Origin: Xanthomonas bromi
GTDB taxonomy: Bacteria > Pseudomonadota > Gammaproteobacteria > Xanthomonadales > Xanthomonadaceae
Length of the DNA: 64,000 nucleotides
Assembly (NCBI RefSeq): GCF_900092025.1
Contig: NZ_FLTX01000025.1
Coordinates: 1 to 64,000, forward strand
Direction: 5' to 3'
Positions within the stretch are counted from its first letter, which is position 1, and every line of letters starts with the position of its first letter. This document shows positions 1 to 64,000 of the stretch, in pieces. The notes under the pieces were generated by a model. That model saw only the letters and a list, made by a program, of their open reading frames with translations, did no database searches and was not told the origin of the DNA. A program made the position numbers and the translations under genes.

Positions 1-2
1 CG

Positions 3-209
3 GAGACTGGCGCCGCGCGCCTTTTCATTAGCAAAGACGGCGATGCAAATCGCTGGTGCGTCTTTCCCGTCAATGCGCCCTGCTGGCGCCCTACCCCTAG
101 AACGCAAGCGGAAAATTTGACAGTCATCGTCCCTGAAGTATCGCAGCAGCGCGTCGCTTCACTGCAATCGCTGTGCAATCACCAAAGCGTCTTGGCGCTC
201 GAGGGCTGA
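3..209 (+). CDS. possible 3' end of an unidentified gene (partial)
   Basis: A reading frame enters from the left edge and stays open for 68 codons to a TGA at 207-209. It ends in a hydrophilic tail (..VASLQSLCNHQSVLALEG). I do not recognise the product. Third-position GC is only moderately high compared with the genes that follow, so this may be the true end of an upstream plus-strand gene converging on the minus-strand operon, or chance. The 78 bases between its stop and the next gene hold no clear terminator. Confidence 0.3.
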   Translation, partial: ETGAARLFISKDGDANRWCVFPVNAPCWRPTPRTQAENLTVIVPEVSQQRVASLQSLCNHQSVLALEG

Positions 210-287
210 TTGAGCAAGCTGGAAAAAATGCAATGCAACCAGCAACATCATCGCGTTGGAGCCTGCTGTTTTGAGCACACAGCAAGC

Positions 288-956
288 CTATGCTGGCGCT
301 AGCGGCAAGCCTTCCAGTTGCTTGAGAAAACTGGAGAAACCGCCGAGTGCGCGTGCGTGCCGGCGGGCGCTGGTCAAGACGACCGAGCGTGGTGACCAGG
401 CGATCGGCGCTCTGATGGCTTGCAATGCGCGGACCAGCGCTACGTCTTCGCTGCAGGTCAACGCAGGAAAGCCGCCGCACTGTTGATACAAATCCACGCG
501 AACGCCCAGGTTGGCACCGTGAATGCGGCCGTGGCCTTCTCCGGTTGGCTCGGTCTGTTCAAACCTGCGGCGCACGTCGTCGGAGTAGTCCAGCCAATCC
601 TCCACTTCCACCACGCCGCAAAACACACCGGCGCCTGCCCTGCGTTGTTCGATCAACCAATCCGCCGGAACGCGGGAGTCGGCATCGGTGACAGCCAGCC
701 AGTCCGCGCCCAACGCAATGGCCTTGGACGCAGCCGCAGCGCGGGCGATGCCTACCCCGCCGGGCATGGGCACATCGATGACACGCGCACCCAATGCCAA
801 TGCCAGTTGCGCCGTGGCGTCCGTACAGCGATCCACAGCGACGATGACTTCCACCCATTCGTCCAACTCGGGGTGCGAGGCGGCACGGGAGACCGATCTG
901 AGACAGGCAGCCATGCAATCGGCTTCGTTGTGCGCTGGAATGATGACGGCGATCAT
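288..956 (-). CDS. family 2 glycosyltransferase
   Basis: Predicted GT-A fold glycosyltransferase of 222 residues, short for the family and without evident membrane segments. The N-terminus has the family-2 signature VIIPAHNEA (residues 4-12), an acidic VDRCTD at 41-46 in the nucleotide-sugar binding position, and a DxD-type DAD at 91-93. The ATG at 956 overlaps the stop of the upstream methyltransferase gene (ATGA), which decides the start over an ATG 45 bases further upstream. It is the last gene of a four-gene operon with acyl-CoA dehydrogenase-like, PIG-L deacetylase and NodS-like methyltransferase genes. By family it should transfer a sugar from an activated donor. Donor and acceptor are unknown; the neighbours suggest an amino sugar that is later deacetylated and N-methylated. 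Confidence 0.85.
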   Translation of the reverse strand: MIAVIIPAHNEADCMAACLRSVSRAASHPELDEWVEVIVAVDRCTDATAQLALALGARVIDVPMPGGVGIARAAAASKAIALGADWLAVTDADSRVPADWLIEQRRAGAGVFCGVVEVEDWLDYSDDVRRRFEQTEPTGEGHGRIHGANLGVRVDLYQQCGGFPALTCSEDVALVRALQAIRAPIAWSPRSVVLTSARRHARALGGFSSFLKQLEGLPLAPA

Positions 957-1555
957 CGCAGTCCCTCTTGCTGCGCCACAGATAGTGGTTGTGCCGTCCA
1001 CGCTTCGAGGACAAAGTCGCTGTCGTCATAGCGATACGCCACAGGAAGCGTCAGCAGCCGCGCAATGCAGGCATGGACCTCGGTGCCATCCTGTTGCGCC
1101 TGTTCGAACGGATGCTTCCAGTGACAGGCCACCAGAAGTCCATCTGCAGTAAGTGCGTTTTGGATGCGCACGATCAGGTCTTCGAGCTCGGCGGTGGCAA
1201 GGTAATAGCCGATCTCACTCAATACGATCAGGTTGAAACTGCCGACCGGCCATTGCTGCGGATGACACGCTTGCAGGATTTCGACATTGCTGCGTTCGCC
1301 AACCCGCTGCTTGGCCTGCTCGACCGCTGCTGCGGACATGTCGGTTGCCAGCAAGTAGTCACAGCGGGCAGCCAGGCCGCGTGTGGCCTCGCCATTGGAA
1401 CAGCCCAGTTCCCATCCACGTGCGAACGTCGTTCTGGGCAAGGTTGCCAGCAGGATGTCGCGTTTGCGCGTCTCATACCAACGCGTCGCGTAGCCAAAGG
1501 GATCCGGCTGTTGGTAGATATTATCGAAATAGCCGGCGTTGGCCTGGGCATTCAT
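953..1555 (-). CDS. NodS-like SAM-dependent methyltransferase
   Basis: Class I SAM methyltransferase of 200 residues. Motif I is WELGCSNGE (48-56), the ribose-binding acidic residue lies in ATDMS (70-74), and the NodS-family segment FNLIVLSEIGYYL follows in the central part. The N-terminal PDPFGYATRWYETRKRD stretch also resembles NodS, the N-methyltransferase of rhizobial Nod factors. The start at 1555 is chosen because it overlaps the PIG-L stop (ATGA); its own stop overlaps the glycosyltransferase start in the same way, so the genes are probably translationally coupled. The family assignment is from recognition. The inferred reaction is methylation of a free amine on a sugar produced by the neighbouring deacetylase. 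O-methylation cannot be excluded. Confidence 0.85.
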   Translation of the reverse strand: MNAQANAGYFDNIYQQPDPFGYATRWYETRKRDILLATLPRTTFARGWELGCSNGEATRGLAARCDYLLATDMSAAAVEQAKQRVGERSNVEILQACHPQQWPVGSFNLIVLSEIGYYLATAELEDLIVRIQNALTADGLLVACHWKHPFEQAQQDGTEVHACIARLLTLPVAYRYDDSDFVLEAWTAQPLSVAQQEGLR

Positions 1556-2310
1556 GGCAGATAGACCTCGAAATCGCGCCGAAATCTGGCCAGCGCCCAA
1601 TCAGGAAGAATGGGACTGCGCAGCGCTGGCGTGACGTGGCCTGTCTGCGTCTTGAACGCCGACACCGCCCGCATCTTTGCAGCGTGAGCAGCAGAAGGAA
1701 GCGCAAGCCGTGTTGCCGATGCCAACATCCGGCTGGCGTCCGGGTCGTCCCAGTGCCATGCCCAGACCGGAAATTGGATCAGCCGCGCTGCGCAGGAAGC
1801 GCCTGCGTTCGTGGCTGCATCAGCGCATGCCTCGTGATCCGGATGCCCATCGCGTGCATAGGTCACCAGCACGGCGTCGGTTGGTTCGAGCAGATCGGCA
1901 AGCCGGGCGCCAAGCGCAATCACGCCTGCACGCACTTGACCATCTCCCATGTCCAATCTGACCACATTGGCTGAATCAATCCCCAGGCAGGACAGCGCAT
2001 CACGCAGCTCGTGCTGACGCGCGGCAGCGAGCCGCGCTGGTGGCCATGCGTCTTCGTGCCGATAGGCCGCTTCGCCATCTGTGACGGAGGCGATCAGCAC
2101 ATCGCGTCCCGATTCGATCGCCATCGCAAGCAGCCCGCCGCATCCCAGTACCTCGTCGTCAGGATGCGGGGACACCACCACCAACCGGCGCGCATTACCA
2201 AGCAGTTGTTCGATCGTGGTCGTCGGCAGGGCGTTCAACTGACGCGAAGCGTTCCATTGGGCTTCGGTGTTGCCCTGCCCTTCGATATGCTCCCCTCTCA
2301 AAGCAGCCAT
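1552..2310 (-). CDS. PIG-L (LmbE) family deacetylase
   Basis: 252-residue zinc-dependent N-deacetylase of the PIG-L/LmbE family. The metal-binding and catalytic motif HPDDE is at 49-53 and a second motif HPDHE at 156-160. Family members remove acetyl groups from N-acetylglucosamine-containing substrates (GlcNAc-PI, mycothiol and bacillithiol precursors, glycopeptide antibiotics). The start at 2310 has a GAGGTG ribosome-binding sequence about five bases upstream and lies 13 bases inside the upstream acyl-CoA dehydrogenase-like gene. With a NodS-like methyltransferase next door, the likely sequence is deacetylation and then N-methylation of an amino sugar. No signal peptide is visible, so it should act in the cytoplasm. 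Confidence 0.92.
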   Translation of the reverse strand: MAALRGEHIEGQGNTEAQWNASRQLNALPTTTIEQLLGNARRLVVVSPHPDDEVLGCGGLLAMAIESGRDVLIASVTDGEAAYRHEDAWPPARLAAARQHELRDALSCLGIDSANVVRLDMGDGQVRAGVIALGARLADLLEPTDAVLVTYARDGHPDHEACADAATNAGASCAARLIQFPVWAWHWDDPDASRMLASATRLALPSAAHAAKMRAVSAFKTQTGHVTPALRSPILPDWALARFRRDFEVYLP

Positions 2311-3299
2311 GGATTCACCTCGCGTGCGTGGAGCTGCTCACCCAGCCATTGCTGATCCTTTTCGCCATGCGATTGGCGGATGAAGGCTGCCAAGTCGGCA
2401 CAGCGCTGCGCATGCTCGGCATCGCAACACAACGAAACAGGGCCCAGTGCCAGTGCGGCGCGTTCGATCACGTCGCGACAAATGCGATCCATCAGGCTGC
2501 GCAGCTGGATGACCGCGAACTGATGGCTTTCAGTCGGGGCGCCATCGATCGTGTTGGCCAAGTTTTCCAGCATCAGCCGTGCCGCCGACAGCTGCGTGTC
2601 GATGGCACCCAAGTGCGCTGCGGAAAATGGGTTGTGCGTCGTCCGAGGCGAGCGGCGGACATGCTCGGCAATCGCTATTGCGGCGCCGTACCAGCACGCC
2701 GCGATCCCTGCCCCCCCGTGCCAGAAGCCCGGGCGCTGCAAATAGAAGTCCGGCTCGCCGAGCAATGCAGCAGGCGCGTTCTTGAACAACCCGTTGCCCG
2801 TAGGAATGCCGACCATGCCTGGGCCATGCCATTGGCTTGCGTCGAGTTCGAACTGGCCCTGCATCAGCGCGACCGCCGCAAGCGGCCGTTGATCGCCTTG
2901 GTTAACCGTCACCAGCGCATGCGTCACCACCGCCAGGTCTGCGCTGCACCACGGCTTGACGCCAGAAACGCTGCAGGAGTTCGCGTCGTACGCTGCGGTA
3001 TCGTTCGGACCGCCGGCCGCCCAGACCGCCCAGACGGTGCCTACCGGCGGCGCGGCCTTTCCGGCCTCGGAGAAAATGGACAAGGCGTCGTAGTGCGCTT
3101 CCAATACCTTGGCCGCGGGAAGGCTTTCGGCGCCAATTCTGCTCAGCGCCTGCCAACGGGCACGCGTCTGGCCCGAGCCTGGATTGGGGAGCTGCGGCAT
3201 CGCGCACACGTGCTCGCCAATGCGCTGCGCGAGTCCTTTATTCGTGGAGCGTGGAAGCGTGCCCGGCAGCTGATCACTAGCAATGAATGACTGAGACAT
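2298..3299 (-). CDS. acyl-CoA dehydrogenase-like protein
   Basis: 333-residue protein resembling the flavin acyl-CoA dehydrogenase fold, shorter than the usual 380 or so residues. Recognisable parts are a middle beta-domain (SVSGVKPWCSADLAVVTHALVTV) and a C-terminal four-helix region with RSLMDRICRDVIERAALALG. I cannot point to the catalytic Glu, and the N-terminal helical domain looks shortened, so it may be a divergent or non-canonical member. The ATG at 3299 fits the start of the homologous region; an upstream in-frame ATG at 3359 would add 20 unlikely residues. It is the first gene of the minus-strand operon and overlaps the PIG-L gene by 13 bases. Its role may be to desaturate an acyl or acyl-carrier substrate that decorates the sugar made by the neighbours; that is inference. 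Confidence 0.75.
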   Translation of the reverse strand: MSQSFIASDQLPGTLPRSTNKGLAQRIGEHVCAMPQLPNPGSGQTRARWQALSRIGAESLPAAKVLEAHYDALSIFSEAGKAAPPVGTVWAVWAAGGPNDTAAYDANSCSVSGVKPWCSADLAVVTHALVTVNQGDQRPLAAVALMQGQFELDASQWHGPGMVGIPTGNGLFKNAPAALLGEPDFYLQRPGFWHGGAGIAACWYGAAIAIAEHVRRSPRTTHNPFSAAHLGAIDTQLSAARLMLENLANTIDGAPTESHQFAVIQLRSLMDRICRDVIERAALALGPVSLCCDAEHAQRCADLAAFIRQSHGEKDQQWLGEQLHAREVNPWLL

Positions 3300-3802
3300 T
3301 CGCCAACTTAGGCGCTGTATCGTCAACCCGAGGTGAGTCCGTGCGCATGCGCTGAACACATCGACGCGACGCTATATTCACGCAGCGCGGCGGCTAGATG
3401 ATTGCCAAGCGAACGCTGCCTGCACTCAGAATTTTTACCTAATGCTTGCGCAGTGGAGCTCTTCGGAGCCGTCCACATTCCTCTGCCGATTGATCACTTA
3501 GGTTTCGAAGCCGCCCAGACGCCCAGGAAGGCAATTTCCGAGTTTCCCTATCCTGACCGCATCGCTGGATTCCGCACCAATCTGCAGAACACCATCGATA
3601 TCTGCGTGCAATAACCAGCAGTGACCATATAAAGCAAGATGAAAAAAGCGCTACCAGGGTGTTGCACTGCACAGGCGAAGCATCGTCTACGATAGAAATG
3701 CTTCATGACGTTTCCGGCACTTCCGCAGCACACCCTTCGCCTGGCCGTGCTGAGCGCGCAGCATGTACAGATTGTCAGTTGAGAACTATTGATCCAGACG
3801 GG
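3300..3802. other. intergenic region between divergent genes
   Basis: About 500 bases between the acyl-CoA dehydrogenase-like gene (minus) and the YqaA-like gene (plus). Short open frames exist on both strands (for example 3402-3614), but none has a convincing ribosome-binding site, coding bias or recognisable product. Promoters for both flanking transcripts should lie here; I could not pick a confident -35/-10 pair. Confidence 0.5.
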
Positions 3803-4306
3803 ATGAAACACACGCCCGCCCGATCAGCGCTTGGCCCGCATACGATTCGCTCACCTGCCATCAAGACTCCCCAGTTGCCGTTGACGTATCTCTCGCTCTT
3901 TTTCGTATCGCTGGTTGCTGCCACCCTGCTGCCGGCGCAATCGGAGGCCGTGCTGGTGGCATTGCTGCTGGACGGCGGCTCTGTTGTTGGCCTCGTGATG
4001 GTTGCGAGCCTTGGCAACGTGCTGGGGTCGCTGATCAACTGGTGGATCGGACGCGAGGCGGTACGGTTCCAGGGGCGCCGATGGTTTCCCATCAAACCGA
4101 ATGCCCTGCTGCGTGCGCAGGCGTGGTACCGCAAATATGGCAAGTGGTCGCTGTTATTGAGCTGGATGCCGGTCATCGGCGACCCGCTCACGCTTGCCGC
4201 CGGGGTCATGCGCGAGCCGCTGCGTACCGTGCTACCTCTGCTGGTGGTTGCCAAGACCGCACGCTATGCCGTGGTTGCAGGGGCGGTGCTTGCACTTGCC
4301 TCGTGA
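3803..4306 (+). CDS. YqaA/DedA-like small membrane protein
   Basis: 167-residue integral membrane protein of the SNARE-associated (VTT/DedA) type, most like E. coli YqaA. Hydrophobic segments include YLSLFFVSLVAATLLP, a glycine-rich SVVGLVMVASLGNVLGSLINWWIG, and a C-terminal LLVVAKTARYAVVAGAVLALA. The WIGREAVRF and YRKYGKWSLLLSWMPVIGDPLTLAAG segments are characteristic of the family, which is linked to undecaprenyl-phosphate or phospholipid translocation. The ATG at 3803 is chosen because homology begins shortly after it; the upstream extension of the frame is Cys/His-rich and unlike protein. It appears monocistronic. The specific substrate cannot be told from sequence. Confidence 0.85.
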   Translation: MKHTPARSALGPHTIRSPAIKTPQLPLTYLSLFFVSLVAATLLPAQSEAVLVALLLDGGSVVGLVMVASLGNVLGSLINWWIGREAVRFQGRRWFPIKPNALLRAQAWYRKYGKWSLLLSWMPVIGDPLTLAAGVMREPLRTVLPLLVVAKTARYAVVAGAVLALAS

Positions 4307-4441
4307 CAGCCAAATCCGGCAGTTAGCGTCCGGCCTGAAATCACCAAAGTGCATCGCGCACGGGCGCTTAACATGCGCTGGCTATGCCTTTTGGGCTGCA
4401 GAGTAGCTGCAGCGCATGAGCGACACGACGAAGGAGACTGT

Positions 4442-4717
4442 ATGAAGCAGCTACAGACGATGATCCTGGCTGGTTGCCTGGTGGGGCTGAGCCCCATGGC
4501 CTACGCCGAGGTCGCCAACCTCACCAATAGCGCCGATGGCGCCAATCGCGACGCAGGTATCGCTGCGGTCAAGAAGAAATTGCAAGAGGCCTGCACATCG
4601 CGGAACGGCACGCCGGATCTCGGCTCGTTTGAAGTGGTGTTCGAGAAGATCAGCAAGAATCCGGATGTTCCCAAGCCGTATTACGTGGACGGCAAACTCA
4701 AGTGCGATCTGCCGTAA
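4442..4717 (+). CDS. small exported protein of unknown function
   Basis: 91-residue protein with a clear Sec signal peptide (charged MKQ, hydrophobic core, AYA cleavage after about residue 22). The mature part of about 69 residues is hydrophilic and holds two cysteines (EACTSR and KCDLP) that could form a disulfide in the periplasm. The ATG at 4442 is decided by the preceding GAAGGAGA ribosome-binding sequence. I do not recognise the family. It follows the YqaA-like gene by 135 bases and an intrinsic terminator lies about 65 bases after its stop, so it ends a transcription unit. Confidence 0.8.
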   Translation: MKQLQTMILAGCLVGLSPMAYAEVANLTNSADGANRDAGIAAVKKKLQEACTSRNGTPDLGSFEVVFEKISKNPDVPKPYYVDGKLKCDLP

Positions 4718-4780
4718 CACGCGCGTTCGATGTTAAACGCAGCGCGTTGCGCTAAGCCACTGCAACATCGGAGTAGACTG

Positions 4781-4808
4781 GCGCCCCTGCATTGGTAGGG
4801 GCGCTTTT
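4781..4808 (+). terminator. intrinsic terminator
   Basis: Perfect 8-bp stem GCGCCCCT / AGGGGCGC around an 8-base loop, followed by TTTT. It lies 64 bases after the small exported protein gene and should end its transcript. Confidence 0.8.
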
Positions 4809-5055
4809 CTGATGATCTGGATCAGCGTCAACCGCGCAAGATGCTTTTCCAATGCGCTGGCGCTGATCGGCGCCGTGCAAGATCGTGGGCCGCCGGACAT
4901 TCCTTCTCAGAATTGATCAGCGCATGCTGTGCAGAAGGACAGACGGGATCCGGCTGCCACGCGCGCTTCGGTTGATGGCGGCCCTCGTGAAAAGCGCATT
5001 GTTCCTGGCTAGATGGCCGCCCCGCCTCGCGCTTCGCCGCAGATGCTTACCGACG
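4809..5055. other. intergenic region between convergent genes
   Basis: About 250 bases after the terminator, before the 3' end of the minus-strand oxidoreductase gene. No gene or further regulatory element is evident; the short plus frame at 4885-5070 is Arg/Leu-rich and overlaps the next gene. Confidence 0.5.
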
Positions 5056-6096
5056 CTACACCACACCTAGCTGCGACCGCGCCACGTCCAGTGTCGCCAT
5101 GATCCGAAGCACCTCATCGAGCGGGTGCAGCGGCGATTCCGTCAATCCTTGGCCGATGTAGCGAGCGGCTGCGGTGGCTTGCCAGGAGAGCCCGCGATAG
5201 CCGTCGAGGCCGGTCGGGTCGGTCCAGAGCAGCGGTTCGGTGGCGGAATCGTTGCCGGCCAGACGCAGCGTGGTGGGGCTATGAAAGTCGCCTGCCAGGT
5301 CGATGCGGCCGGCGCTACCGGTCACATAGGCGGTCGAGTTGCTACGGGCTACGATGGAACTGATGAGGGTGGACTGCGCGTGCCCGCCATGCGACAGCAC
5401 CACGGTCGAATAGGCGTCGACACCGGTTTGGGTGAGCGCACCGACGGCGGTGATTGCGCTGGGCGCGCCAAGAATCATCGAGGAAAACTGCACGGCATAG
5501 ACGCCCAGGTCGAGCAGCGCGCCGCCCCCGAGTGCAACGTTGCGCTGCCGATGCGAGGGATCGCGCGGGCCCGACTGGCTCAGGTCTGCGAACACGTGCC
5601 GGATGTCGCCCAATGCCGCCTCTGCCAGTAGCTTGCGCACCACCGAGGTGTGCGGCAAATAACGGCTCCACATGGCTTCCATCAGAAACAGCCCGCGCGC
5701 ACGGGCTTCTCGTACCAGCACGCGAGCATCTTGCGCGCAGGTCGTCATAGGCTTTTCGATCAGGACATGCTTGCCTGCGCGCAGCGCCAGCAGACCATGT
5801 TCCAGATGCTCGCTGTGTGGGGTCGCAACGTAGACGATGTCGACGTCCGGGTTGCAAACAAGGGCCTCGTAGCTGTCGTAGGCATATTCCATCGACCAGG
5901 CAGTGGCGAATTCCTGGGCACGCGCGCGGCTGCGTGAAGCCACCGCGACTGGACGTTGATGGGTGTTGCGACGCAAGGCACCGACGAATGCGGATGCGAT
6001 GTTCCCTGGGCCCAAGACACCCCAGCGCAACGCAGGTTCGCCCTGGCCTGGCAGGAACAGATCCGGCGTCGGGAATGTCGTCGGCAGCATGATCAT
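5056..6096 (-). CDS. Gfo/Idh/MocA family oxidoreductase
   Basis: 346-residue NAD(P)-dependent oxidoreductase. The Rossmann N-terminus has WGVLGPGNIASAF; the family signature GKHVLIEKPM holds the catalytic-region Glu-Lys-Pro near residue 115. The C-terminal half is the beta-sheet substrate domain (GGGALLDLGVYAVQFSSMILG). It most resembles the trans-1,2-dihydrobenzene-1,2-diol / glucose-fructose type of the superfamily, which oxidises or reduces sugars and cyclitols. Two in-frame ATGs (6096 and 6090) are possible, with no strong ribosome-binding site for either. It looks monocistronic. The exact substrate is unknown. Confidence 0.9.
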   Translation of the reverse strand: MIMLPTTFPTPDLFLPGQGEPALRWGVLGPGNIASAFVGALRRNTHQRPVAVASRSRARAQEFATAWSMEYAYDSYEALVCNPDVDIVYVATPHSEHLEHGLLALRAGKHVLIEKPMTTCAQDARVLVREARARGLFLMEAMWSRYLPHTSVVRKLLAEAALGDIRHVFADLSQSGPRDPSHRQRNVALGGGALLDLGVYAVQFSSMILGAPSAITAVGALTQTGVDAYSTVVLSHGGHAQSTLISSIVARSNSTAYVTGSAGRIDLAGDFHSPTTLRLAGNDSATEPLLWTDPTGLDGYRGLSWQATAAARYIGQGLTESPLHPLDEVLRIMATLDVARSQLGVV

Positions 6097-6335
6097 GTGC
6101 TCTGCATCGGTGATGTCGCGATGCTAGCAAACCACGGACGATGGCAATAACGACGAATAACGCATGCTTTGCGTACAAGGGATGCGTGCCATATCCAGCG
6201 CATTGCACCTCAAGGCAGGACACCGCACGCAATCAGCGTCGTGACCAGCTGCAAGCGAACGACTAAGTTGCCGACTGTCGTTCCGATCCCGGGGCTTGCC
6301 GCACCAGGATCGGAAGTTGCGTAACGCGTTCCTGC

Positions 6336-7649
6336 TTACTGCGGCGCAGCTGCAGACGTCTCTGGCGTGATCCGCCAGATGATGTTGGCCAGATCGTCGG
6401 CCACGATCAGCGCACCACGCGGGTCTACCGTGACACCGACAGGCCGCCCGCGGGTCTTGCCATCTTCACCGTGGAAGCCGGAAACGAAGTCGATCGGGTC
6501 GCCTGACGGGCGACCATCGCGGAACGGCACGAACACCACCTTGTACCCAACCGGCGGGTCGCGATTCCAGCTGCCATGCTCGCCGACGAACACGCCGTCG
6601 GCGAACTTGGCGCCCATTGCGCTGGACGAAAACGCAACGCCGAGTGCGGCGACATGCGAGCCCAGCGCATAGTCCGGCACGATCGCCGATGCCACCTTCT
6701 GCGGATCTTGCGGCATGACGCGCGTGTCCACGTTCTTGCCCCAATAGCTGTACGGCCAGCCGTAGAAGCCGCCTTCGCGCACCGAGGTCAAATAGTCAGG
6801 CACCAGGTTCGGGCCGATTTCATCGCGCTCGTTGACGACCGCCCACAATGCGCCACTGCCTGGCTGGATGGCCAGCGCAGTGGGATTGCGGATGCCTGTG
6901 GCATACGGCTTGTGTGCGCCGGTTGCGGCATCGACTTGCCAGATCTGCGCGCGGTCGAGTTCGACAGCCATACCGCGCTCGGTGATATTGCTGTTGGAGC
7001 CGATGGCCACATACAGGTAGCGGCCATCTGCACTGGCAGTGAGCGCCTTGGTCCAATGGTGATTGATCGCTGACGGAAGCTCGGTGACCTTGGTGGGTGA
7101 CCCACTCGCTTGCGTCTGGCCATCGCGATAGTCGAAGCGCACCAACGCATCCTGATTGGCGACATACAGCGCGTTGCCGATCAGCGCGAGCCCATAGGGC
7201 GCGTTGAGCTTGTCGGCAAACACCGTCTTCAATTCGTAGGTGCCATCGCCATTGGCATCGCGTAGCAAGGTCAAGCGGTTGCCGCTCTTGGCCTTGGAGG
7301 TGCCCTTGGCCTTGATCGGACCGGCGATCACATCCTTTGGCTTGAGGCTGGGCGCACCGCCGCCACGGCCTTCCGCCACCAGAATGTCGCCATTGGGCAA
7401 CACCAGCGTCTGGCGGGGAATGCCGAGATCTTTGGCGATCGCAGTGATGCGATAGCCTGCGGGTACGGTCGGTTTGCGCTCGCCCCAACTCGTCGGGTCG
7501 GCGATGGTCATGTCAGGCAGCAAGCCGCGATCGGGCGTGGGTAATTCTGGTGTTGCACCGCGCTGATTGAACTCCGGTGCTTTGCCGCATGCGGCCAGCC
7601 CTGCGGCAAGAATGGACACCGCGAGGATACGGGTGGTCTGACGCTTCAT
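6336..7649 (-). CDS. PQQ-type sugar (sorbosone) dehydrogenase-like lipoprotein
   Basis: 437-residue predicted soluble-quinoprotein-type glucose/sorbosone dehydrogenase, six-bladed beta-propeller. The signal peptide ends in the lipobox LAACG, so the mature protein is probably lipid-anchored in the periplasm. Family hallmarks include LVLPNGDILVAEGRGG, APYGLALIGNALYVANQDAL, GIRNPTALAIQPGSGALWAVVNERDEIGPNLVPDYL and the C-terminal FVGEHGSWNRDPPVGYKVVFV. The start codon overlaps the stop of the upstream DUF2231 gene (ATGA), so the pair is an operon. It may oxidise aldoses in the periplasm using PQQ; cofactor and substrate are inferred from the family, and some relatives have no proven activity. Confidence 0.88.
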   Translation of the reverse strand: MKRQTTRILAVSILAAGLAACGKAPEFNQRGATPELPTPDRGLLPDMTIADPTSWGERKPTVPAGYRITAIAKDLGIPRQTLVLPNGDILVAEGRGGGAPSLKPKDVIAGPIKAKGTSKAKSGNRLTLLRDANGDGTYELKTVFADKLNAPYGLALIGNALYVANQDALVRFDYRDGQTQASGSPTKVTELPSAINHHWTKALTASADGRYLYVAIGSNSNITERGMAVELDRAQIWQVDAATGAHKPYATGIRNPTALAIQPGSGALWAVVNERDEIGPNLVPDYLTSVREGGFYGWPYSYWGKNVDTRVMPQDPQKVASAIVPDYALGSHVAALGVAFSSSAMGAKFADGVFVGEHGSWNRDPPVGYKVVFVPFRDGRPSGDPIDFVSGFHGEDGKTRGRPVGVTVDPRGALIVADDLANIIWRITPETSAAAPQ

Positions 7650-8062
7650 CGTGCACTTCCTACGCGCAGACCGGACATTCCCGCCCAGGTCGCAACCAAC
7701 GCAAACAGTGTCGCAATCGCAGACAACGCCAGGGCTGCCGGCATGACGGCCCATGCGTCGCGTGCATGATGCAAACAGTCGAAAAAGCCCACGACCCACG
7801 CGGCAACGAGCGCAATGACGTAGACCAGGTGACGGCTTCCGCGCACCAGCGCGACGATGGCGCACACCAACGCAAGCGTGGTCAGCACCATCGCGCCCAC
7901 TAACAGCCAGGACGCAAAATTGCTCCACTGAACCTGATAGCTGCTCCAGTAGGCGTAATCGCTCAGCAGCGCACCGAGAAACAACGGCCACACGCCGCCG
8001 AGCACAGCTGCATGGAACGGGTGGATAGCCCAGGGGCGGGCCGAAACGGTCGTGAAATTCAT
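7646..8062 (-). CDS. DUF2231-type membrane protein
   Basis: 138-residue polytopic membrane protein with about four transmembrane helices: an N-terminal HPFHAAVLGGVWPLFLGALL of DUF2231 type, then WLLVGAMVLTTLALVCAIVALV, LVYVIALVAAWVVGFFDCL, and a C-terminal helix. The ATG at 8062 is preferred over one 54 bases upstream because the conserved region begins directly after it. It is translationally coupled to the PQQ-type dehydrogenase gene. DUF2231 proteins often sit beside PQQ or heme redox proteins and may pass electrons into the membrane; that role is inference. Confidence 0.8.
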   Translation of the reverse strand: MNFTTVSARPWAIHPFHAAVLGGVWPLFLGALLSDYAYWSSYQVQWSNFASWLLVGAMVLTTLALVCAIVALVRGSRHLVYVIALVAAWVVGFFDCLHHARDAWAVMPAALALSAIATLFALVATWAGMSGLRVGSAR

Positions 8063-8417
8063 AGCGGACTCATCGGGGGTAATGGCGAAACGTGCCCCGA
8101 TGCTGCCAGCTTGCATGTGATGAGGAGCGTGATATTTCAGCGCTTCCTGTTCTTGCAGAGGACTTTGACCGGATGTGCCTTGTGCTTATCGAACGACTGC
8201 AACGCATGCACTTGCTGTCGAGTTCGATTTCCCACTGGATCGCACGCGATGTCCATCCAGGCGCAGTGTAAATCTTCGCCCGCTGCCCCACTCATCCGCC
8301 CCGACGACCGCTCGATGGCTACCGCGACCGCAGATGATGCATCGCTGGGCGCAGCGCGGCCCTCTTCGCAGGCTCAGCTTCATCCACTGGAGGAGCAGAC
8401 ATAGGAAGACAGTTGCA
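8063..8417. other. intergenic region
   Basis: 355 bases between the minus-strand DUF2231 gene and the serine-hydrolase remnant. The promoter of the DUF2231/PQQ operon should be here. A 52-codon minus-strand frame with an ATG at 8295 and stop at 8137 is present but I could not support it as a gene. Confidence 0.4.
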
Positions 8418-8812
8418 ATGATGGTGTTGGTCACCGCGCTGCGCATTTCCGGTCCGGCTGGCACAAAGCAGCCAGCGCCGCAGGCATCAGCGACGGCGGC
8501 GCTGGTGCGCGAAGCGGATGCGTTTTTCAAGGGCAGTCGACCGGGCGGTGTGGTGCTGGTGACGCGCGGCAATCAGGTGCTGCTGCGCCAGACCTATGGC
8601 ATGGCGGATATCGAAAAAGGCATCGCCATGCAAGCCAATGCGGTGTTGCGGCTGGCCTCGGTCAGCAAACAACTCACCGCCATCGCGATGTGCAACTGGT
8701 GCAGGCAGGCAAGCTGCGTCTGGACGCCACAGATCAAACATTGAACGGCCCGCTCGCCAAGGTCACGGTGCAGCAGTTGCTGACGCACACCTCGGGCAAC
8801 AAGAATGTCAGC
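8418..8812 (+). pseudogene. beta-lactamase-like serine hydrolase, N-terminal remnant, frameshifted
   Basis: The N-terminal third of a class C beta-lactamase-like serine hydrolase. The first frame gives PGGVVLVTRGNQVLLRQTYG and then SVSKQLTAIAM, which contains the SxxK nucleophile motif. Near 8689 the frame shifts by one missing base (an ATG ATG CAA-like sequence reads ATG TGC AAC), and homology continues in the next frame as QLVQAGKLRLDA..VTVQQLLTHTSGN. After about 8812 similarity stops, so the Tyr motif, the KTG-like motif and the C-terminal two thirds are missing. The gene cannot make an active enzyme. Confidence 0.8.
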
Positions 8813-9709
8813 AGCATCGCGGCGTCGCATGCGACGGCGCGAGGACACCAATGCGCACAGCCGGATGACTGTCGCAGTTGCCGAGCAGCTGTCGTGAAAC
8901 CACGCTGCGGGTGTCGGAATTAAATCCATACCCATGATCACCGGATAATCCCAGATCCCACTGCGGGGCTTTCCCGGTGACATGGAGCCATGCCATTGAG
9001 TTGAAATGCTAGATGCCAGTGCCGGGAAAAGTGCCGGATCCAGTGAATCCAGATCACTTGAGACGATGGATTACGCACAATGGCTAGCCACGCTAGAGCA
9101 CGCCCTATATATTTTTACAGATATACTGTTTAAATATCAGGCCAGCTAGCACACATCAGAATTACTTTAATTTAATCGATTATAAATTCGACAGCAAACG
9201 CCAGAGTCCGTTAGAGCTGCTAACTTGCGCTTGAATTCGCTACACCGGGGAGGGAATCGACCGACATTCGCGATGTGTTTCCCTTATTCCGCCTTACTGT
9301 GGTCGCATTTAGGATTGCCGCCCTCCGAGATTTGTGACGCACTATTGTCGAGTTCGCTCCGACAAAATTGTGCGGTAGGGCCTGCTAGCGCGGTTTTCAT
9401 TCGCTTGGACTATGGAATAAATCAGCGACAGCTATTTCGGTTGATTTTCTCTGAATAGCAACTGTCCATTCAGGTTTTAGAGTTTTTGGATAGCGCCGTT
9501 AAACAATCTCGCAAGCACACGGCCAATGCACGAATGCATTTTCCGGATGGCCGGTAAGTGCATCTCCCCGGGGATGGAGGTGCGGCAGTCAAAGTGAATA
9601 ACCTGTGAAATTAATGCCCGCGTTGGTCATCGCCAGCGCTGGGGACCTCTGCGCCAAATTTTGAATATCCGCTATAGCGGCGCGCCCAATGATCGGAACC
9701 GACAAGCCT
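8813..9709. other. long intergenic region upstream of the autotransporter
   Basis: About 900 bases with no supportable gene. An AT-rich block at roughly 9095-9195, unlike the surrounding base composition, may hold promoter or silencer-bound DNA. A hairpin with an 8-bp stem lies at 9560-9583 (arms GCATCTCC and GGAGGTGC). The promoter of the S8 autotransporter gene is expected in the last few hundred bases, but no clear -35/-10 pair was found. Confidence 0.5.
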
Positions 9710-12457
9710 ATGAATCGCTCGCTGCTCGCAACCACCATCGCCTCCTGCCTCGTCCTGACTGCCTGTGGTGGTGGTGGCGGTGGCGGCAACGTCCGTAGCG
9801 ATCCGCCGCAGAGCACCGTGATTGCACCGGCTCCGACGCCGTCGCCGACGACTCCGCCGCCCGCAGCCGACCCGTTGCCCAAGACCGCGCCGGCGCCGAC
9901 GCCGGCCCCGCCCCGCTACCAGGGTGTGGGCAGCAATCTGTTGGTGCCGACCAATGCGGATCTGGCGCAGCAAGCCGGTGCAAAGGGTAAGGGTGTGAAG
10001 CTGGCAGTGCTGGACGACAATCTGGTGCCGAGCTACGCACCGATCAGCGGCAAGGTCGACAGCTTCAACGATTACACCGCCAGCCCGGGCACGCCGGAGT
10101 CGTCGGCCAATGCCTTGCGCGGTCATGGCACGATTGTGTCCGCGCTGGTGCTGGGCTCCGCGCAGGACGGCTTCGCCGGTGGCGTCGCGCCGGATGCGGA
10201 CCTGTTCTATGCGCGCATCTGCGCCGAAAATTCCTGCGGCACGCAACAGGCCCGCCGCGCTGCGGTGGATCTGGCCGCCGCTGGCGTGCGCATCGCCAAC
10301 CTCTCCATCGGTGCCTCCTATCCGGATGCTGCCGCCAGTGCCAACGCTGCGTTGGCCTGGAAGTACGCACTGACCCCGCTGGTGCAGGCCGACGCGTTGA
10401 TCGTGGCCTCCACCGGTAACGAAGGCGCGGCGGAAGCCTCCTACCCGGCCGCAACGCCGGTGCAGGAAGCCAGCTTGCGCAACAACTGGCTGGCCGTGGG
10501 CGCGATCAATATCGACAGCGCCGGCAACGCCGCCGGCTTGACCAGCTATTCCAATCACTGCGGCGCCGCTGCGCAGTGGTGCCTGGTCGCGCCGGGCAGC
10601 TACACCGCCCCGGCACTGGCCGGCACCGAATTGCAGGGCCAGATCGCCGGCACCTCGTTCTCCACCGCCGCCGTCAGCGGTGTCGCGGCGCAGGTGCTGG
10701 GCGTGTATCCCTGGATGAGCGCCTCCAACCTGCAACAGACCCTGCTGACCACCGCCACCGACCTGGGCGACCCAGGCGTGGACGCGCTGTACGGCTGGGG
10801 CCTGGTCAATGCGGCCAAGGCGATCAAGGGCCCGGGCCAGTTCGCAAGCAACTGGGCAGTCAACGTCACATCCGGGTACGACAGCACGTTCAGCAACGAC
10901 ATCTCCGGTGCGGGCAGCCTGACCAAGAACGGCACCGGCAAACTCACCCTGAGCGGCACCAACACCTATACCGGCGGCACCACCATTCTCGATGGCGTAC
11001 TGTCGCTCACCGGCAGTCTGCGTTCGGATCTTCTGGTGGCCAACTCGGCCACCTTCGAAGCGCGCGGCGGTGTCATCAACGGAAACTACAGCCTTGTCAA
11101 CGCGACCGGTACCACTGCCATCGAGCTGGGCAAGGGCCTCACCGTCACCGGCCAGGCCAGCTTGAAGGGCAATCTGCTGTTGCTGCCGGAAGCGGCCGGC
11201 TACACCGTGGGCAGCACTGAAAAGATCGTCAGGGCCGGCGTCCTGCAAGGCACGTTCGACCGCGTGCAGTACGCCAATAATTTCTTCTGGAACGCGGCGC
11301 TGTCCTACGACCCGACCACCGTCACCGCCACCCTGACCCGCAATGCTTCCGCCGCCAGCGCGCAGGCGGCCGGTGCGCCGCAGTCGGTGGTCAATGGTGC
11401 GAACCAGATCGACGCACTGGTCAAGGTGCTCGATACGCGGGTCGCCTCGGGCGACACCGACAACCTGGGTGGCCTGATCAGCGCCACAGGGTCGCTGATC
11501 GCCGCGTCCGATGCGCAGGTTGCCGCATCGTTGCCGACGCTGGCCGGCCAGGTGCACGGCATCGAGCGCACGCTGGGCTTCCAATCCGCACTCAACGATG
11601 CGCGTGTGGCTGCCGACCGCCTGCCCTATCTGGCCGATACCACCACGCTGACCACCTGGATGCAGGGCAGCTATCTGGACGGCGATCTGAGTCGCAGCGG
11701 TTTCGATGCAGCCGATTACACCCAGCAGGCGACCACCTTCGGCGTGGATCTGCCGATGGGCAACGCCGGCACCATCGTCGGTGCGGCTTTGACCTCTGGT
11801 CAGGACCGTGCGCACATCGCGGCGTCTTCGAGCCGTCTGCGCTCGGACCGTTATGCGATGACGGCGTACCTCTACCAGCCGATTGGCAAGGCGTATCTGT
11901 CGGCGATCGGTTCGTACGGCATGAGCAACGTCGAGACCGAACGCACTGTGCAGGCCGGTAGCATCGGCGAGCGCTTGCAGGACCGTCGCCACGACACCAA
12001 CTGGTCGGCGCGCGCGGAACTCGGCTTGATGCCGCATGCCGGGTTGTCGCCGTTTGTGGCCGCCGGTGTGGTGAGCCAGACCCAGGATGCCTTCAGCGAG
12101 GCGTCGGTGACCGGTCTGGGCTTGAGCGCGAACAGCGACACCCTGCGCGCAGGGTATGGCGAGGTGGGCGTACGCGGTCATCTGGCGCGTGGCAAGTGGG
12201 GCTTCGATGGTCTTGTGGCGTATCGCTCGCTGCTGGGCAACCCGAACTCCGACTTCTCCGCGTGGTTCACCGGCTTACCGGAAGCGCGGTTCAACGTGGC
12301 CGGCGAGCCGGTGTCCAAGCAGTCGCTACGCGCCTCGGTTGGCGTGCGTTACCAGCTCAACGATGCGTTTTCCATCTATGGCAACGTGGGCGCCGAGCGC
12401 AGTCGTTCCGATGCCAACAGCATCAATGCCAACGTCGGTCTGCGCTGGCAGTTCTGA
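9710..12457 (+). CDS. S8 (subtilisin-like) autotransporter protease with lipoprotein-type signal
   Basis: 915-residue type Va autotransporter. The signal peptide ends in LTACGGGGGGG, a lipobox followed by seven glycines, then a Pro/Thr-rich linker to about residue 75. The passenger has subtilisin-family motifs: KLAVLDDNL (Asp region), RGHGTIVSAL (His), STGNEG (oxyanion Asn) and AGTSFSTAAVSG (nucleophile Ser). One autotransporter-associated repeat follows (SLTKNGTGKLTLSGTNTYTG) and then a C-terminal beta-barrel of about 280 residues ending in Phe. The Asp motif differs from the common VIDTG. The start at 9710 is favoured over 9689 because it begins the signal peptide. A hairpin terminator follows at 12531. 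Likely role: surface or self-processing protease. Lipid anchoring is predicted, as in NalP and SphB1 lipo-autotransporters. Confidence 0.92.
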   Translation: MNRSLLATTIASCLVLTACGGGGGGGNVRSDPPQSTVIAPAPTPSPTTPPPAADPLPKTAPAPTPAPPRYQGVGSNLLVPTNADLAQQAGAKGKGVKLAVLDDNLVPSYAPISGKVDSFNDYTASPGTPESSANALRGHGTIVSALVLGSAQDGFAGGVAPDADLFYARICAENSCGTQQARRAAVDLAAAGVRIANLSIGASYPDAAASANAALAWKYALTPLVQADALIVASTGNEGAAEASYPAATPVQEASLRNNWLAVGAINIDSAGNAAGLTSYSNHCGAAAQWCLVAPGSYTAPALAGTELQGQIAGTSFSTAAVSGVAAQVLGVYPWMSASNLQQTLLTTATDLGDPGVDALYGWGLVNAAKAIKGPGQFASNWAVNVTSGYDSTFSNDISGAGSLTKNGTGKLTLSGTNTYTGGTTILDGVLSLTGSLRSDLLVANSATFEARGGVINGNYSLVNATGTTAIELGKGLTVTGQASLKGNLLLLPEAAGYTVGSTEKIVRAGVLQGTFDRVQYANNFFWNAALSYDPTTVTATLTRNASAASAQAAGAPQSVVNGANQIDALVKVLDTRVASGDTDNLGGLISATGSLIAASDAQVAASLPTLAGQVHGIERTLGFQSALNDARVAADRLPYLADTTTLTTWMQGSYLDGDLSRSGFDAADYTQQATTFGVDLPMGNAGTIVGAALTSGQDRAHIAASSSRLRSDRYAMTAYLYQPIGKAYLSAIGSYGMSNVETERTVQAGSIGERLQDRRHDTNWSARAELGLMPHAGLSPFVAAGVVSQTQDAFSEASVTGLGLSANSDTLRAGYGEVGVRGHLARGKWGFDGLVAYRSLLGNPNSDFSAWFTGLPEARFNVAGEPVSKQSLRASVGVRYQLNDAFSIYGNVGAERSRSDANSINANVGLRWQF

Positions 12458-12530
12458 TCGCAGCAATGCAGCCGTGCTGCACGCTACGCACGTGAAGATG
12501 TCACGCACGCTGTTGTGTGACAGATAAAAG

Positions 12531-12557
12531 AAAGGCCCCGGCATGTCCGGGGCCTTT
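12531..12557 (+). terminator. intrinsic terminator after the S8 autotransporter gene
   Basis: Near-perfect stem AAAGGCCCCGG / CCGGGGCCTTT with a 5-base loop. The trailing T run on the plus strand is short, while A-rich sequence on the other side gives a longer run on the minus strand, so it may work in both directions. Confidence 0.6.
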
Positions 12558-12940
12558 GCGTCGATGGTCTCGTGCGACTGCCGAACTGCGGAATGCCTTG
12601 ACTGACACGGCGTGTCGCGCACCGGCCGCGCGCAGACGATACGAAGGTATATCGATGCGATGTCCATGGACTGCCGAAAACGCCTGAAAACCCCTGGTTT
12701 CACGCACTGACGGCTGGCACCATGCACGCCATCGACGCGGCTGCAGCACGCGTCGTCACTGCGCCGGCCCCGATGGCAGGCGCGCAACTTCACTCCTGTG
12801 GCGAGTGCCATGGGTGCGATGCCGATGTCCGCCGCTGCCGGCAGCGAGCGTGCCTCCAATCGCCAATGCGACCGCGGCCGCTGTCGCGCGTCGCTGATCG
12901 CGTGTGCAACGCCTTCCCTCTCCCCCGTTCGAGTCACCGC
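12558..12940. other. intergenic region upstream of the efflux operon
   Basis: About 380 bases before the adaptor gene. Open frames continue through it in phase with the adaptor but lack a good start or homology. The promoter of the efflux operon and a binding site for its response regulator are expected here; none was identified with confidence. Confidence 0.4.
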
Positions 12941-14056
12941 ATGTCGTCCCTCTTCCTGCGTTCTACGCTGGCAGCTGCCTGTGTCGGCAGCCTGCTGGCT
13001 GGCTGCGGTGCCGCGCCGCCGCCGGCTGCTCCACCGCCGCTGCTGATCCACACCAACACGCAGGTGATCGTGCCGGCGCACTCGCCGTTGCGTGCGAGCC
13101 TGCGCGTGCAGGCGGTCCGCAGCCAGACCATCGCCCCGCCGCTGCAGATGCCGGCAGTGATCGAGGTGTTGCCCGAGCGGCTGGTGCGGGTGACGCCGCC
13201 CCTGGCCGGGCGCGTTGTCGCATTGCCCAAGACCCTGGGCGACACGGTGCGTGCCGGCGATGTGCTATGCGTGCTCGATTCGGCCGAACTTGCCAGTGCC
13301 TACAGCGAGGCCGGCAAGGCGAACGCAACGCTGCAACAAGCGCGTCTGGAACTTGCCCGCCAGAAGGCACTAACCGCAGACAGCATTTCAGCCGAACGTG
13401 ATCTGCAGGCAGCGCAGCAGGTCTTCGACAGTGCGCAGAACGAGGCGCGTGCAGCCAGCGATCGGCTTGCCCAGCTGGATGTGGCCGCGCAAGCCGCCTC
13501 GCATCGCCGCTATGCATTGCGTGCACCCATTGCCGGCCGCGTGGTGGAGCTGAATGCCGCGCCGGGCGGCTTCTGGAACGACACCACCGCACCGTTGATG
13601 ACGGTGGCCGATATCTCGCAGGTCTGGCTGACCTCCAGCGTGCCAGAGCGCGAGATCGGCCAGGTCTTCGAAGGGCAGCCGGTCATTGCCAGCCTGGATA
13701 CCTATCCAGGCCAACGCTTCGCCGGGCAGGTGCAACACCTGGACGATTTGCTCGATCCCACCACCCGCACGTTGAAGGTCAGGGTGGCGTTGACTAACCG
13801 CGAAGGCCTGCTCAAGCCCGGCATGTTCGCACGCGCCCAGTTTCAATCGCGTCCACAGCAGGCGTTGATGGTTCCCGACAGCGCGCTTTTGCAGATGGGG
13901 CTATATACGCGGGTATTTGTCGAAACCGCGCCGTTCGTTTATCGCTCGCGCATCGTGGCCACCGGCCGTGCGCTGGATGGGTATACCGAGATCCTGTCCG
14001 GCTTAAAGGCAGGCGAGCGTGTGTTGATCAAGGACGGAGCCTTGCTCAATGATTGA
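12941..14056 (+). CDS. RND efflux periplasmic adaptor (CzcB/CusB-like)
   Basis: 371-residue membrane-fusion protein. The signal peptide has the lipobox LLAGCG, so it is probably lipid-anchored to the inner membrane. After a Pro/Ala linker come the lipoyl half-motif (VTPPLAGRVVALPKTLGDTVRAGDVLCVLDS), a coiled-coil hairpin rich in Ala, Gln and Glu (AYSEAGKANATLQQARLELARQ), the second lipoyl half (YALRAPIAGRVVELNAAPGG) and the beta-barrel domain. It begins an operon: its last 8 bases overlap the pump gene. It should link the RND pump to the outer-membrane channel. No Met- or His-rich metal site is obvious, so the metal is uncertain. Confidence 0.9.
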   Translation: MSSLFLRSTLAAACVGSLLAGCGAAPPPAAPPPLLIHTNTQVIVPAHSPLRASLRVQAVRSQTIAPPLQMPAVIEVLPERLVRVTPPLAGRVVALPKTLGDTVRAGDVLCVLDSAELASAYSEAGKANATLQQARLELARQKALTADSISAERDLQAAQQVFDSAQNEARAASDRLAQLDVAAQAASHRRYALRAPIAGRVVELNAAPGGFWNDTTAPLMTVADISQVWLTSSVPEREIGQVFEGQPVIASLDTYPGQRFAGQVQHLDDLLDPTTRTLKVRVALTNREGLLKPGMFARAQFQSRPQQALMVPDSALLQMGLYTRVFVETAPFVYRSRIVATGRALDGYTEILSGLKAGERVLIKDGALLND

Positions 14057-17000
14057 GTCGATCATCACCACCTGCTTTCAGCGTCGTGGCATCGTCTGGC
14101 TGGTCTTCGCACTGGTGGCGTTATACGGTGCATGGAGCTGGAAGCAGCTGCCGGTCGAAGCCTATCCGGATATCGCAGATGTCACTTCGCAAGTGGTCAC
14201 GCAGGTACCGGGCCTGGGTGCGGAGGAAGTGGAACAGCAGATCACCGTGCCGCTGGAACGTGCGTTGATGGGCACGCCTGGCCTGCATGTGCTGCGCTCG
14301 CGCAGTCTGTTCGCTCTTTCGTTGATCACGTTGGTCTTCGATGACGGGACGGAAGGTTACTTCGCGCGTCAGCGCGTGCTGGAACGCATACAGGCGGTCA
14401 CCCTGCCCTATGGCGCGATTCCCGGGCTCGACCCGTATACCTCCCCCACCGGCGAGATCTATCGCTACACGTTGGAATCGAAAACCCGCAGCTTGCGCGA
14501 GCTGTCGGACCTGCAATTCTGGACGGTGATTCCGCGCCTGCAGAAGGTGCCAGGCGTGGCCGATGTCACCAACTTCGGCGGTCTCACCACGCAGTTTTCC
14601 CTGGCGCTGGAACCGGATCGCCTGACCCGTTACGGGCTGTCGTTGCAGCAGGTCAAGAGCGCCATCACCAGTAACAACGCCGACGGCGGTGGCAGCGTGA
14701 TGGATCGCGGCGAGCAGAGTTACGTGATCCGCGGCATCGGCCTGCTGCACTCGTTGCAGGACATCGGCAACGTGGTGGTGAGCAGCAGCAATGGCGTGCC
14801 GGTGCTGGTCAAGGACCTGGGCGAGGTGCGCTACGACAATGTGGAGCGGCGCGGCATCCTGGGCAAGGACAGCAACCCGGACACCATCGAAGGGATCGCG
14901 CTGCTGCTCAAGGACAGCAACCCCTCGGTGGCGCTGCAAGGCCTCCACAGCGCGGTGCAGGAGCTCAACGACAGCGTGTTGCCCAAGGACGTCAAGGTGG
15001 TGCCGTATCTGGATCGCACCGCGTTGATCGACGCCACGCTGCACACGGTCAGCGCCACGCTCACCGAAGGCATGCTGTTGGTGTGCGTGGTGCTGTTGAT
15101 TTTCCTCGGCAGCCCGCGCGCGGCGGCAATCGTGTCGCTGACCATCCCGCTGTCGCTGTTGATCGCCTTCATCTTCATGCACCACCTCAAGATTCCGGCC
15201 AATCTGCTGTCCTTGGGCGCGATCGACTTCGGCATCCTGGTCGATGGCGCGGTGGTGCTGGTGGAAAACGTCCTGCGCCTGCGCGAAGAAAACAGCGAAC
15301 GTGCGTTGACCGCGCACGATGCGATCGACGCCACCTTGCACGTGGCGCGGCCGATCTTCTTCGGCATGGCGGTGATCGGGTGTGCCTATCTGCCGCTGCT
15401 GGCGTTCGAGCGTATCGAGTACAAGCTGTTTTCGCCGATGGCCTACGCGGTGGGCGCGGCGCTGATCGGTGCGTTGTTGGTGGCATTGACCCTGATTCCC
15501 GCCCTGGCGTGGCTGGCGTTCCGCAAGCCACGCAAGATGCTGCACAACCGCGTATTGGAAACACTGGGGCAGCGCTACCGCGCATTGCTGGAGCGTAGCG
15601 TTGGCCGTCGCGGCTGGTTGTTGGCCTGTGCTGCGCTGGCGTTGTGCGTGCTGGCGGTGCTGGGTGGCAGCATTGGTCGCGATTTCCTGCCGTATATCGA
15701 TGAAGGCTCGCTGTGGCTGCAGGTACAGATGCCGCCAGGCATCACCCTGGACAAGGCGGCGAGCATGGCCAACGCCTTGCGCAAGGCCACGCTGGAATTT
15801 CCCGAGGTGTCGTACGTGGTAACCCAGACCGGGCGCAACGACGATGGCACCGACTACTGGACGCCTTCGCACATCGAAGCGAGCGTCGGCCTGCGCCCGT
15901 ACAGGCAGTGGCCATCGGGCATGGACAAGCAGGCGCTGATCGCTGCGCTCGGCGCGCGCTATGCACAGATGCCAGGCTACACGGTCAGCATGATGCAACC
16001 GATGATCGACGGCGTGCAGGACAAGCTCTCCGGCGCGCACAGCGATCTGACCGTCAAGGTGTTCGGCGACGATCTGCAGCAGGTACGTGGCGTTGCCGAC
16101 CAGGTGGCCGCAGCCTTGCACAAGGTCCCGGGAGCTGCGGACATCGCCGTGGATGTGGAGCCGCCCTTGCCCAACCTGCAGGTACGTTTCGACCGCGAGG
16201 CGGCGGCACGCTATGGCATCAACGCGGCCGATGTGTCGGACCTGATTTCCACCGGCATCGGCGGCAGCCCGATCGGGCAGATGTATCTCGGCGAGAAGAG
16301 CTACGACCTCACCGTGCGCTTTCCGCAACGGTATCGCAACGATCCGCAGGCGATCGGTGCGTTGCGCTTGCGTACTGCCACCGGTGCCGAGCTACCGCTA
16401 TCGGCAGTGGCCAGCATCGAGACCACCAGCGGTCAGAGCGTGATCGTGCGTGAGATGGGGAGGCGCAACATCATCGTGCGGCTCAACGTGCGCGGGCGCG
16501 ATCTGTCCAGTTTCCTGAGCGATGCGCAGGCCACGCTCGCGCGGCAGGTGCGCCTCGACCCGCAACACATGCAGTTGGTGTGGGGCGGCCAGTTCGAAAA
16601 CCTGCAGCGTGCCCAGGCCCGCTTGCTGGTGGTGCTGCCGACCACCTTGTGCATCATGTTCGTGCTGTTGTTCGGCGCGTTCGGCAACCTGCGCCAGCCA
16701 ACATTGGTGCTGGCCGCCGTGCCGCTGGCCATGATCGGTGGGCTGGCCGCATTGCACTTACGCGGGATGACGCTCAACGTCTCCAGTGCGGTGGGCTTCA
16801 TCGCCTTGTTCGGCGTGGCGGTCTTGAACGCGGTGCTGATGCTGGCGCAGATCAACCGATTGCGTCAGGACGCCGGCATGGCATTGCGCGAGGCGGTGGT
16901 GGCCGGCGCGGTGAGCCGCATGCGTCCGGTGCTGATGACCGCGACGGTGGCAGCACTTGGCCTGGCACCGGCGATGCTCGCCACCGGCCTGGGCAGCGAT

Positions 17001-17141
17001 GTGCAACGCCCGTTGGCCACGGTGGTGGTTGGCGGGTTGGTCACCGCCACGGTGCTCACGCTGGTGTTGTTGCCATCGCTGTACTACCTGATGGAAGCCT
17101 TCGTCGCAACGCGTCGGGGCCGCCAGGAGACAACCGCATGA
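14049..17141 (+). CDS. heavy-metal efflux RND pump (CzcA/CusA family)
   Basis: 1030-residue inner-membrane proton-driven transporter, the usual length for the HME-RND family. The N-terminal helix is followed by YPDIADVTSQVVTQVPGLGAEEVEQQITVPLE, standard for CzcA/CusA. The TM4 motif AIDFGILVDGAVVLVENV carries the Asp and Glu residues of the proton relay, which separates it from the drug-exporting HAE group. A second half repeats the porter domain and six-helix layout. The start overlaps the adaptor gene and the stop overlaps the outer-membrane channel gene (ATGA). By family it exports a divalent or monovalent metal (Co/Zn/Cd, Cu/Ag or Ni); sequence reading alone does not decide which. Confidence 0.93.
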   Translation: MIESIITTCFQRRGIVWLVFALVALYGAWSWKQLPVEAYPDIADVTSQVVTQVPGLGAEEVEQQITVPLERALMGTPGLHVLRSRSLFALSLITLVFDDGTEGYFARQRVLERIQAVTLPYGAIPGLDPYTSPTGEIYRYTLESKTRSLRELSDLQFWTVIPRLQKVPGVADVTNFGGLTTQFSLALEPDRLTRYGLSLQQVKSAITSNNADGGGSVMDRGEQSYVIRGIGLLHSLQDIGNVVVSSSNGVPVLVKDLGEVRYDNVERRGILGKDSNPDTIEGIALLLKDSNPSVALQGLHSAVQELNDSVLPKDVKVVPYLDRTALIDATLHTVSATLTEGMLLVCVVLLIFLGSPRAAAIVSLTIPLSLLIAFIFMHHLKIPANLLSLGAIDFGILVDGAVVLVENVLRLREENSERALTAHDAIDATLHVARPIFFGMAVIGCAYLPLLAFERIEYKLFSPMAYAVGAALIGALLVALTLIPALAWLAFRKPRKMLHNRVLETLGQRYRALLERSVGRRGWLLACAALALCVLAVLGGSIGRDFLPYIDEGSLWLQVQMPPGITLDKAASMANALRKATLEFPEVSYVVTQTGRNDDGTDYWTPSHIEASVGLRPYRQWPSGMDKQALIAALGARYAQMPGYTVSMMQPMIDGVQDKLSGAHSDLTVKVFGDDLQQVRGVADQVAAALHKVPGAADIAVDVEPPLPNLQVRFDREAAARYGINAADVSDLISTGIGGSPIGQMYLGEKSYDLTVRFPQRYRNDPQAIGALRLRTATGAELPLSAVASIETTSGQSVIVREMGRRNIIVRLNVRGRDLSSFLSDAQATLARQVRLDPQHMQLVWGGQFENLQRAQARLLVVLPTTLCIMFVLLFGAFGNLRQPTLVLAAVPLAMIGGLAALHLRGMTLNVSSAVGFIALFGVAVLNAVLMLAQINRLRQDAGMALREAVVAGAVSRMRPVLMTATVAALGLAPAMLATGLGSDVQRPLATVVVGGLVTATVLTLVLLPSLYYLMEAFVATRRGRQETTA

Positions 17142-18622
17142 GACACGTTCGCAGCGCTTTGCTCGCAGGTGCAGTGGCGGTGTCGCTCGCCGCCTGCGCA
17201 GTGGGGCCGGACTTTCAGCGCCCCGCTCCGCCCGCTACCGACCGCTACACCGCCAACGCCCTGCCTGCAGCGACCGCAGCCGCCGACGTAGCGCATGGTG
17301 GTGCGCAACAGTTCGCACCCGGGCAGGAGGTGCCGGCCGCCTGGTGGCGCGCATTCGGCTCGCCGCAACTGAATGCTGTGGTGGAGCGTGCATTGCGTGC
17401 CAATCCTGACCTGCAGGCTGCCGATGCGGCACTGCGGCAGGCGCAACAGACGCTGGCCGCGCAACGCGGTGCCTGGCTGCCGCAAGCAGATCTGCGTGTG
17501 GATGCCAGCCGGCAGCGCGACTCGGTGGTTCCGGCGCCGGATGCCGGCATCGACACGCCCTATGCGCTACGCACTGCACAGCTCAGCGTGAGTTATACGC
17601 TGGACGTGTTTGGCAGCACGCGGCGGCAAGTGGAAGCGGTGGGTGCGCAGGCACAAGCGCAGCGCGATCAGCGCGATGCGGCGTATCTGAGTCTTACGGC
17701 AAACGTGGTCAACGCGGCCATTGGCGAAGCCTCCATACGCGCGCAACTGGATGCTGCACGCGCGCAGGTCGCCATCGCCGAACAGCTATGCACGCTCACC
17801 GAACGGCAGCAGACGCTCGGCGCCATCGGTGCAGCGCAGGTGCTGGCCCAACGCACGGCCTTGGCGCAGACACAGGCCGCGATACCTGGACTGGAAAAAC
17901 AGCTGGAACAACAACGCACCCTGCTGGCGATTCTGGGTGGGCACTTGCCCAGCGACGCCGCTGATGCGGCATTGACGCTGGACACGCTGCAGCTTCCGGC
18001 GCAACTGCCGTTATCGCTGCCGTCACGGCTGGTCGACCGCCGGCCGGATATCCGCGCCGCCGAAGCGCAAGCGCATGCTGCCAGCGCGCTGATCGGCGTG
18101 GCGGCGGCGGCGCGCTTGCCCTCCATCACCCTGAGCGCGGCCAGCGGCGGCTCTGCGACCAGTGTCGGCCGCATGTTCGCTGCCCGTAATACGCAATGGT
18201 CGCTGGCCGGCACCCTGCTGCAGCCGCTGTTCCATGGCGGTGCGCTTGCGCATCAGCAACGGGCGGCCGAAGCGGGCTACGCGCAGGCCATGGCGCAATA
18301 CCGCAGTGTGGTGTTGAACGCGTTTGGCGAGGTCTCCAATGCACTCACCGCGCTGCAGAGCGACGTGCAAAGCCTGCGTGCATCTGCCGATGCGCAGGCG
18401 CTGGCGGAGCGCACGCTGGCGGTGGTGCAACGTCAACAGGCGGCAGGCGCGGTGGGAATGGCCGATCTGCTGCAGGCGCAGCAGGCCTACCAAAGCACGC
18501 AGGCGGCCACGGTGCAGGCACAAGCCGCACGCTACACCGACACCGTGGCGCTGTATCAGGCCCTGGGTGGCGGGCCGTGGTGGTCGCCATCGGCACAGAC
18601 ACCCCAGGCCGCGGCACCATGA
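17138..18622 (+). CDS. NodT-family outer-membrane channel of the RND pump
   Basis: 494-residue outer-membrane factor lipoprotein. It has a signal peptide with lipobox SLAACA, the family start VGPDFQRPAPP, and the WWRAFGSPQLNAVVERALRANPDL segment. Long helices follow (two repeats of the TolC-type architecture), with SRLVDRRPDIRAAEAQAHAASALIGVA at about two thirds and PLFHGGALAHQQRAAEAGYAQA near the end. It is translationally coupled to the pump gene. It completes the tripartite efflux complex across the outer membrane. Confidence 0.93.
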   Translation: MRHVRSALLAGAVAVSLAACAVGPDFQRPAPPATDRYTANALPAATAAADVAHGGAQQFAPGQEVPAAWWRAFGSPQLNAVVERALRANPDLQAADAALRQAQQTLAAQRGAWLPQADLRVDASRQRDSVVPAPDAGIDTPYALRTAQLSVSYTLDVFGSTRRQVEAVGAQAQAQRDQRDAAYLSLTANVVNAAIGEASIRAQLDAARAQVAIAEQLCTLTERQQTLGAIGAAQVLAQRTALAQTQAAIPGLEKQLEQQRTLLAILGGHLPSDAADAALTLDTLQLPAQLPLSLPSRLVDRRPDIRAAEAQAHAASALIGVAAAARLPSITLSAASGGSATSVGRMFAARNTQWSLAGTLLQPLFHGGALAHQQRAAEAGYAQAMAQYRSVVLNAFGEVSNALTALQSDVQSLRASADAQALAERTLAVVQRQQAAGAVGMADLLQAQQAYQSTQAATVQAQAARYTDTVALYQALGGGPWWSPSAQTPQAAAP

Positions 18623-18686
18623 ATCAAGCGCTGTATCCAGCGCCCGTTTTGCGAACAAGGCGCTCTCAGCTGAGACAATCGTCGCC

Positions 18687-19763
18687 ATGCGCATGACCTC
18701 TCTGTTCCGCTCGCCGCCGACACGCACCGACCTGCTTGGCATGGTCGGGCTGGTTGCCGGCATGGCGGTGATCTTCGTGGCCGACACCTTCACCGACTAC
18801 GCGGTGGCTGCGGCCTTGTTCTATACCCTGGTGGTGCTGCTGTCGGTGCGCCTGCTCACGCGCGCGGGCGTGGTGGCGTTGGCGGCGACCTGCATTGCGC
18901 TGATCGTGCTCAGCTTCCATCTCACCCCGGCTGGCAGCTACCGCGTGGGCGTGATCAATTCCTGCATCAGCGCGGTGGTGGTTGCGATCACCACGTACCT
19001 GGCGGTGCAGATGGAAGCGGCCAAGGCCAGCGCACATGCCGCGCAAGCGCGGCTGCTGCGGCTGACCCGCAGTGGCAGCATGGGCGGGCTGGCCGCGTCG
19101 ATCGCGCACGAAGTCAATCAGCCGTTGGCGGCCATCGTGACCAGCGGCAACGCCTGCCAGCGCTGGTTGGCGCAACAACCGCCCAACCTGGCCAAAGCCG
19201 ATGCCGCACTGGAACGCATGCTCGCCGATGCCGGTCGCGCCAGCGCCATCATCGCGCGCATGCGCGCGCTGGCGCGCGGCGAGGCGAGCCAGCGCCAGCC
19301 GCTGGATTTGAACCGTACCGTGCTCGACATGATTGCGCTGACCCGTGGCGAGACCGAGCGCCATGCAATTGCGTTGTCGCTGGAACTGGACCCTGCCCTG
19401 CCTGCGGTGCTGGCCGATGGTGTGCAGATTCAACAGGTGATCGGCAATCTGCTGCTCAACGCGGTGGAGGCGCTGGCCACTCTGCCGGATGAGGCGCGCA
19501 GCATTCGCGTGCGCTCGCACCCCGATGGCGCGTGGGCGTGCCTGTGCATCGACGATACCGGCCCGGGTTTGTCCGACGACGCACTGGCGCATGTCTTCGA
19601 AGCATTCTGGAGCACCAAGGACGATGGAATGGGCATTGGCTTGAGCATCAGCCGCACCATCATGGAAGCCAACGGCGGCCAGATCTGGGCCGAACCGGCC
19701 GGCACGCGCGGTGCGCGCTTCGGTCTGCGCCTGCCCTTGGCCGCGGCGGAGCGCAGGCAATGA
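18687..19763 (+). CDS. membrane sensor histidine kinase
   Basis: 358-residue sensor kinase. The first 105 or so residues form about four transmembrane helices (LLGMVGLVAGMAVIFVAD, AALFYTLVVLLSVRLL, VVALAATCIALIVLSF, INSCISAVVVAITTYLAV) with very little periplasmic sequence, so sensing is likely within or at the membrane. The H box is ASIAHEVNQPLAAI, the N box NLLLNAVEAL, the G1 box DDTGPGLSDD and the G2 box GMGIGLSISRTIMEANGG. The HxxNQPL pattern is of the FixL/NtrB-like HPK4 group. It starts 64 bases after the channel gene and overlaps the response regulator gene. It probably controls the efflux operon, the neighbouring autotransporters, or both. Confidence 0.9.
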   Translation: MRMTSLFRSPPTRTDLLGMVGLVAGMAVIFVADTFTDYAVAAALFYTLVVLLSVRLLTRAGVVALAATCIALIVLSFHLTPAGSYRVGVINSCISAVVVAITTYLAVQMEAAKASAHAAQARLLRLTRSGSMGGLAASIAHEVNQPLAAIVTSGNACQRWLAQQPPNLAKADAALERMLADAGRASAIIARMRALARGEASQRQPLDLNRTVLDMIALTRGETERHAIALSLELDPALPAVLADGVQIQQVIGNLLLNAVEALATLPDEARSIRVRSHPDGAWACLCIDDTGPGLSDDALAHVFEAFWSTKDDGMGIGLSISRTIMEANGGQIWAEPAGTRGARFGLRLPLAAAERRQ

Positions 19764-20371
19764 GCGAGATGGCTCCGGTGGTGTATCTCATCGACGACGA
19801 TGCCTCGATGCGCGCCGCATTGGAAGATCTGTTCGCCTCGGTCGGGCTACAGGTCTATGCGTTCGGCTCCACCGATCAATTCCTGGCGCATGGGCGACAG
19901 GATGCCCCCGCTTGCCTGGTGCTCGACATCCGCATGCCAGGCCAGAGCGGGATGGAATTCCACAGGCGCATGGTCGAATCCGGCGTTGCACTGCCGACCA
20001 TCTTCATCACCGGTCATGGCGATATTGCGATGGGCGTGGAAGCGATGAAGAACGGCGCGATCGAGTTCCTGACCAAGCCATTCCGCGATCAGGCCCTGCT
20101 GGATGCAATTCAGGACGGGATCCGCCGCGACCGTGCGCGCCGTCAGAGCGATGCGGTTGCTGCCGAATTGCGTGCACGTTGGGAGTCGCTGAGCAGCGGC
20201 GAGCAGGATGTGACGCGGCTGGTGGTGCAAGGCCTGTTGAACAAGCAGGTGGCCGCGCGCTTGCACCTCAGCGAGATCACCGTAAAAGTGCGGCGTGGGC
20301 AGGCCATGCGCAAGATGCAGGCCGGCTCGCTGGCCGAGCTGGTGCGTCTGGCGGAACGCATCGGGCTGTGA
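19760..20371 (+). CDS. FixJ-family response regulator
   Basis: 203-residue regulator: an N-terminal receiver with acidic pair DDD near residue 12, phospho-acceptor in LVLDIRMPG, and the conserved Lys in FLTKPF. The C-terminal LuxR-type helix-turn-helix is LSSGEQDVTRLVVQGLLNKQVAARLHLSEITVKVRR. The start overlaps the kinase stop (ATGA), so they form a matched pair. FixJ-type regulators are unusual partners of heavy-metal RND pumps, which more often use OmpR-type CusR/CzcR. No binding site was identified. Confidence 0.92.
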   Translation: MSEMAPVVYLIDDDASMRAALEDLFASVGLQVYAFGSTDQFLAHGRQDAPACLVLDIRMPGQSGMEFHRRMVESGVALPTIFITGHGDIAMGVEAMKNGAIEFLTKPFRDQALLDAIQDGIRRDRARRQSDAVAAELRARWESLSSGEQDVTRLVVQGLLNKQVAARLHLSEITVKVRRGQAMRKMQAGSLAELVRLAERIGL

Positions 20372-20611
20372 GGCGCGCTGCGCGACGGGTCGCGCGGGGT
20401 GCTTGCTGTGTTGCATGCCAGCGCATGCGCCATCGGCTGATGGCAGCCGCAGTGACGGTCTAGGCGGTTTGCGAGTGCAACCCTCAAGCAACACGGCACG
20501 CAGGCAGCGCGTCTACGCCTATCACGGTCATGCGCTGAGCTGATCGCAGCAACGCATGCGAACGCCCAGGTGCATGCCTCACGACTCGCGCGACGCACTT
20601 AGAAAAAACGC
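20372..20611. other. intergenic region between convergent units
   Basis: About 240 bases between the response regulator stop and the terminator of the giant autotransporter gene. I see no gene, promoter or repeat here. Confidence 0.5.
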
Positions 20612-20642
20612 AAAAAACGCCCCGGCGTGCCGAGGCGTTTTC
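20612..20642 (-). terminator. intrinsic terminator of the giant autotransporter gene
   Basis: On the minus strand an AACGCC-type stem with one internal mismatch and a short loop is followed by a run of six T. It begins 29 bases after the autotransporter stop. The plus-strand side has only four T, so it works mainly for the minus-strand gene. Confidence 0.75.
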
Positions 20643-20670
20643 CAGTGTCACGCATGCGGCAGGCCAGGAC

Positions 20671-23600
20671 TCAGAAGCTCATCCCCCAGGTCGCCTGGCC
20701 GCCGTACGCAGTCTGGCCGTCGCCACTGAGTCCTTGCAGCGACAACGCAAATCGGCTGCGCGGCGAGGTGATCAGACTAATGCCCAACTCGCCGATGGCC
20801 GCATTCTTGGCCCAGGTGACGCTTTGCACCGAGAACTCCGAGGCGGTGCCGACGAAGCCGGCCGAGCGCTGCACGGAGCGGTCGCCGAAGGCGTGCCGCC
20901 AGCCTGCCGACGCGTACAACGCCGCCTTCTGGCCGAGGTCCCAATGCCCACGCACACCCAGCGTGGCAGTGCTGAAGGTATCGCTGGCACTGTCCACCGA
21001 CAGCGCGGAAATGCCGCCGCGCTCGGTGAAACCGTCGGTCTTCAGACGGGTGTAATCGGCCGCAATGAAGGGGCTGTACACCGCACTCTCGGTGCGCAGA
21101 TTCCAGGCTGCTTCCAGCGAGACCGTCACTGCGGTTGCGTCGTAGCGGCTGCTCAGACGTTCTTCGAGCACGTCGGGCAACATCACCCGACGCGTGCTGT
21201 CGACGTCATAGCTGGCGTAATCCACCGCGCCCTGCAGCGAGAAGGCTGACCAGTCCGCCCGGCCATACACCCCGGCGTGGGTGCCATCCACATCGGCGCG
21301 ATCGCCCCATTCGCGCGACCAGCTCTCGATGTCCTGGTTGCCTACCGCGACGCCCACCACGCTGCGTTCGCCAACACGGCGTTCCGCACCGGCCATGACG
21401 CCATTGTCCTCGCGGCGCACAGACACCGCATTGGCATCGCCATCGACACGGTTGGGCAGACTGCGCCCGGTGATCCATACCATCGTGTCGCCGACCAGCG
21501 AGTTCTGGCTGTCGCCACGCAGATGGTTGGCGATGCCGCTGTTGAGGAAGCGACTCTCCAGCAGTGCGGTAGCGGTGCTGGCATGGCTTTCGCCCGAGAG
21601 CGATGCGAACGCGGTGCGAATCGCTTCCGGATCGTCTGGCAAACGCACCACGGCTTGATAGATCGGGCTGGTGTTCGGCAAGCCATCCACGGCCGCCGCA
21701 GTGGACTGCTGGTTTGGCGTGGTCACCGCGTCCACCATGCCCACGGTGTTGCGACCGAACGTGACCGACAGGCCGGTGGCGGTGGCGCTCATATTCGGCT
21801 CGATAAAGGCGTAATCGGAGATGACGTTGGTGAACTGTCCGGTGAGGCCGCCGCTGGCGCTGATCACCGGAATCTCGGTGAACAATGGCAGGTCGGGCGC
21901 TCGCACCAACTGCAGGGTGGTACCGGTCGCCACGGTGGCTGCGCCGCCCACCGTCACCGGCGTCACCGCGCCGCCGTCACCGGGCGTGACCACCAAGGTG
22001 GAACCCGGCGCAAACGTGGCATTGCCGCCGACGCTGATGGTGCCATCGGTGCCTCCGATGGCCACCGTGCCCGACGACACCAGGCTGCCGATACTGCCGC
22101 TGCCGGTGAGCGTGCCGCCCGGGCCCACGGTGACCGGCCCGCCCAACGCAGCGCCCGGATTGGCCGGGTTGCCCACGCTCAGTGTGCCGGCGTTGACTTG
22201 CGTGGGGCCGGTGAAGGTGCCGCTGTTTGCAGTGAACAACAGCCTGCCGCTTCCCAGCTTGATTAAGCTGCCACCCCCGAATAGCCGGCCTGTATAAGTG
22301 CCTGCATTGTTTTGCAGAAACGTCAACGTGCTGTTGTTGGTGATGTCGCCTTGCAGGCTGGTGGTATTGCCGATCAGCGTACCCGCATTGATGGTGGTGC
22401 CGCCCAGATAGCCGTTGGCGCCATCCAAGGTCAGCGCGCCGGTGCCGTTCTTGATCAACGCACCGCTGCCGGTGACGGTGCCGGCGTAGCTCCCATCGGT
22501 CGCCTGATCAAACACCAGCACCGCATTGTCGACGATGTTGCCCTGCAGGCTGACAGTGGTGCCGATCAGGCTGCCACTGGCGATGGTGGTCCCGCCGCTG
22601 TAGGTGTTGGGCGCCACCAAGGTCAACGCGCCGGCGCCCTGCTTGATCACACTGCCGGTGCCGCTGACCGCGCCGGCAAACGTGCCGTCGGTGGCCTGGT
22701 CGAAGATCAACGTGGCGTTATCGACCACGTTGCCTTGCAGGCTGGTGGTAGTGCCGATCAAGCTGCCGGCGCTGATGACGGTGCCGCCGGTGTAGCTGTT
22801 GGCGCCGATCAATTGCAGCACGCCGCTGCCAGTCTTTTCCAGCGAGCCAGTCCCGCTGACCGCGCCGGCATACACGCCGCCGGTGGTCTGGTTGAAGACC
22901 AACGCCGCGTTGTTGGCGATATCGCCCTGCAGGCTGGCGGTGTCGCCAACCAGGGTGCCGGCCACGATGCTGGTGCCGCCGGTATAGCCATTGGCACCGT
23001 TGAGCAGCAAGGCGCCGGCGCCGTCCTTGATCACAGTGCCGGTGCCGGTGATCGAACCGTTGAACACGCCATCGGCTACCTGGTTGAACGCCAACGTCGC
23101 GTTGTCGACGATGACGCCTTGCAGACTTGCGCTATCTCCCACCAGCGTACCCGCGGTCAGCGTAGTACCACCGCTGTAGCTATTGCTGCCGTCCAGGGTC
23201 AGCGTGCCGGTGCTGGTCTTGATCAACGCACCGCTACCGCTGATGTTGCCGGCAAGCGTGAGGTCGGCCGGGTTATCGACGGTGAGCGCCGCGCCCAGCG
23301 TGACCGCATTGCCCAGTGCGGCGGCAACCGCATTGCTCAGCACCGAATCGCCGGTCACCGACAAGGTGCCGCTACCCAACGCGGTGTTGCCGGCCACCGC
23401 CAGAGTGCCATCGCTGAGCACCGTACCGCCGGCATACGTATTGTTGCCGCTCAGCGTGAGTGTGGACGTGCCGTTCTTGATCAGGCTGCCGGCACCGCTG
23501 ATCGCGCCTGTCAATGCCAGATCGTTGCTGCCGGGCAAGCGCAACCCACCCTCGAGCACCACCGCATTGCCGACCGCCAATGCCTGATTGGTATCGAGCG

Positions 23601-26600
23601 TGGTGCCCGCTGCGGCGGTCAGCGTACCGGTGCCCAGCGCTTGCGCATTGCCCAACACCAGGCTGCCGCCGCCGAGCGCGGTGCCGCCGGTGTAGGTATT
23701 GGGACCACTCAGCACCAGCGTACCGGTGTCGAGCTTCTGCAACGTGCCGGTGCCGCCGATGGCGACATCGATGGTGCCGGTCACGCCGGGGTCGACGCGG
23801 ATGATGGTGTTCGCCGCGTTGGCGCTCAGTGCGCCGCCACCTGCATCGCTCAGCACATAGCCGTCGGTGATGAACTGCATGCCGGTGATGCCTTGGGTGC
23901 CCTGCACGCCCACGGTGCCGGCGTTGCCGGCGAAGACCGCAAAGCTGTTCTGCCAGTCGCTGTTGGTCAGCCCATCGATCGAGGTCCAGTTGGTGGTGCC
24001 GGCAGTCCACACACCGGTACCGCCATCGGCGCTGCCATTGGCGATGGTTTGCGCGCCATCCCAGAACTGCACGTTGCTGCCAGATGCCAGCAACACCACA
24101 TTGACCTGCTGCGCCAACGCGGTCTGCAGTGTCAGCTGGGTGGGATCGATCGTGCCCGGCAATGTGCCAAAGCCCATGCCATTGTCGGTCAACGCGCCGG
24201 TGTAATCGATCAAGCGATACACGCCGGTGCCGAAGCCGCCGATGTCGGTGATGTTGAGCGTGCCATCCAGCGTCAGGTTGCCGTTGACCGCCAATACCCC
24301 GGTTTGGCTGGGGATACCCAGGAACGCATCGAGCGTGGCATTGGGCGCCATGCTCAGGCTGCCGGTGGTCAACAGCGAGCCACTGGTCACCACCAGACGA
24401 CCACCGTCGTTCACCGCAACCGCAGCGTCGACCACGCCGCTGCCGCTGAGCGTGCCGCCGGCGCCCACCGTGACGCCACCGGTACTGCCCAGCGTGCCAT
24501 CCACATCCAGCGTGCCGGCCGTGATCTGTGTGGTTCCCCCAATCGCGCTGGTGCCGGTGAGTTGCACGGTGCCGGTGCCGACTTTTTCGAGATTGCCGGC
24601 ATCGCTCAACGCACCTGCAAAGGTGCTGCTTGTGTTGTTGACGCCCACTTGCAAGGTGCTGCCGCCCAGGATCGCGACATTGCCCAAGCCAGTGACGCTG
24701 TTCAATGCGGTGTTGCTGCCGAGCGAGAGCCCAGCCCCTGCCGCGACATCCACGCTGGCAGTGCTTCCCAATGTGCCGGTGGCAGAGGTGGCAAGCACGC
24801 CGCTCTGTACCGACACCGGTCCACTGAACAGATTGCTGCCCGACAAGGTCAAAGTGCCCAGCCCGGTCTTGGTCAGCGCGCCCGCGCCCGTGAGCACGCC
24901 GGTCAACGCCAGATCGTCGGCACTGGCGATGGTCAGGTTGGCGCCCAGGTTGACGTTGTTGCCCAGCGCCAAGGCGATCGCATTGCTCAAGGTCGCATCG
25001 CCCAGTACCGACAGGCTGCCTGCACCGAGTGCGGTGTTGCTGCCCACCGCCAGCGTGCCGGCGTTCAATACGCTGCCACCGAGGTAGCTGTTGCCGCCAT
25101 CCAACGTGAGCGTGGAGGTGCCGTTCTTGATCAAGCTGCCGGCACCGCTGATGGCGCCTGTCAATGTCAGATCGTTGCTGCCGGGCAAGCTCAACCCACC
25201 ATCGAGCACCACCGCGTTGCCGACGGACAATGCCTGATTGGTATCGAGCGTGGTGCCCGCTGCGGCGGTCAGCGTACCGGTGCCCAGCGCCTGCGCATTG
25301 CCCAACACCAGGCTGCCGCCGCCGAGCGCGGTGCCGCCGGTGTAGGTGTTGGGACCACTCAGCACCAGCGTGCCGGTGTCGAGCTTCTGCACACCGCCGA
25401 TGCCGGTGATGGCCACATCGATGCCGGCCGTTGCGCCCGGGTCTACGCGGATGGCGGTCAGCGGGTCCGTCACCGCCAGTGCGCCCGCGCCGGCATCGGT
25501 CAACCGATAGCCATCGGTCACGAACTGCAGGCCACCGATGTTCTGCGTGCCCTGTACGCCCACGGTGCCCGCAGCACCGGAAAATACCGCGAAATCGCCC
25601 TGCCAGGTGCTGTTGGCGCTACCGTCCTGGCCGGTCCAGTTGGTGGCCGCACCCCAGGTGCCGGCACCGCCATCAATGGTGCCATTGGCCGTGGTCTGCA
25701 CACCGTCCCAGAACTGCACGATGCTGCCCGGCGCGGTCACCACCAGATTGAGTTGCTGGCCGATGGCCGTCTGCAAGGCAAGCTGGCTGATATCCACACT
25801 GCCGGGAAACAGCCCGATCAGCATGCCGTTGTTGGTGAGCGCGCCGGTGTAGTCGATCAAGCGATACACACCGGTACCGAAGCCGCCGATATCGGTGATG
25901 TTGAGCGTGCCGTCCAGGGTGAGATCGCCATTGACTGCGAGCAAGCGGGTTGCGCTCGGCGCGCCCAACGCCACATCGACGAATGCGCCCGGTGCCAGGG
26001 TCAACGCACCCAGACTCAACGACGAACCGCTGGTCAGTGCGAGCCGGCCGCCATCACTGATGGTCACGGCAGCGCCCACGTTACCGGCGGTGCCGGTGCC
26101 GGTCAGCGTGCCGCCCAACGCCACGTTCAACGCGCTGGTGCCGAGGCTGCCGACCACATCGAGCGTGCCCCCGCTGACCTGCGTGGTGCCGCCAATCACG
26201 CTGTTGGCCAGCAAGCGCACGGTGCCGGTGCCTACCTTGTCCAGATTACCGCCGCCGCCCAGGCTGCCGGCGAAATCTCCGCCGCCCAGTTGCAGTGTGG
26301 CGCCGGCATCGGTATCGACGCCGCCTGCACCGCTGAGCGCGGTGATCAAGCCACCGTTGGTCAGATTCAACAGCGCGCCTGCTGCGACATCCACATTACT
26401 GGCGTTGCCGAGCGAGGCAGCAGTGCTGGCCACCACGGTACCCGCCTGGATGGCCAGCGGGCCGGTATAGCTGTTGGTGCCGCTCAAGGTCAGTGTGCCG
26501 AGGCCGGTCTTGATCAGATCGCCGCCACCACTGATGGCGCCACTGGCCAGCATGTCTGCGGCGTTATCCACCGTCAGCGCGGCGCCCAGTGCGATATCGT

Positions 26601-29600
26601 TGCCCAGCGCCACAGCGACCGCATTGCTCAATACCGAATTACCGAGCACCGACAGGCTACCGGTGCCAAGCGCATTGTCGGCTCCCAGCGCAATGGTGCC
26701 TGCGGTCAGGCTGGTACCGCCGCTGTAGCTGTTGCTCGCAGTGAGCGACAGTGTGGTGGTGCCATTCTTGATCAGGCTACCGGCGCCGCTGAGGGTGCCG
26801 TTCAAGGCCAGATCGTTGCTGCCAACCAGCGTCAGTGGAGCATTCAACAAGACGTTGTTGCCCACCGTCAACGCGGCGGTGGTATCCAGTTCGGCAGCGC
26901 CGCTGACCACTAAGCCGCCCACGCCGAGCGCGTCATTGTTGCCAAGCACCAGTTGCCCTGCATCCAGTGCAACGCCAGCGCTGAAGGTGTTGGCGTTGCT
27001 CAACGTCACGGTGGCGTTGCCCTGTTTGTTGAGGCCGCCGATGCCGCTGATGACACCGTTGAGCGCAATATCCTGTGTGCCTGGCAATGTCAGCGTGCCA
27101 TTCAACGCGACTGCATTGCCCAGCGCCACGGCGGTGCTTGCATCCAATGCGGTACCGCCTGCGGCGGTCAAGGTGCCCACACCCAATGCCGTATCGCTGC
27201 CCACCAGCAACGCCCCGCTCTGCAATTGCAGCCCACCGCCCCAGGTGTTGTTGCCGTTGAGAGTGAGCGTTTGCGTGCCGGTCTTGATCAAGCTGCCGGC
27301 GCCATCGATCACGCCATCGAGGGTGAGGTCCTGTCCATCGATCGTGAGCGCGCCATCCACGGTGACCGCGTTCTGCAGGGTCACTGCGGTGGCGGCAGTG
27401 AGCAGCGTGCCGTTGCCGGCAGTGAGTGCACCGCTGCCGAGCGCGGTATTGCTCCCCACCACCAGCGCACCATCGTTCAACAGCGTGCCGCCGGCGTAGA
27501 CGTTGTTGCCGTTGAGTGTGAGCGCACCCGTGCCCTGCTTGACCAGGCTGCCGGTGCCGCTCACGGTGCCGGTCAGGCCCAGGTCGTTGTTGCCGGTCAA
27601 CGACAGCGCACCATTGAGTACCACATCGTTGCCGACCGTGGCCGCCGCGGTGGCCTGCAGTTGCGTGCCGCCGGCTGCCGTCAACACGCCGCTGCCCAAT
27701 GCAGCACCGCTGCCGATCAACAGGCTGCCCGCGTTGAGATCCACGCCGCCGTTGAAGGTGTTTGCGCCAGTCAGTGTCAGCGCCGCAGCGCCATCCTTGA
27801 TCAAGCCACCGGTGCCGCTGATGCCGCCGGTGAGGGTGAGGTCCTGGCCGCCACCGAGTTGCAGATCCGCATCCAGCACTACGCTGTTGGCCACCACGCG
27901 TGCCGCGGTGCTATCGAGCAGGCCGCCGCTCACGCTCAGGCTACCTGCGCCCAGCGCGGTATCGCTGCCCAGAATCAGGCTGCCTGCAGTCAGGCGGGTG
28001 CCGCCCACGTAGGTGTTGTTGCCGGTCAGGGTCAGGCTGGCCGGGCCGAGTTTATCCAGGCTGCCGGCGCCACTGATGGCACCGGTCAGCGTGAGCGCAT
28101 TGCTGCCGCCGACATTGAGTTGCCCTGCCAGTGCAATTGCATTGGCGAGCGTGCTCACCACTGCGGTGTCCAACGTCGTGCCTGTCGCTGCGGCCACTGT
28201 CCCGCTACCGAGCGCGGTGTTGCTTCCCACCGTGAGCTTGCCGGTATTGAGTGTGGTGCCGCCGGCATACGTGTTGTTGCCGCTTAGCGTGAGATCGCCG
28301 CCGGATTTGACCAGACTGCCGGCACCGCTGATGGTGCCGCCCAGCGTCAACGCGGGCGCGCCGTTGAGCGTCAGAGCGCCGGCGCTCAACGTCACGGCAT
28401 TCGTCAGCGTGGCGGCGACCGTGTTTTGCAAGATCGCAGAGCCGGTGACATTCAACGCACCGGTGCCCAGTGCGGTGCCGCTGGCTAGCTGCAAGGTGCC
28501 GGCATTGAGGCCGGTGCCACCGGTATACGTGTTCAAGCCGCCCAGCGTCAGCGTCCCGCCACCGAGTTTGTTCAATGCGCCGGCACCGCTGATGGTGCCG
28601 GTGAGATTCAGTGCATTGCCGCTACTGCCTACGCCCAACGTCCCGGTTAACGCAACTGCGTTGCCCAACGTTGCCGCAGCGGTGGCATCGAGCTGGCCAC
28701 CGCTGGCGGTGAGTGTGCCGGCGCCCAATGCGGTATTCGAACCGACCACCAACCGCCCGGCGCTGAGCGTGGTACCGCCGGTATAGGCATTGGAGTTGGT
28801 CAGCGTGAGATCGCCGATGCCGCTCTTGATCAAGCTGCCGGCACCATTGATGGCACCGCCGAGCGTGAGCGCCTGCGTGCCGGTCCAGTTCAACGGCGCA
28901 GCAAGGTTGATGCCATTGGTCACTGTCAACGGCGCAGTCGTGCTGAGGCTGGATGCTCCGGTGACATTCAATGCGCCGGTGCCCAATGCGGACGCAGTAC
29001 CCAGTTGCAGCGTGCCCGCTGCCAGCGTGGTGCCGCCGCTGTAGGTATTGGAACCGCCGAGCGTCAGCGCGCCGGCACCGGTTTTGTTGACGCCACCAAC
29101 GCCGGCCAGCGTTCCGCTCAAGGTCAGCGCGTTGCCGCTGGCACCCAAGCCCAGCGTGTTGGTCAATGCGAAATTGTTGGTCAGCGACAGCGGCGCAGTG
29201 TTATCCAGCAAACCGCCTGCTGCAGTGACGGTGCCAGTGCCGAGCGCACCAGAAGTTTCCAGCAGCACGCTTCCTGCGCCCAACGTGGTGCCGCCGCTGT
29301 AGGTATTGCTGCCGCCCAAGGTCAACGTACCGGTGCCGACCTTGTCGAGCACCCCGGTGCCACTGACCGTGCCACCAATCCGCAGCGCATTTGCACCGCC
29401 TATCCCAACCGTGTTGCTCAGCGAAAATGCATTGGCCAGGTTCACCGAAGCACCAGCCAAGATGCTGCCGCCAGATGCGGTGACGGTGCCGGTGCCCAAC
29501 GCACTGTTGGTGCCGACCGTCAATGCGCCACCGCTCAAGTTGACGCCGCCGGTAAACGTGCTGGTCCCGGTCAGCGCCAGTCCGCCGGTGCCGGTCTTGG

Positions 29601-30864
29601 CCAACGCACCGGCACCGGTGATCGGGCTGCCGATGGTCAGGTTATTGGTGCCCTGCACGGTCAGCCCGCCTGCGCCCAGCGCAACCCCATTGGTCGGTGA
29701 CAGCGTCAGGCCCGCAGCCGTGGCTTGCAGGGCGCCGCCGTTGGCGGTGATGGTGTTGCCCAACTGCGCGGCATTGGCGAACTGCAGCACGCCGCCATTG
29801 AGCGCGCTGTTGCCGAAGTTGCTCGCGCCCCCAACCGCCCACGTGCCGCTGTTGACGCGCAAATTGCCGAAATTGATGTATTGCGCGGTGCTCAACGTCC
29901 CTGTGCCGGTGCTGCCGCTGCCGGTACCGACCGCCGAATTCTGCAGGATCAGCGTGTTGTTGCCGCCCAGGCCGCCATCCACCACGCCGGTTTGCGCAAA
30001 ACTCAGCAAACCGCTCGGGCCGAGCAACTCCAAAGCAAGTCCTGCCCCGCTGTTGACGCTGCCGCCCGTCACGGCAGTGAAGCTGTTCGTGCTGCTCGCA
30101 CCCATCGAAACACTGCCGTTGATGGCGCCCGAGTTGACGAACGTATTGCCGGTGACCGAACTCTGAAAGCCGACCCGCCCGTTGATGGTGCCGGTATTGA
30201 CCGCGTTGACGGTGCCTCCACCGGTCACCGCGATCACTGGCGTGTCCGGCCCCAGAATCGACAGCCCCAGCAACGGACGGCTATCGATCACGCCGGCATT
30301 GTTGATCTGCACCGTGCCGTTGTTGGCCGACGTCAGCCCAACCGCCATGCCGTCGAGATTGAGCAGATTGGCGCCAAGCAAACCGCCGGTGCCGAAGATC
30401 GTGCCGCCGGCGAGATTGTTGAAGGAAACTACAGTGGATGTGGCACTGCCCATCGTCACGCCGCTGCTCAGCACCGAGAGCAGCCCAAGCACAGAGGGGT
30501 CGACGGTGCCTGCATTGTTGAGGGTGGGATTTGTTCCGCTCAAGGCGATGGCCGTACCGCCGACGAGACCGGCGGTCATCTGGCTGCCGGACGCAATATT
30601 CACGGTCAGGTTGCCGGCACTGCTGGCGAAACTGTTACTGGTGACGGGCGTCCCCGAGCAAGTGACCGTCACGCCCGCTGTCGGGATGGCTGGCGTGCAC
30701 GCACCCCAGGCCAGCATCGGTGCGGCAGCCCCCACCGCCAGGACCACCAAGGCGGGCAATTGACGACGGGTAGCGCCGGGCTTGCGGCGTCGACGCACCA
30801 ATTCATGCGTCACCACCCAATTGCCAATGGCTGCATTCCAGACCAGCGCAAATGCTCGATTCAT
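20671..30864 (-). CDS. giant repeat-rich autotransporter (type Va), about 3,400 residues
   Basis: 3397-residue outer-membrane autotransporter. The start at 30864 is decided by an AGGGGA ribosome-binding sequence and by the extended signal peptide region MNRAFALVWNAAIGNWVVTHE, followed by a charged RRRRK stretch and a hydrophobic core ending near LAWG. The passenger is nearly all beta-strand repeat (GAGSL.K.GTG.LTL.G.NTY.GGT type): an opening Gly/Ser/Thr region, 12 repeats of about 86 residues, two long modules of 547 and 550 residues, then five 64-residue repeats. A linker with SLSGESHASTATALLESRF leads to a C-terminal beta-barrel of about 280 residues ending in Phe. No protease or esterase motif is seen. 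Likely role: a long adhesive fibre on the cell surface. The gene is monocistronic with its own terminator. Confidence 0.95.
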   Translation of the reverse strand: MNRAFALVWNAAIGNWVVTHELVRRRRKPGATRRQLPALVVLAVGAAAPMLAWGACTPAIPTAGVTVTCSGTPVTSNSFASSAGNLTVNIASGSQMTAGLVGGTAIALSGTNPTLNNAGTVDPSVLGLLSVLSSGVTMGSATSTVVSFNNLAGGTIFGTGGLLGANLLNLDGMAVGLTSANNGTVQINNAGVIDSRPLLGLSILGPDTPVIAVTGGGTVNAVNTGTINGRVGFQSSVTGNTFVNSGAINGSVSMGASSTNSFTAVTGGSVNSGAGLALELLGPSGLLSFAQTGVVDGGLGGNNTLILQNSAVGTGSGSTGTGTLSTAQYINFGNLRVNSGTWAVGGASNFGNSALNGGVLQFANAAQLGNTITANGGALQATAAGLTLSPTNGVALGAGGLTVQGTNNLTIGSPITGAGALAKTGTGGLALTGTSTFTGGVNLSGGALTVGTNSALGTGTVTASGGSILAGASVNLANAFSLSNTVGIGGANALRIGGTVSGTGVLDKVGTGTLTLGGSNTYSGGTTLGAGSVLLETSGALGTGTVTAAGGLLDNTAPLSLTNNFALTNTLGLGASGNALTLSGTLAGVGGVNKTGAGALTLGGSNTYSGGTTLAAGTLQLGTASALGTGALNVTGASSLSTTAPLTVTNGINLAAPLNWTGTQALTLGGAINGAGSLIKSGIGDLTLTNSNAYTGGTTLSAGRLVVGSNTALGAGTLTASGGQLDATAAATLGNAVALTGTLGVGSSGNALNLTGTISGAGALNKLGGGTLTLGGLNTYTGGTGLNAGTLQLASGTALGTGALNVTGSAILQNTVAATLTNAVTLSAGALTLNGAPALTLGGTISGAGSLVKSGGDLTLSGNNTYAGGTTLNTGKLTVGSNTALGSGTVAAATGTTLDTAVVSTLANAIALAGQLNVGGSNALTLTGAISGAGSLDKLGPASLTLTGNNTYVGGTRLTAGSLILGSDTALGAGSLSVSGGLLDSTAARVVANSVVLDADLQLGGGQDLTLTGGISGTGGLIKDGAAALTLTGANTFNGGVDLNAGSLLIGSGAALGSGVLTAAGGTQLQATAAATVGNDVVLNGALSLTGNNDLGLTGTVSGTGSLVKQGTGALTLNGNNVYAGGTLLNDGALVVGSNTALGSGALTAGNGTLLTAATAVTLQNAVTVDGALTIDGQDLTLDGVIDGAGSLIKTGTQTLTLNGNNTWGGGLQLQSGALLVGSDTALGVGTLTAAGGTALDASTAVALGNAVALNGTLTLPGTQDIALNGVISGIGGLNKQGNATVTLSNANTFSAGVALDAGQLVLGNNDALGVGGLVVSGAAELDTTAALTVGNNVLLNAPLTLVGSNDLALNGTLSGAGSLIKNGTTTLSLTASNSYSGGTSLTAGTIALGADNALGTGSLSVLGNSVLSNAVAVALGNDIALGAALTVDNAADMLASGAISGGGDLIKTGLGTLTLSGTNSYTGPLAIQAGTVVASTAASLGNASNVDVAAGALLNLTNGGLITALSGAGGVDTDAGATLQLGGGDFAGSLGGGGNLDKVGTGTVRLLANSVIGGTTQVSGGTLDVVGSLGTSALNVALGGTLTGTGTAGNVGAAVTISDGGRLALTSGSSLSLGALTLAPGAFVDVALGAPSATRLLAVNGDLTLDGTLNITDIGGFGTGVYRLIDYTGALTNNGMLIGLFPGSVDISQLALQTAIGQQLNLVVTAPGSIVQFWDGVQTTANGTIDGGAGTWGAATNWTGQDGSANSTWQGDFAVFSGAAGTVGVQGTQNIGGLQFVTDGYRLTDAGAGALAVTDPLTAIRVDPGATAGIDVAITGIGGVQKLDTGTLVLSGPNTYTGGTALGGGSLVLGNAQALGTGTLTAAAGTTLDTNQALSVGNAVVLDGGLSLPGSNDLTLTGAISGAGSLIKNGTSTLTLDGGNSYLGGSVLNAGTLAVGSNTALGAGSLSVLGDATLSNAIALALGNNVNLGANLTIASADDLALTGVLTGAGALTKTGLGTLTLSGSNLFSGPVSVQSGVLATSATGTLGSTASVDVAAGAGLSLGSNTALNSVTGLGNVAILGGSTLQVGVNNTSSTFAGALSDAGNLEKVGTGTVQLTGTSAIGGTTQITAGTLDVDGTLGSTGGVTVGAGGTLSGSGVVDAAVAVNDGGRLVVTSGSLLTTGSLSMAPNATLDAFLGIPSQTGVLAVNGNLTLDGTLNITDIGGFGTGVYRLIDYTGALTDNGMGFGTLPGTIDPTQLTLQTALAQQVNVVLLASGSNVQFWDGAQTIANGSADGGTGVWTAGTTNWTSIDGLTNSDWQNSFAVFAGNAGTVGVQGTQGITGMQFITDGYVLSDAGGGALSANAANTIIRVDPGVTGTIDVAIGGTGTLQKLDTGTLVLSGPNTYTGGTALGGGSLVLGNAQALGTGTLTAAAGTTLDTNQALAVGNAVVLEGGLRLPGSNDLALTGAISGAGSLIKNGTSTLTLSGNNTYAGGTVLSDGTLAVAGNTALGSGTLSVTGDSVLSNAVAAALGNAVTLGAALTVDNPADLTLAGNISGSGALIKTSTGTLTLDGSNSYSGGTTLTAGTLVGDSASLQGVIVDNATLAFNQVADGVFNGSITGTGTVIKDGAGALLLNGANGYTGGTSIVAGTLVGDTASLQGDIANNAALVFNQTTGGVYAGAVSGTGSLEKTGSGVLQLIGANSYTGGTVISAGSLIGTTTSLQGNVVDNATLIFDQATDGTFAGAVSGTGSVIKQGAGALTLVAPNTYSGGTTIASGSLIGTTVSLQGNIVDNAVLVFDQATDGSYAGTVTGSGALIKNGTGALTLDGANGYLGGTTINAGTLIGNTTSLQGDITNNSTLTFLQNNAGTYTGRLFGGGSLIKLGSGRLLFTANSGTFTGPTQVNAGTLSVGNPANPGAALGGPVTVGPGGTLTGSGSIGSLVSSGTVAIGGTDGTISVGGNATFAPGSTLVVTPGDGGAVTPVTVGGAATVATGTTLQLVRAPDLPLFTEIPVISASGGLTGQFTNVISDYAFIEPNMSATATGLSVTFGRNTVGMVDAVTTPNQQSTAAAVDGLPNTSPIYQAVVRLPDDPEAIRTAFASLSGESHASTATALLESRFLNSGIANHLRGDSQNSLVGDTMVWITGRSLPNRVDGDANAVSVRREDNGVMAGAERRVGERSVVGVAVGNQDIESWSREWGDRADVDGTHAGVYGRADWSAFSLQGAVDYASYDVDSTRRVMLPDVLEERLSSRYDATAVTVSLEAAWNLRTESAVYSPFIAADYTRLKTDGFTERGGISALSVDSASDTFSTATLGVRGHWDLGQKAALYASAGWRHAFGDRSVQRSAGFVGTASEFSVQSVTWAKNAAIGELGISLITSPRSRFALSLQGLSGDGQTAYGGQATWGMSF
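22288..23247 (-). repeat. five tandem 64-residue repeats (960 bp) inside the giant autotransporter
   Basis: Exactly 5 x 192 bases. Each unit has the pattern (A/S/T)(V/I)(S/T)G.G...K.G.G.L.L...N.Y.GGT followed by TSLQG(D/N)(I/V).(D/N)N..L.F.Q...G.(Y/F).G. A degenerate sixth unit (RLFGGGSLIK) follows. These units are shorter than, and different from, the 86-residue repeats at the other end of the passenger. Confidence 0.9.
23248..26538 (-). repeat. tandem duplication of a ~1.65-kb module inside the giant autotransporter
   Basis: Two consecutive modules: 24898-26538 (547 codons) and 23248-24897 (550 codons). Both hold, in order, an LTKTGLGTLTLSG-type repeat, a Gly-rich scaffold, LTLDGTLNITDIGGFGTGVY, an FWDG..T.ANG..DGG.G.W segment with GTVGVQGTQ, and the shared LQKLDTGTLVLSGPNTYTGG end. 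Parts are almost identical in DNA; the stretch near 23581-23742 matches 25231-25392 with about three differences by eye. Confidence 0.9.
26539..29625 (-). repeat. twelve tandem ~86-residue repeats inside the giant autotransporter
   Basis: 3087 bases giving 12 units of 85-87 residues. Each unit reads roughly ISGAGSL.K.G...LTL.G.NTY.GGT.L..G.L..G...ALG.G.L...G...L......TL.NAV.L...L...G...L.L.G. Units are diverged from one another, unlike the recent duplication beside them. Confidence 0.9.
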
Positions 30865-31642
30865 TAAATTTCCCCTAAGTACCGCCCAGAGACCGACGCG
30901 TGCCCATGCACGCGCCTCCAAAGACAGGATTGGAATAACGGTAGAGCCGGTTTAAGGCAGCAGTGCCGCCTCAGAAAATTGCCATCAAGAACAAAAGAAG
31001 CACCGAAAAAATGAATCGATCGATCAATACCACTACTAAATCGCCCCTTTCCTAAATTAATAGGCGAAACGATCTACCTGAAACTGTGCTGAATATCACC
31101 AACCTTAAACTCGCTCATAACATAAGCGGAATTTGCGGACTGGTTTGCTCGCGCTCGTTTATCTCGCTTTACCGACTCATCCGTAAAGGCAAATATTGAG
31201 GTGCGCTACGATTCACACAAAGACATATTTATCAACCATCTGCGCGCAACTGGGCAGCATGAGCGTGAATCATCTGAAGCAGACTGATGCGCATGTGAGG
31301 CTATATCGAACCTGTAAAACAATCGTTTTCAACGAAAAACCGCTGGACGGCAAACTCGACAATTCCCACCTTCTACGCGCCAGCAAATTTATGAGCTCGC
31401 TTTAACGATTAATACCAATTCCCCATTCGACATCGAACGGCAGAGTGCGCCATGTGTATATCGCGGACGCGACAGCAGATTTTATTGTCGGGACTGCTAT
31501 GCAGATGAACGTTTGTAAAAAATGTCGAAGACGATCAGGCGCGGCACGCAGTTTGCGTAGATCTCGCCACCTATCGATGACCGTGGTTTGTTTCTAGTCG
31601 CAGTGCAGGCAGTATGTGATCTCCAACACGGAACCTGACGAG
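30865..31642. other. AT-rich intergenic region upstream of two divergent genes
   Basis: About 780 bases, clearly richer in A and T than the rest of the window (for example 30970-31130 and 31190-31430). It should carry the promoters of the giant autotransporter (minus) and the EAL protein (plus). The small plus-strand frame at 31196-31405 has no ribosome-binding site and no recognisable product. Composition of this kind is typical of silenced surface-protein loci. Confidence 0.5.
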
Positions 31643-33436
31643 ATGACGCTTGCCCTGGACGACAAACTGCAAGATCGCCACTTCGACTGGTCGGGTGTGC
31701 CGATCGATCTGGGCGGCATGGAGCCGCTGGAACAAATCGCACGATTGCTCTGTCATGCCTTGGTTGCGCCGGCTGCCGCGCTGACGATCACGGAAGGTGG
31801 CCGCTTGCGCGTGCTGGCAGCGCGTGGCATCAGCAGCAATCATGTCGAGCAGGCGATTGCCGTGTGCCAACAGGTTCCGGCGGCGCCCAATGGCGTGGCT
31901 GAGTTGATCGAACACGCTGCGCTTGCGCAGATTCAACTCGGCGATGCCGCGTTCCCCGGTTTGCCTGCACGCTTTATCGCCTGCGTGCCCGTGGGTGCGC
32001 CGCAGACAGGCATTTCCGGGACGTTATGCTTGATCGACACCCGCGAGCGCCGGCTGGCAAGCCAGGAGCATCAGCAACTGCTGATGTTTGCCAATGTGGC
32101 GGCCGCACAGCTTGAACTGCAGTTCGGTGCCGGCCGACGCGAACCGCATAGCGGCTTGCTCAATACGCGTCAGTTGCAATCGGATCTGGATGCCCTCGCC
32201 TTCGGCAGCCACTGCGTGCCCACCATTGCGGCCTTCATCGAGGTCTACGACACCCAGGCCGCCAACGAGGCGCGCCAGGCGCTGGGCATGCAGCCGCTGG
32301 AAGAATTGATCCGTCACGCCAGCTACGTGTTGACGTGCGCCTTGCGCGGCAAGGCCATCGTGTACCACGTGGCTCCCATGCGCTTTGCGTTCTTTCTCCT
32401 CAACTCCGCACCGGATGAGATGGAAGACCTGCTGCTGGATCTGCGCGACATGCTGCACAAGCCGGTGGATGCCGCCGGCGTCCCGATGTCGCTGACCTTT
32501 CATGCCGGTGTGGTGCGCTTTGCCCCGCAGCAACCGGACACCAACGATGTCATGCGCAAGGGTCTGGTGGCATTGGGCGATGCCATCAACAACCATACCA
32601 TCGTGTGCTGGTATAGCGCATCGCACGACGATGCGATCCAGCGCTCCTACCGGCTGGCGCTGGATGCCGAAAAAGCCTTGGAAGCCGGCGATTTCAGGCT
32701 TGTATTCCAGCCACGCATCGATCTTGAAGATCTATCGGTGACCGGCTTCGAGGCCTTGCTGCGCTGGCATCACACTAATCTCGGCCCGATCGGGCCGGAC
32801 GAGTTCATCCCGCTGTTCGAAAAAACGGCGCTGATGTGCACGGTCACCAATTGGGTGATCGAAAGTGCGCTGGCGCAGCTGGCGCAGCTGGCGCAGTGGC
32901 GTGCCCAGGGACTGGATTTTTCGATCTCCATCAATCTGTCGTCGCGCGATTTCGGCGACATCAATCTTGCTGCGAACGTGATCGACCGGTGCAGGGAGCT
33001 GGCGATTCCCACCGCACGCATCGAGTTGGAAATCACCGAAGGCCGCTGGCTGCGCAGCAATGTCGAAGCGGTGCCGCGGCTGCGCGCATTGCGCGACGCA
33101 GGCGTGAGCGTGGCCATCGACGATTTCGGCACCGGCTACAGCAATTTCGGCTATCTCACCGAACTGCCGGTCAATGTGCTCAAGCTGGACCGATCGTTGG
33201 TGACCGGCATCGCCAACAAGGCAGGCATGCAGATGCGTGCGGAAGCGGTGGTGCGCCTGGCCAATGCATTGGGCTATCGCACCGTGGCCGAGGGCATCGA
33301 GCATGCCGACGAAATCGCCTTGCTGCGCAGTTGGGGATGCGATGAGGCGCAGGGGTATCTGCTCGCCAAACCCATGGAGGCGCACTTGGTGGCCGAGTAC
33401 GTCAAACAGACCACAGCGTTCCAGCGTCTACCCTGA
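31643..33436 (+). CDS. GAF / degenerate GGDEF / EAL protein, c-di-GMP phosphodiesterase
   Basis: 597 residues, no membrane segment. An N-terminal GAF-like domain (about 15-175, with FIACVPVGAPQTGISGTLCLID) is followed by a degenerate GGDEF domain in which the active-site loop is replaced by APMRFAFFL, and then an EAL domain. The EAL motif is at 370-372 (EALLRW), with Asn in SINLSSRDF, Glu in LEITEG, DDFGTG at 493-498, Lys in LKLDRSLV, AEGIEH and QGYLLAKPM. All residues usually needed for metal binding and catalysis are present, so it should hydrolyse cyclic-di-GMP. The ATG at 31643 has GGA about 10 bases upstream; a GTG at 31616 is the alternative. It lies next to adhesin genes, whose output c-di-GMP commonly controls. 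Confidence 0.9.
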   Translation: MTLALDDKLQDRHFDWSGVPIDLGGMEPLEQIARLLCHALVAPAAALTITEGGRLRVLAARGISSNHVEQAIAVCQQVPAAPNGVAELIEHAALAQIQLGDAAFPGLPARFIACVPVGAPQTGISGTLCLIDTRERRLASQEHQQLLMFANVAAAQLELQFGAGRREPHSGLLNTRQLQSDLDALAFGSHCVPTIAAFIEVYDTQAANEARQALGMQPLEELIRHASYVLTCALRGKAIVYHVAPMRFAFFLLNSAPDEMEDLLLDLRDMLHKPVDAAGVPMSLTFHAGVVRFAPQQPDTNDVMRKGLVALGDAINNHTIVCWYSASHDDAIQRSYRLALDAEKALEAGDFRLVFQPRIDLEDLSVTGFEALLRWHHTNLGPIGPDEFIPLFEKTALMCTVTNWVIESALAQLAQLAQWRAQGLDFSISINLSSRDFGDINLAANVIDRCRELAIPTARIELEITEGRWLRSNVEAVPRLRALRDAGVSVAIDDFGTGYSNFGYLTELPVNVLKLDRSLVTGIANKAGMQMRAEAVVRLANALGYRTVAEGIEHADEIALLRSWGCDEAQGYLLAKPMEAHLVAEYVKQTTAFQRLP

Positions 33437-33556
33437 AGGTCCGGCGCCGTGGTGTTGCCAGACATGCACACCACCACGCGAGTTTTTCACGATGCATGCG
33501 CGGTCCATCGCGCTGCAACGCACACGCAACCTGCAATGCAGCAATGACCCCATCGC

Positions 33557-34147
33557 TCAACTGAGATCGTGCAGGTCCTTGCCCAACGGGGCGCGCAATG
33601 CCCAGTCGGAGAAACGCACTTTCAACCCGGCGCGCTCCGGCGTGCAGCACATCGGCCCGACCAGATACTCGCTTGCCACCGGGAACGGACACAGCCGCAC
33701 CAGCGGCCAGTGACGGCCGTCCGCAGAGACCTGCAGGCGCAGCACACCGTCGGCGACCGTGGCACGCATCCAGAAATCCTTGGAGTCGGCTTCGTACGGA
33801 GCAGTGGCCCAATCCGACACCGGGTTGGTCAATACGCTGCTGAGCATGGCACGCCCGTCGCTGAGTTCGATCCCGGCCTTGATCCAGTGTTGCTCGTCCA
33901 CGCGCACCATGATGCCCGCCTGGTCGTACAACGCTTCGTACTGCGCTCGCACGCGCAACTGCGCGGTGAAGCGCGCGCCTGCCTTGATGCCAAGGAAATG
34001 CCCGCTGTCGCGGGTGAACCCGTAGTGCGTCTTGCGCCAGAAGTCGGTCGCTTGGTCGGTCACCACATCCAGCCTATCGCCACCGATATCGACTGTGTTC
34101 GGCCGGTTGAGCCACGTGCCGGCCTGCCAGTTGCTGTCCTGCGCCAT
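33557..34147 (-). CDS. DUF1349 (concanavalin-like) protein
   Basis: 196-residue protein of the DUF1349 family, beta-jellyroll resembling B. subtilis YesU. Recognisable segments are TDFWRKTHYGF, FLGIKAGARFTAQLRVRAQYEALYDQAGIMVRVDEQHWIKAGIE, and SDWATAPYE. The ATG at 34147 is chosen because GGGGGA lies six bases before it and the length matches the family. The frame does extend upstream to 34255 with a sequence that looks like a signal peptide, so an exported form cannot be fully excluded. Function is unknown; the fold suggests carbohydrate binding. Confidence 0.85.
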   Translation of the reverse strand: MAQDSNWQAGTWLNRPNTVDIGGDRLDVVTDQATDFWRKTHYGFTRDSGHFLGIKAGARFTAQLRVRAQYEALYDQAGIMVRVDEQHWIKAGIELSDGRAMLSSVLTNPVSDWATAPYEADSKDFWMRATVADGVLRLQVSADGRHWPLVRLCPFPVASEYLVGPMCCTPERAGLKVRFSDWALRAPLGKDLHDLS

Positions 34148-34494
34148 CGTTTCCCCCGGTTTGCTCTGTTGTGCAAACGCGCTGCCAGTGAACGTCATCC
34201 CGACCATGCCACCCAGCACGCGCCTGCATGTGCCCTTGACTGCATCATGTTGCATCGACTGCGCTGCTGCGACTGCCGGCTGCGTAGTTCATGTGGTGTA
34301 CGCGCAAGGCCACATGCATGCCTGTCTCATCTTCGCCATGCGTGCAGCGCAAGACCGCAGTTAGACGCTGAGCAGTTGCGGACCTGCATCGCGCGCAACT
34401 GCGACATACCAAGAGAATCTGGACCGAATCTGCATGCGAGCAATGGCGTGCAGATGCCTGCTGGCCCAGCCTTGCTGGCTACGAACCATCTGCC

Positions 34495-35421
34495 CTATCC
34501 CCAGCCCTGTGCCAATGCGTAGTCGATTGCCGCACAGATCGCCGCCACCTGCGCCGCATTGCATTGTTCGGGTGTGGCGCGTGGTCTATCCGGATAGACC
34601 TCGGTGGTTGTGCGATACCGGGCATCGGTGACACCAGCGCACAAGCCCAGCCGCCGCACCGGGTAGTTGATGACGCCATGCCCCGCCACCGGTGTGCCGA
34701 TGAGCTGCCCATCCGCATCGGCAGGCGCGATGTGCGTCACCTCTGCCACCGCGGCGATCACCGCCTGCTGGAAGGCAGGCTGCGGGTCTTCGCTGTCGCC
34801 GACCAGATAAAAACCGTCAGGAATGCTCCCGGGCACGAACGTCGCACCGTCGCGCGCCGCCAAGGCGGGACGAAACTCGCTCTCATCGCTATCGGTGGTT
34901 TCGTGCAAATCGATATGCAGCAGCATCTGCCCTGTGGTTGCGGCCACCAAGCGCATCAGTGCAGCCGACTCTTCGGCAGGACTGTTGTCGCGGAATGCGC
35001 GATTCGGATCCAATGCGTGGGCATTCCAGCGCTGGATGCGCTCATAGCCCCAGGGGTTGATGCACGGCGCCACCAACAAATTGCACCTGCCCGCGTAATC
35101 GGCAGCACGCTGTTGCAGGAATTGCAGCGCACCTTGCACGCCGCTGATTTCGTAGCCGTGCACGCCGCCTGTGACTAAAACACACGGCAGTCTGTCGTCC
35201 CACTCGGCGCTGCGCAGTGCGAGCAGCGGATAGTCCCCTTGCGCGTGGGCAATGGTTCCGTACTGCACGCGTTGATAACGTGCAGCCAATGCGGCGACCT
35301 GTTGCACGACATCGTCCGCATAGCTGCGCTGCTGCAGCTGGCGTGCGCGCCACACGGCGCGCTCCGCTTCACCCCATGGTTGCCCGGGCATGCCGATCGG
35401 ATAGGTTGCGTTGGTCGTCAT
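34495..35421 (-). CDS. M14-type metallopeptidase / deacylase
   Basis: 308-residue zinc carboxypeptidase-like protein. The zinc-binding HxxE is in GGVHGYEISG and the third ligand His in LLHIDLHETTD; NPWGYERIQRWNAHALDPNRAF is also typical. No signal peptide is seen, so it is probably cytoplasmic, as in the succinylglutamate-desuccinylase-like branch of M14. The ATG at 35421 gives the expected N-terminus (YPIGMPGQPWG), but its ribosome-binding site is weak. A terminator directly upstream isolates it from the ferritin-like remnant. The substrate is unknown. Confidence 0.85.
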   Translation of the reverse strand: MTTNATYPIGMPGQPWGEAERAVWRARQLQQRSYADDVVQQVAALAARYQRVQYGTIAHAQGDYPLLALRSAEWDDRLPCVLVTGGVHGYEISGVQGALQFLQQRAADYAGRCNLLVAPCINPWGYERIQRWNAHALDPNRAFRDNSPAEESAALMRLVAATTGQMLLHIDLHETTDSDESEFRPALAARDGATFVPGSIPDGFYLVGDSEDPQPAFQQAVIAAVAEVTHIAPADADGQLIGTPVAGHGVINYPVRRLGLCAGVTDARYRTTTEVYPDRPRATPEQCNAAQVAAICAAIDYALAQGWG

Positions 35422-35476
35422 TGCAGAAACCACGTGCGAAGAGAGCGCCAAGGGTAAGCGCTCTGCGCGCAGAAAC

Positions 35477-35500
35477 AAAAAGGCCCCGCCTTGTGGGGCC
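35477..35500 (-). terminator. intrinsic terminator of the decayed ferritin-like gene
   Basis: Minus-strand stem GGCCCCA / (C)GGGGCC with a short loop and a run of five T. It lies directly at the truncated end of the DUF892 remnant and before the M14 gene. Confidence 0.75.
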
Positions 35501-35504
35501 GATG

Positions 35505-35797
35505 CAATCACGTCGCTGGCCATCGTACCTTCGACGATTTCGTCGGAGGTGGTCATACCGCCGATGGCCTGGCCGAATCCATCCATCTTGCCCATGACGT
35601 CCTGGATGACCGACCGAGAGACGCCCAGGCGTTCGCTGCACGACTCGACCAGGCGCTGTTGCCCCAGCGTTCTTCCAGATGCTTGATGCGCGCCTTGAGC
35701 TGCGGTAGTGCTCGATGCGTGCGGCCTGAACCTTGAGCATCTGCTCGGTCTGCTGTCCCATCGCATGCGCGTCGTGTAACCAATGACCTGTGCGCAA
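35505..35797 (-). pseudogene. YciE/YciF-type ferritin-like (DUF892) gene, frameshifted and truncated
   Basis: Three pieces in three frames join into one DUF892 protein: LHDAHAMGQQTEQMLKVQAARIEHY, then PQLKARIKHLEE, then TLGQQRLVESCSERLGVSR..MGKMDGFGQAIGGMTTSDEIVEGTMAS. Each junction is explained by one missing base in a short run (CC for CCC, AA for AAA). After MAS the usual YTFEQMEIASY.. helices with the remaining metal ligands are absent and a terminator follows at once, so about half the protein is lost. The two single-base gaps alone could be sequencing errors, but the truncation could not. An intact KGG-motif gene 450 bases upstream is the usual partner (YciG). Confidence 0.8.
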
Positions 35798-36247
35798 TGC
35801 ACCGTCGCTCCCCGTGCCATCCTCACCTCAAGTACCCACTGCATCCAAACTCCGTGGGAGCTGATGCATGCCTTACGCTGCGGCCACGCCAGACGCCGAA
35901 GAATGAAGTGGCATGCAACTCCTGCCGTCGGCAGGAGCGACACCATTGCATGAGCGAAATTTTTCCCTGCAATCGATGTCGGCGACCGGCAAGGCTGCAA
36001 AAATTTCGCACTGACGCTCGATGCGCTGCACAGCGAGCTGGTGTAGATCTTCACGTGCGGTCTGGGTATCGCTTGCCGCTGTCTGACTGCAGAAGCGTGC
36101 AATCGATTGCGCGCGACCCCGTGCGCCGAGCCGCTTGCGTGAGAGAGATAACAAGACAGGCACTAGACCGCATGGGCGTAGCGCCTGTCTCCAACGTCAC
36201 GCAAGACTAGCTAAGCCCGGCACGCCATGGGCGCGCCGATAGCTGGA
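35798..36247. other. intergenic region within the stress locus
   Basis: 450 bases between the KGG gene and the DUF892 remnant. A minus-strand frame at 35873-36163 contains a helical, protein-like piece (AREDLHQLAVQRIERQCEIF) that may be another decayed gene. I do not recognise it and do not call it a gene. Confidence 0.35.
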
Positions 36248-36505
36248 TTAAGCGGATTCTTCCTGCGGCTTTGCCTGTTTGGAACGTCCGCCCTTGCTGC
36301 CGATCCGCGACATGTGATCGCGATCGCGGCTCACGGCCTGGCCGCCTTTACGACCCGCTTCGCGAGCTTCGTCGCTGGTGAATTCATGCGCATTGCCACT
36401 GGCGTGCGCGGCTTTGCCGCCGCTGCTTGCCAGCACGCGACGCTTTTCCGGGTCCAGTGCGGCAAAGCCGCGCCGGCTACGGGTTGTGTTTTGTGCGTCT
36501 TCCAC
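36248..36505 (-). CDS. KGG-motif stress protein (YciG-like)
   Basis: 85-residue small basic hydrophilic protein with the repeated KGG-type motif: SSGGKAAHASGNAHEF, AGRKGGQAVSRDRD and IGSKGGRSKQ, as in YciG and the fungal conidiation protein Con-10. The start is a GTG at 36505, decided by a perfect AGGAGG five bases upstream; the ATG at 36583 would add 26 unrelated residues. Such proteins are induced by stress and in stationary phase and are thought to be intrinsically disordered. The ferritin-like partner gene downstream is broken. Confidence 0.9.
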   Translation of the reverse strand: MEDAQNTTRSRRGFAALDPEKRRVLASSGGKAAHASGNAHEFTSDEAREAGRKGGQAVSRDRDHMSRIGSKGGRSKQAKPQEESA

Positions 36506-37196
36506 TGTGCCTCCTCTCGATGCGTCGGGTACGTCATTGGGTAATGTGCTTACCGCAACAATCGTGCCAACCCGCAAAAGCAAGCTATACGGTGAGAAAC
36601 GGACACATGCAGGAAAAAACCGCTGCGCTCACTGCGCAAATCTTGCGCACTTTCACGGCCAGGTGGGGCTGCAGCGCACTCTGGAATGGGTGACGCTACC
36701 AACCGGCACATCCAGTCACCGAACTGGACTGCTCACCACAGTGCGCCGCGCCTCCATATCTGTGACGCACGCACCCGCTGCTCCAATGGCGCGCCATTGG
36801 AGCAGGCGCAGTGCAGCACGATGACTGGACACGCGGTGCGTTCGCGCTTGACCGGGATCAACGGCAAGCCAGACCGCCTGTAAGCCGCAAAAAGCCAGGC
36901 GCACGTGTGGGATTGCCCGGCCCACACGTAGGCCATGCGCAGGGCGGCTGTGCCAACGGCGCTGGCCGGCCTTGGAACACGAGCGGCCTGCGTCCTCACA
37001 CCGGCGACCGGTTGATCCGTCATCGAGGGTGCGCATTCGCGGGCGAATGAGAACGCTGCTTCGGCCTAGCTAGCAGCGCACGCAGTCAGGCGACGCGAAC
37101 AGCGCACGCTGGACAGGCTGCAAAGCACCGTCAGCGGTCGAACGACTACGTTGCCGTTCCGGTGCATTGCCGTCGCGCACGCAATGGCAGCGCTCC
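36506..37196. other. long intergenic region upstream of the KGG gene
   Basis: About 690 bases between the 3' end of cobA and the start of the KGG gene, both on the minus strand. It contains a perfect 28-bp palindrome (36778-36805). No gene on either strand is supported; the open frames have poor starts and compositions unlike the neighbours. The end of the nitrate operon transcript should fall here, but I see no clear terminator. Confidence 0.5.
36778..36805. repeat. perfect 28-bp palindrome
   Basis: Left half CTGCTCCAATGGCG and right half CGCCATTGGAGCAG are exact reverse complements with no spacer. There is no T run on either side, so it is not an ordinary intrinsic terminator. It could be an operator, a recombination or replication-related site, or a cruciform. 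Confidence 0.8.
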
Positions 37197-37973
37197 CTAT
37201 CCCACTGCTTGCTCCAGCACGGCAGCAAGACGATCGTCGCAAGTGGCCGACGCGTGTGCGAGCGCATCGCCGACCAATAGCAAGGTCGGCAGGCCTGGCA
37301 GCAACGCCGCTGCGGTGGCGCCAAGTTCGCCCAACGTGGTGAGGCGACGTTGTTGCTCGGGACGTGTGGCCGCCTGCACGATGGCTGCCGGCGTAGCGGC
37401 CGGCAGATGCGCCAGCAGCGCCGTCGCCAGTGCGTCCGCGCGCGCCAGGCCCATGTAGATGCCCAGCGTGGTGCCGCTGGCGGCCAGTGCCCCCCAGTTC
37501 GGCGCGCCGTGGTCGTGCGTGTGCGCGGTGACGAAGGTGATGCCGTGGCAATGCTCGCGATGGGTCAGCGAGACTTCCAGCGCCGCGGCGGCGGCGAACG
37601 CGGCGCTGACCCCATTGATCACCTGCACACCGACACCGGCGCGACGCAGGAAGTCGATCTCTTCGCCGGCCCGCCCGAACAACAAGGCATCGCCGCCCTT
37701 GACGCGCACCACGCGCAGCCCCTGCAACGCATAGCGCCGCATCAGCCTGCAGATGAAGGCCTGCGGCGTGGAGCGGCACCCGCCGCGCTTGCCGACGCGG
37801 ATCACGCGCGCCTGCGGTGCCAGTTCCACGATCTGCGGGTTGGCCAGGTCGTCGAGCAGCAGCACCTGCGCCACTGCCAGCGCCTTGACTGCCTTGATGG
37901 TCAGCAGCTCCAGATCGCCGGGGCCGGCAGACAACAACACCACATCACGCGCGCAGGAAGGGATGACGGACAT
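37197..37973 (-). CDS. cobA: uroporphyrinogen-III C-methyltransferase
   Basis: 258-residue SUMT enzyme that methylates uroporphyrinogen III at C2 and C7 to precorrin-2, the first step toward siroheme. Seen motifs: LLSAGPGDLELLTIKA near the N-terminus, VIRVGKRGGCRSTPQ, VRVKGGDALLFGRAGEEIDFL, GVSAAFAAAAALEVSLTHRE and, near the end, GLPTLLLVGDAL. It is the last gene of the nitrate operon, 35 bases after the reductase gene. It should supply precorrin-2 for the siroheme of NirB, complementing the defective SUMT segment of the divergent CysG. Confidence 0.93.
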   Translation of the reverse strand: MSVIPSCARDVVLLSAGPGDLELLTIKAVKALAVAQVLLLDDLANPQIVELAPQARVIRVGKRGGCRSTPQAFICRLMRRYALQGLRVVRVKGGDALLFGRAGEEIDFLRRAGVGVQVINGVSAAFAAAAALEVSLTHREHCHGITFVTAHTHDHGAPNWGALAASGTTLGIYMGLARADALATALLAHLPAATPAAIVQAATRPEQQRRLTTLGELGATAAALLPGLPTLLLVGDALAHASATCDDRLAAVLEQAVG

Positions 37974-38008
37974 GAAAGATCTCGCAGTGTGTGGAGGGGT
38001 GAAGCGCA

Positions 38009-40807
38009 TCAGGCCAGCCGCGGTTGGCGGCACAGCCGGGTCAGTTGCGGAACGCAGGAGCCGCAGACGGTGCCGCAGCCCAGGCGTTGTTTGAGTTGCG
38101 CCACATCGGCGCCGTCGTCGATGGCGGCATGGATTGCCGACGCTGCGACGTTCATGCAGGTGCAGACGATCGGATCGCTGGGCGCAGCAGACGCCTGTGC
38201 GAACACCGCCAGTCGCGCGCCACGCCACGGCTTGCCCGCCAATGCGGTGCTGAGCAGCGCCTGATTGGCTGCGCTGGGTTGCGCGGCAGTGAGCAACAGG
38301 CCGTCGATATGACTGAGCCCGTCCTGCGCTCGCCAACCGACGCGGCGCATCAGCCCACGGCGCAGATCGCGGTATTCCAGGACATCGGCACCGGTGGGCA
38401 GCTGCAAGGCGGCGACCAGGCGATCGATCCAGGCCGCCTCGGGCGCCTGCGCGCAGGCGGCATGCAGCACCGCCCACTCGCCGGCGGCATCGGCCAAGGG
38501 TTCGGCATGCAAGCGTAGGCTGGCATAGCCGCAGTCGCGCAGCAGCGGCTGCAGCGCCTGTTGCAGCGCCAGTGCATCGCCGCGCCGCGCGGCCAGCAGA
38601 TGCCAGCCGAACACGGCCTTTTCCACCCGCACCGCCGCGTGCTTGAGTTCGGGCTGCTGCGAGCGCGCGTCCACTGCCGGCGTACTCACTTCGTTGATGC
38701 CGCCGCTGGACAGTGTTTGCCCGCTCCAGTGCATTGCCGCGAACACGGTGCCCGAGCGCAGCTCGTCGGACAGTTCCAGCGGCAGCACCAGCGCGCCACG
38801 CTTGCTGGCCACCTGCACCAGTTCGCCGGCCACCAGTCCGCGCCGCGCCGCATCGTCCGGGTGCATGCGCAAAGACGGTTCGGGACTGTGCGCAAACGCG
38901 GCCGCCACCCGCCCGGTGCGCGACATGCCATGCCACTGGTCGCGCAGGCGACCGGTGAGTAGGCGCATCGGAAAGCGTGCCGAGGTCGCCTCGGCCACTT
39001 TGCGATACGGCGTTGCATGGAAGCGCGCGCGCCCGTTGTCAGTGGCGAAGACGCCATCGGTGTAGCGTCGCGCCTGACCCTGCGTGCTGCCGGCTGGAAA
39101 CGGCCATTGCTGCGGGCCGTTCTCCAGCACCGCGTAATCCAGGCCGCCGATGTCCAGGTCGCGGCCCACCGTCAACGTGCGGTGTTCGTCGAAGACCTGC
39201 GCGGTGGTGTCGAAGGCGAACAGCGAGGCTGCGGCGCCGGGTTGCAGTTTCGCCTCCAGCCGGCGTGCCACCTCGTTGGCAATCCACCAATCCGCACGCG
39301 CCTGGCCCGGCGGCTCCACCGCCTTGCGCACGCGGGTGATGCGACGTTCGGAGTTGGTCACGGTGCCGTCCTTCTCGCCCCAGCTGGCCGCAGGCAGCAG
39401 CACATCGGCATAGGGCACGGTGTCGGTGCCGGAAAACGCATCCTGCACGATCACCAGCTCGACCTGCTCCAGCGCCGCGCGAATGCCGGCTAATTCAGGC
39501 ATCGAGTGCACGGGGTTGGTACACACGATCCACACCGCCTTCAACGTGCCGGCACGCAGGCGCTCGAACAATTCCACCGCCGGCGTGCCCGGCGTGGCAC
39601 TGATGCGCCCGGCAGGAACGCCCCACAGCGCTTCCAGGTCCGCGCGATGCTCGGCATTGCCGATCTCGCGGTGCGCCGCCAGCATCGTCGCCATCCCGCC
39701 GACTTCGCGCCCACCCATTGCATTGGGCTGGCCGGTCAACGAAAACGGGCCTGCACCGGGTTTGCCGATCTGCCCGGTGGCGAGATGCAGATTGATCAGC
39801 GCCAGGTTCTTGTCGGTGCCATGCGCCGACTGGTTCAAGCCCATGCAATACAGCGACAGCGCCGCCGGGCTGCGCCCGAACCACTCGGCCGCCTGCACCA
39901 GATCCTCATGCGAGATCCCGCAGATCTCGGCGCTCATGCGCGGGGTGTATTCGCGCAGCATCCGCTTGAGGGCCTCGAACTCCTGGGTATGGCCCGCCAC
40001 GAAACGCGTATCCACCAGACCCTCCCAGATCAGGTGATGCAGCATGCCGTTGAAGAGCGCAACGTCGGTCCCCGGTTCGATCGCCAGGTGCAGGTCGGCC
40101 ATGGCCGCGGTGTCGGTACGGCGCGGATCGATCACGATCCAGCGAATCTCCGGGTTGCGCGCGCGCGCGGCTTCCAGCCGGTGAAACAGCACCGGATGCG
40201 CATACGCCATGTTGCTGCCGGCAAACAATACCGTCTGCGCCAGCTCCAGGTCTTCGTAGCAGGTGGGCGGGCCGTCGGCGCCCAGCGCCAGCTTGTAGCC
40301 GGTGACGGCGCTGGACATGCACAGCCGCGAATTGGTGTCGATGTTATTGGTGCCGATCAGACCCTTGGCCAGCTTGTTGAAGACGTAATAGTCCTCGGTG
40401 AGCAACTGCCCAGACAGATAGAACGCCACCGCATCCGGGCCATGCGCCTGGATGATGGCCGCCAGTTTGCTGGTGACATGCTGCAGGGCCTGATCCCAGC
40501 TCACCGGCGCACGCGGCGCCTGCCGATGCCGACGCAGTTCGGGGGCCAGCACGCGGCCCTGCGTGCTGGTGGTGGTCTGCGGCAATGCCAGACCCTTGCT
40601 GCACAGACGGCCGTGATTGGCCGGGTGCTGTGGGTCGCCTTCGATGCCCACGATGCGCTCGCCGGCATCATCGTGCTCGCTGCGGATCAACACGCCGCAG
40701 CCGACACCGCAGTAGCAACAAGTCGAGCGCGTGATGCGGTGCATCGGCGATGCCGCAGACGCGTGCGCAGCGGTCTCCGATACCGGCGGCGACAGGCCCT
40801 CGCTCAT
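38009..40807 (-). CDS. nasA: assimilatory nitrate reductase, catalytic subunit
   Basis: 932-residue cytoplasmic molybdoenzyme reducing nitrate to nitrite. The N-terminal [4Fe-4S] site is C30-x2-C33-x3-C37 with C69 (GRLCSKG). The bis-MGD domains follow, with SRLCMSSAVTGYK and cofactor-contact segments such as GSNMAYAHPVLF and TGQPNAMGGREVGG. The C-terminus carries an extra BFD-like [2Fe-2S] domain from about residue 881 (CTCMN..GCGTVCGSC), as in Klebsiella-type NasA. The ATG at 40807 overlaps the nirD stop, which decides the start. It needs molybdenum cofactor, for which mobA and two moeA genes lie within 15 kb. No separate electron-transfer subunit is seen in the operon. Confidence 0.93.
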   Translation of the reverse strand: MSEGLSPPVSETAAHASAASPMHRITRSTCCYCGVGCGVLIRSEHDDAGERIVGIEGDPQHPANHGRLCSKGLALPQTTTSTQGRVLAPELRRHRQAPRAPVSWDQALQHVTSKLAAIIQAHGPDAVAFYLSGQLLTEDYYVFNKLAKGLIGTNNIDTNSRLCMSSAVTGYKLALGADGPPTCYEDLELAQTVLFAGSNMAYAHPVLFHRLEAARARNPEIRWIVIDPRRTDTAAMADLHLAIEPGTDVALFNGMLHHLIWEGLVDTRFVAGHTQEFEALKRMLREYTPRMSAEICGISHEDLVQAAEWFGRSPAALSLYCMGLNQSAHGTDKNLALINLHLATGQIGKPGAGPFSLTGQPNAMGGREVGGMATMLAAHREIGNAEHRADLEALWGVPAGRISATPGTPAVELFERLRAGTLKAVWIVCTNPVHSMPELAGIRAALEQVELVIVQDAFSGTDTVPYADVLLPAASWGEKDGTVTNSERRITRVRKAVEPPGQARADWWIANEVARRLEAKLQPGAAASLFAFDTTAQVFDEHRTLTVGRDLDIGGLDYAVLENGPQQWPFPAGSTQGQARRYTDGVFATDNGRARFHATPYRKVAEATSARFPMRLLTGRLRDQWHGMSRTGRVAAAFAHSPEPSLRMHPDDAARRGLVAGELVQVASKRGALVLPLELSDELRSGTVFAAMHWSGQTLSSGGINEVSTPAVDARSQQPELKHAAVRVEKAVFGWHLLAARRGDALALQQALQPLLRDCGYASLRLHAEPLADAAGEWAVLHAACAQAPEAAWIDRLVAALQLPTGADVLEYRDLRRGLMRRVGWRAQDGLSHIDGLLLTAAQPSAANQALLSTALAGKPWRGARLAVFAQASAAPSDPIVCTCMNVAASAIHAAIDDGADVAQLKQRLGCGTVCGSCVPQLTRLCRQPRLA

Positions 40808-41163
40808 GCGGCGGGCTCGGCAACGGCCTGGGGCTCGGGTACCGGCTGCAACACGATCCACACCGCACCGGCCTCCACCTTCACCGGATACCGTAGAGCG
40901 CAGCCCACGTCCGGTGCACAGGCCTGCCCGCTCTGCAGGCTGATCGCCCAGCCATGCAATGGGCAGGTCACGGTGTCGCCGGCCACGATACCTTGCGACA
41001 ACGGCCCGCCCTTGTGCGGGCAACGATCGCGCAGCGCAAACACCTGATCGCTGGCGGTACGGAAGACGGCAATCGCCGGCAGGCCTTCGACCTCCAGGAC
41101 GCGCGCACCCAGCGCCGGCAACTCCTGCAAGGCGCACACATGCACCCACGCGTGATTTGGCAT
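40804..41163 (-). CDS. nirD: nitrite reductase small subunit, Rieske type
   Basis: 119-residue small subunit of NADH-dependent nitrite reductase. It has a complete Rieske motif, CPHKGG and CPLHGW (Cys-x-His and Cys-x2-His), so it should hold a [2Fe-2S] cluster; some NirD proteins lack these ligands. Of two in-frame ATGs, the one at 41163 lies seven bases after GGAGG while that at 41169 lies one base after it, so 41163 is preferred. The gene is packed between nirB and the nitrate reductase gene, overlapping the latter. Confidence 0.92.
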   Translation of the reverse strand: MPNHAWVHVCALQELPALGARVLEVEGLPAIAVFRTASDQVFALRDRCPHKGGPLSQGIVAGDTVTCPLHGWAISLQSGQACAPDVGCALRYPVKVEAGAVWIVLQPVPEPQAVAEPAA

Positions 41164-41165
41164 GC

Positions 41166-43619
41166 TCATTCCTCCACCGTTGCCGCAGATGCCGCGATCC
41201 GCAGCGGTTGATATTCCTGGCGACGCTCGCCGGCGATGCGCGCCTTCCACGGGTCGACCAGGCCTTCCAGCGAAAACAGCAGGCGCTCGTACAGCGCTCG
41301 CCGGTTTGCCGCGTCGTCCACCACCTGCGCGCGGATGTAATCCAGCCCCACGCGCGCGATGTAGTGCACCGTGCGGTCCAGGTAATAGGCCTGCTCGCGG
41401 TAAAGCTGTAAGAATGCACCGGTGTATTCGCGCACTTCCTCGGCGGTGCTGACCTTGACCAGGAAACGCGCCACCTCGGTCTTGATGCCGCCATTGCCGC
41501 CGACGTGCAGTTCCCAACCCGAATCCACCGCGATGATGCCCACGTCCTTGATGCCGGATTCGGCGCAGTTGCGCGGGCAACCAGAGACCGCCAGCTTCAC
41601 CTTGTGCGGGCTCCACATATTGGCCAGCATGGTCTCCAGATCGATGCCCATCTGCGTGCTGTTCTGGGTGCCGAAGCGGCAGAACTCGCTGCCCACGCAG
41701 GTCTTCACCGTGCGAATCGACTTGCCGTAGGCATGGCCCGACGGCATGCCCAGATCGCGCCACACATCCACCAGATCTTCTTTCTTGACGCCGAGCAGAT
41801 CGATGCGCTGGCCGCCGGTGACCTTGACCATCGGCACCGCATACTTGTCGGCCACATCGGCAATGCGGCGCAGCTCGCCGGCATTGGTCACCCCGCCCTT
41901 CATCTGCGGAATCACCGAGAAGGTGCCGTCCTTCTGGATGTTGGCGTGCGCGCGTTCGTTGATGAAACGCGACTGCGGATCATCGATGGCCTCATGTGGC
42001 CAGGTCGAGAGCATGTAGTAGTTGATCGCCGGCCGACAGACAGCGCAGCCGTTGGGCGTGCGCCATTCCATGAAGGCATAGGCCTGCGCATGGGTCAGTA
42101 ATTTATGTTCGCGGATGGCGCGGCGCACTTCGCCGTGACTCAGGTCGGTACATGCGCAAACCGCCTTGGTTTTCGGGGTTTCCTGGAAATTGGAGCCCAG
42201 GCAGTTCATCAGGATCTGTTCCACCAACCCGGTGCACGAACCGCACGAGCTGGCCGCCTTGGTGTGCTTCTTCACCTCATCGACGGTGAACAGGCCCTGC
42301 TCGCTGATCGCCTTGACAATCGTGCCCTTGCACACGCCATTGCAGCCGCAGACCTCGTCGCTGTCGGTCATTGCACTGGCGCGATCCTGGCCGCCGGTGC
42401 CGGCATCGCCCAGCGCGCTCTCGCCGAAGATCAACTGATCGCGTTGCGCCTGGATCGGCGTGCCGTCCTTGAGCAGCTTGAAATACCAGCCGCCATCGCT
42501 GGTGTCGCCGTACAGGCAGGCTCCCACCAGCACGTCGTCGCGAATCATCAGCTTCTTGTAGACGCCGCCGGCCGGATCGGACAGCACGATCTCCTCGCAG
42601 CCATCGCCGCCCATGAAGTCGCCGGCGGAAAACAGATCGATGCCGGTGACCTTGAGCTTGGTCGATGCCACCGAACCGCGATAGATGCCGATGCCCAATT
42701 GCGCCAGATGGTTCGCGCAAACCTTGGCCTGCTCGAACAACGGCGCCACCAGGCCGTAGGCGATACCACGGTGATTTGCGCATTCGCCCACTGCATACAC
42801 GCGTGGATCGAAGCTCTGCAGGCTGTCGTTGACCACGATGCCACGCGAGCAATGGATGCCGGCTTCTTCGGCAAGGCGCGTGTTGGGGCGGATGCCGGCG
42901 GCCATCACCACCAGATCGGCCGGGATTTCGCTGCCATCGGCGAATCTGGCCCCGATCACCTCACCCTGCGCGTTGCCGAGCAGCGCGCTGGTTGCGGTGT
43001 TCAAGCGAAATTCCAGGCCACGTGCGCGCAATGCCTGCTGCAACAGATTACCGGCTACCGGGTCGAGCTGGCGCTCCAGCAGCCAACCGGCCAGGTGCAC
43101 CACGGTCACGTCCATGCCGCGCACTTTCAAGCCGTTGGCCGCTTCCAGACCAAGCAGGCCACCACCGATCACCACCGCATGCTGCTTGCTGCGCGCGGTG
43201 TCGATCATGGTGCGGGTGTCCTGGATATCGCGGTACCCGATCACGCCTTTCAGCTCGTTGCCCGGGATCGGCAGCACGAACGGCACCGAGCCGGTGGCGA
43301 TCAGCAGGCGGTCATACTCGACCTCGGTACCGTCGGCGGCAATCACCCGGCGACGCACGCGGTCGATGCGGGTGACTTCGGTGTTCAAATGCAGATGGAT
43401 GCCGTTGTCGCGATACCACTGCAATGGGTTCAACACGATGTCGTCGAACTCCTGCTCGCCGGCCAGCACCGGCGAGAGCAGGATGCGGTTGTAGTTGGGA
43501 TGCGGCTCGGCGCCGAACACGGTGATGTGGTACATGCCCGGCATCAGCTTGAGCAGTTCCTCCACGGTGCGGATGCCGGCCATACCGTTGCCGATGACGA
43601 CGAGTCTGGGTTGCTTCAT
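41166..43619 (-). CDS. nirB: nitrite reductase [NAD(P)H] large subunit
   Basis: 817-residue siroheme nitrite reductase, reducing nitrite to ammonium in the cytoplasm. Domains in order: FAD/NAD(P) oxidoreductase (LVVIGNGMAGIRTVEELL at the start; GGGLLGLEAANGL for NAD binding), one or two BFD-like Cys-rich segments (CGCNGVCKG, SSCGSC, VCACTD), the ferredoxin-like half-domain, and the [4Fe-4S]/siroheme site (TCVGSEFCRFG and SGCPRNCAES, C-x5-C and C-x3-C). The start at 43619 has AGGA about nine bases upstream and begins the FAD motif; an ATG at 43640 is the alternative. It lies 22 bases after the transporter gene. It needs siroheme from cobA and cysG nearby. Confidence 0.95.
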   Translation of the reverse strand: MKQPRLVVIGNGMAGIRTVEELLKLMPGMYHITVFGAEPHPNYNRILLSPVLAGEQEFDDIVLNPLQWYRDNGIHLHLNTEVTRIDRVRRRVIAADGTEVEYDRLLIATGSVPFVLPIPGNELKGVIGYRDIQDTRTMIDTARSKQHAVVIGGGLLGLEAANGLKVRGMDVTVVHLAGWLLERQLDPVAGNLLQQALRARGLEFRLNTATSALLGNAQGEVIGARFADGSEIPADLVVMAAGIRPNTRLAEEAGIHCSRGIVVNDSLQSFDPRVYAVGECANHRGIAYGLVAPLFEQAKVCANHLAQLGIGIYRGSVASTKLKVTGIDLFSAGDFMGGDGCEEIVLSDPAGGVYKKLMIRDDVLVGACLYGDTSDGGWYFKLLKDGTPIQAQRDQLIFGESALGDAGTGGQDRASAMTDSDEVCGCNGVCKGTIVKAISEQGLFTVDEVKKHTKAASSCGSCTGLVEQILMNCLGSNFQETPKTKAVCACTDLSHGEVRRAIREHKLLTHAQAYAFMEWRTPNGCAVCRPAINYYMLSTWPHEAIDDPQSRFINERAHANIQKDGTFSVIPQMKGGVTNAGELRRIADVADKYAVPMVKVTGGQRIDLLGVKKEDLVDVWRDLGMPSGHAYGKSIRTVKTCVGSEFCRFGTQNSTQMGIDLETMLANMWSPHKVKLAVSGCPRNCAESGIKDVGIIAVDSGWELHVGGNGGIKTEVARFLVKVSTAEEVREYTGAFLQLYREQAYYLDRTVHYIARVGLDYIRAQVVDDAANRRALYERLLFSLEGLVDPWKARIAGERRQEYQPLRIAASAATVEE

Positions 43620-43641
43620 TGCCTGGATTCCTGTCGACATA

Positions 43642-44850
43642 TCAGACGCGCGCCGCGCCGGCGGTGGACCATTCGCTGCGCCACTGGGTCTTGACGCCCG
43701 CCAGCAGGCCCCAGCCGCCCAGCGCGAATGCAGCGAACAGCCACATGCCCAACGCATAGCTGCCGGTGTGCTGCTTGAGCACGCCCAACCCGGCCGCAAG
43801 CGCGAAACCGCCGATGCCGCCGGCCATGCCGATCAAGCCGGTCATCACCCCGATGTCCTGGCCGAAGCGCTGCGGTACCAGCTGAAACACCGCACCATTG
43901 CCGGCGCCCAGGCACAGCAACGTCAGTACGAACAATGCCAGCGTGATCATGGCCCCGCCGGCGCCGAACCCGGCAATGCCCACCAGCGTGGCAACCAGCA
44001 GATACACCGCCAGCAAGGCACGCGTGCCGCCCACGCGGTCGGCGATCACGCCACCCAGCGGGCGCATCACCGAGCCGGCCAGCACGCAGGCCGCAGTGGA
44101 CCAGCCCGCGGTCCGCGCGTCGAAATCGAACTGGTCGTGGAAGTAGCCCGGCAAGGCGCTCGCAAAACCGGAAAAGCCACCGAAGGTGACCGCGTAGAAA
44201 AACATGAAGCGCCACGCGTCGCGGTTGCCCACCAGCACGCGGCCGTAGTCGGACCACTGCTTGCGTGCGACCGGCGTTGGTGCCTCCTTGGCCATCGACG
44301 CAAACACGATCAGCGTCAGCACCAACGGGATGCACGCCAGCCCGAACACGTTTTGATAGCCGAAGGCGGCCGCCAGCATCGGCGCGAACAATGCCGCCAG
44401 CACCGTGCCGGAATTGCCGGCACCGGCGATGCCCATCGCGGTGCCCTGATGCTCGGGTGGATACCAGCGCGATGCCAGAGGCAATGCCACCGCGAACGAA
44501 GCACCGGCGATACCGAGCAGCACACCCAGCAGCAGCACCTGCCCCATGCTGTGCACGCCCAGTTGCCAGGCGCCGAACAGCGCAGCGATCACCGCGAACT
44601 GCGCGACCATGCCGGCGCGCTTGGCGCCGATGCGATCGGCAAACATGCCCAGCACCAGGCGCAGCACCGCACCGCACAGGATCGGCACCGCCACCATCAA
44701 GGCGCGCTGCTGTGTATCCAGGCCCAGCGATTGCGCAATCGGCACCTGCAGCGGCCCGAGCAGATACCACACCATGAAGCTCAGGTCGAAATACAGAAAG
44801 GACGCGAACAAGGTGGGCGTGTGCCCGGATCGCCAGAACGAGCGCTGCAT
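43642..44850 (-). CDS. narK: MFS nitrate/nitrite transporter (NarK/NrtP family)
   Basis: 402-residue twelve-helix major facilitator of the nitrate/nitrite porter family. The nitrate signature appears twice: GIAGAGNSGTVLAALFAP in helix 5 and CLGAGNGAVFQLVP in helix 11. The loop motif GMFADRIGAKRAG is also typical. It is the first structural gene behind a 5' leader with a terminator, so its expression and that of nirB, nirD, nasA and cobA depends on readthrough. The ATG at 44850 has AAGAGG about six bases upstream. Likely role: nitrate import for assimilation. Direction and coupling are not decided by sequence. Confidence 0.92.
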   Translation of the reverse strand: MQRSFWRSGHTPTLFASFLYFDLSFMVWYLLGPLQVPIAQSLGLDTQQRALMVAVPILCGAVLRLVLGMFADRIGAKRAGMVAQFAVIAALFGAWQLGVHSMGQVLLLGVLLGIAGASFAVALPLASRWYPPEHQGTAMGIAGAGNSGTVLAALFAPMLAAAFGYQNVFGLACIPLVLTLIVFASMAKEAPTPVARKQWSDYGRVLVGNRDAWRFMFFYAVTFGGFSGFASALPGYFHDQFDFDARTAGWSTAACVLAGSVMRPLGGVIADRVGGTRALLAVYLLVATLVGIAGFGAGGAMITLALFVLTLLCLGAGNGAVFQLVPQRFGQDIGVMTGLIGMAGGIGGFALAAGLGVLKQHTGSYALGMWLFAAFALGGWGLLAGVKTQWRSEWSTAGAARV

Positions 44851-44876
44851 AGAGACCTCTTAAGAATGCGATGGTC

Positions 44877-44918
44877 AAAAAAAAACGGCGCCCCTCCGGT
44901 AAACCGGAAGGACGCCGT
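44877..44918 (-). terminator. leader terminator before the nitrate transporter gene
   Basis: 15-bp stem with all positions paired (including G-U), a four-base UUUA loop, and a run of nine T, ending 27 bases before the narK start codon. Its 5' arm overlaps hairpin P3 of the leader, as expected for transcription attenuation rather than simple termination. Confidence 0.9.
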
Positions 44919-44996
44919 TGTCCTGGATGCGTGCGGATCGCCGTTGAACCGCTGCACCGTGTACGTGTTGTTGCCGGCACGCCGTTGCGCCTGCAC
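44877..44996 (-). promoter_or_regulatory. nitrate-responsive leader RNA with three AACGGC hexaloop hairpins (NasT/ANTAR target)
   Basis: Three stem-loops follow one another in the transcript. P1 (44976-44991) has 5 bp, GGCGC and GTGCC with one G-U pair. P2 (44933-44952) has GCGGTTC and GATCCGC with one U-U mismatch. P3 (44909-44924) has 5 bp, AGGAC and GTCCT. Each closes the same six-base loop AACGGC, with A at loop position 1 and G at position 4 as in known ANTAR targets. P3 uses the bases that form the 5' arm of the terminator, so P3 and terminator exclude each other. P2 and P3 are eight bases apart, like a canonical two-hairpin ANTAR site; P1 is an extra element near the predicted 5' end. 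Binding by NasT, encoded just upstream, should favour readthrough into narK-nirBD-nasA-cobA. Confidence 0.85.
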
Positions 44997-45006
44997 CTGA
45001 GTGCTA

Positions 45007-45023
45007 CGCAATCACCATGCCAA
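45007..45023 (-). promoter_or_regulatory. sigma-54-type promoter of the nitrate operon
   Basis: The minus strand reads TTGGCATGGTGATTGCG, close to the consensus TTGGCACG-N4-TTGCA, with the invariant GG and GC ten bases apart. It predicts transcription starting near 44996, five bases before hairpin P1. The dependence on RpoN is inferred from sequence only. Confidence 0.75.
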
Positions 45024-45152
45024 CTGACTCACTCAGATAGCACGGCGATGCAAGCCTTTGAAAGATGGGTGATTTACTTGAGGGGTCTCTGAGCATCCCC
45101 GCAAGCAGGAAGACCGGAGGCATGGCCCGATTCCCGGCTTTCGTGCGGTGAT

Positions 45153-45167
45153 GCACCAAACCCGTGC
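45153..45167. promoter_or_regulatory. possible NtrC-type enhancer dyad
   Basis: GCAC-N7-GTGC inverted repeat, similar to the NtrC consensus GCACY-N5-RGTGC but with one mismatch. It lies about 160 bases upstream of the predicted sigma-54 start, a normal enhancer distance. Other GTGC/GCAC half-sites occur around it. Confidence 0.4.
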
Positions 45168-45275
45168 GGTGCGTCGGTGCGACGTTGGCAGTTCGCGGTC
45201 ACGCCTTCGATCATCGGCACTGCGAAACGGTCTAGCGGTTTGCGCTGACTGAGAGCCATGGATCAAGGCGCTGAT

Positions 45276-46340
45276 TCAGCGCGTGTCGAACAACCGGTTG
45301 CTGCGGTGATCGCTGTCCGGCACCGCCACACCCACGCGCGCCGCGGCACGACGGTAGTTGTCCAGACGATGGATATCCCGCAGCCGCGCGATATCGTCGT
45401 CCTGGATGTCGTGCCATCCCCAGCGCTGGAACTGGCGCAGGAACCACTCACCATCCGATAGCCACGGCATGTTCACCGTGCCGTTGCGATGGAACGCGAG
45501 CGACGTCGCGGCATTCGCCGGATCATTGGCATCGGCCTCCAGACACGCGGCAAGATGCGTGGCCGACACCCCGATATGCTGCGGTTCGGCCAACCACTGC
45601 GCACACTGTGCGCGGTGGTCCGGCCCAGCATCCAGCCAGCGGCAGGCCTCCAGCACACAGGCCGTCAGCTGCTCGGGCAGCTCCGGCTGCAGGGCAGCGA
45701 ATTCACGCCGGCATGCCAGCACCTTTTCCGGATGGCCGGGCCACAGCTCGCCGCTGCGGATCACCCGTGCACCCACGCCTTGCGCCTGCGCCACGGCTGC
45801 CCATGGCTCGCCGGAGCAATAGCCATCCACCAGCCCGCTGCCCAGCGCCTCGGGCATCTGCGGTGGTGGAATGCTGAGCACATCGACATCGCGCATCGGG
45901 TCCACCCCGCCTGCGGCCAGCCAGTAATACAGCCACAACGCATGCGTGCCGGTGGGAAAGGTCTGCGCGAAGACCGCGCGTCTCCCCAGGCCGGTCAGTG
46001 CCTGCGGCAACGCCTGACCGTCTGCCAGCGCCAGCGCCAAGGCAGGCGCCAGGGTAATCGCCTGACCGTTGTGATTGAGCGTCATCAGCAAGGCCATCGC
46101 GCATTGCGGCCCGGCAATGCCCAGATCGATGGCGTACACCAGGCTGGCCAATGTGTGGGCGGCATCCACCTCGCCCGCCAGCAGTCGATCGCGCACGCCC
46201 GCCCACGAGGCCTGCCGTTGCAGATCCAGATGCAGACCGTGCGCATGGTCTAGCCCCAGCCGCTGCGCAGCCACCAGCGGGGCGCAATCGATCAGCGGCA
46301 TGTAGGCCACACGCAAGACGGGAAGGTCGGCTCGGCTCAT
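45276..46340 (-). CDS. nasS: nitrate sensor NasS (NrtA/CmpA-like, cytoplasmic)
   Basis: 354-residue protein of the NrtA/CmpA nitrate/bicarbonate-binding family. It starts directly with the mature domain (LRVAYMPLIDCAPLVAAQRLG) and has no signal peptide or lipobox, so it stays in the cytoplasm. Typical segments are LTLNHNGQAITL-like (MTLNHNGQAITLAP), TFPTGTHALWLYYWLAAGG and GYCSGEPWAAVAQAQG. In characterised systems NasS holds NasT in an inactive complex until nitrate or nitrite binds. The gene starts four bases after nasT ends, and no transporter permease or ATPase genes accompany it, which supports the sensor role over an ABC uptake role. Confidence 0.88.
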   Translation of the reverse strand: MSRADLPVLRVAYMPLIDCAPLVAAQRLGLDHAHGLHLDLQRQASWAGVRDRLLAGEVDAAHTLASLVYAIDLGIAGPQCAMALLMTLNHNGQAITLAPALALALADGQALPQALTGLGRRAVFAQTFPTGTHALWLYYWLAAGGVDPMRDVDVLSIPPPQMPEALGSGLVDGYCSGEPWAAVAQAQGVGARVIRSGELWPGHPEKVLACRREFAALQPELPEQLTACVLEACRWLDAGPDHRAQCAQWLAEPQHIGVSATHLAACLEADANDPANAATSLAFHRNGTVNMPWLSDGEWFLRQFQRWGWHDIQDDDIARLRDIHRLDNYRRAAARVGVAVPDSDHRSNRLFDTR

Positions 46341-46344
46341 CGGT

Positions 46345-46917
46345 TCATCCCAGCAATTCGGCCATGGCCACGATGCGACGCGCCACTTCGGCCAGCTTGA
46401 CGCCCTGCTTCATCGCCTGCTGGCGCAGCGCGGCATAGGCATCGGCCTCGCTGAGGCCGCGTTTTTCCATCAGCAGACCCTTGGCGCGGTCGATTTGTTT
46501 GCGGTCCTGCAAGGCCTGCTGGACGTCGTCCAGGCGCTTGCGCATGCTGCTTTCGTGGGCAAACCGCGCCAGCGCCACCTGCACGATCGGCGCCAACCGC
46601 GCCGGCGCCAGGCCATCGACCACATACGCGGTGACACCCGCACCGACCGCGGCATGGATCAGCGCATCGTCACCATCGCCGGAAAACATCACCACTGGTC
46701 GCGGTGCATGCGTGTGCAGCATCGACAGCTGTTCCAGGGTGTCGCGCGAGGGCGAGTCCACATCGATCACTACCACATCCGGTTGCTGGCTCTGTACCGC
46801 ATGCAGCAACGCACCCACCGAGGCCACATCGTCGAGCACCGTGTAGCCCGCGCGCGTCAGCGCCTGGCGCAGTTGCCCGATTGGCTTTTCGGTATCGTTG
46901 ACCAGCAAAACACGCAT
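46345..46917 (-). CDS. nasT: ANTAR-domain antiterminator NasT
   Basis: 190-residue receiver-ANTAR protein. The receiver (1-120) has Asp52 in VVIDVDSP, but the conserved Lys-Pro near its end is replaced by VVDGLAP, so phosphorylation may not be the signal. The C-terminal ANTAR domain (RKQIDRAKGLLMEKRGLSEADAYAALRQQAM) binds RNA hairpins with A..G.. hexaloops. The ATG at 46917 begins the receiver; the upstream frame is unlike the family. It is co-transcribed with nasS and lies upstream of the leader it should act on. Expected role: relieve termination before narK when NasS senses nitrate. Confidence 0.92.
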   Translation of the reverse strand: MRVLLVNDTEKPIGQLRQALTRAGYTVLDDVASVGALLHAVQSQQPDVVVIDVDSPSRDTLEQLSMLHTHAPRPVVMFSGDGDDALIHAAVGAGVTAYVVDGLAPARLAPIVQVALARFAHESSMRKRLDDVQQALQDRKQIDRAKGLLMEKRGLSEADAYAALRQQAMKQGVKLAEVARRIVAMAELLG

Positions 46918-47002
46918 TGGCGGCAGCGAGGCGTGTGGACGTGATCCGATGGTGCCATGCAACATGCCATTGGTGCGAGTCATCATTTCTGGGAGTGAAC
47001 CG

Positions 47003-48007
47003 ATGCCGTTGTTTCCGTTGTTCGCCAATCTGCAGGGGCGCGCCGTGCTGGTGATCGGTGGCGGCGAGGTCGCCACGCGCAAGGTGCTGGCACTGCTCAA
47101 GGCCGGTGCGCAGATTCGTCTGTATGCGCATGCGCTCTCGCCCGAGCTTGCGGAGCTGATGCAGGCCGGCCGCTTCGAGCAACTGGATGACGAATTCGAT
47201 CCTGCCTGGATCGACACGGTATGGCTGGTGGTCGCCGCCACCGACGACGCCGACTTGAATCAGCGCGTGGCCGCCGCCGCAGGCGCGCGTCAGCGCTTGG
47301 TCAACGTGGTGGACGATGCCGAGCTATCCACCTATCAGGTGCCGGCGATCGTGGACCGCGCCCCGTTGATCGTCGCCATCTCTTCGGCGGGCGCCGCGCC
47401 GATGTTGGCGCGGCGTCTGCGCGAGCGGCTTGAGCGCGAACTGGATGCATCGGTTGGCCGTTTCGCGGGGTTGTTTGCGCAGTACCGCGAGCGCATCCGC
47501 AGCCAGTTTCCTGACATGAACCGGCGCCGCCGCTGGTTCGATCAAGTGATCGATGGGCAAGTGCCGTTGCTGCTGCAAGCCGGCGAAGATGTCGCAGCCG
47601 AAGCCGCCTTCAACGCGGCGTTGGACGACGCTGGCGCCGTCCCGGCGCGCGGCAGCGTGCAATTGGTCGGCACCGGTCCCGGCGATCCGGGGCTGCTGAC
47701 GTTAAAAGCGTTGCGTGCCATGAATCTTGCCGATGTGCTGCTGATTGACGCGGAGGTACCGGACGCGATCCTCGAACTGGCACGCCGCGACGCCTCGCGG
47801 CGCGCCCTGCCGTCCGAGCCGCAGGCACAACATGCGCTACTGGTGGAACTGGCAAGTGAAGGCCTGCAGGTGGTCGCACTGCGCAGCGGCACCGGCTACT
47901 GCCCTATGCTAGCGGCCCCGATCGAAGCCGCGCTGCAATCACGCGGACTGGCCTGCGAGCGGGTGCCGGGAATTTGCACCGAACGGTGCAAGCAGGTCAC
48001 GCCGTGA
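47003..48007 (+). CDS. cysG: siroheme synthase (dehydrogenase/ferrochelatase) with vestigial SUMT segment
   Basis: 334 residues. The N-terminal 210 form precorrin-2 dehydrogenase/sirohydrochlorin ferrochelatase (VLVIGGGEVATRKVLALLKAGA, LVVAATDDADLNQRVAAAA, NVVDDAELSTYQVPAIVDRAPLIVAISSAG). From about residue 217 a SUMT-like segment begins (GTGPGDPGLLTLKALRAMNLADVLLIDAEV) but stops after 118 residues at PGI. The VGKRxG motif is missing and the GGDPFIFGR motif is changed to RSGTGYCPM. The start at 47003 has GGGAG about eight bases upstream. The methyltransferase step must therefore come from CobA. It is transcribed divergently from nasT with only 85 bases between. Confidence 0.9.
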   Translation: MPLFPLFANLQGRAVLVIGGGEVATRKVLALLKAGAQIRLYAHALSPELAELMQAGRFEQLDDEFDPAWIDTVWLVVAATDDADLNQRVAAAAGARQRLVNVVDDAELSTYQVPAIVDRAPLIVAISSAGAAPMLARRLRERLERELDASVGRFAGLFAQYRERIRSQFPDMNRRRRWFDQVIDGQVPLLLQAGEDVAAEAAFNAALDDAGAVPARGSVQLVGTGPGDPGLLTLKALRAMNLADVLLIDAEVPDAILELARRDASRRALPSEPQAQHALLVELASEGLQVVALRSGTGYCPMLAAPIEAALQSRGLACERVPGICTERCKQVTP

Positions 48008-48273
48008 CTACGGGCGGCCCACATACACGATGACGCAGTGACCAGGCAGACGCGGTCGGTAATCGGAGTGCGCATATATCGCACTTGGACTGCAGCTCCT
48101 GAGTGCCCTCCGCCCCCGCCCGACGACTGCCCACTGCGTTTTTTGCCGCTCCAATTCGCAAATCGACTGCAGACTTGTTGGTGCTGAGCAGACCGCAGAC
48201 TGCGCGCTTAACGCACCCCATCGCTGTGTAGGACAGTCGCACCGATGCAGCAACGGTGCATCAACGCGTCAAC

Positions 48274-48636
48274 TCACTGCTTCGAGAACCGCTTGCGTGC
48301 ACTGTCGCGCACATCGATATCGAAGGTGACGCGCAGCGCCATGGTTTCGGCATGCCCGGCACCCGCATCAAACGTGAAGCTCAAGCCCTCGCGACTAGGC
48401 AACTGGCGTGCATGCTCTTCGAGCGCGCCGCGTGGTACCAGCAACTGCCAATGGTCTGTGGCGCAATTGCACGCGGCGTGACCGCCGGTCAGGCTCACGC
48501 TATGCCGCACCAGCCGCGCACCCTGCCCGCTTGGCAGCCGGCTCGCATTGTCGACCGTGCGCCCGGCCAGCAGTTCGGCCAGCTCTGCTTCGTCGATACG
48601 GAATCGCACCTGCTGGCCTTCAATCTGGATTTTCAT
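48274..48636 (-). CDS. small DUF7009-like protein linked to mobA
   Basis: 120-residue protein starting MKIQIEGQQVRFRIDEAELAEL, then short strands (LVRHSVSL, HWQLLVPRGALEEHARQ, LSFTFDAG, LRVTFDIDV). It resembles small beta-rich proteins of the DUF7009 group. Its start lies 17 bases inside the end of mobA, so the two are coupled. Function is unknown; the position suggests a link to molybdenum cofactor or nitrate metabolism. Confidence 0.75.
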   Translation of the reverse strand: MKIQIEGQQVRFRIDEAELAELLAGRTVDNASRLPSGQGARLVRHSVSLTGGHAACNCATDHWQLLVPRGALEEHARQLPSREGLSFTFDAGAGHAETMALRVTFDIDVRDSARKRFSKQ

Positions 48637-49189
48637 GGATCAGCTCATTCCACTGCTCGGGCGTGTTGCAATTGACGAACGCGGCACGTTCACTGGCGGT
48701 GACAGCCACGCGATGGCACTGCAGTGAACGCTGCAAGGCGCGCAGCGAGCGCGACGATGCAGCGCCGGCCATCAGTGCGGCCAAGGTCTCACGCACGCCG
48801 GCATCGATGCGCAGGCACATCGGCAGCATCTGATCCTCGAAGGCCACGCAGCGGTGCTGCGACGGCGCCAGCAGTTTGCTCAGCAACGCGGCCGACAGCA
48901 GCGGCATATCCACCGGCACCACCACCAGCGTGGTTGCGTCGGCCACGCGCGCGATCACGCTGGCAAGCCCACCGAGCGGCCCCAGATCGGGCTGTGCATC
49001 GGCAATGCCGGCATAGTCGGGCCGGTCGCCACTGACCAAGACGTGCTGCGCGCCCGCCTCGCGCAGCAGCGCCTGCATCTGTTCGAGCAACGGGCGCCCA
49101 TGCCAGCGCAACAACGCCTTGTCCTGCCCCATACGCGACGAACGCCCGCCGGCCAGCACCACACCCGTCCACGGTTGCATCGTCGTCAT
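48620..49189 (-). CDS. mobA: molybdenum cofactor guanylyltransferase
   Basis: 189-residue nucleotidyltransferase that attaches GMP to molybdopterin, making the MGD cofactor needed by NasA-type reductases. The signature VVLAGGRSSRMGQDKALL is at the N-terminus, with PLGGLASVIARV and VVVPVDMPLLSAALL following. It lies between moeA (38 bases upstream) and the DUF7009-like gene (overlapping), in one minus-strand group. Confidence 0.93.
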   Translation of the reverse strand: MTTMQPWTGVVLAGGRSSRMGQDKALLRWHGRPLLEQMQALLREAGAQHVLVSGDRPDYAGIADAQPDLGPLGGLASVIARVADATTLVVVPVDMPLLSAALLSKLLAPSQHRCVAFEDQMLPMCLRIDAGVRETLAALMAGAASSRSLRALQRSLQCHRVAVTASERAAFVNCNTPEQWNELIHENPD

Positions 49190-49226
49190 GCGATAGCCCG
49201 AGGTGCCATGTCACGCAAAGGCATGT

Positions 49227-50480
49227 TCACAGCGCGATGGCCGGCGCAGCCGGTTGCAGATGGCCCAAGCCGAAGACCTCTGCACCTGTGCTCGGCGCGG
49301 CGCCTTCGTCCTGCGGCTCCAGCACCGCCCAGACGTTGGCGTGCAGCAACGCTGACACACGAAAGGATTCCTGCTGCGGCAGGATCTGCACAGACAGCTC
49401 CCCGACTGCACTGCACAGCAGCCGCGCCCGCAGATGCTGCCGCCAGAGCGGGCGTGCCTGCATTGGCGTTTCCAGCGCCACGCGCAAGCCGCGCTCGGCC
49501 GGCATCCCTGATAAACCACGCAATGCCGGCTCGACGAAAAAACGCAGCCCGGCCGCACTGGCCATCGGATTACCGGGCAAACCGACGTACAGCACACCAT
49601 CGGCGAAGCGTGCCAACAAAACCGGCTTGCCTGGCCGCACCGCAACCTTGTGAAACAGCAACGCGGCAGCATGGCGTGCCAACGCATCCGGGATGAAATC
49701 ATAACGACCGCGCGAGACCGCGCCCGTGCTCAGGATGAGATCGGCACCGGCACTGCGGGCTTGCGCCAGCGCCGCATCGAACGCCGCATCGTCATCGCCC
49801 ACCTGCCCCCTCCATACGACATCGGCACCGGCCGCGCGCAACTGACTCAGCAGATAACTGCTGGTGCCGTCGCGGATCTGGCCAGGCTGCAAGGTTTGCG
49901 CGGGGTCACCGATCAACTCGCGTCCCGTGGCGATCAAGGCCACGCGCGGTCGCCGCACCACTTGCACGCGCGCGCAGCCCAACCCCGCCAGCAGCATCAG
50001 ATGCGCACCGCGCAGCACGGTGCCGGACTCGATCACACAGTCGTTCAAGCGCACATCTTCGCCGCGACGACGGATGTGCTGGCCCACACGCACCGGCTGA
50101 CGTAAGCGGATGCGGCCAGGGCGTTCGCCGTCGTGTTCGAGAATCTGCACCTGCTCGATCGGCACCACCGCATCGGCACCGACCGGCATGCCGGCACCTG
50201 TCATGATTTCCCAGGCCGTGGCTATCGCGGCCGCACCAGCATCCTGCCCGGCTGCAACGGTGCCGCCCACCACGTAGTCGCTGTCTGCCAAGGCGCCGGC
50301 ACCGGCAGTGGCCAGCGCGAATCCATCCATCGCGCTGTTATCGAAGGGCGGCAACTCGGCCGGGCTCGACAAGGCCTCGGCAAGCACCCGGCCTTCGGCA
50401 TCGGCGCACGCCACCCACTCGCTGGCAAGCGTTGCGACGTGCGCGTGGACCAGCGCGAGTGCTTCGGCATAACTGATCAT
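49227..50480 (-). CDS. moeA: molybdopterin molybdenumtransferase, paralogue 1
   Basis: 417-residue MoeA-type enzyme inserting molybdate into adenylated molybdopterin. Clear segments are PPFDNSAMDGFALA near residue 45, IMTGAGMPVGADAVVPIE, and KPVLLARFADGVLYVGLPGNPMAS in the C-terminal half. The usual GGVSxGxxD loop reads TGAVSRGRYDF, a deviation not seen in the second paralogue of this window, so the two may have diverged in function. The ATG at 50480 is preferred to a TTG at 50486. Confidence 0.9.
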   Translation of the reverse strand: MISYAEALALVHAHVATLASEWVACADAEGRVLAEALSSPAELPPFDNSAMDGFALATAGAGALADSDYVVGGTVAAGQDAGAAAIATAWEIMTGAGMPVGADAVVPIEQVQILEHDGERPGRIRLRQPVRVGQHIRRRGEDVRLNDCVIESGTVLRGAHLMLLAGLGCARVQVVRRPRVALIATGRELIGDPAQTLQPGQIRDGTSSYLLSQLRAAGADVVWRGQVGDDDAAFDAALAQARSAGADLILSTGAVSRGRYDFIPDALARHAAALLFHKVAVRPGKPVLLARFADGVLYVGLPGNPMASAAGLRFFVEPALRGLSGMPAERGLRVALETPMQARPLWRQHLRARLLCSAVGELSVQILPQQESFRVSALLHANVWAVLEPQDEGAAPSTGAEVFGLGHLQPAAPAIAL

Positions 50481-50689
50481 GTGCAAGACAGTGCCGACCG
50501 ATGGATGACCGGGCTAGGATACCGGCCCCTGGCGTAGCAGGTACAGGCGCAGCCGTCGCAGCAGCGCAGCGTTCGCGTCACCAAAGCCCGCCTCACGCAC
50601 TGCACACCACGCTTGAAGCTGCTCAAGCAGATGCGGACAGTGCGCGTTGCAAGGTCGCAGACCGCACTTGAGTGCAACTGCAGCGAATG

Positions 50690-51076
50690 CAATTCGTCAA
50701 CTCTGTGGGCTGGCTCGCCAGCGTCACCCTGATCGCTACGTTAATCCGGCAGACCTACAAACCATCGTGCTCCGACGCCGCGCATGGCGTCTCGCGCTGG
50801 TTGTTCCTCTGCCAGGTCAGCGCCTCGGTGCTGTTGATCGTGTACAACTATTTCGTTGGCAACATGGTGTTTATCGTCAGCAATGCGCTGATCCTGCTGC
50901 CGATAAATACCGGCTACGAAATGCAGCGATTCAAGTGCCGCAAGCTGGAGTGCGCTGCTTGGATGTGTGGCGTGGATAACGCCTGCAGGCTGGTTGAGAT
51001 TGTCAGCTTTTCTTTTTCGAAGGTTTCCGCGGTGTCGCCGATGCAGTTGCCGCCGTCTTCCCAACGATCTTCTTGA
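50690..51076 (+). CDS. SemiSWEET / PQ-loop-like small membrane protein
   Basis: 128 residues with three hydrophobic helices in the first 85: VGWLASVTLIATLI, GVSRWLFLCQVSASVLLIVYNYFVG and MVFIVSNALILLPINTGY. This is the helix order and spacing of SemiSWEET sugar transporters, which act as dimers. The usual Pro-Gln pair in helix 1 reads RQ. The last 40 residues are hydrophilic, and the final 74 bases overlap the 3' end of xthA on the other strand, so that tail may not be conserved. The start could be the ATG at 50690 or one at 50672. Substrate unknown. Confidence 0.6.
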   Translation, partial: QFVNSVGWLASVTLIATLIRQTYKPSCSDAAHGVSRWLFLCQVSASVLLIVYNYFVGNMVFIVSNALILLPINTGYEMQRFKCRKLECAAWMCGVDNACRLVEIVSFSFSKVSAVSPMQLPPSSQRSS

Positions 51077-51992
51077 CGGCGTCCTTGGCAGCGGCAGTAG
51101 GGATCTTCTTGGCTGCTGCCCTGCGCACAGGCTTCCTCGCCGCTGCCGGCTTCCGCGCCTGCTCAGCGGGCTGCGCATCCATCGCTGAGTGACCTGGCGC
51201 ATCCGGCACGCGCAGGCTGATCCAGGTGGGCGCATGGTCGCTGGCCTTTTCCAGCGCACGTACCCACGTGTCGACACCGGCATCCTGCAAGCCGGGCGCC
51301 AGGTTGCGATTGAGCAGCAGATGGTCGATGCGCAAACCGCGATCGCGCGCGAAGTGCTGGCGGAAGTAATCCCAGAACGTGTAGCGGGTTGCATCGCCAT
51401 GCACTTCCAGCAAGCTGTCGGTCCAACCCTGCGCTAGCAGCGTCCGATACGCATCGCGACTCTCCGGCTGCAACAAGGCATCCTTCCGCCAGCCCTTGGG
51501 GTCGTAAATATCCGCATCGGTTGGCATCACATTGAAGTCGCCGATCAGCGCGACCGGATGCGGTAGATCCACCAACGTTGCCACATGCCGGATCAAGCGT
51601 TCGAACCACGCAAGCTTGTAGTCGAACTTCGGACCGGGCTGCGGGTTGCCATTGGGCAGATACAGGCAGGCCACCACCACACCGTGAATTGCCGCTTCCA
51701 GATAGCGGCTCTGCGTATCGTCCGGGTCCCAGGGCAATCGGCGACGAATCTCCACCGGCTCGGCATCACGTGCGAGCAAGGCAACGCCATTCCAGGATTT
51801 CTCACCCTGCCAGATCGCCCCGTAGCCGGCAGCGCGGATCGCCTCCTCCGGAAATGCAGCTCGCGTCGATTTCAATTCCTGCAGGCCCACGATATCCGGC
51901 TGCTCGCGCCGCAGCCATTCCAGCAAGTGCGGCAGACGGCTGGCGATGCCATTGACGTTGAAGGTTGCGATCTTGCGTGTGGTGGCTGACAT
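51003..51992 (-). CDS. xthA: exodeoxyribonuclease III with a basic C-terminal tail
   Basis: 329 residues. The first 262 are a normal ExoIII/AP endonuclease: ATFNVNGIASRLPHLLEWL, Glu in VGLQELKS, NGVALLAR, the GDFNVMPTD catalytic Asp-Asn, and the C-terminal SDHAPTWISL Asp-His. It repairs abasic sites and degrades 3' ends. From about residue 263 there is an extra 67-residue tail rich in Lys, Ala, Arg and Pro (ARKPVRRAAAKKIP, ending in KKKS) that looks disordered and DNA-binding. E. coli XthA lacks it. The ATG at 51992 begins the catalytic domain. Confidence 0.93.
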   Translation of the reverse strand: MSATTRKIATFNVNGIASRLPHLLEWLRREQPDIVGLQELKSTRAAFPEEAIRAAGYGAIWQGEKSWNGVALLARDAEPVEIRRRLPWDPDDTQSRYLEAAIHGVVVACLYLPNGNPQPGPKFDYKLAWFERLIRHVATLVDLPHPVALIGDFNVMPTDADIYDPKGWRKDALLQPESRDAYRTLLAQGWTDSLLEVHGDATRYTFWDYFRQHFARDRGLRIDHLLLNRNLAPGLQDAGVDTWVRALEKASDHAPTWISLRVPDAPGHSAMDAQPAEQARKPAAARKPVRRAAAKKIPTAAAKDAVKKIVGKTAATASATPRKPSKKKS

Positions 51993-52281
51993 GGTCTGCG
52001 AGCGGCCGCTTCCGTGGTGCGTCAGCATGAGCGCAGCGCTATGAAGCCGGTGCCCAAGCGAGGTGAAGCCACGCTGCGCGCGTCTGCCTACGCTCACACC
52101 TCGCGCACCGCTGGCACCCTTGGCTTGGGACACACGCACCACGTGGAACTACCGTGCGACGCTCGACATTATTGATCGGCCTTGCGCCGCGCTCATGACG
52201 CGGCTTTCATCGGCCGCTCAAGTGCCTGCTTGCCTGGGAAACTCCACATCGCAGCGTCTGCATTTGCGCGACAATGGCCGC

Positions 52282-53424
52282 ATGAGCAGCCACGACATCT
52301 CTCCCGCCGACGCCCGTGCCCGCGCCTTGCAAGGCGCCCTGCTGATCGACATCCGCCAATTGCATGAGCGCGCAAGCGGCCAGGCCGAAGGCGCATTGGC
52401 CATCGCACAGAACGCCCTGGAAACGGAGCCCGAACTGCACCTGCCCGAACAGGCCCGCGCAATCGTGCTGATCTGCCAGAGCGGCAAACGCTCGGCGCAG
52501 ACGGCTGCCGTCTTGCGCGCGCACGGCTATGCGCACGTGGCATCGGTGGCCGGCGGCACCAGCGCATGGGCGAGCGACGGCCTGCCGTTGGTGCACCCGA
52601 CCTTGCCGCCGGACGAGCAGGACTTTCTCGAGCGTTATTCGCGCCATCTGCGCCTGCCGCAGGTCGGTCTGGAAGGTCAGCAGCGCCTGGCGCGTGCGCG
52701 CGTGCTGCTGGTCGGCGCCGGCGGGTTGGGCTCGCCGGCAGCGTTCTACCTTGCCGCGGCAGGTGCGGGTCATCTGCGCATCGCCGACGACGATGTGGTG
52801 GAGCGCAGCAATCTGCAGCGTCAGATTCTGCACACCCAAGACAGCATCGGCACGGCCAAGGTCGACTCCGCAGCGCAGCGCATCACCGCGCTCAATCCGC
52901 GCGTTCACGTCGAAGCAGTGCAGACCCGCGTCAGTGCCGACAATGTCGAAGCGCTGCTGCAAAACGTGGATGTGGTGGTAGATGGCGCAGACAATTTTCC
53001 TGCGCGGTATCTGCTCAACGATGCCTGCGTCAAACTCGGCAAGCCACTGGTCTACGGCGCCGTGCAGCAGTTCGAGGGACAGGTGAGCGTGTTCGATGCC
53101 GGCCGCAACCGCGGTCATGCGCCGTGCTACCGCTGCCTGTTTCCCGAACCGCCGCCGCCGGAGTTCGCGCCCAGCTGTGCCGAGGCCGGCGTGCTGGGCG
53201 TCCTGCCCGGGATCATCGGTCTGTTACAAGCCACCGAAGCGATCAAATTGCTGCTCGGCATCGGCGACAGCCTGGCGGGACGTCTGCTCAGCTTCGATGC
53301 GCTTGCGATGCGCTGGCGCGAGATCCGCCTGCCGCCGGATCCGCACTGCCCGGTGTGTGCGCCCGGCGCAGCGTTTACCGGTTATGCGGATTACGCGGCG
53401 TTCTGCGGTAGTGCGGTTGGTTGA
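52282..53424 (+). CDS. moeB: rhodanese-MoeB/ThiF fusion
   Basis: 380 residues. An N-terminal rhodanese domain (1-108) has the active-site loop CQSGKRS with Cys65. The MoeB/ThiF adenylyltransferase domain follows: VGAGGLGSPAAFYLAAAG for ATP, ERSNLQRQIL with the Arg finger, VDGADNFPARYLLNDAC, zinc Cys pairs CYRC and CPVC, and the catalytic-region SCAEAGVLG. It should activate the C-terminal glycine of MoaD- or ThiS-like carriers; the rhodanese part may supply or accept the sulfur. In many relatives the rhodanese is C-terminal, so the order here is reversed. It converges on the second moeA gene. Confidence 0.92.
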   Translation: MSSHDISPADARARALQGALLIDIRQLHERASGQAEGALAIAQNALETEPELHLPEQARAIVLICQSGKRSAQTAAVLRAHGYAHVASVAGGTSAWASDGLPLVHPTLPPDEQDFLERYSRHLRLPQVGLEGQQRLARARVLLVGAGGLGSPAAFYLAAAGAGHLRIADDDVVERSNLQRQILHTQDSIGTAKVDSAAQRITALNPRVHVEAVQTRVSADNVEALLQNVDVVVDGADNFPARYLLNDACVKLGKPLVYGAVQQFEGQVSVFDAGRNRGHAPCYRCLFPEPPPPEFAPSCAEAGVLGVLPGIIGLLQATEAIKLLLGIGDSLAGRLLSFDALAMRWREIRLPPDPHCPVCAPGAAFTGYADYAAFCGSAVG

Positions 53425-53456
53425 GCGTTGTCGAGCACGGTCGATCAAGCAAGCGC

Positions 53457-54677
53457 TCATAACGCATAAGGAATCACCCGCACGATCTCGCCGGCTTCGA
53501 AACGTCGCGCCTGCTCCGGCAGCACGATCAAGGCATTGCTGTCGGCCGCGCCACGCAATAGATGCGAGGCATCGCCGCGGTGCGGCAGCGCCGTGAGTCG
53601 TCCGTCTTCGCCGCATTCCAACCGACCGCGTAAAAACTCCAGGCGTTCGTGGCGTTTTTCCCAAGGGCCTGCCAACGCCGCATGCCAGACCGGGCGCGGT
53701 TCGCTGCGTCCCTGCAATCCATCCAGCAACGGCACGCCGTAGGCGATCAGCGTTGCAAGCACCGACACCGGGTTGCCCGGCAGGCCCAGCACCAGGCAGC
53801 GGCCAATCTGCCCCAACACCGCCGGCATGCCGGGGCGCATGCGCACGCGCCAAAAATGGATGCGGCCCAGTTCGCCGATCAACCGCGGCAGATAATCCTT
53901 TTCTCCGGCAGAAACGCCGCCGCAGGTAATCACCACATCGAACGCAGCGGCCGCATCTTCCAGCAGGGTGCGGATGCGTTGCGGGTCGTCCGGCAAGGTC
54001 GGCCAGGCGGTCGGCGCATAGCCCAGCGCACGCAGCTGCGCCATCAACATGTCGCGGTTGCTGTTGTAGATCTGGCCTGGCCCAAGTGGCATGCCCGGCT
54101 CGATCAACTCATCGCCGGTGGCCAGCACCGCAATGGTCGGACGCGGCGCAACCGCAAGGAGCGACACACCCAGCGCAGCAGCCAGACCGATACGCGCCGG
54201 CGTCAGCACCTGCCCGGTCTGTATCACCAGATCGCCGGCACGCACATCGCTGCCGGCCAGGCGCACCGCTGCGCCCGGTGCAGGCGCGCTACGAAACCGC
54301 ACGCTGCCATCGCGCTCGTCGGCATCTTCTTTGGGAATTACCGTATCGGCGCCATCGGGCAGCGGCGCGCCCGTGGTGATGCGCAGACATTGCCCGGCGC
54401 TCAGTGTCCCGGCCCAACGCTCGCCAGCAAACTGTTCACCAACCAACTGCAATGACGCATCGCCCGCAGCAACATCGGCATGCCGCAGCGCAAAGCCGTC
54501 CATCGCACTGTTGGCGAACGGCGGCAGCGACAGCGGTGCGATCAGGTCGCCGGCGCAGATCCGCCCATCGGCACGCGAGGTGGCGATGTTTTCATCGGGC
54601 GAACGGTTGCCGGCCGCCACAGCACGCAGAATCTGCAGCGCCTGCGCGTAAGGGATGCGGGAAGGATAGTCGGTCAT
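53457..54677 (-). CDS. moeA: molybdopterin molybdenumtransferase, paralogue 2
   Basis: 406-residue MoeA-type enzyme. Motifs: PPFANSAMDGFALR, RITTGAPLPDGADTVIPKED, GDELIEPGMPLGPGQIYNSNRDML, the intact TCGGVSAGEKDYL loop, and VLGLPGNPVSVLATL. Having an intact GGVSxGxxD loop, it is the better candidate for the housekeeping MoeA. It faces the moeB gene with 32 bases between the stops. Confidence 0.93.
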   Translation of the reverse strand: MTDYPSRIPYAQALQILRAVAAGNRSPDENIATSRADGRICAGDLIAPLSLPPFANSAMDGFALRHADVAAGDASLQLVGEQFAGERWAGTLSAGQCLRITTGAPLPDGADTVIPKEDADERDGSVRFRSAPAPGAAVRLAGSDVRAGDLVIQTGQVLTPARIGLAAALGVSLLAVAPRPTIAVLATGDELIEPGMPLGPGQIYNSNRDMLMAQLRALGYAPTAWPTLPDDPQRIRTLLEDAAAAFDVVITCGGVSAGEKDYLPRLIGELGRIHFWRVRMRPGMPAVLGQIGRCLVLGLPGNPVSVLATLIAYGVPLLDGLQGRSEPRPVWHAALAGPWEKRHERLEFLRGRLECGEDGRLTALPHRGDASHLLRGAADSNALIVLPEQARRFEAGEIVRVIPYAL

Positions 54678-54988
54678 GACACGCAGGATACCAGCGCACC
54701 GCTACCGCCAAGACGTCGGCATCGTCTAGCCGCTCAAGCAGCAGCGGCGTCTGCAGGATGCCCGACATTGCGAGTGAACGTGGGATTTCGCCTGGCCCAC
54801 CGGTCGGTCATGGCCAGAGCAAGCACATGCACGTGGTGTGGATCACCTCGGCTGCTGATCGAGCGCCCATGAAACGTTGTTCAGAGCGTTCTGGTCACGT
54901 TGTACAGGGCGACCGGCAACGCACAGACCAACAGACCTGTGCGCCTCCAGTACCGTCCGACCATTGCCGGTCAGGTGGCCTGAGCAAA
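54678..54988. other. intergenic region between moeA and der
   Basis: About 310 bases. It should hold the moeA promoter and the end of the der transcript. No gene, repeat or clear terminator is seen. Confidence 0.45.
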
Positions 54989-56386
54989 CTACTTGCCTTT
55001 AACGTGCCGCATCAGGCGCCGCTTGCGGGCCACCTGTCGATCGGAGAGCGGATTCTTCTTGCCCTCGTACGGATTGGCGCCTTCGCGGAAAATGAAACGC
55101 ACCGGCGTGCCGACCAGCTTGAACCGCTTACGGAAGAAGTTTTCCAGATAGCGCTTGTACGACTCCGGCAACACCTTCAGCCGCGTGCCGTGCACGATGA
55201 AGGTCGGCGGATTTGCGCCGCCCGGATGCACATAACGCAGCTTGGAGACATGGCCACGGATGCTCGGCGGCGGATTGGTCTCGTAGGCGATTTCCAGCGC
55301 CTGATTCACTTCGCTGGTACTGAATTCGTGCGTCGCGGATGCGTGCGCACGGTGAATCGCCTGGAACAACTCGCGCATGCCCGAGCCATGCAGTGCAGAA
55401 ATCCGCACCGCCTCGGCCCAACTGACAAAGCCCAGCTTGCGCGACAGCAGGTCTTCGGCCTGCGCACGCTGATAATCGCTTTGCCCGTCCCACTTGTTGA
55501 TCGCCACGACCAGGGCGCGCCCGGCGTCCAGAATCGCGCCGAGAATCGTAGCGTCCTGGTCGGTCACACCTTCGGTGGCGTCCAGCATCAGCACTGCGAC
55601 CTGGCATTGCTCGATCGCCTGCAGCGTCTTGAACGCGCTGAATTTCTCGACCGCCTCTTCCACCTTGCCGCGTCGGCGCAAGCCGGCCGTGTCGATCAGG
55701 CGGTATTGGCGGTTGTCGCGCTCCAGATCCACCGCAATCGAATCGCGCGTGGTGCCCGGCACTTCGGAGGCGATCATGCGCTCTTCGCCCAGCAGGCGAT
55801 TGACCAGCGTCGACTTGCCCACATTCGGGCGGCCCACGAAGGCGATACGCACGCGGGCCGGATCGTTGTCCAGCAGCTCGCCAGATCCTTCTTCCGGCAG
55901 CCGTGCACCGACCTCTTCGAGCAATTCGTCGATACCCTGCCGATGCGCGGCAGACAGCGCCACCACGTCGGAAAAGCCGTAGCGCGCAAATTCCGAGCGC
56001 ACGGTTTCTTCGTCGGTGCCATCGATCTTGTTGATCACCAGCACGGTCGGCCGCGCCAACTTGCGCAGCCAGGCCAGGATTTCGTCGTCGAGCGAGGACG
56101 CGCCTTCGCGACCATCGACCACGAACAGCACCAGATCGGCTTCGCCGGCGGCGGCACGCGCCTGGCGCGCAGTGGCGCCGGCCAGGCCTTCCTCGTCGCC
56201 AGCGATACCGCCGGTATCGACGACGATGAAGGGTTGCTGCTCGTCGAGACGGCAAACCCCGTAATTGCGGTCGCGGGTGACGCCTGGCTGGTCGTGGACC
56301 AGCGCGTCACGGGTGCGCGTCAGCGCATTGAAGATGGTGGACTTGCCGACATTGGGCCGTCCAACCAGGGCGACCAGGGGCAGCAT
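54989..56386 (-). CDS. der: ribosome biogenesis GTPase Der (EngA)
   Basis: 465-residue double GTPase needed for 50S subunit assembly. The first G domain has GRPNVGKS at 9-16, DTGG and NKID; the second has GRPNVGKS near residue 185, [11 protein letters not shown] and NKWD. A KH-like C-terminal domain follows ([23 protein letters not shown]) and the end is basic ([16 protein letters not shown]). The ATG at 56386 begins the first G domain. It is the last gene of the ndk-to-der run, 10 bases after bamB. Confidence 0.96.
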
Positions 56387-56396
56387 CGCAAGGTCC

Positions 56397-57614
56397 TTAT
56401 TGTGCCAACCGGAAGGCGGTGAGATCGCCGTCGGTGTTTTGTACCAGCAAAATACCATCGACGACCTGCGGCTGCGCCAGCAGCGTGTGGCGTCCAGCGC
56501 GCGCGCGCGCGGCCAGTGCACCGTCGCTGAGTTTCAGCCAGTGCAGGTAGCCCTTGTAATCGCCGACCACGGCGTAATCGCCCTGGATGGCCACACCGGT
56601 CAGCGAACGACGTGCCAAGGCGGCCTGCGACCACATCGCCGCACCGCTGCTCTTGTCCAGGCCCCACACCGAACCGGCGTTGTCGGACACCACCACGACG
56701 GCCGACGACACACCAACGCCGCCGGCGCCGCCATGATCGCGCGTCCACAGCGGACGGCCGCTCGGGCCTTCCAGCGCAAGGGTTTCATTCTTGAAACTGG
56801 TGGCATACAAGGTGGTGCCATCCAACACCGGCGCGCCATCCACGTCGGACATGCGCTCCAGCTCGGTACGACCTTCCGGCACGCCGATGGCCTGCTCCCA
56901 CAACGGGCGACCGTCCTGCAGCGCCAGCGCACTCAAGGTGCCGCTGTCGTTGCCCACGAACACCACGCCCGGGCCGGTGACGATCGGCGCATTGCCACGC
57001 ACCGACAGGGTCGGGCCTTCTTCGGCATGGAACCAGCGACGCTCGCCGGTGGCTGCATCGAACGCGGTCACGCGACCGTCGTTGCTACGCACCAGCACCA
57101 GGTTCTGTGCGACGGCCGGGGCGGTGATCACTTCGTTCGGCACCTTGGCACGCCACTTTTCGGTGCCGTCAGCCTGGTTCAGGGCGATCACATCGCCGGA
57201 CAGGCTGCCGATCACCACCAAGCCTTCACCGACGCCGGGGCCACCGGACAGGCGCTGCTTGAACTTGCGGTCGTTACGTTCTTCTTTCTTGGGCTTGTAT
57301 TCCCACACGCGCTTGCCGGTCTGCAGGTCCAGTGCCTGTACACCACCGGTGATCGCCGCTGCATACACCTTGCCATCGGCCACTGCAGGGCGCTGACGTA
57401 CGCCGATATGCCCTTCACCCTTGCCCACGCCGGTGGACCAGATCTTGTCGACCTTGACCGACGGCTCGAACTTGACCAGCTCGGCTGGTTCCTGCGCCTT
57501 CTTGGCAGCAGCGTCCTTCCCGGCAAACCAGCCCTTGACGGTGCTGCAGCCAGCCAGCGACAGACCCATCACGGCAATCAATGCAACGCGCTTATACATA
57601 TCAACCTGCTTCAT
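56397..57614 (-). CDS. bamB: outer-membrane assembly lipoprotein BamB
   Basis: 405-residue eight-bladed beta-propeller lipoprotein of the BAM complex, which inserts beta-barrels such as the two autotransporters of this window. The signal peptide ends in the lipobox LSLAGC. Repeated PQQ-like blades are visible ([39 protein letters not shown]). The ATG at 57614 overlaps the yfgM stop (ATGA); an internal ATG at 57599 is possible. Confidence 0.95.
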
Positions 57615-58252
57615 CAAATCTGCTCCGCCGGATCGGGGACCTTGCCGCCCACATCCATCAGCTTGGTTTCCAGCAACCGGCGCTGCGGCGAGGCCACATC
57701 CACGGTGGTCAGGGCCTTGGTGTACAACGCACGCGCTTCATTCGGCTTGCCCTGCGCGACTAACGCGTCGGCACGAATCTCCAGGCTGGCGTGATCCTGC
57801 ACATCGCCCAGCAGCTTGATCGCTTCGTCCGGCTTGCCGCTTTCGGTCAGCACGCGCGCCAGGCGCTGCTGCACGATCTGCTTGAGCTCGCCTTCGGCGG
57901 GCACGTCGCGCAATGTCTTGATTGCTTCGGCGTTCTTGCCGGCATCGACCTGGGCCTTGGCCAGACGCAGCGCCGCCAGCTCGGCATAGATGCCGCCCTT
58001 GCCGTCGTCCAGCGCCGTGATGTCCTTGGCCGCCTTGTCCAGGTTCTTGGCCTGGATCGACTTCACCACCGCCTCGTAGCGGGTATTGGCCTCGACCAAT
58101 TCGGTGTTGGTGTGCTTCTGCCACCACTGCCAGCCCAGGATCAGGGCCAGACCAAGCAGGACACCGCCCACCAGACCTGCGCCATTCTTTCTCAACCAGG
58201 AACGAACGCGTTCGCCTTGTTCGTGTTCGTCCAGCAGATCGTCGATCGCCAT
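57614..58252 (-). CDS. yfgM: YfgM-family TPR membrane protein
   Basis: 212-residue protein with a cytoplasmic N-terminus (MAIDDLLDEHEQGERVRSWLRKNG), one transmembrane helix at about 24-43, and a periplasmic TPR region. It belongs to the YfgM family, an ancillary subunit near the Sec translocon that assists periplasmic chaperones. The ATG at 58252 fits the conserved start. It overlaps bamB and follows rodZ by 70 bases. Confidence 0.93.
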   Translation of the reverse strand: MAIDDLLDEHEQGERVRSWLRKNGAGLVGGVLLGLALILGWQWWQKHTNTELVEANTRYEAVVKSIQAKNLDKAAKDITALDDGKGGIYAELAALRLAKAQVDAGKNAEAIKTLRDVPAEGELKQIVQQRLARVLTESGKPDEAIKLLGDVQDHASLEIRADALVAQGKPNEARALYTKALTTVDVASPQRRLLETKLMDVGGKVPDPAEQI

Positions 58253-58322
58253 GCGTACTCTCGCTCCGTCATCCCGGAGGCGCGGAACATCAAAAGGGAT
58301 AAATGAAAAACCGCAGTCCGCT

Positions 58323-59183
58323 TCACTCGGAAGCAGGTACCACGGAGCCGTCGGAGGATACCGCAAAACGGGCCACGTTAGCGCGCTGGAACGGTTTCAC
58401 ATCGACGATACTGCCGCCTTGCTGAACCTCTACCGCCGATGCATTGCCGAGCACGATGCGGCCCACCTGGCCCGGCGAATACGTGCGACGTTCGCCGGCA
58501 CGCACCAGTGCTTTTTCGACCGCGCTGCCATCGGGTGCCAGGATCTGCACCCAACTGTCGCCACTGAAATTCAACGACAAACTGCCGCCCGGGGCAGCTG
58601 CCGCGGCAGGCGCCTGGGCGTCGGAGGTGGCACGCGGCACCGGGGTCATCGATGCGATATACGGCGCTGGCTGCTCGCGCGGCGCGGCAGGCGGCTGCGT
58701 CGCAGGACTGCCTGCCGGGGCTGACTTTGCAGCCTCCGGCATGCTGTCCAACGACACCGTGCTTGGCCCTTTGCCATCCAGATGCGAGCGCGTCGCATAC
58801 CAGACCGGCACCGCGAACACGCCGGTGATGACCACGTACATGGCCTTGCGTACGGTACTTTCGAGAATGCGTCGCGCACGTGGCGTATGGGTGTGACTGA
58901 CCAGCTTGACCGGTTCGATCGGCGCGATGGTCGCCTGCTGCAGGAGCGGCTCCAGATCGACCTGCAGCAGGCGCGCATAGCTGCGCAACTGCCCGCGCAC
59001 GAACACCGGCGCGCCCAGACGCTGCCAGTCCTCCTGCTCCAACGAACGCACCACATGCGACGGCATGCGTAGCTTGCCGGCCACATCGTCCACACTCAGA
59101 CCTGCTGCCTCGCGCGCTTCGCGCAAATGCTGTCCGCAGCCCTTTTCCTGCTCGAAAAGGTTCGGGTTGGAATCACTGATCAC
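58323..59183 (-). CDS. rodZ: cytoskeletal protein RodZ
   Basis: 286-residue bitopic protein that links MreB to the membrane and sets cell shape. The N-terminal HTH_25 domain is LREAREAAGLSVDDVAGKLRMPSHVVRSLE; the juxtamembrane region is basic; one helix follows (AMYVVITGVFAVPVWYAT); then a Pro/Ala-rich linker and a periplasmic DUF4115 domain (LSLNFSGDSWVQILAPDGSAV). Its start overlaps the stop of pilF (ATGA). Confidence 0.93.
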   Translation of the reverse strand: MISDSNPNLFEQEKGCGQHLREAREAAGLSVDDVAGKLRMPSHVVRSLEQEDWQRLGAPVFVRGQLRSYARLLQVDLEPLLQQATIAPIEPVKLVSHTHTPRARRILESTVRKAMYVVITGVFAVPVWYATRSHLDGKGPSTVSLDSMPEAAKSAPAGSPATQPPAAPREQPAPYIASMTPVPRATSDAQAPAAAAAPGGSLSLNFSGDSWVQILAPDGSAVEKALVRAGERRTYSPGQVGRIVLGNASAVEVQQGGSIVDVKPFQRANVARFAVSSDGSVVPASE

Positions 59184-59992
59184 AATGCATTGGCCCCGGG
59201 GTTAGCGGTCGCTGCGTCAGGGAATTCCTTGACCAACCGCTGTTGGTAACGGCCGGCAGCTACCTTGTCGCCTAGCCCTTGCTCAATCTGAATGGCGAGT
59301 TGTAACACGGAAGCAGTTGCCGGTGCAGCCGAAAGACGTCGTTCGATAAAAGCGCGAGCTTCGAAATAATTGCGTCGCCCCGCTTCCAGACGCGCCATCG
59401 ATTCAAGCGCATACGGATTATCCGGGTCTAGATCGAGCGCTTTGCGCAGATCGCCTGCAGCTCGCTCGGGCTGCCCCGCCTTGAGCGCGCAACCGCCGGC
59501 ATTTCCCAATGCAGACGCAGGAGACGCATATGTGCGGTCGGCCAATGCACGATCGAACCAGGTCAACGCTTCTGCGGGCGAGCCATTGGCGCACAACCAG
59601 GCACCATAGTTGTTGAGCACGTCGCCGCGCTGCGGCGCGAGTTCTGCAGCGCGCCGGTACGACGCACCAGCAGCTACGGTATCGCCCTTTGCGCCCTGAA
59701 TCAGCGCCAGCAGCCCGATGGCATCCACCGATTGCGCGTCTTTTTTCAGGGCGGCACGCACCTGTTCTTCAGCGCTGGCGTAATCGCCGGTCTGCAGGCG
59801 ATTATGGGCGAGGCCGAGCTTTTCCTGCACCGCCAGACGGCTCTTGGTGGCGTTGCTGTCGCGGAAGGAATACACCGGCGAGACCTCTTCCACGGTCTTG
59901 ACCGACCCGGCCTTGGCATTGCGACCACCGCAGCCGACCGCGCACAACGCGATCGCCACGGCCGCCATTAACGCAAGTTCACGCTGCCGCAT
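59180..59992 (-). CDS. pilF: type IV pilus biogenesis lipoprotein PilF/PilW
   Basis: 270-residue TPR lipoprotein, pilotin for the PilQ secretin. The lipobox is AVGCGG after a short signal peptide; the TPR repeats are [48 protein letters not shown] and [24 protein letters not shown]. The ATG at 59992 gives a proper signal peptide. It overlaps the 3' end of rlmN by 14 bases. Confidence 0.92.
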
Positions 59993-61196
59993 CTCGATCA
60001 GCCTGCCCTTCCAATGTGCGGCGGAATTCCGCCTGACGACGGGTACGGTCCATGACCTGCCCCTTGAGCTGCCCACAGGCTGCATCGATGTCGTCGCCGC
60101 GGGTACGGCGCACCATCGTCAGCACCTGCGCGTCGAGCAGGATCTTCTGGAATGCGCGAATCTCCGTTTCGCCGGAGCGCTCATAGCGCGTGCCCGGGAA
60201 CGGGTTGAACGGAATCAGGTTGACCTTGCCGGCGTCCTTGGACTGCACCGCATTGTCGAACTGCCGCATCAGCCTGGCCAACTGACGCGCGTGCTCCGGC
60301 TGGTCGTTGATGCCCTTCATCAGGGTGTATTCGAAGGTCACCGAGTCGCGCTTCTTGCTGCCAAGCAGGTAGCGGGCACAGGACTCCATCAACTCGGCGA
60401 TCGGGTACTTCTTGTTCAACGGCACCAGGCTCTCGCGCAAGGTGTCGTTGGCAGCATGCAGCGATACCGCCAGCGAGACATCGCTCTCGGTGGCGAGCCG
60501 GTCGATCATCGGCACCAGGCCGGAGGTCGACAGCGTCACCCGCTTGCTGGCCAGACCGTAGCCCAGGTCGTCGCGCATCACGCTCATCGCGCGCACGACG
60601 TTGTCGAAATTCATCAGCGGCTCGCCCATGCCCATCATCACCACGTTGGTGAGACGGCGCTGCTGGTGCGGCACATTGCCCAGATGGCGCGCCGCCACCC
60701 ACACCTGCCCGATGATCTCGGCAGTGGTGAGGTTGCGATTGAAGCCTTGGGTGGCGGTCGAACAGAAGGTGCAGTTCAACCCGCAGCCGACCTGGGAGGA
60801 CACGCACAGCGTGCCGCGGCCCTTGTCGGGAATGTAGACCGTTTCGATGGCGTTCTTGCCGTCCGTGCCCATGGCCAGCAGCCACTTGTGGGTGCCGTCG
60901 GTGGAGGGCTTGTCGAACACGACATTCGGGACCAGCACCTCGGCATGCTGCTGCAACTTCGCACGCAACGCCTTGCCGAGGTCGGTCATCTGCTCGAAAT
61001 CGGTGACGTAGCGGTGGTGGATCCACTTCATTACCTGATGGGCACGGTAGCGTGCTTCGCCGAGGGTCTCGGCGAAGAAGCGCTCCAGTCCCTCGCGATC
61101 GAGGTCGAGCAGGTTCTGCTTGCGCGCCGGCGCTGCAGGGACGGGCACGTCCTGCAGCACGGAGGGGATCACGACCTCATTCACGATTCGACTCAC
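59979..61196 (-). CDS. rlmN: 23S rRNA/tRNA m2A methyltransferase RlmN
   Basis: 405-residue radical SAM enzyme methylating A2503 of 23S rRNA and A37 of some tRNAs. The [4Fe-4S] motif is C138-x3-C142-x2-C145 (CGLNCTFC). [30 protein letters not shown] and [12 protein letters not shown] are typical, and the catalytic Cys near the C-terminus lies in DIDAACGQL. It lies six bases after ndk. Confidence 0.96.
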
Positions 61197-61202
61197 TCGG
61201 CC

Positions 61203-61628
61203 TCAGCGCGAGACCACTTCGGTGACGGCAAAGAAATACGCGACTTCATTGGCAGCGTTCTCGACCGAGTCCGAGCCGTGGGCGGCATTGGCATCGATCG
61301 AATCGGCGAAGTCGGCGCGGATGGTGCCCGGTGCAGCGTCCTTGGGATTGGTCGCGCCCAGCAGGTCGCGGTGTGCGGCAACGGCGTTCTCGCCTTCCAG
61401 CGCCTGGATCATCACCGGGCCGGAGATCATGAATTCGACCAGCGCGTTGAAAAACGGACGCTCGCGGTGCACGGCGTAGAAACCTTCGGCTTCACGGCGC
61501 GACAGCTGCTTGTACTTGGCGGCCACGACCTTCAGGCCAGCCTTCTCGAAGCGGCTGTAGATTTCGCCGATGACGTTCTTGGCGACGGCGTCGGGCTTGA
61601 TGATGGACAGGGTGCGCTCCAGCGCCAT
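61203..61628 (-). CDS. ndk: nucleoside diphosphate kinase
   Basis: 141 residues, the normal length. It moves phosphate from ATP to other nucleoside diphosphates. It starts [28 protein letters not shown]; the active-site His is in ANAAHGSDS, and [17 protein letters not shown] is the family pattern. It is the first gene of the minus-strand run. A terminator-like hairpin lies 46 bases upstream of its start codon. Confidence 0.97.
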
Positions 61629-61674
61629 GGGAATTCTCCGTTGGGCGGGCCACTGAAGACCCGAGGTTATCATG

Positions 61675-61700
61675 AAAAAAACCCGCGTCAAAACGCGGGC
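61675..61700 (-). terminator. terminator-like hairpin in the ndk leader
   Basis: Minus-strand stem CCCGCG / CGCGGG with a six-base TTTTGA loop, followed by seven T. There is no minus-strand gene before it in the window, so it probably lies in the ndk 5' untranslated region. Confidence 0.7.
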
Positions 61701-61810
61701 TTAGGCGTCTTTGCGATGGTCAATTCTATCCCGTCGCCGCTCCGTTTGCACACCGCCCCCTGAATCTTGCTGCATTGCGACATGACCTGCCTGCAACCGA
61801 GCCCGTAGAC

Positions 61811-61826
61811 TCAAACAATCGTTTGA
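61811..61826. promoter_or_regulatory. PsrA-type operator
   Basis: Palindrome TCAAAC-AATC-GTTTGA, an exact match to the published PsrA pattern (G/C)AAAC-N2-4-GTTT(G/C). It lies 20 bases before the TetR-family start codon and fits autoregulation; it may also act on the downstream fadB-type gene. Confidence 0.75.
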
Positions 61827-61845
61827 TTGAGCCTGACCCCAACGC

Positions 61846-62478
61846 ATGCCCAAGCCAGCCCACTTTTCCACCAAGGACCGCATTCTCGGTGCGGCCGAGG
61901 AACTGTTCGCCCAGCACGGATTTGCCGGCACCTCGTTGCGCCAGCTCACCACCCAGGCCGACGTCAACATCGCCGCGGTCAACTACCACTTCGGCTCCAA
62001 GGAAAACCTGGTCAACGAGGTGTTCCGCCGGCGCATGGACGAGATGACCACCGCGCGGCTGCAGCAGCTGGAAGCGGCGAAGAAGTCGCAGCCCGGCGAA
62101 CTCACCGCGGTCCTGGCGGCGTTCGTCGAACCGGCGCTGGCGATGGCGCAGGACCGCCAGAACGGCGGCGCCTTCGTGCGCGTGATCGCCCGCGCCTATG
62201 CGGAAAAGAACGACAACCTGCGCAAGTTCCTATCCGACCACTACGGGCACGTGCTGCGCGAATTCGGCAAGGCCATTGCCGGTTGCGTGCCGGGTCTGAG
62301 TAAGGAGGAGCTGTACTGGCGGCTGGATTTTCTGGCCGGCGCGCTCACCTACGCCATGGCCGATTTCGGGCTGATCAAACGCCCGGCCGGCGTCAGCGAG
62401 GCCGACCACCGCGCCCGCGCGGCGCGCGAACTCATTCGTTTCGCGGAACCCGGTTTCCGCGCTCATTCCACACCGTAA
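61846..62478 (+). CDS. TetR-family regulator, PsrA-like
   Basis: 210-residue TetR repressor. The N-terminal DNA-binding domain (about 10-60) is RILGAAEELFAQHGFAGTSLRQLTTQADVNIAAVNYHFGSKENLV, close to Pseudomonas PsrA, which senses long-chain fatty acids or acyl-CoA. The C-terminal ligand domain is of similar length and pattern (YWRLDFLAGALTYAMADFG). A matching operator lies just upstream, and a fatty-acid oxidation gene follows 24 bases later. Expected role: repress itself and the fad gene until acyl ligand appears. Confidence 0.88.
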   Translation: MPKPAHFSTKDRILGAAEELFAQHGFAGTSLRQLTTQADVNIAAVNYHFGSKENLVNEVFRRRMDEMTTARLQQLEAAKKSQPGELTAVLAAFVEPALAMAQDRQNGGAFVRVIARAYAEKNDNLRKFLSDHYGHVLREFGKAIAGCVPGLSKEELYWRLDFLAGALTYAMADFGLIKRPAGVSEADHRARAARELIRFAEPGFRAHSTP

Positions 62479-62502
62479 ACGTTCCACCAAGAGGCTATTG
62501 CT

Positions 62503-64000
62503 ATGTCCAATCCGTTGCTAGTTCGTCGCGCCGCCGTGCTCGGTGCCGGCGTCATGGGCGCGCAGATCGCCGCGCACCTCACCAATGCCGGCGTCGACAC
62601 CGTGCTGTTCGACCTGCCTGCCAAGGACGGTCCGGCCGACGGCGTCGTGCTCAAGGCCATCGCCAATCTCGGCAAGCTCAGCCCTGCCCCGCTCGCCAGC
62701 AAGGCGCTGGCCGAAGCGATCACGCCGGCCAATTATGAGAGCGGCCTGAAGCAGCTGCGCGACTGCGATCTGATCATCGAAGCGATCGCCGAGCGGATGG
62801 ACTGGAAGCAGGATCTGTATAAGAAGATCGCCCCGTTCGTGTCCGAGCATGCGGTGCTGGCCTCCAACACCTCCGGCCTGGGCATCAACAAGCTGTCCGA
62901 CGTGCTGCCGGAGCAATTGCGCCACCGCTTCTGCGGCGTGCATTTCTTCAACCCGCCGCGCTACATGCACCTGGCCGAGCTGATCCCGGCCAAGGGCACC
63001 GACAAGGCCGTGCTGGAAGGCCTGGAAGCGTTCCTGGTGACCACGCTCGGCAAGGGCGTGGTGTATGCGAAGGACACCCCGAACTTCATCGGCAACCGCA
63101 TCGGCGTGTTCTCGATCCTCTCCACGGTCCACCACACGCAGGAATTCGGCCTGGGCTTCGATGAAGTGGACGGCCTGACCGGCCCGCTGGTCGGCCGCCC
63201 GAAGTCGGCGACCTACCGCACCTCGGACGTGGTCGGCCTTGACACCATGGCGCACGTCATCAAGACCATGGGCGACACCCTGCCGGACGACCCGTGGCAC
63301 CAGTATTTCAAGTCGCCCAAGTGGCTGGACGCGCTGATCGCCAAGGGCGCGCTCGGCCAGAAGGTCGGTGCCGGCATCTTCCGCAAGGTCGGCAAGGACA
63401 TCGTGGTGCTGGACCTGCAGAAGCAGGATTACCGCGCCGCCGATCGCACTGCGGCACCGGAAGTGGTCGAGATCCTCAAGATCAAGAACCCGGCCGAAAA
63501 GTTCGCCAAGCTGCGTGAAAGCCAGCACCCGCAGGCGCAGTTTCTGTGGGCCACGTTCCGCGACCTGTTCCACTACAGCGCTTATCACCTGGCCGATATC
63601 GCCGAGACCGCGCGCGATGTGGATCTGGCGATCCGCTGGGGCTACGGCTGGTCGCTGGGCCCGTTCGAAACCTGGCAGGCCGCCGGCTGGAAGCAGGTGG
63701 CGCAGTGGATAGCCGAAGATATTTCCAACGGCAAGAGCATGAGCAGCGCGCCGCTGCCGAACTGGGTGTTCGATGGTCGCGATGGCGTGCATGGTGCCGA
63801 AGGCTCCTACAGCCCGGCACGCGACGCCAAGCTGCCGCGCTCGGCGCTGCCGGTGTACAAGCGCCAGCGCTTCCCGGATCCGTTGCTGGGCGAGCAGTTC
63901 TCGCCGGGCGAGACCGTGTTCGAAAACGACGGCGTGCGCATGTGGCACGACGGTGACGACATCGCCGTGGTCAGCTTCAAGACCAAGATGAATACCGTCT
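62503..64000 (+). CDS. 3-hydroxyacyl-CoA dehydrogenase / enoyl-CoA hydratase, FadB/FadN type (partial)
   Basis: Open from an ATG at 62503 (AAGAGG about nine bases upstream) to the window edge, 499 codons so far. The N-terminal NAD-binding domain has AAVLGAGVMGAQIAAHL, and the family pattern includes ASNTSGLGINKLS, HRFCGVHFFNPPRYMHL, NFIGNRIGVF and ALGQKVGAGIF. Near the edge a crotonase (enoyl-CoA hydratase) domain begins (DIAVVSFKTKMNTV). The dehydrogenase-first order is that of FadN-type proteins, not E. coli FadB, where the hydratase comes first. It catalyses two steps of beta-oxidation. A thiolase gene is expected beyond the edge. Confidence 0.92.
   Translation, partial: MSNPLLVRRAAVLGAGVMGAQIAAHLTNAGVDTVLFDLPAKDGPADGVVLKAIANLGKLSPAPLASKALAEAITPANYESGLKQLRDCDLIIEAIAERMDWKQDLYKKIAPFVSEHAVLASNTSGLGINKLSDVLPEQLRHRFCGVHFFNPPRYMHLAELIPAKGTDKAVLEGLEAFLVTTLGKGVVYAKDTPNFIGNRIGVFSILSTVHHTQEFGLGFDEVDGLTGPLVGRPKSATYRTSDVVGLDTMAHVIKTMGDTLPDDPWHQYFKSPKWLDALIAKGALGQKVGAGIFRKVGKDIVVLDLQKQDYRAADRTAAPEVVEILKIKNPAEKFAKLRESQHPQAQFLWATFRDLFHYSAYHLADIAETARDVDLAIRWGYGWSLGPFETWQAAGWKQVAQWIAEDISNGKSMSSAPLPNWVFDGRDGVHGAEGSYSPARDAKLPRSALPVYKRQRFPDPLLGEQFSPGETVFENDGVRMWHDGDDIAVVSFKTKMNTV

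Follow-up and report, generated by a model that had tools for sequence, protein, structure and literature searches.

We propose, with a probability of roughly two in three, that narK of Xanthomonas bromi is preceded by a NasT-controlled attenuator with three NasT sites, in which the promoter-proximal hairpin (P1) is a genuine first loading hairpin that feeds a second one (P2) and then the antiterminator hairpin (P3). Computation shows three sites, folds in which P3 and the terminator exclude each other, and a P1 that is conserved, covaries and keeps a fixed place behind a promoter motif. This anatomy, the conservation and covariation, and the adjacent nasS–nasT pair all support the original prediction of a three-hexaloop ANTAR leader for the nitrate operon. 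Throughout, the window denotes the whole 64,000-nt stretch of DNA that was analyzed.

Three hexaloop hairpins between nasS and narK

All leader elements lie on the minus strand of the Xanthomonas contig, between nasS and narK. The gene order on this strand is nasT–nasS–leader–narK, followed by nirB-, nirD- and nasA-like frames (nitrite/nitrate reductase-like; names assigned by inspection). From 5′ to 3′, the features are:

46348..46935, minus strand: nasT, response-regulator-like with an ANTAR RNA-binding domain (Pfam PF00072, E 5.5e-13; PF03861, E 6.4e-21)
45276..46340, minus strand: nasS, putative nitrate/nitrite sensor and NasT partner (Pfam PF13379 NMT1_2, E 1.7e-76; gene order)
45008..45022, minus strand: sigma54-type promoter TGGCAT-N5-TTGC (GG-N10-GC), from sequence; such a core is present in 49 of 50 distinct family leaders
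44996, minus strand: predicted transcription start (+1, give or take 1–2 nt), from the GC at −12
44972..44995, minus strand: P1, promoter-proximal hexaloop hairpin; loop AACGGC at 44986–44981 (+11 to +16)
44926..44958, minus strand: P2, second hexaloop hairpin, outer stem included; loop AACGGC at 44945–44940
44909..44924, minus strand: P3, antiterminator hexaloop hairpin; loop AACGGC at 44919–44914
44877..44919, minus strand: predicted intrinsic terminator with nine-T tract; its 5′ arm shares the loop and 3′ arm of P3
43642..44850, minus strand: narK, MFS nitrate/nitrite transporter, first gene 3′ of the leader (PF07690, E 2.2e-41)

The best matches of NasT among sequences of solved structures were 1s8n (a putative antiterminator) and 6wsh (EutV; named in PMC8934654). 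In the alignment, for which the numbering offset was inferred, EutV residues R142, K143 and Y164 are identical in the NasT of the window and K147 is replaced by R; the available portion of PMC8934654 describes the roles of these four residues in RNA contact. The genome thus encodes an ANTAR domain together with RNA-contacting residues, and nasS and nasT are adjacent, 5′ of assimilatory nitrate genes, as in a NasS–NasT system. NasT residues 1–196 are 100% identical to X. floridensis and X. cucurbitae records, in a comparison set from which the window's own record is possibly absent. Divergent from nasT, a siroheme-synthase-like frame (46898–48007, plus strand; from inspection of its translation) fits the siroheme requirement of nitrite reductase.

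Directly 5′ of P1, TTGGCATGGTGATTGC (45022–45008) is a GG-N10-GC motif that we take to be a sigma54-type promoter; it was absent from the first description of the locus, and a generic sigma70 promoter scan gave no match on the minus strand. With such a promoter just upstream, P1 should start near +2: counted from the predicted +1, the first stem base of P1 lies at about +2 and the first loop base at +11, in keeping with the earlier expectation that transcription starts 5′ of P1. The sigma54 promoter would presumably be under nitrogen control.

All three hairpins carry AACGGC, an A1/G4 hexaloop. P1 reads GGCGC[AACGGC]GUGCC and, with outer UGC/GCA beyond one mismatch, forms a 24-nt element; minimal P2 is GCGGUUC[AACGGC]GAUCCGC (44952–44933, one U-U mismatch), with an outer stem at 44958–44926 in the fold; P3 is AGGAC[AACGGC]GUCCU (44924–44909). 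Sequence, folds and domain matches hence bear out the original prediction of three AACGGC stem-loops before narK with nasT upstream, and so, on minimal stems, do the spacers of 23 nt (P1–P2) and 8 nt (P2–P3). Both spacers fall within 2–25 nt, the linker limit within a hairpin pair set as a criterion in the actinobacterial survey PMC8164766, as far as that text was available. The predicted sharing of bases between P3 and the 5′ arm of a nine-T terminator was likewise found, with 16 pairs counted (44919–44884; T tract 44885–44877) instead of the 15 bp first given.

When the transcript was folded at increasing lengths from the predicted +1, P1 had formed by +28, P2 by +74 and P3 by +88. When the terminator is added, the closing-pair probability of P3 drops from 1.00 to 0.00 and P1 and P2 stay at 0.97–0.98; among the three hairpins, the terminator excludes only P3 in these folds. 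An ANTAR target RNA is recognized by at least two A1/G4 hexaloop hairpins, the last of them mutually exclusive with the terminator; the window has three, and by folding its last hairpin behaves in this way. P1 was displaced by another helix when sequence 5′ of +1 was folded in, so its formation depends on the position of the transcription start. We set the fold with the promoter included aside because that stretch should be untranscribed, given the predicted start.

P1 is conserved at the predicted transcript start in Xanthomonadaceae

On its own, the octamer CAACGGCG is not unusual (13 copies in the window versus 7.6 expected; 13 was reached in 4 of 100 shuffles), and the stretch 44999–44906 that spans the three hairpins has, taken alone, an unremarkable folding energy (z −0.42). 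We nonetheless reject a chance repeat on grounds of conservation: what goes beyond chance is that P1 is conserved and holds a constant position with respect to the promoter.

Within the family (Xanthomonadaceae, labelled Lysobacteraceae in our tree), a NarK search was positive in 45 of 297 genomes, and upstream stretches were read for 44 besides G000. Including the window, this yielded 45 family leaders, of which 43 were aligned, both a promoter match and a P3 core being required; alignments A1 and A2 accordingly omit L037, which lacks P3, and L039, which lacks a promoter match. Conservation of P1 in related genomes had been set beforehand as a test of the original prediction, and the first loop position, A1, is kept in 42 of the 43 aligned leaders, G4 in 41 and both in 41, with the closing C-G pair kept in all. 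The loop is AACGGC itself in 28 leaders; variants that keep A1 and G4 are AACGGG (6), AACGAG (3), AAAGCC (2), AACGAC (1) and AATGCC (1), and the loop starts at +9 to +12 throughout. As for the P1 stem, 88.9% of cells pair in 32 distinct rows versus 23–61.5% with slid partners; six of nine pairs change on both sides (a count reached in 9 of 500 shuffles), and the covariation score was reached in none of 500. A1 and G4 of the P2 loop are kept in 42 of 43 leaders, and the P3 loop is AACGGC in 43 of 43, its core being a condition of entry. Folding the whole alignment to a consensus, with no structure supplied, predicted exactly three hexaloop hairpins.

A scan with one rule for all loci classified 50 distinct family leaders as having hexaloops in both upstream zones (42), at P2 only (6) or at P1 only (2); of the family loci L001–L044, L012 and L037 yielded no candidate. 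Among the 49 promoter-bearing family leaders, 44 have their first upstream hexaloop 33–41 nt from the promoter TGG, versus 0.8% of shuffles. Because P1 persists at the predicted transcript start in related bacteria, it is probably genuine as a loading site, as opposed to a repeat that arose by chance; these leaders are related, and the conservation counts are therefore of non-independent events. The alignment also shows a conserved CAAC motif directly 3′ of P1, in the P1–P2 linker (44970–44967), with C, A and A at first-row positions 38–40 kept at 90% or more.

Natural losses of single hairpins

Two family leaders, L014 and L026, retain P2, P3 and a P1-like stem, the last with no A1/G4 loop; as the two NasT proteins group as sisters in the tree, the P1 loop may have been lost just once. 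L039 has P2 and P3 and neither P1 nor a promoter match, and no P1 was found by the scan in L141. P1 loops that are kept on an imperfect stem, as in L019 and L040, were rejected by the scan. Conversely, L041 keeps P1 and P3 and has a tetraloop hairpin at the place of P2. Judged from these leaders, either upstream hexaloop can be lost (the P1 loop in L014 and L026, P2 in L041).

In L037, from a 99% complete genome (G239) with no NasT hit at E ≤ 1e-10, P2, P3 and the terminator are missing. narK and the sigma54 motif are retained and the P1 stem is recognizable, with a loop, GACGGC, that has lost A1. Joint loss of A1, P2, P3 and the terminator in a genome without NasT is what would be expected of a NasT site, albeit in a single case. 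More broadly, a leader-model match is missing in 10 of 35 genus genomes, and the X. dyei and X. vasicola records (L183, L187) give partial NasT matches only; together, these sequences suggest that nitrate assimilation has been lost or broken more than once.

Leaders beyond the family

Searches for NasT were positive in 84 of 369 genomes of the class and in 14 of 250 of the order. Leaving G000 and G010 aside, 82 class genomes carried a NasT hit, and we retrieved the regions of 57 of them, mostly the best-scoring ones, together with three from the order. Candidate leaders drawn from these regions, from named loci and from model-search loci were all scanned with the single rule, without hand removal; by rule, four P2 hits taken as P3 and seven candidates lacking both promoter and hexaloop were dropped. 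The 79 distinct non-family candidates had zero, one, two or three upstream hexaloops in 7, 49, 22 and 1 cases, that is, at least two in 23, Neisseriales included. Triples by scan occur in Jeongeupia (L156), a Neisseriaceae bacterium (L158), Aquitalea (L160–L162) and Paludibacterium (L165), as well as in L185, L100, L073, L087, L099, L051/L054/L090 and L199.

The first upstream hexaloop lies 33–41 nt from TGG in 24 of 61 promoter-bearing non-family candidates, versus 0.4% of shuffles; the remaining 37 do not fit this distance, seven of them lacking a recognized hexaloop. There are also short leaders (L045–L049, L101, L113, L170) whose sole upstream hexaloop sits at the promoter distance of P1. 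Judged by promoter distance, P1 is a common first hexaloop, to which Xanthomonas adds a P3-adjacent one. The original prediction had placed P1 beyond the usual pair of hairpins, which held in part: a third hexaloop is present, but many NasT leaders with a single upstream hexaloop place theirs where P1 lies.

We dropped a general law that each leader has at least one of P1 or P2, because 7 of the 79 candidates had neither by the rule; these are partly cases of an unusual closing pair or stem that was missed, partly candidates that are maybe not leaders. An earlier scan that required a T tract gave similar promoter distances (35 of 39 family leaders, 23 of 58 others), after hand removal of seven candidate P3 sites (L066, L069, L076, L085, L092, L093, L106), and a looser earlier rule found at least two upstream hexaloops in 26 of 80 non-family candidates. 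The T-tract requirement excluded leaders such as L041, and one of the earlier scans clipped P2 stems near −21.

In a tree of 101 NasT proteins, Xanthomonadaceae and Neisseriales-type rows form a clade (support 100/98) in which 38 of 46 rows have at least two upstream hexaloops; the triple leader is therefore probably old in this clade. Elsewhere the label is scattered, with 19 changes over the tree, at least 12 of them forced by supported branches. This tree has several long branches, and its bootstrap had yet to converge.

Searched with a covariance model built on the three hairpins, the window's genome gave a single significant hit (E 5e-13), ahead of hits at 0.066 and 0.6. At E ≤ 0.01 the model matched 25 of 35 genus genomes and 12 of 274 class genomes, the latter including the own genome and one family member and not all being triples. 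Plasmid and phage collections gave no match. Two further arrangements were seen among the loci. On its minus strand, L069 has two leaders with multiple hexaloops, separated by about 1.9 kb (P3 loops at 11776 and 13665 in reversed-locus numbering); in one of them, the scan counts three upstream hexaloops. In Chitinimonas (L163, L164), a hexaloop lies 39 nt from the promoter motif and 109 nt from P3, and the long middle stretch is strongly folded (z −2.5 and −3.3).

A proposed loading model and its alternatives

We envisage that transcription would start at the sigma54 promoter, making P1, as a NasT hexaloop site, the first structure to leave RNA polymerase. Nitrate or nitrite would free NasT from NasS, as in Paracoccus, where nitrate releases NasT and NasT binds the nasA leader RNA (PMC3795266, available portion). 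Freed NasT would load on the two recruitment hairpins, P1 and P2, and be handed to P3 as this emerges; P3 held by NasT would block the terminator, since both use the same bases, and permit read-through into narK and the nitrate genes. NasT binding to each site, the order of loading and a gain in sensitivity or speed through P1 are what we infer.

Given published work, as far as the texts were available, the most economical reading is an early loading role for P1, with P2 as the bridge to P3. A Paracoccus hairpin I mutant does not grow on nitrate (PMC5424462); a EutV dimer touches a single hexaloop, with the first hairpin proposed as a recruiter that hands the protein to the second (PMC8934654); and a lone hairpin is bound by NasR at ~12 uM, with lower affinity than the pair (PMC7496416). 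The EutV linker limit is the strongest argument against a direct action of P1 on P3, as antitermination was lost once the linker was extended by 20 nt (PMC8934654, available portion) and P1 lies 23 nt from P2 and more than 40 nt from P3 (67 nt from loop to loop). Several observations on the leaders weigh against the main reading: L014, L026 and L039 still have P2–P3 without P1; L019 and L040 have imperfect P1 stems, and L141 lacks P1 by scan; a single upstream hexaloop is the commoner state outside the family (49 of 79), where 37 of 61 promoter-bearing candidates depart from the P1 distance.

One could instead take P1 and P3 as the working pair, with P2 mainly a spacer hairpin that joins them and its hexaloop an optional extra. 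Such a pair would suit the 22 of 79 non-family candidates in which all recognized upstream hexaloops lie more than 44 nt from P3, often with another hairpin in between in folds, as it would L041 with its tetraloop and Paracoccus, whose hairpins HI and HII (137 and 91 bp before nasA) are ~46 bp apart in the available text of PMC5424462. It is hard to square with the near-invariant A1 and G4 of P2 in family leaders and with the three of them that do without P1. Moreover, the stability of the middle stretch is mixed (z −3.3 to +0.6) and the scan rule misses some P2 hexaloops in non-family candidates (L060 shows one by eye), leaving this pairing unlikely.

A 5′-terminal hairpin could also be retained for some other reason, P1 serving as a stem-loop that protects the mRNA end or, as DNA, as part of the sigma54 promoter within its initially transcribed region, with the likeness of its loop secondary. 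The near-fixed promoter distance and a stem from about +2, both family-wide, would fit; yet it is the stem letters that vary, with compensation, and A1, G4 and the closing C-G that stay constant, and NasT-less G239, a single case, keeps promoter motif and stem and loses A1, which makes this explanation rather improbable. P1 might also act as a decoy, keeping the protein off P2–P3 and so setting a threshold for NasT. This would agree with a like site standing apart, 23 nt 5′ of P2, but is very improbable, as one copy per transcript, in cis, would hardly be able to titrate NasT, several short leaders have their sole upstream hexaloop at P1's promoter distance, and no result favors a decoy over a loading site.

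The loading reading of P1 extends, tentatively and with the odds somewhat against it, to a wider scheme: in many sigma54-driven NasT leaders, a hexaloop would be the first folded element (A1 near +8 to +16), followed by zero, one or more hairpins up to a terminator-overlapping P3, and the Xanthomonadaceae/Neisseriales triple would be a relay in three steps, with NasT loading at promoter escape and then moving from one hairpin to the next. If true, the relay would directly test the hand-off from recruitment to antitermination. The available part of PMC8934654 asks why ANTAR regulators should require two hairpins, given that a dimer binds only one, and treats this as open. A leader with two upstream sites, relatives missing one or the other, and a nasT-less relative form a natural variant set for recruitment, hand-off and linker limits.

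Comparison with known systems

NasS–NasT control of Paracoccus nasA and Bradyrhizobium nos shares with this locus the NasS/NasT pair, leader hairpins and antitermination by freed NasT, as described in the accessible portions of PMC3795266, PMC5424462 and PMC6759348. For the Paracoccus nasA leader, the accessible text describes two mutated hairpins and makes no mention of a third site, compared with three in the window.

Among Rfam families, P11 (RF00625, Pseudomonas) has the same order of promoter-like sequence, hexaloop hairpin, P3-like sequence and terminator, and matched the window over the whole model (39.6 bits, E 1.3e-6), at a score under the gathering score of 70 and thus short of membership. 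The RF00625 model has one upstream hexaloop, which aligns to P1; the P2 of the window falls in an insert. Conversely, narK RNA (RF03032) spans the P2 and P3 sequence without P1 and matched at 23.2 bits (E 0.12), again below its gathering score (43.2) and short of membership; in 274 class genomes, 12 matched RF03032 at E ≤ 0.001, two of them over the cut-off, and the own genome had no match at E ≤ 0.001. Run at gathering scores on eight related loci, Rfam found only a tRNA, and we dropped it as a leader classifier, given that the window's matches, obtained with an E-value limit, were all under gathering. RF00625 (the P11 'sRNA') and RF03032 (the narK motif) look like two descriptions of one leader class, and the P11 model appears from its consensus lines to contain a sigma54 motif. 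Models of one upstream hexaloop plus P3 may, we suggest, miss a site.

A three-hexaloop NasT leader was found neither in the available portions of PMC3369931, PMC7496416, PMC8164766, PMC8934654, PMC3795266, PMC6759348 and PMC5424462 nor in a wider literature search that covered mostly main texts outside subscription; this silence is weak evidence of novelty. With the two-hairpin ANTAR target RNAs of EutV, NasR and AmiR, as described in the parts of PMC3369931 and PMC8934654 at hand, the leader shares A1/G4 hexaloops, the overlap of the last hairpin with the terminator and a nearby ANTAR gene; it differs in that there are three such hairpins, of which the first lies at the predicted 5′ end, and may thus be a new variation on the known two-hairpin ANTAR leader.
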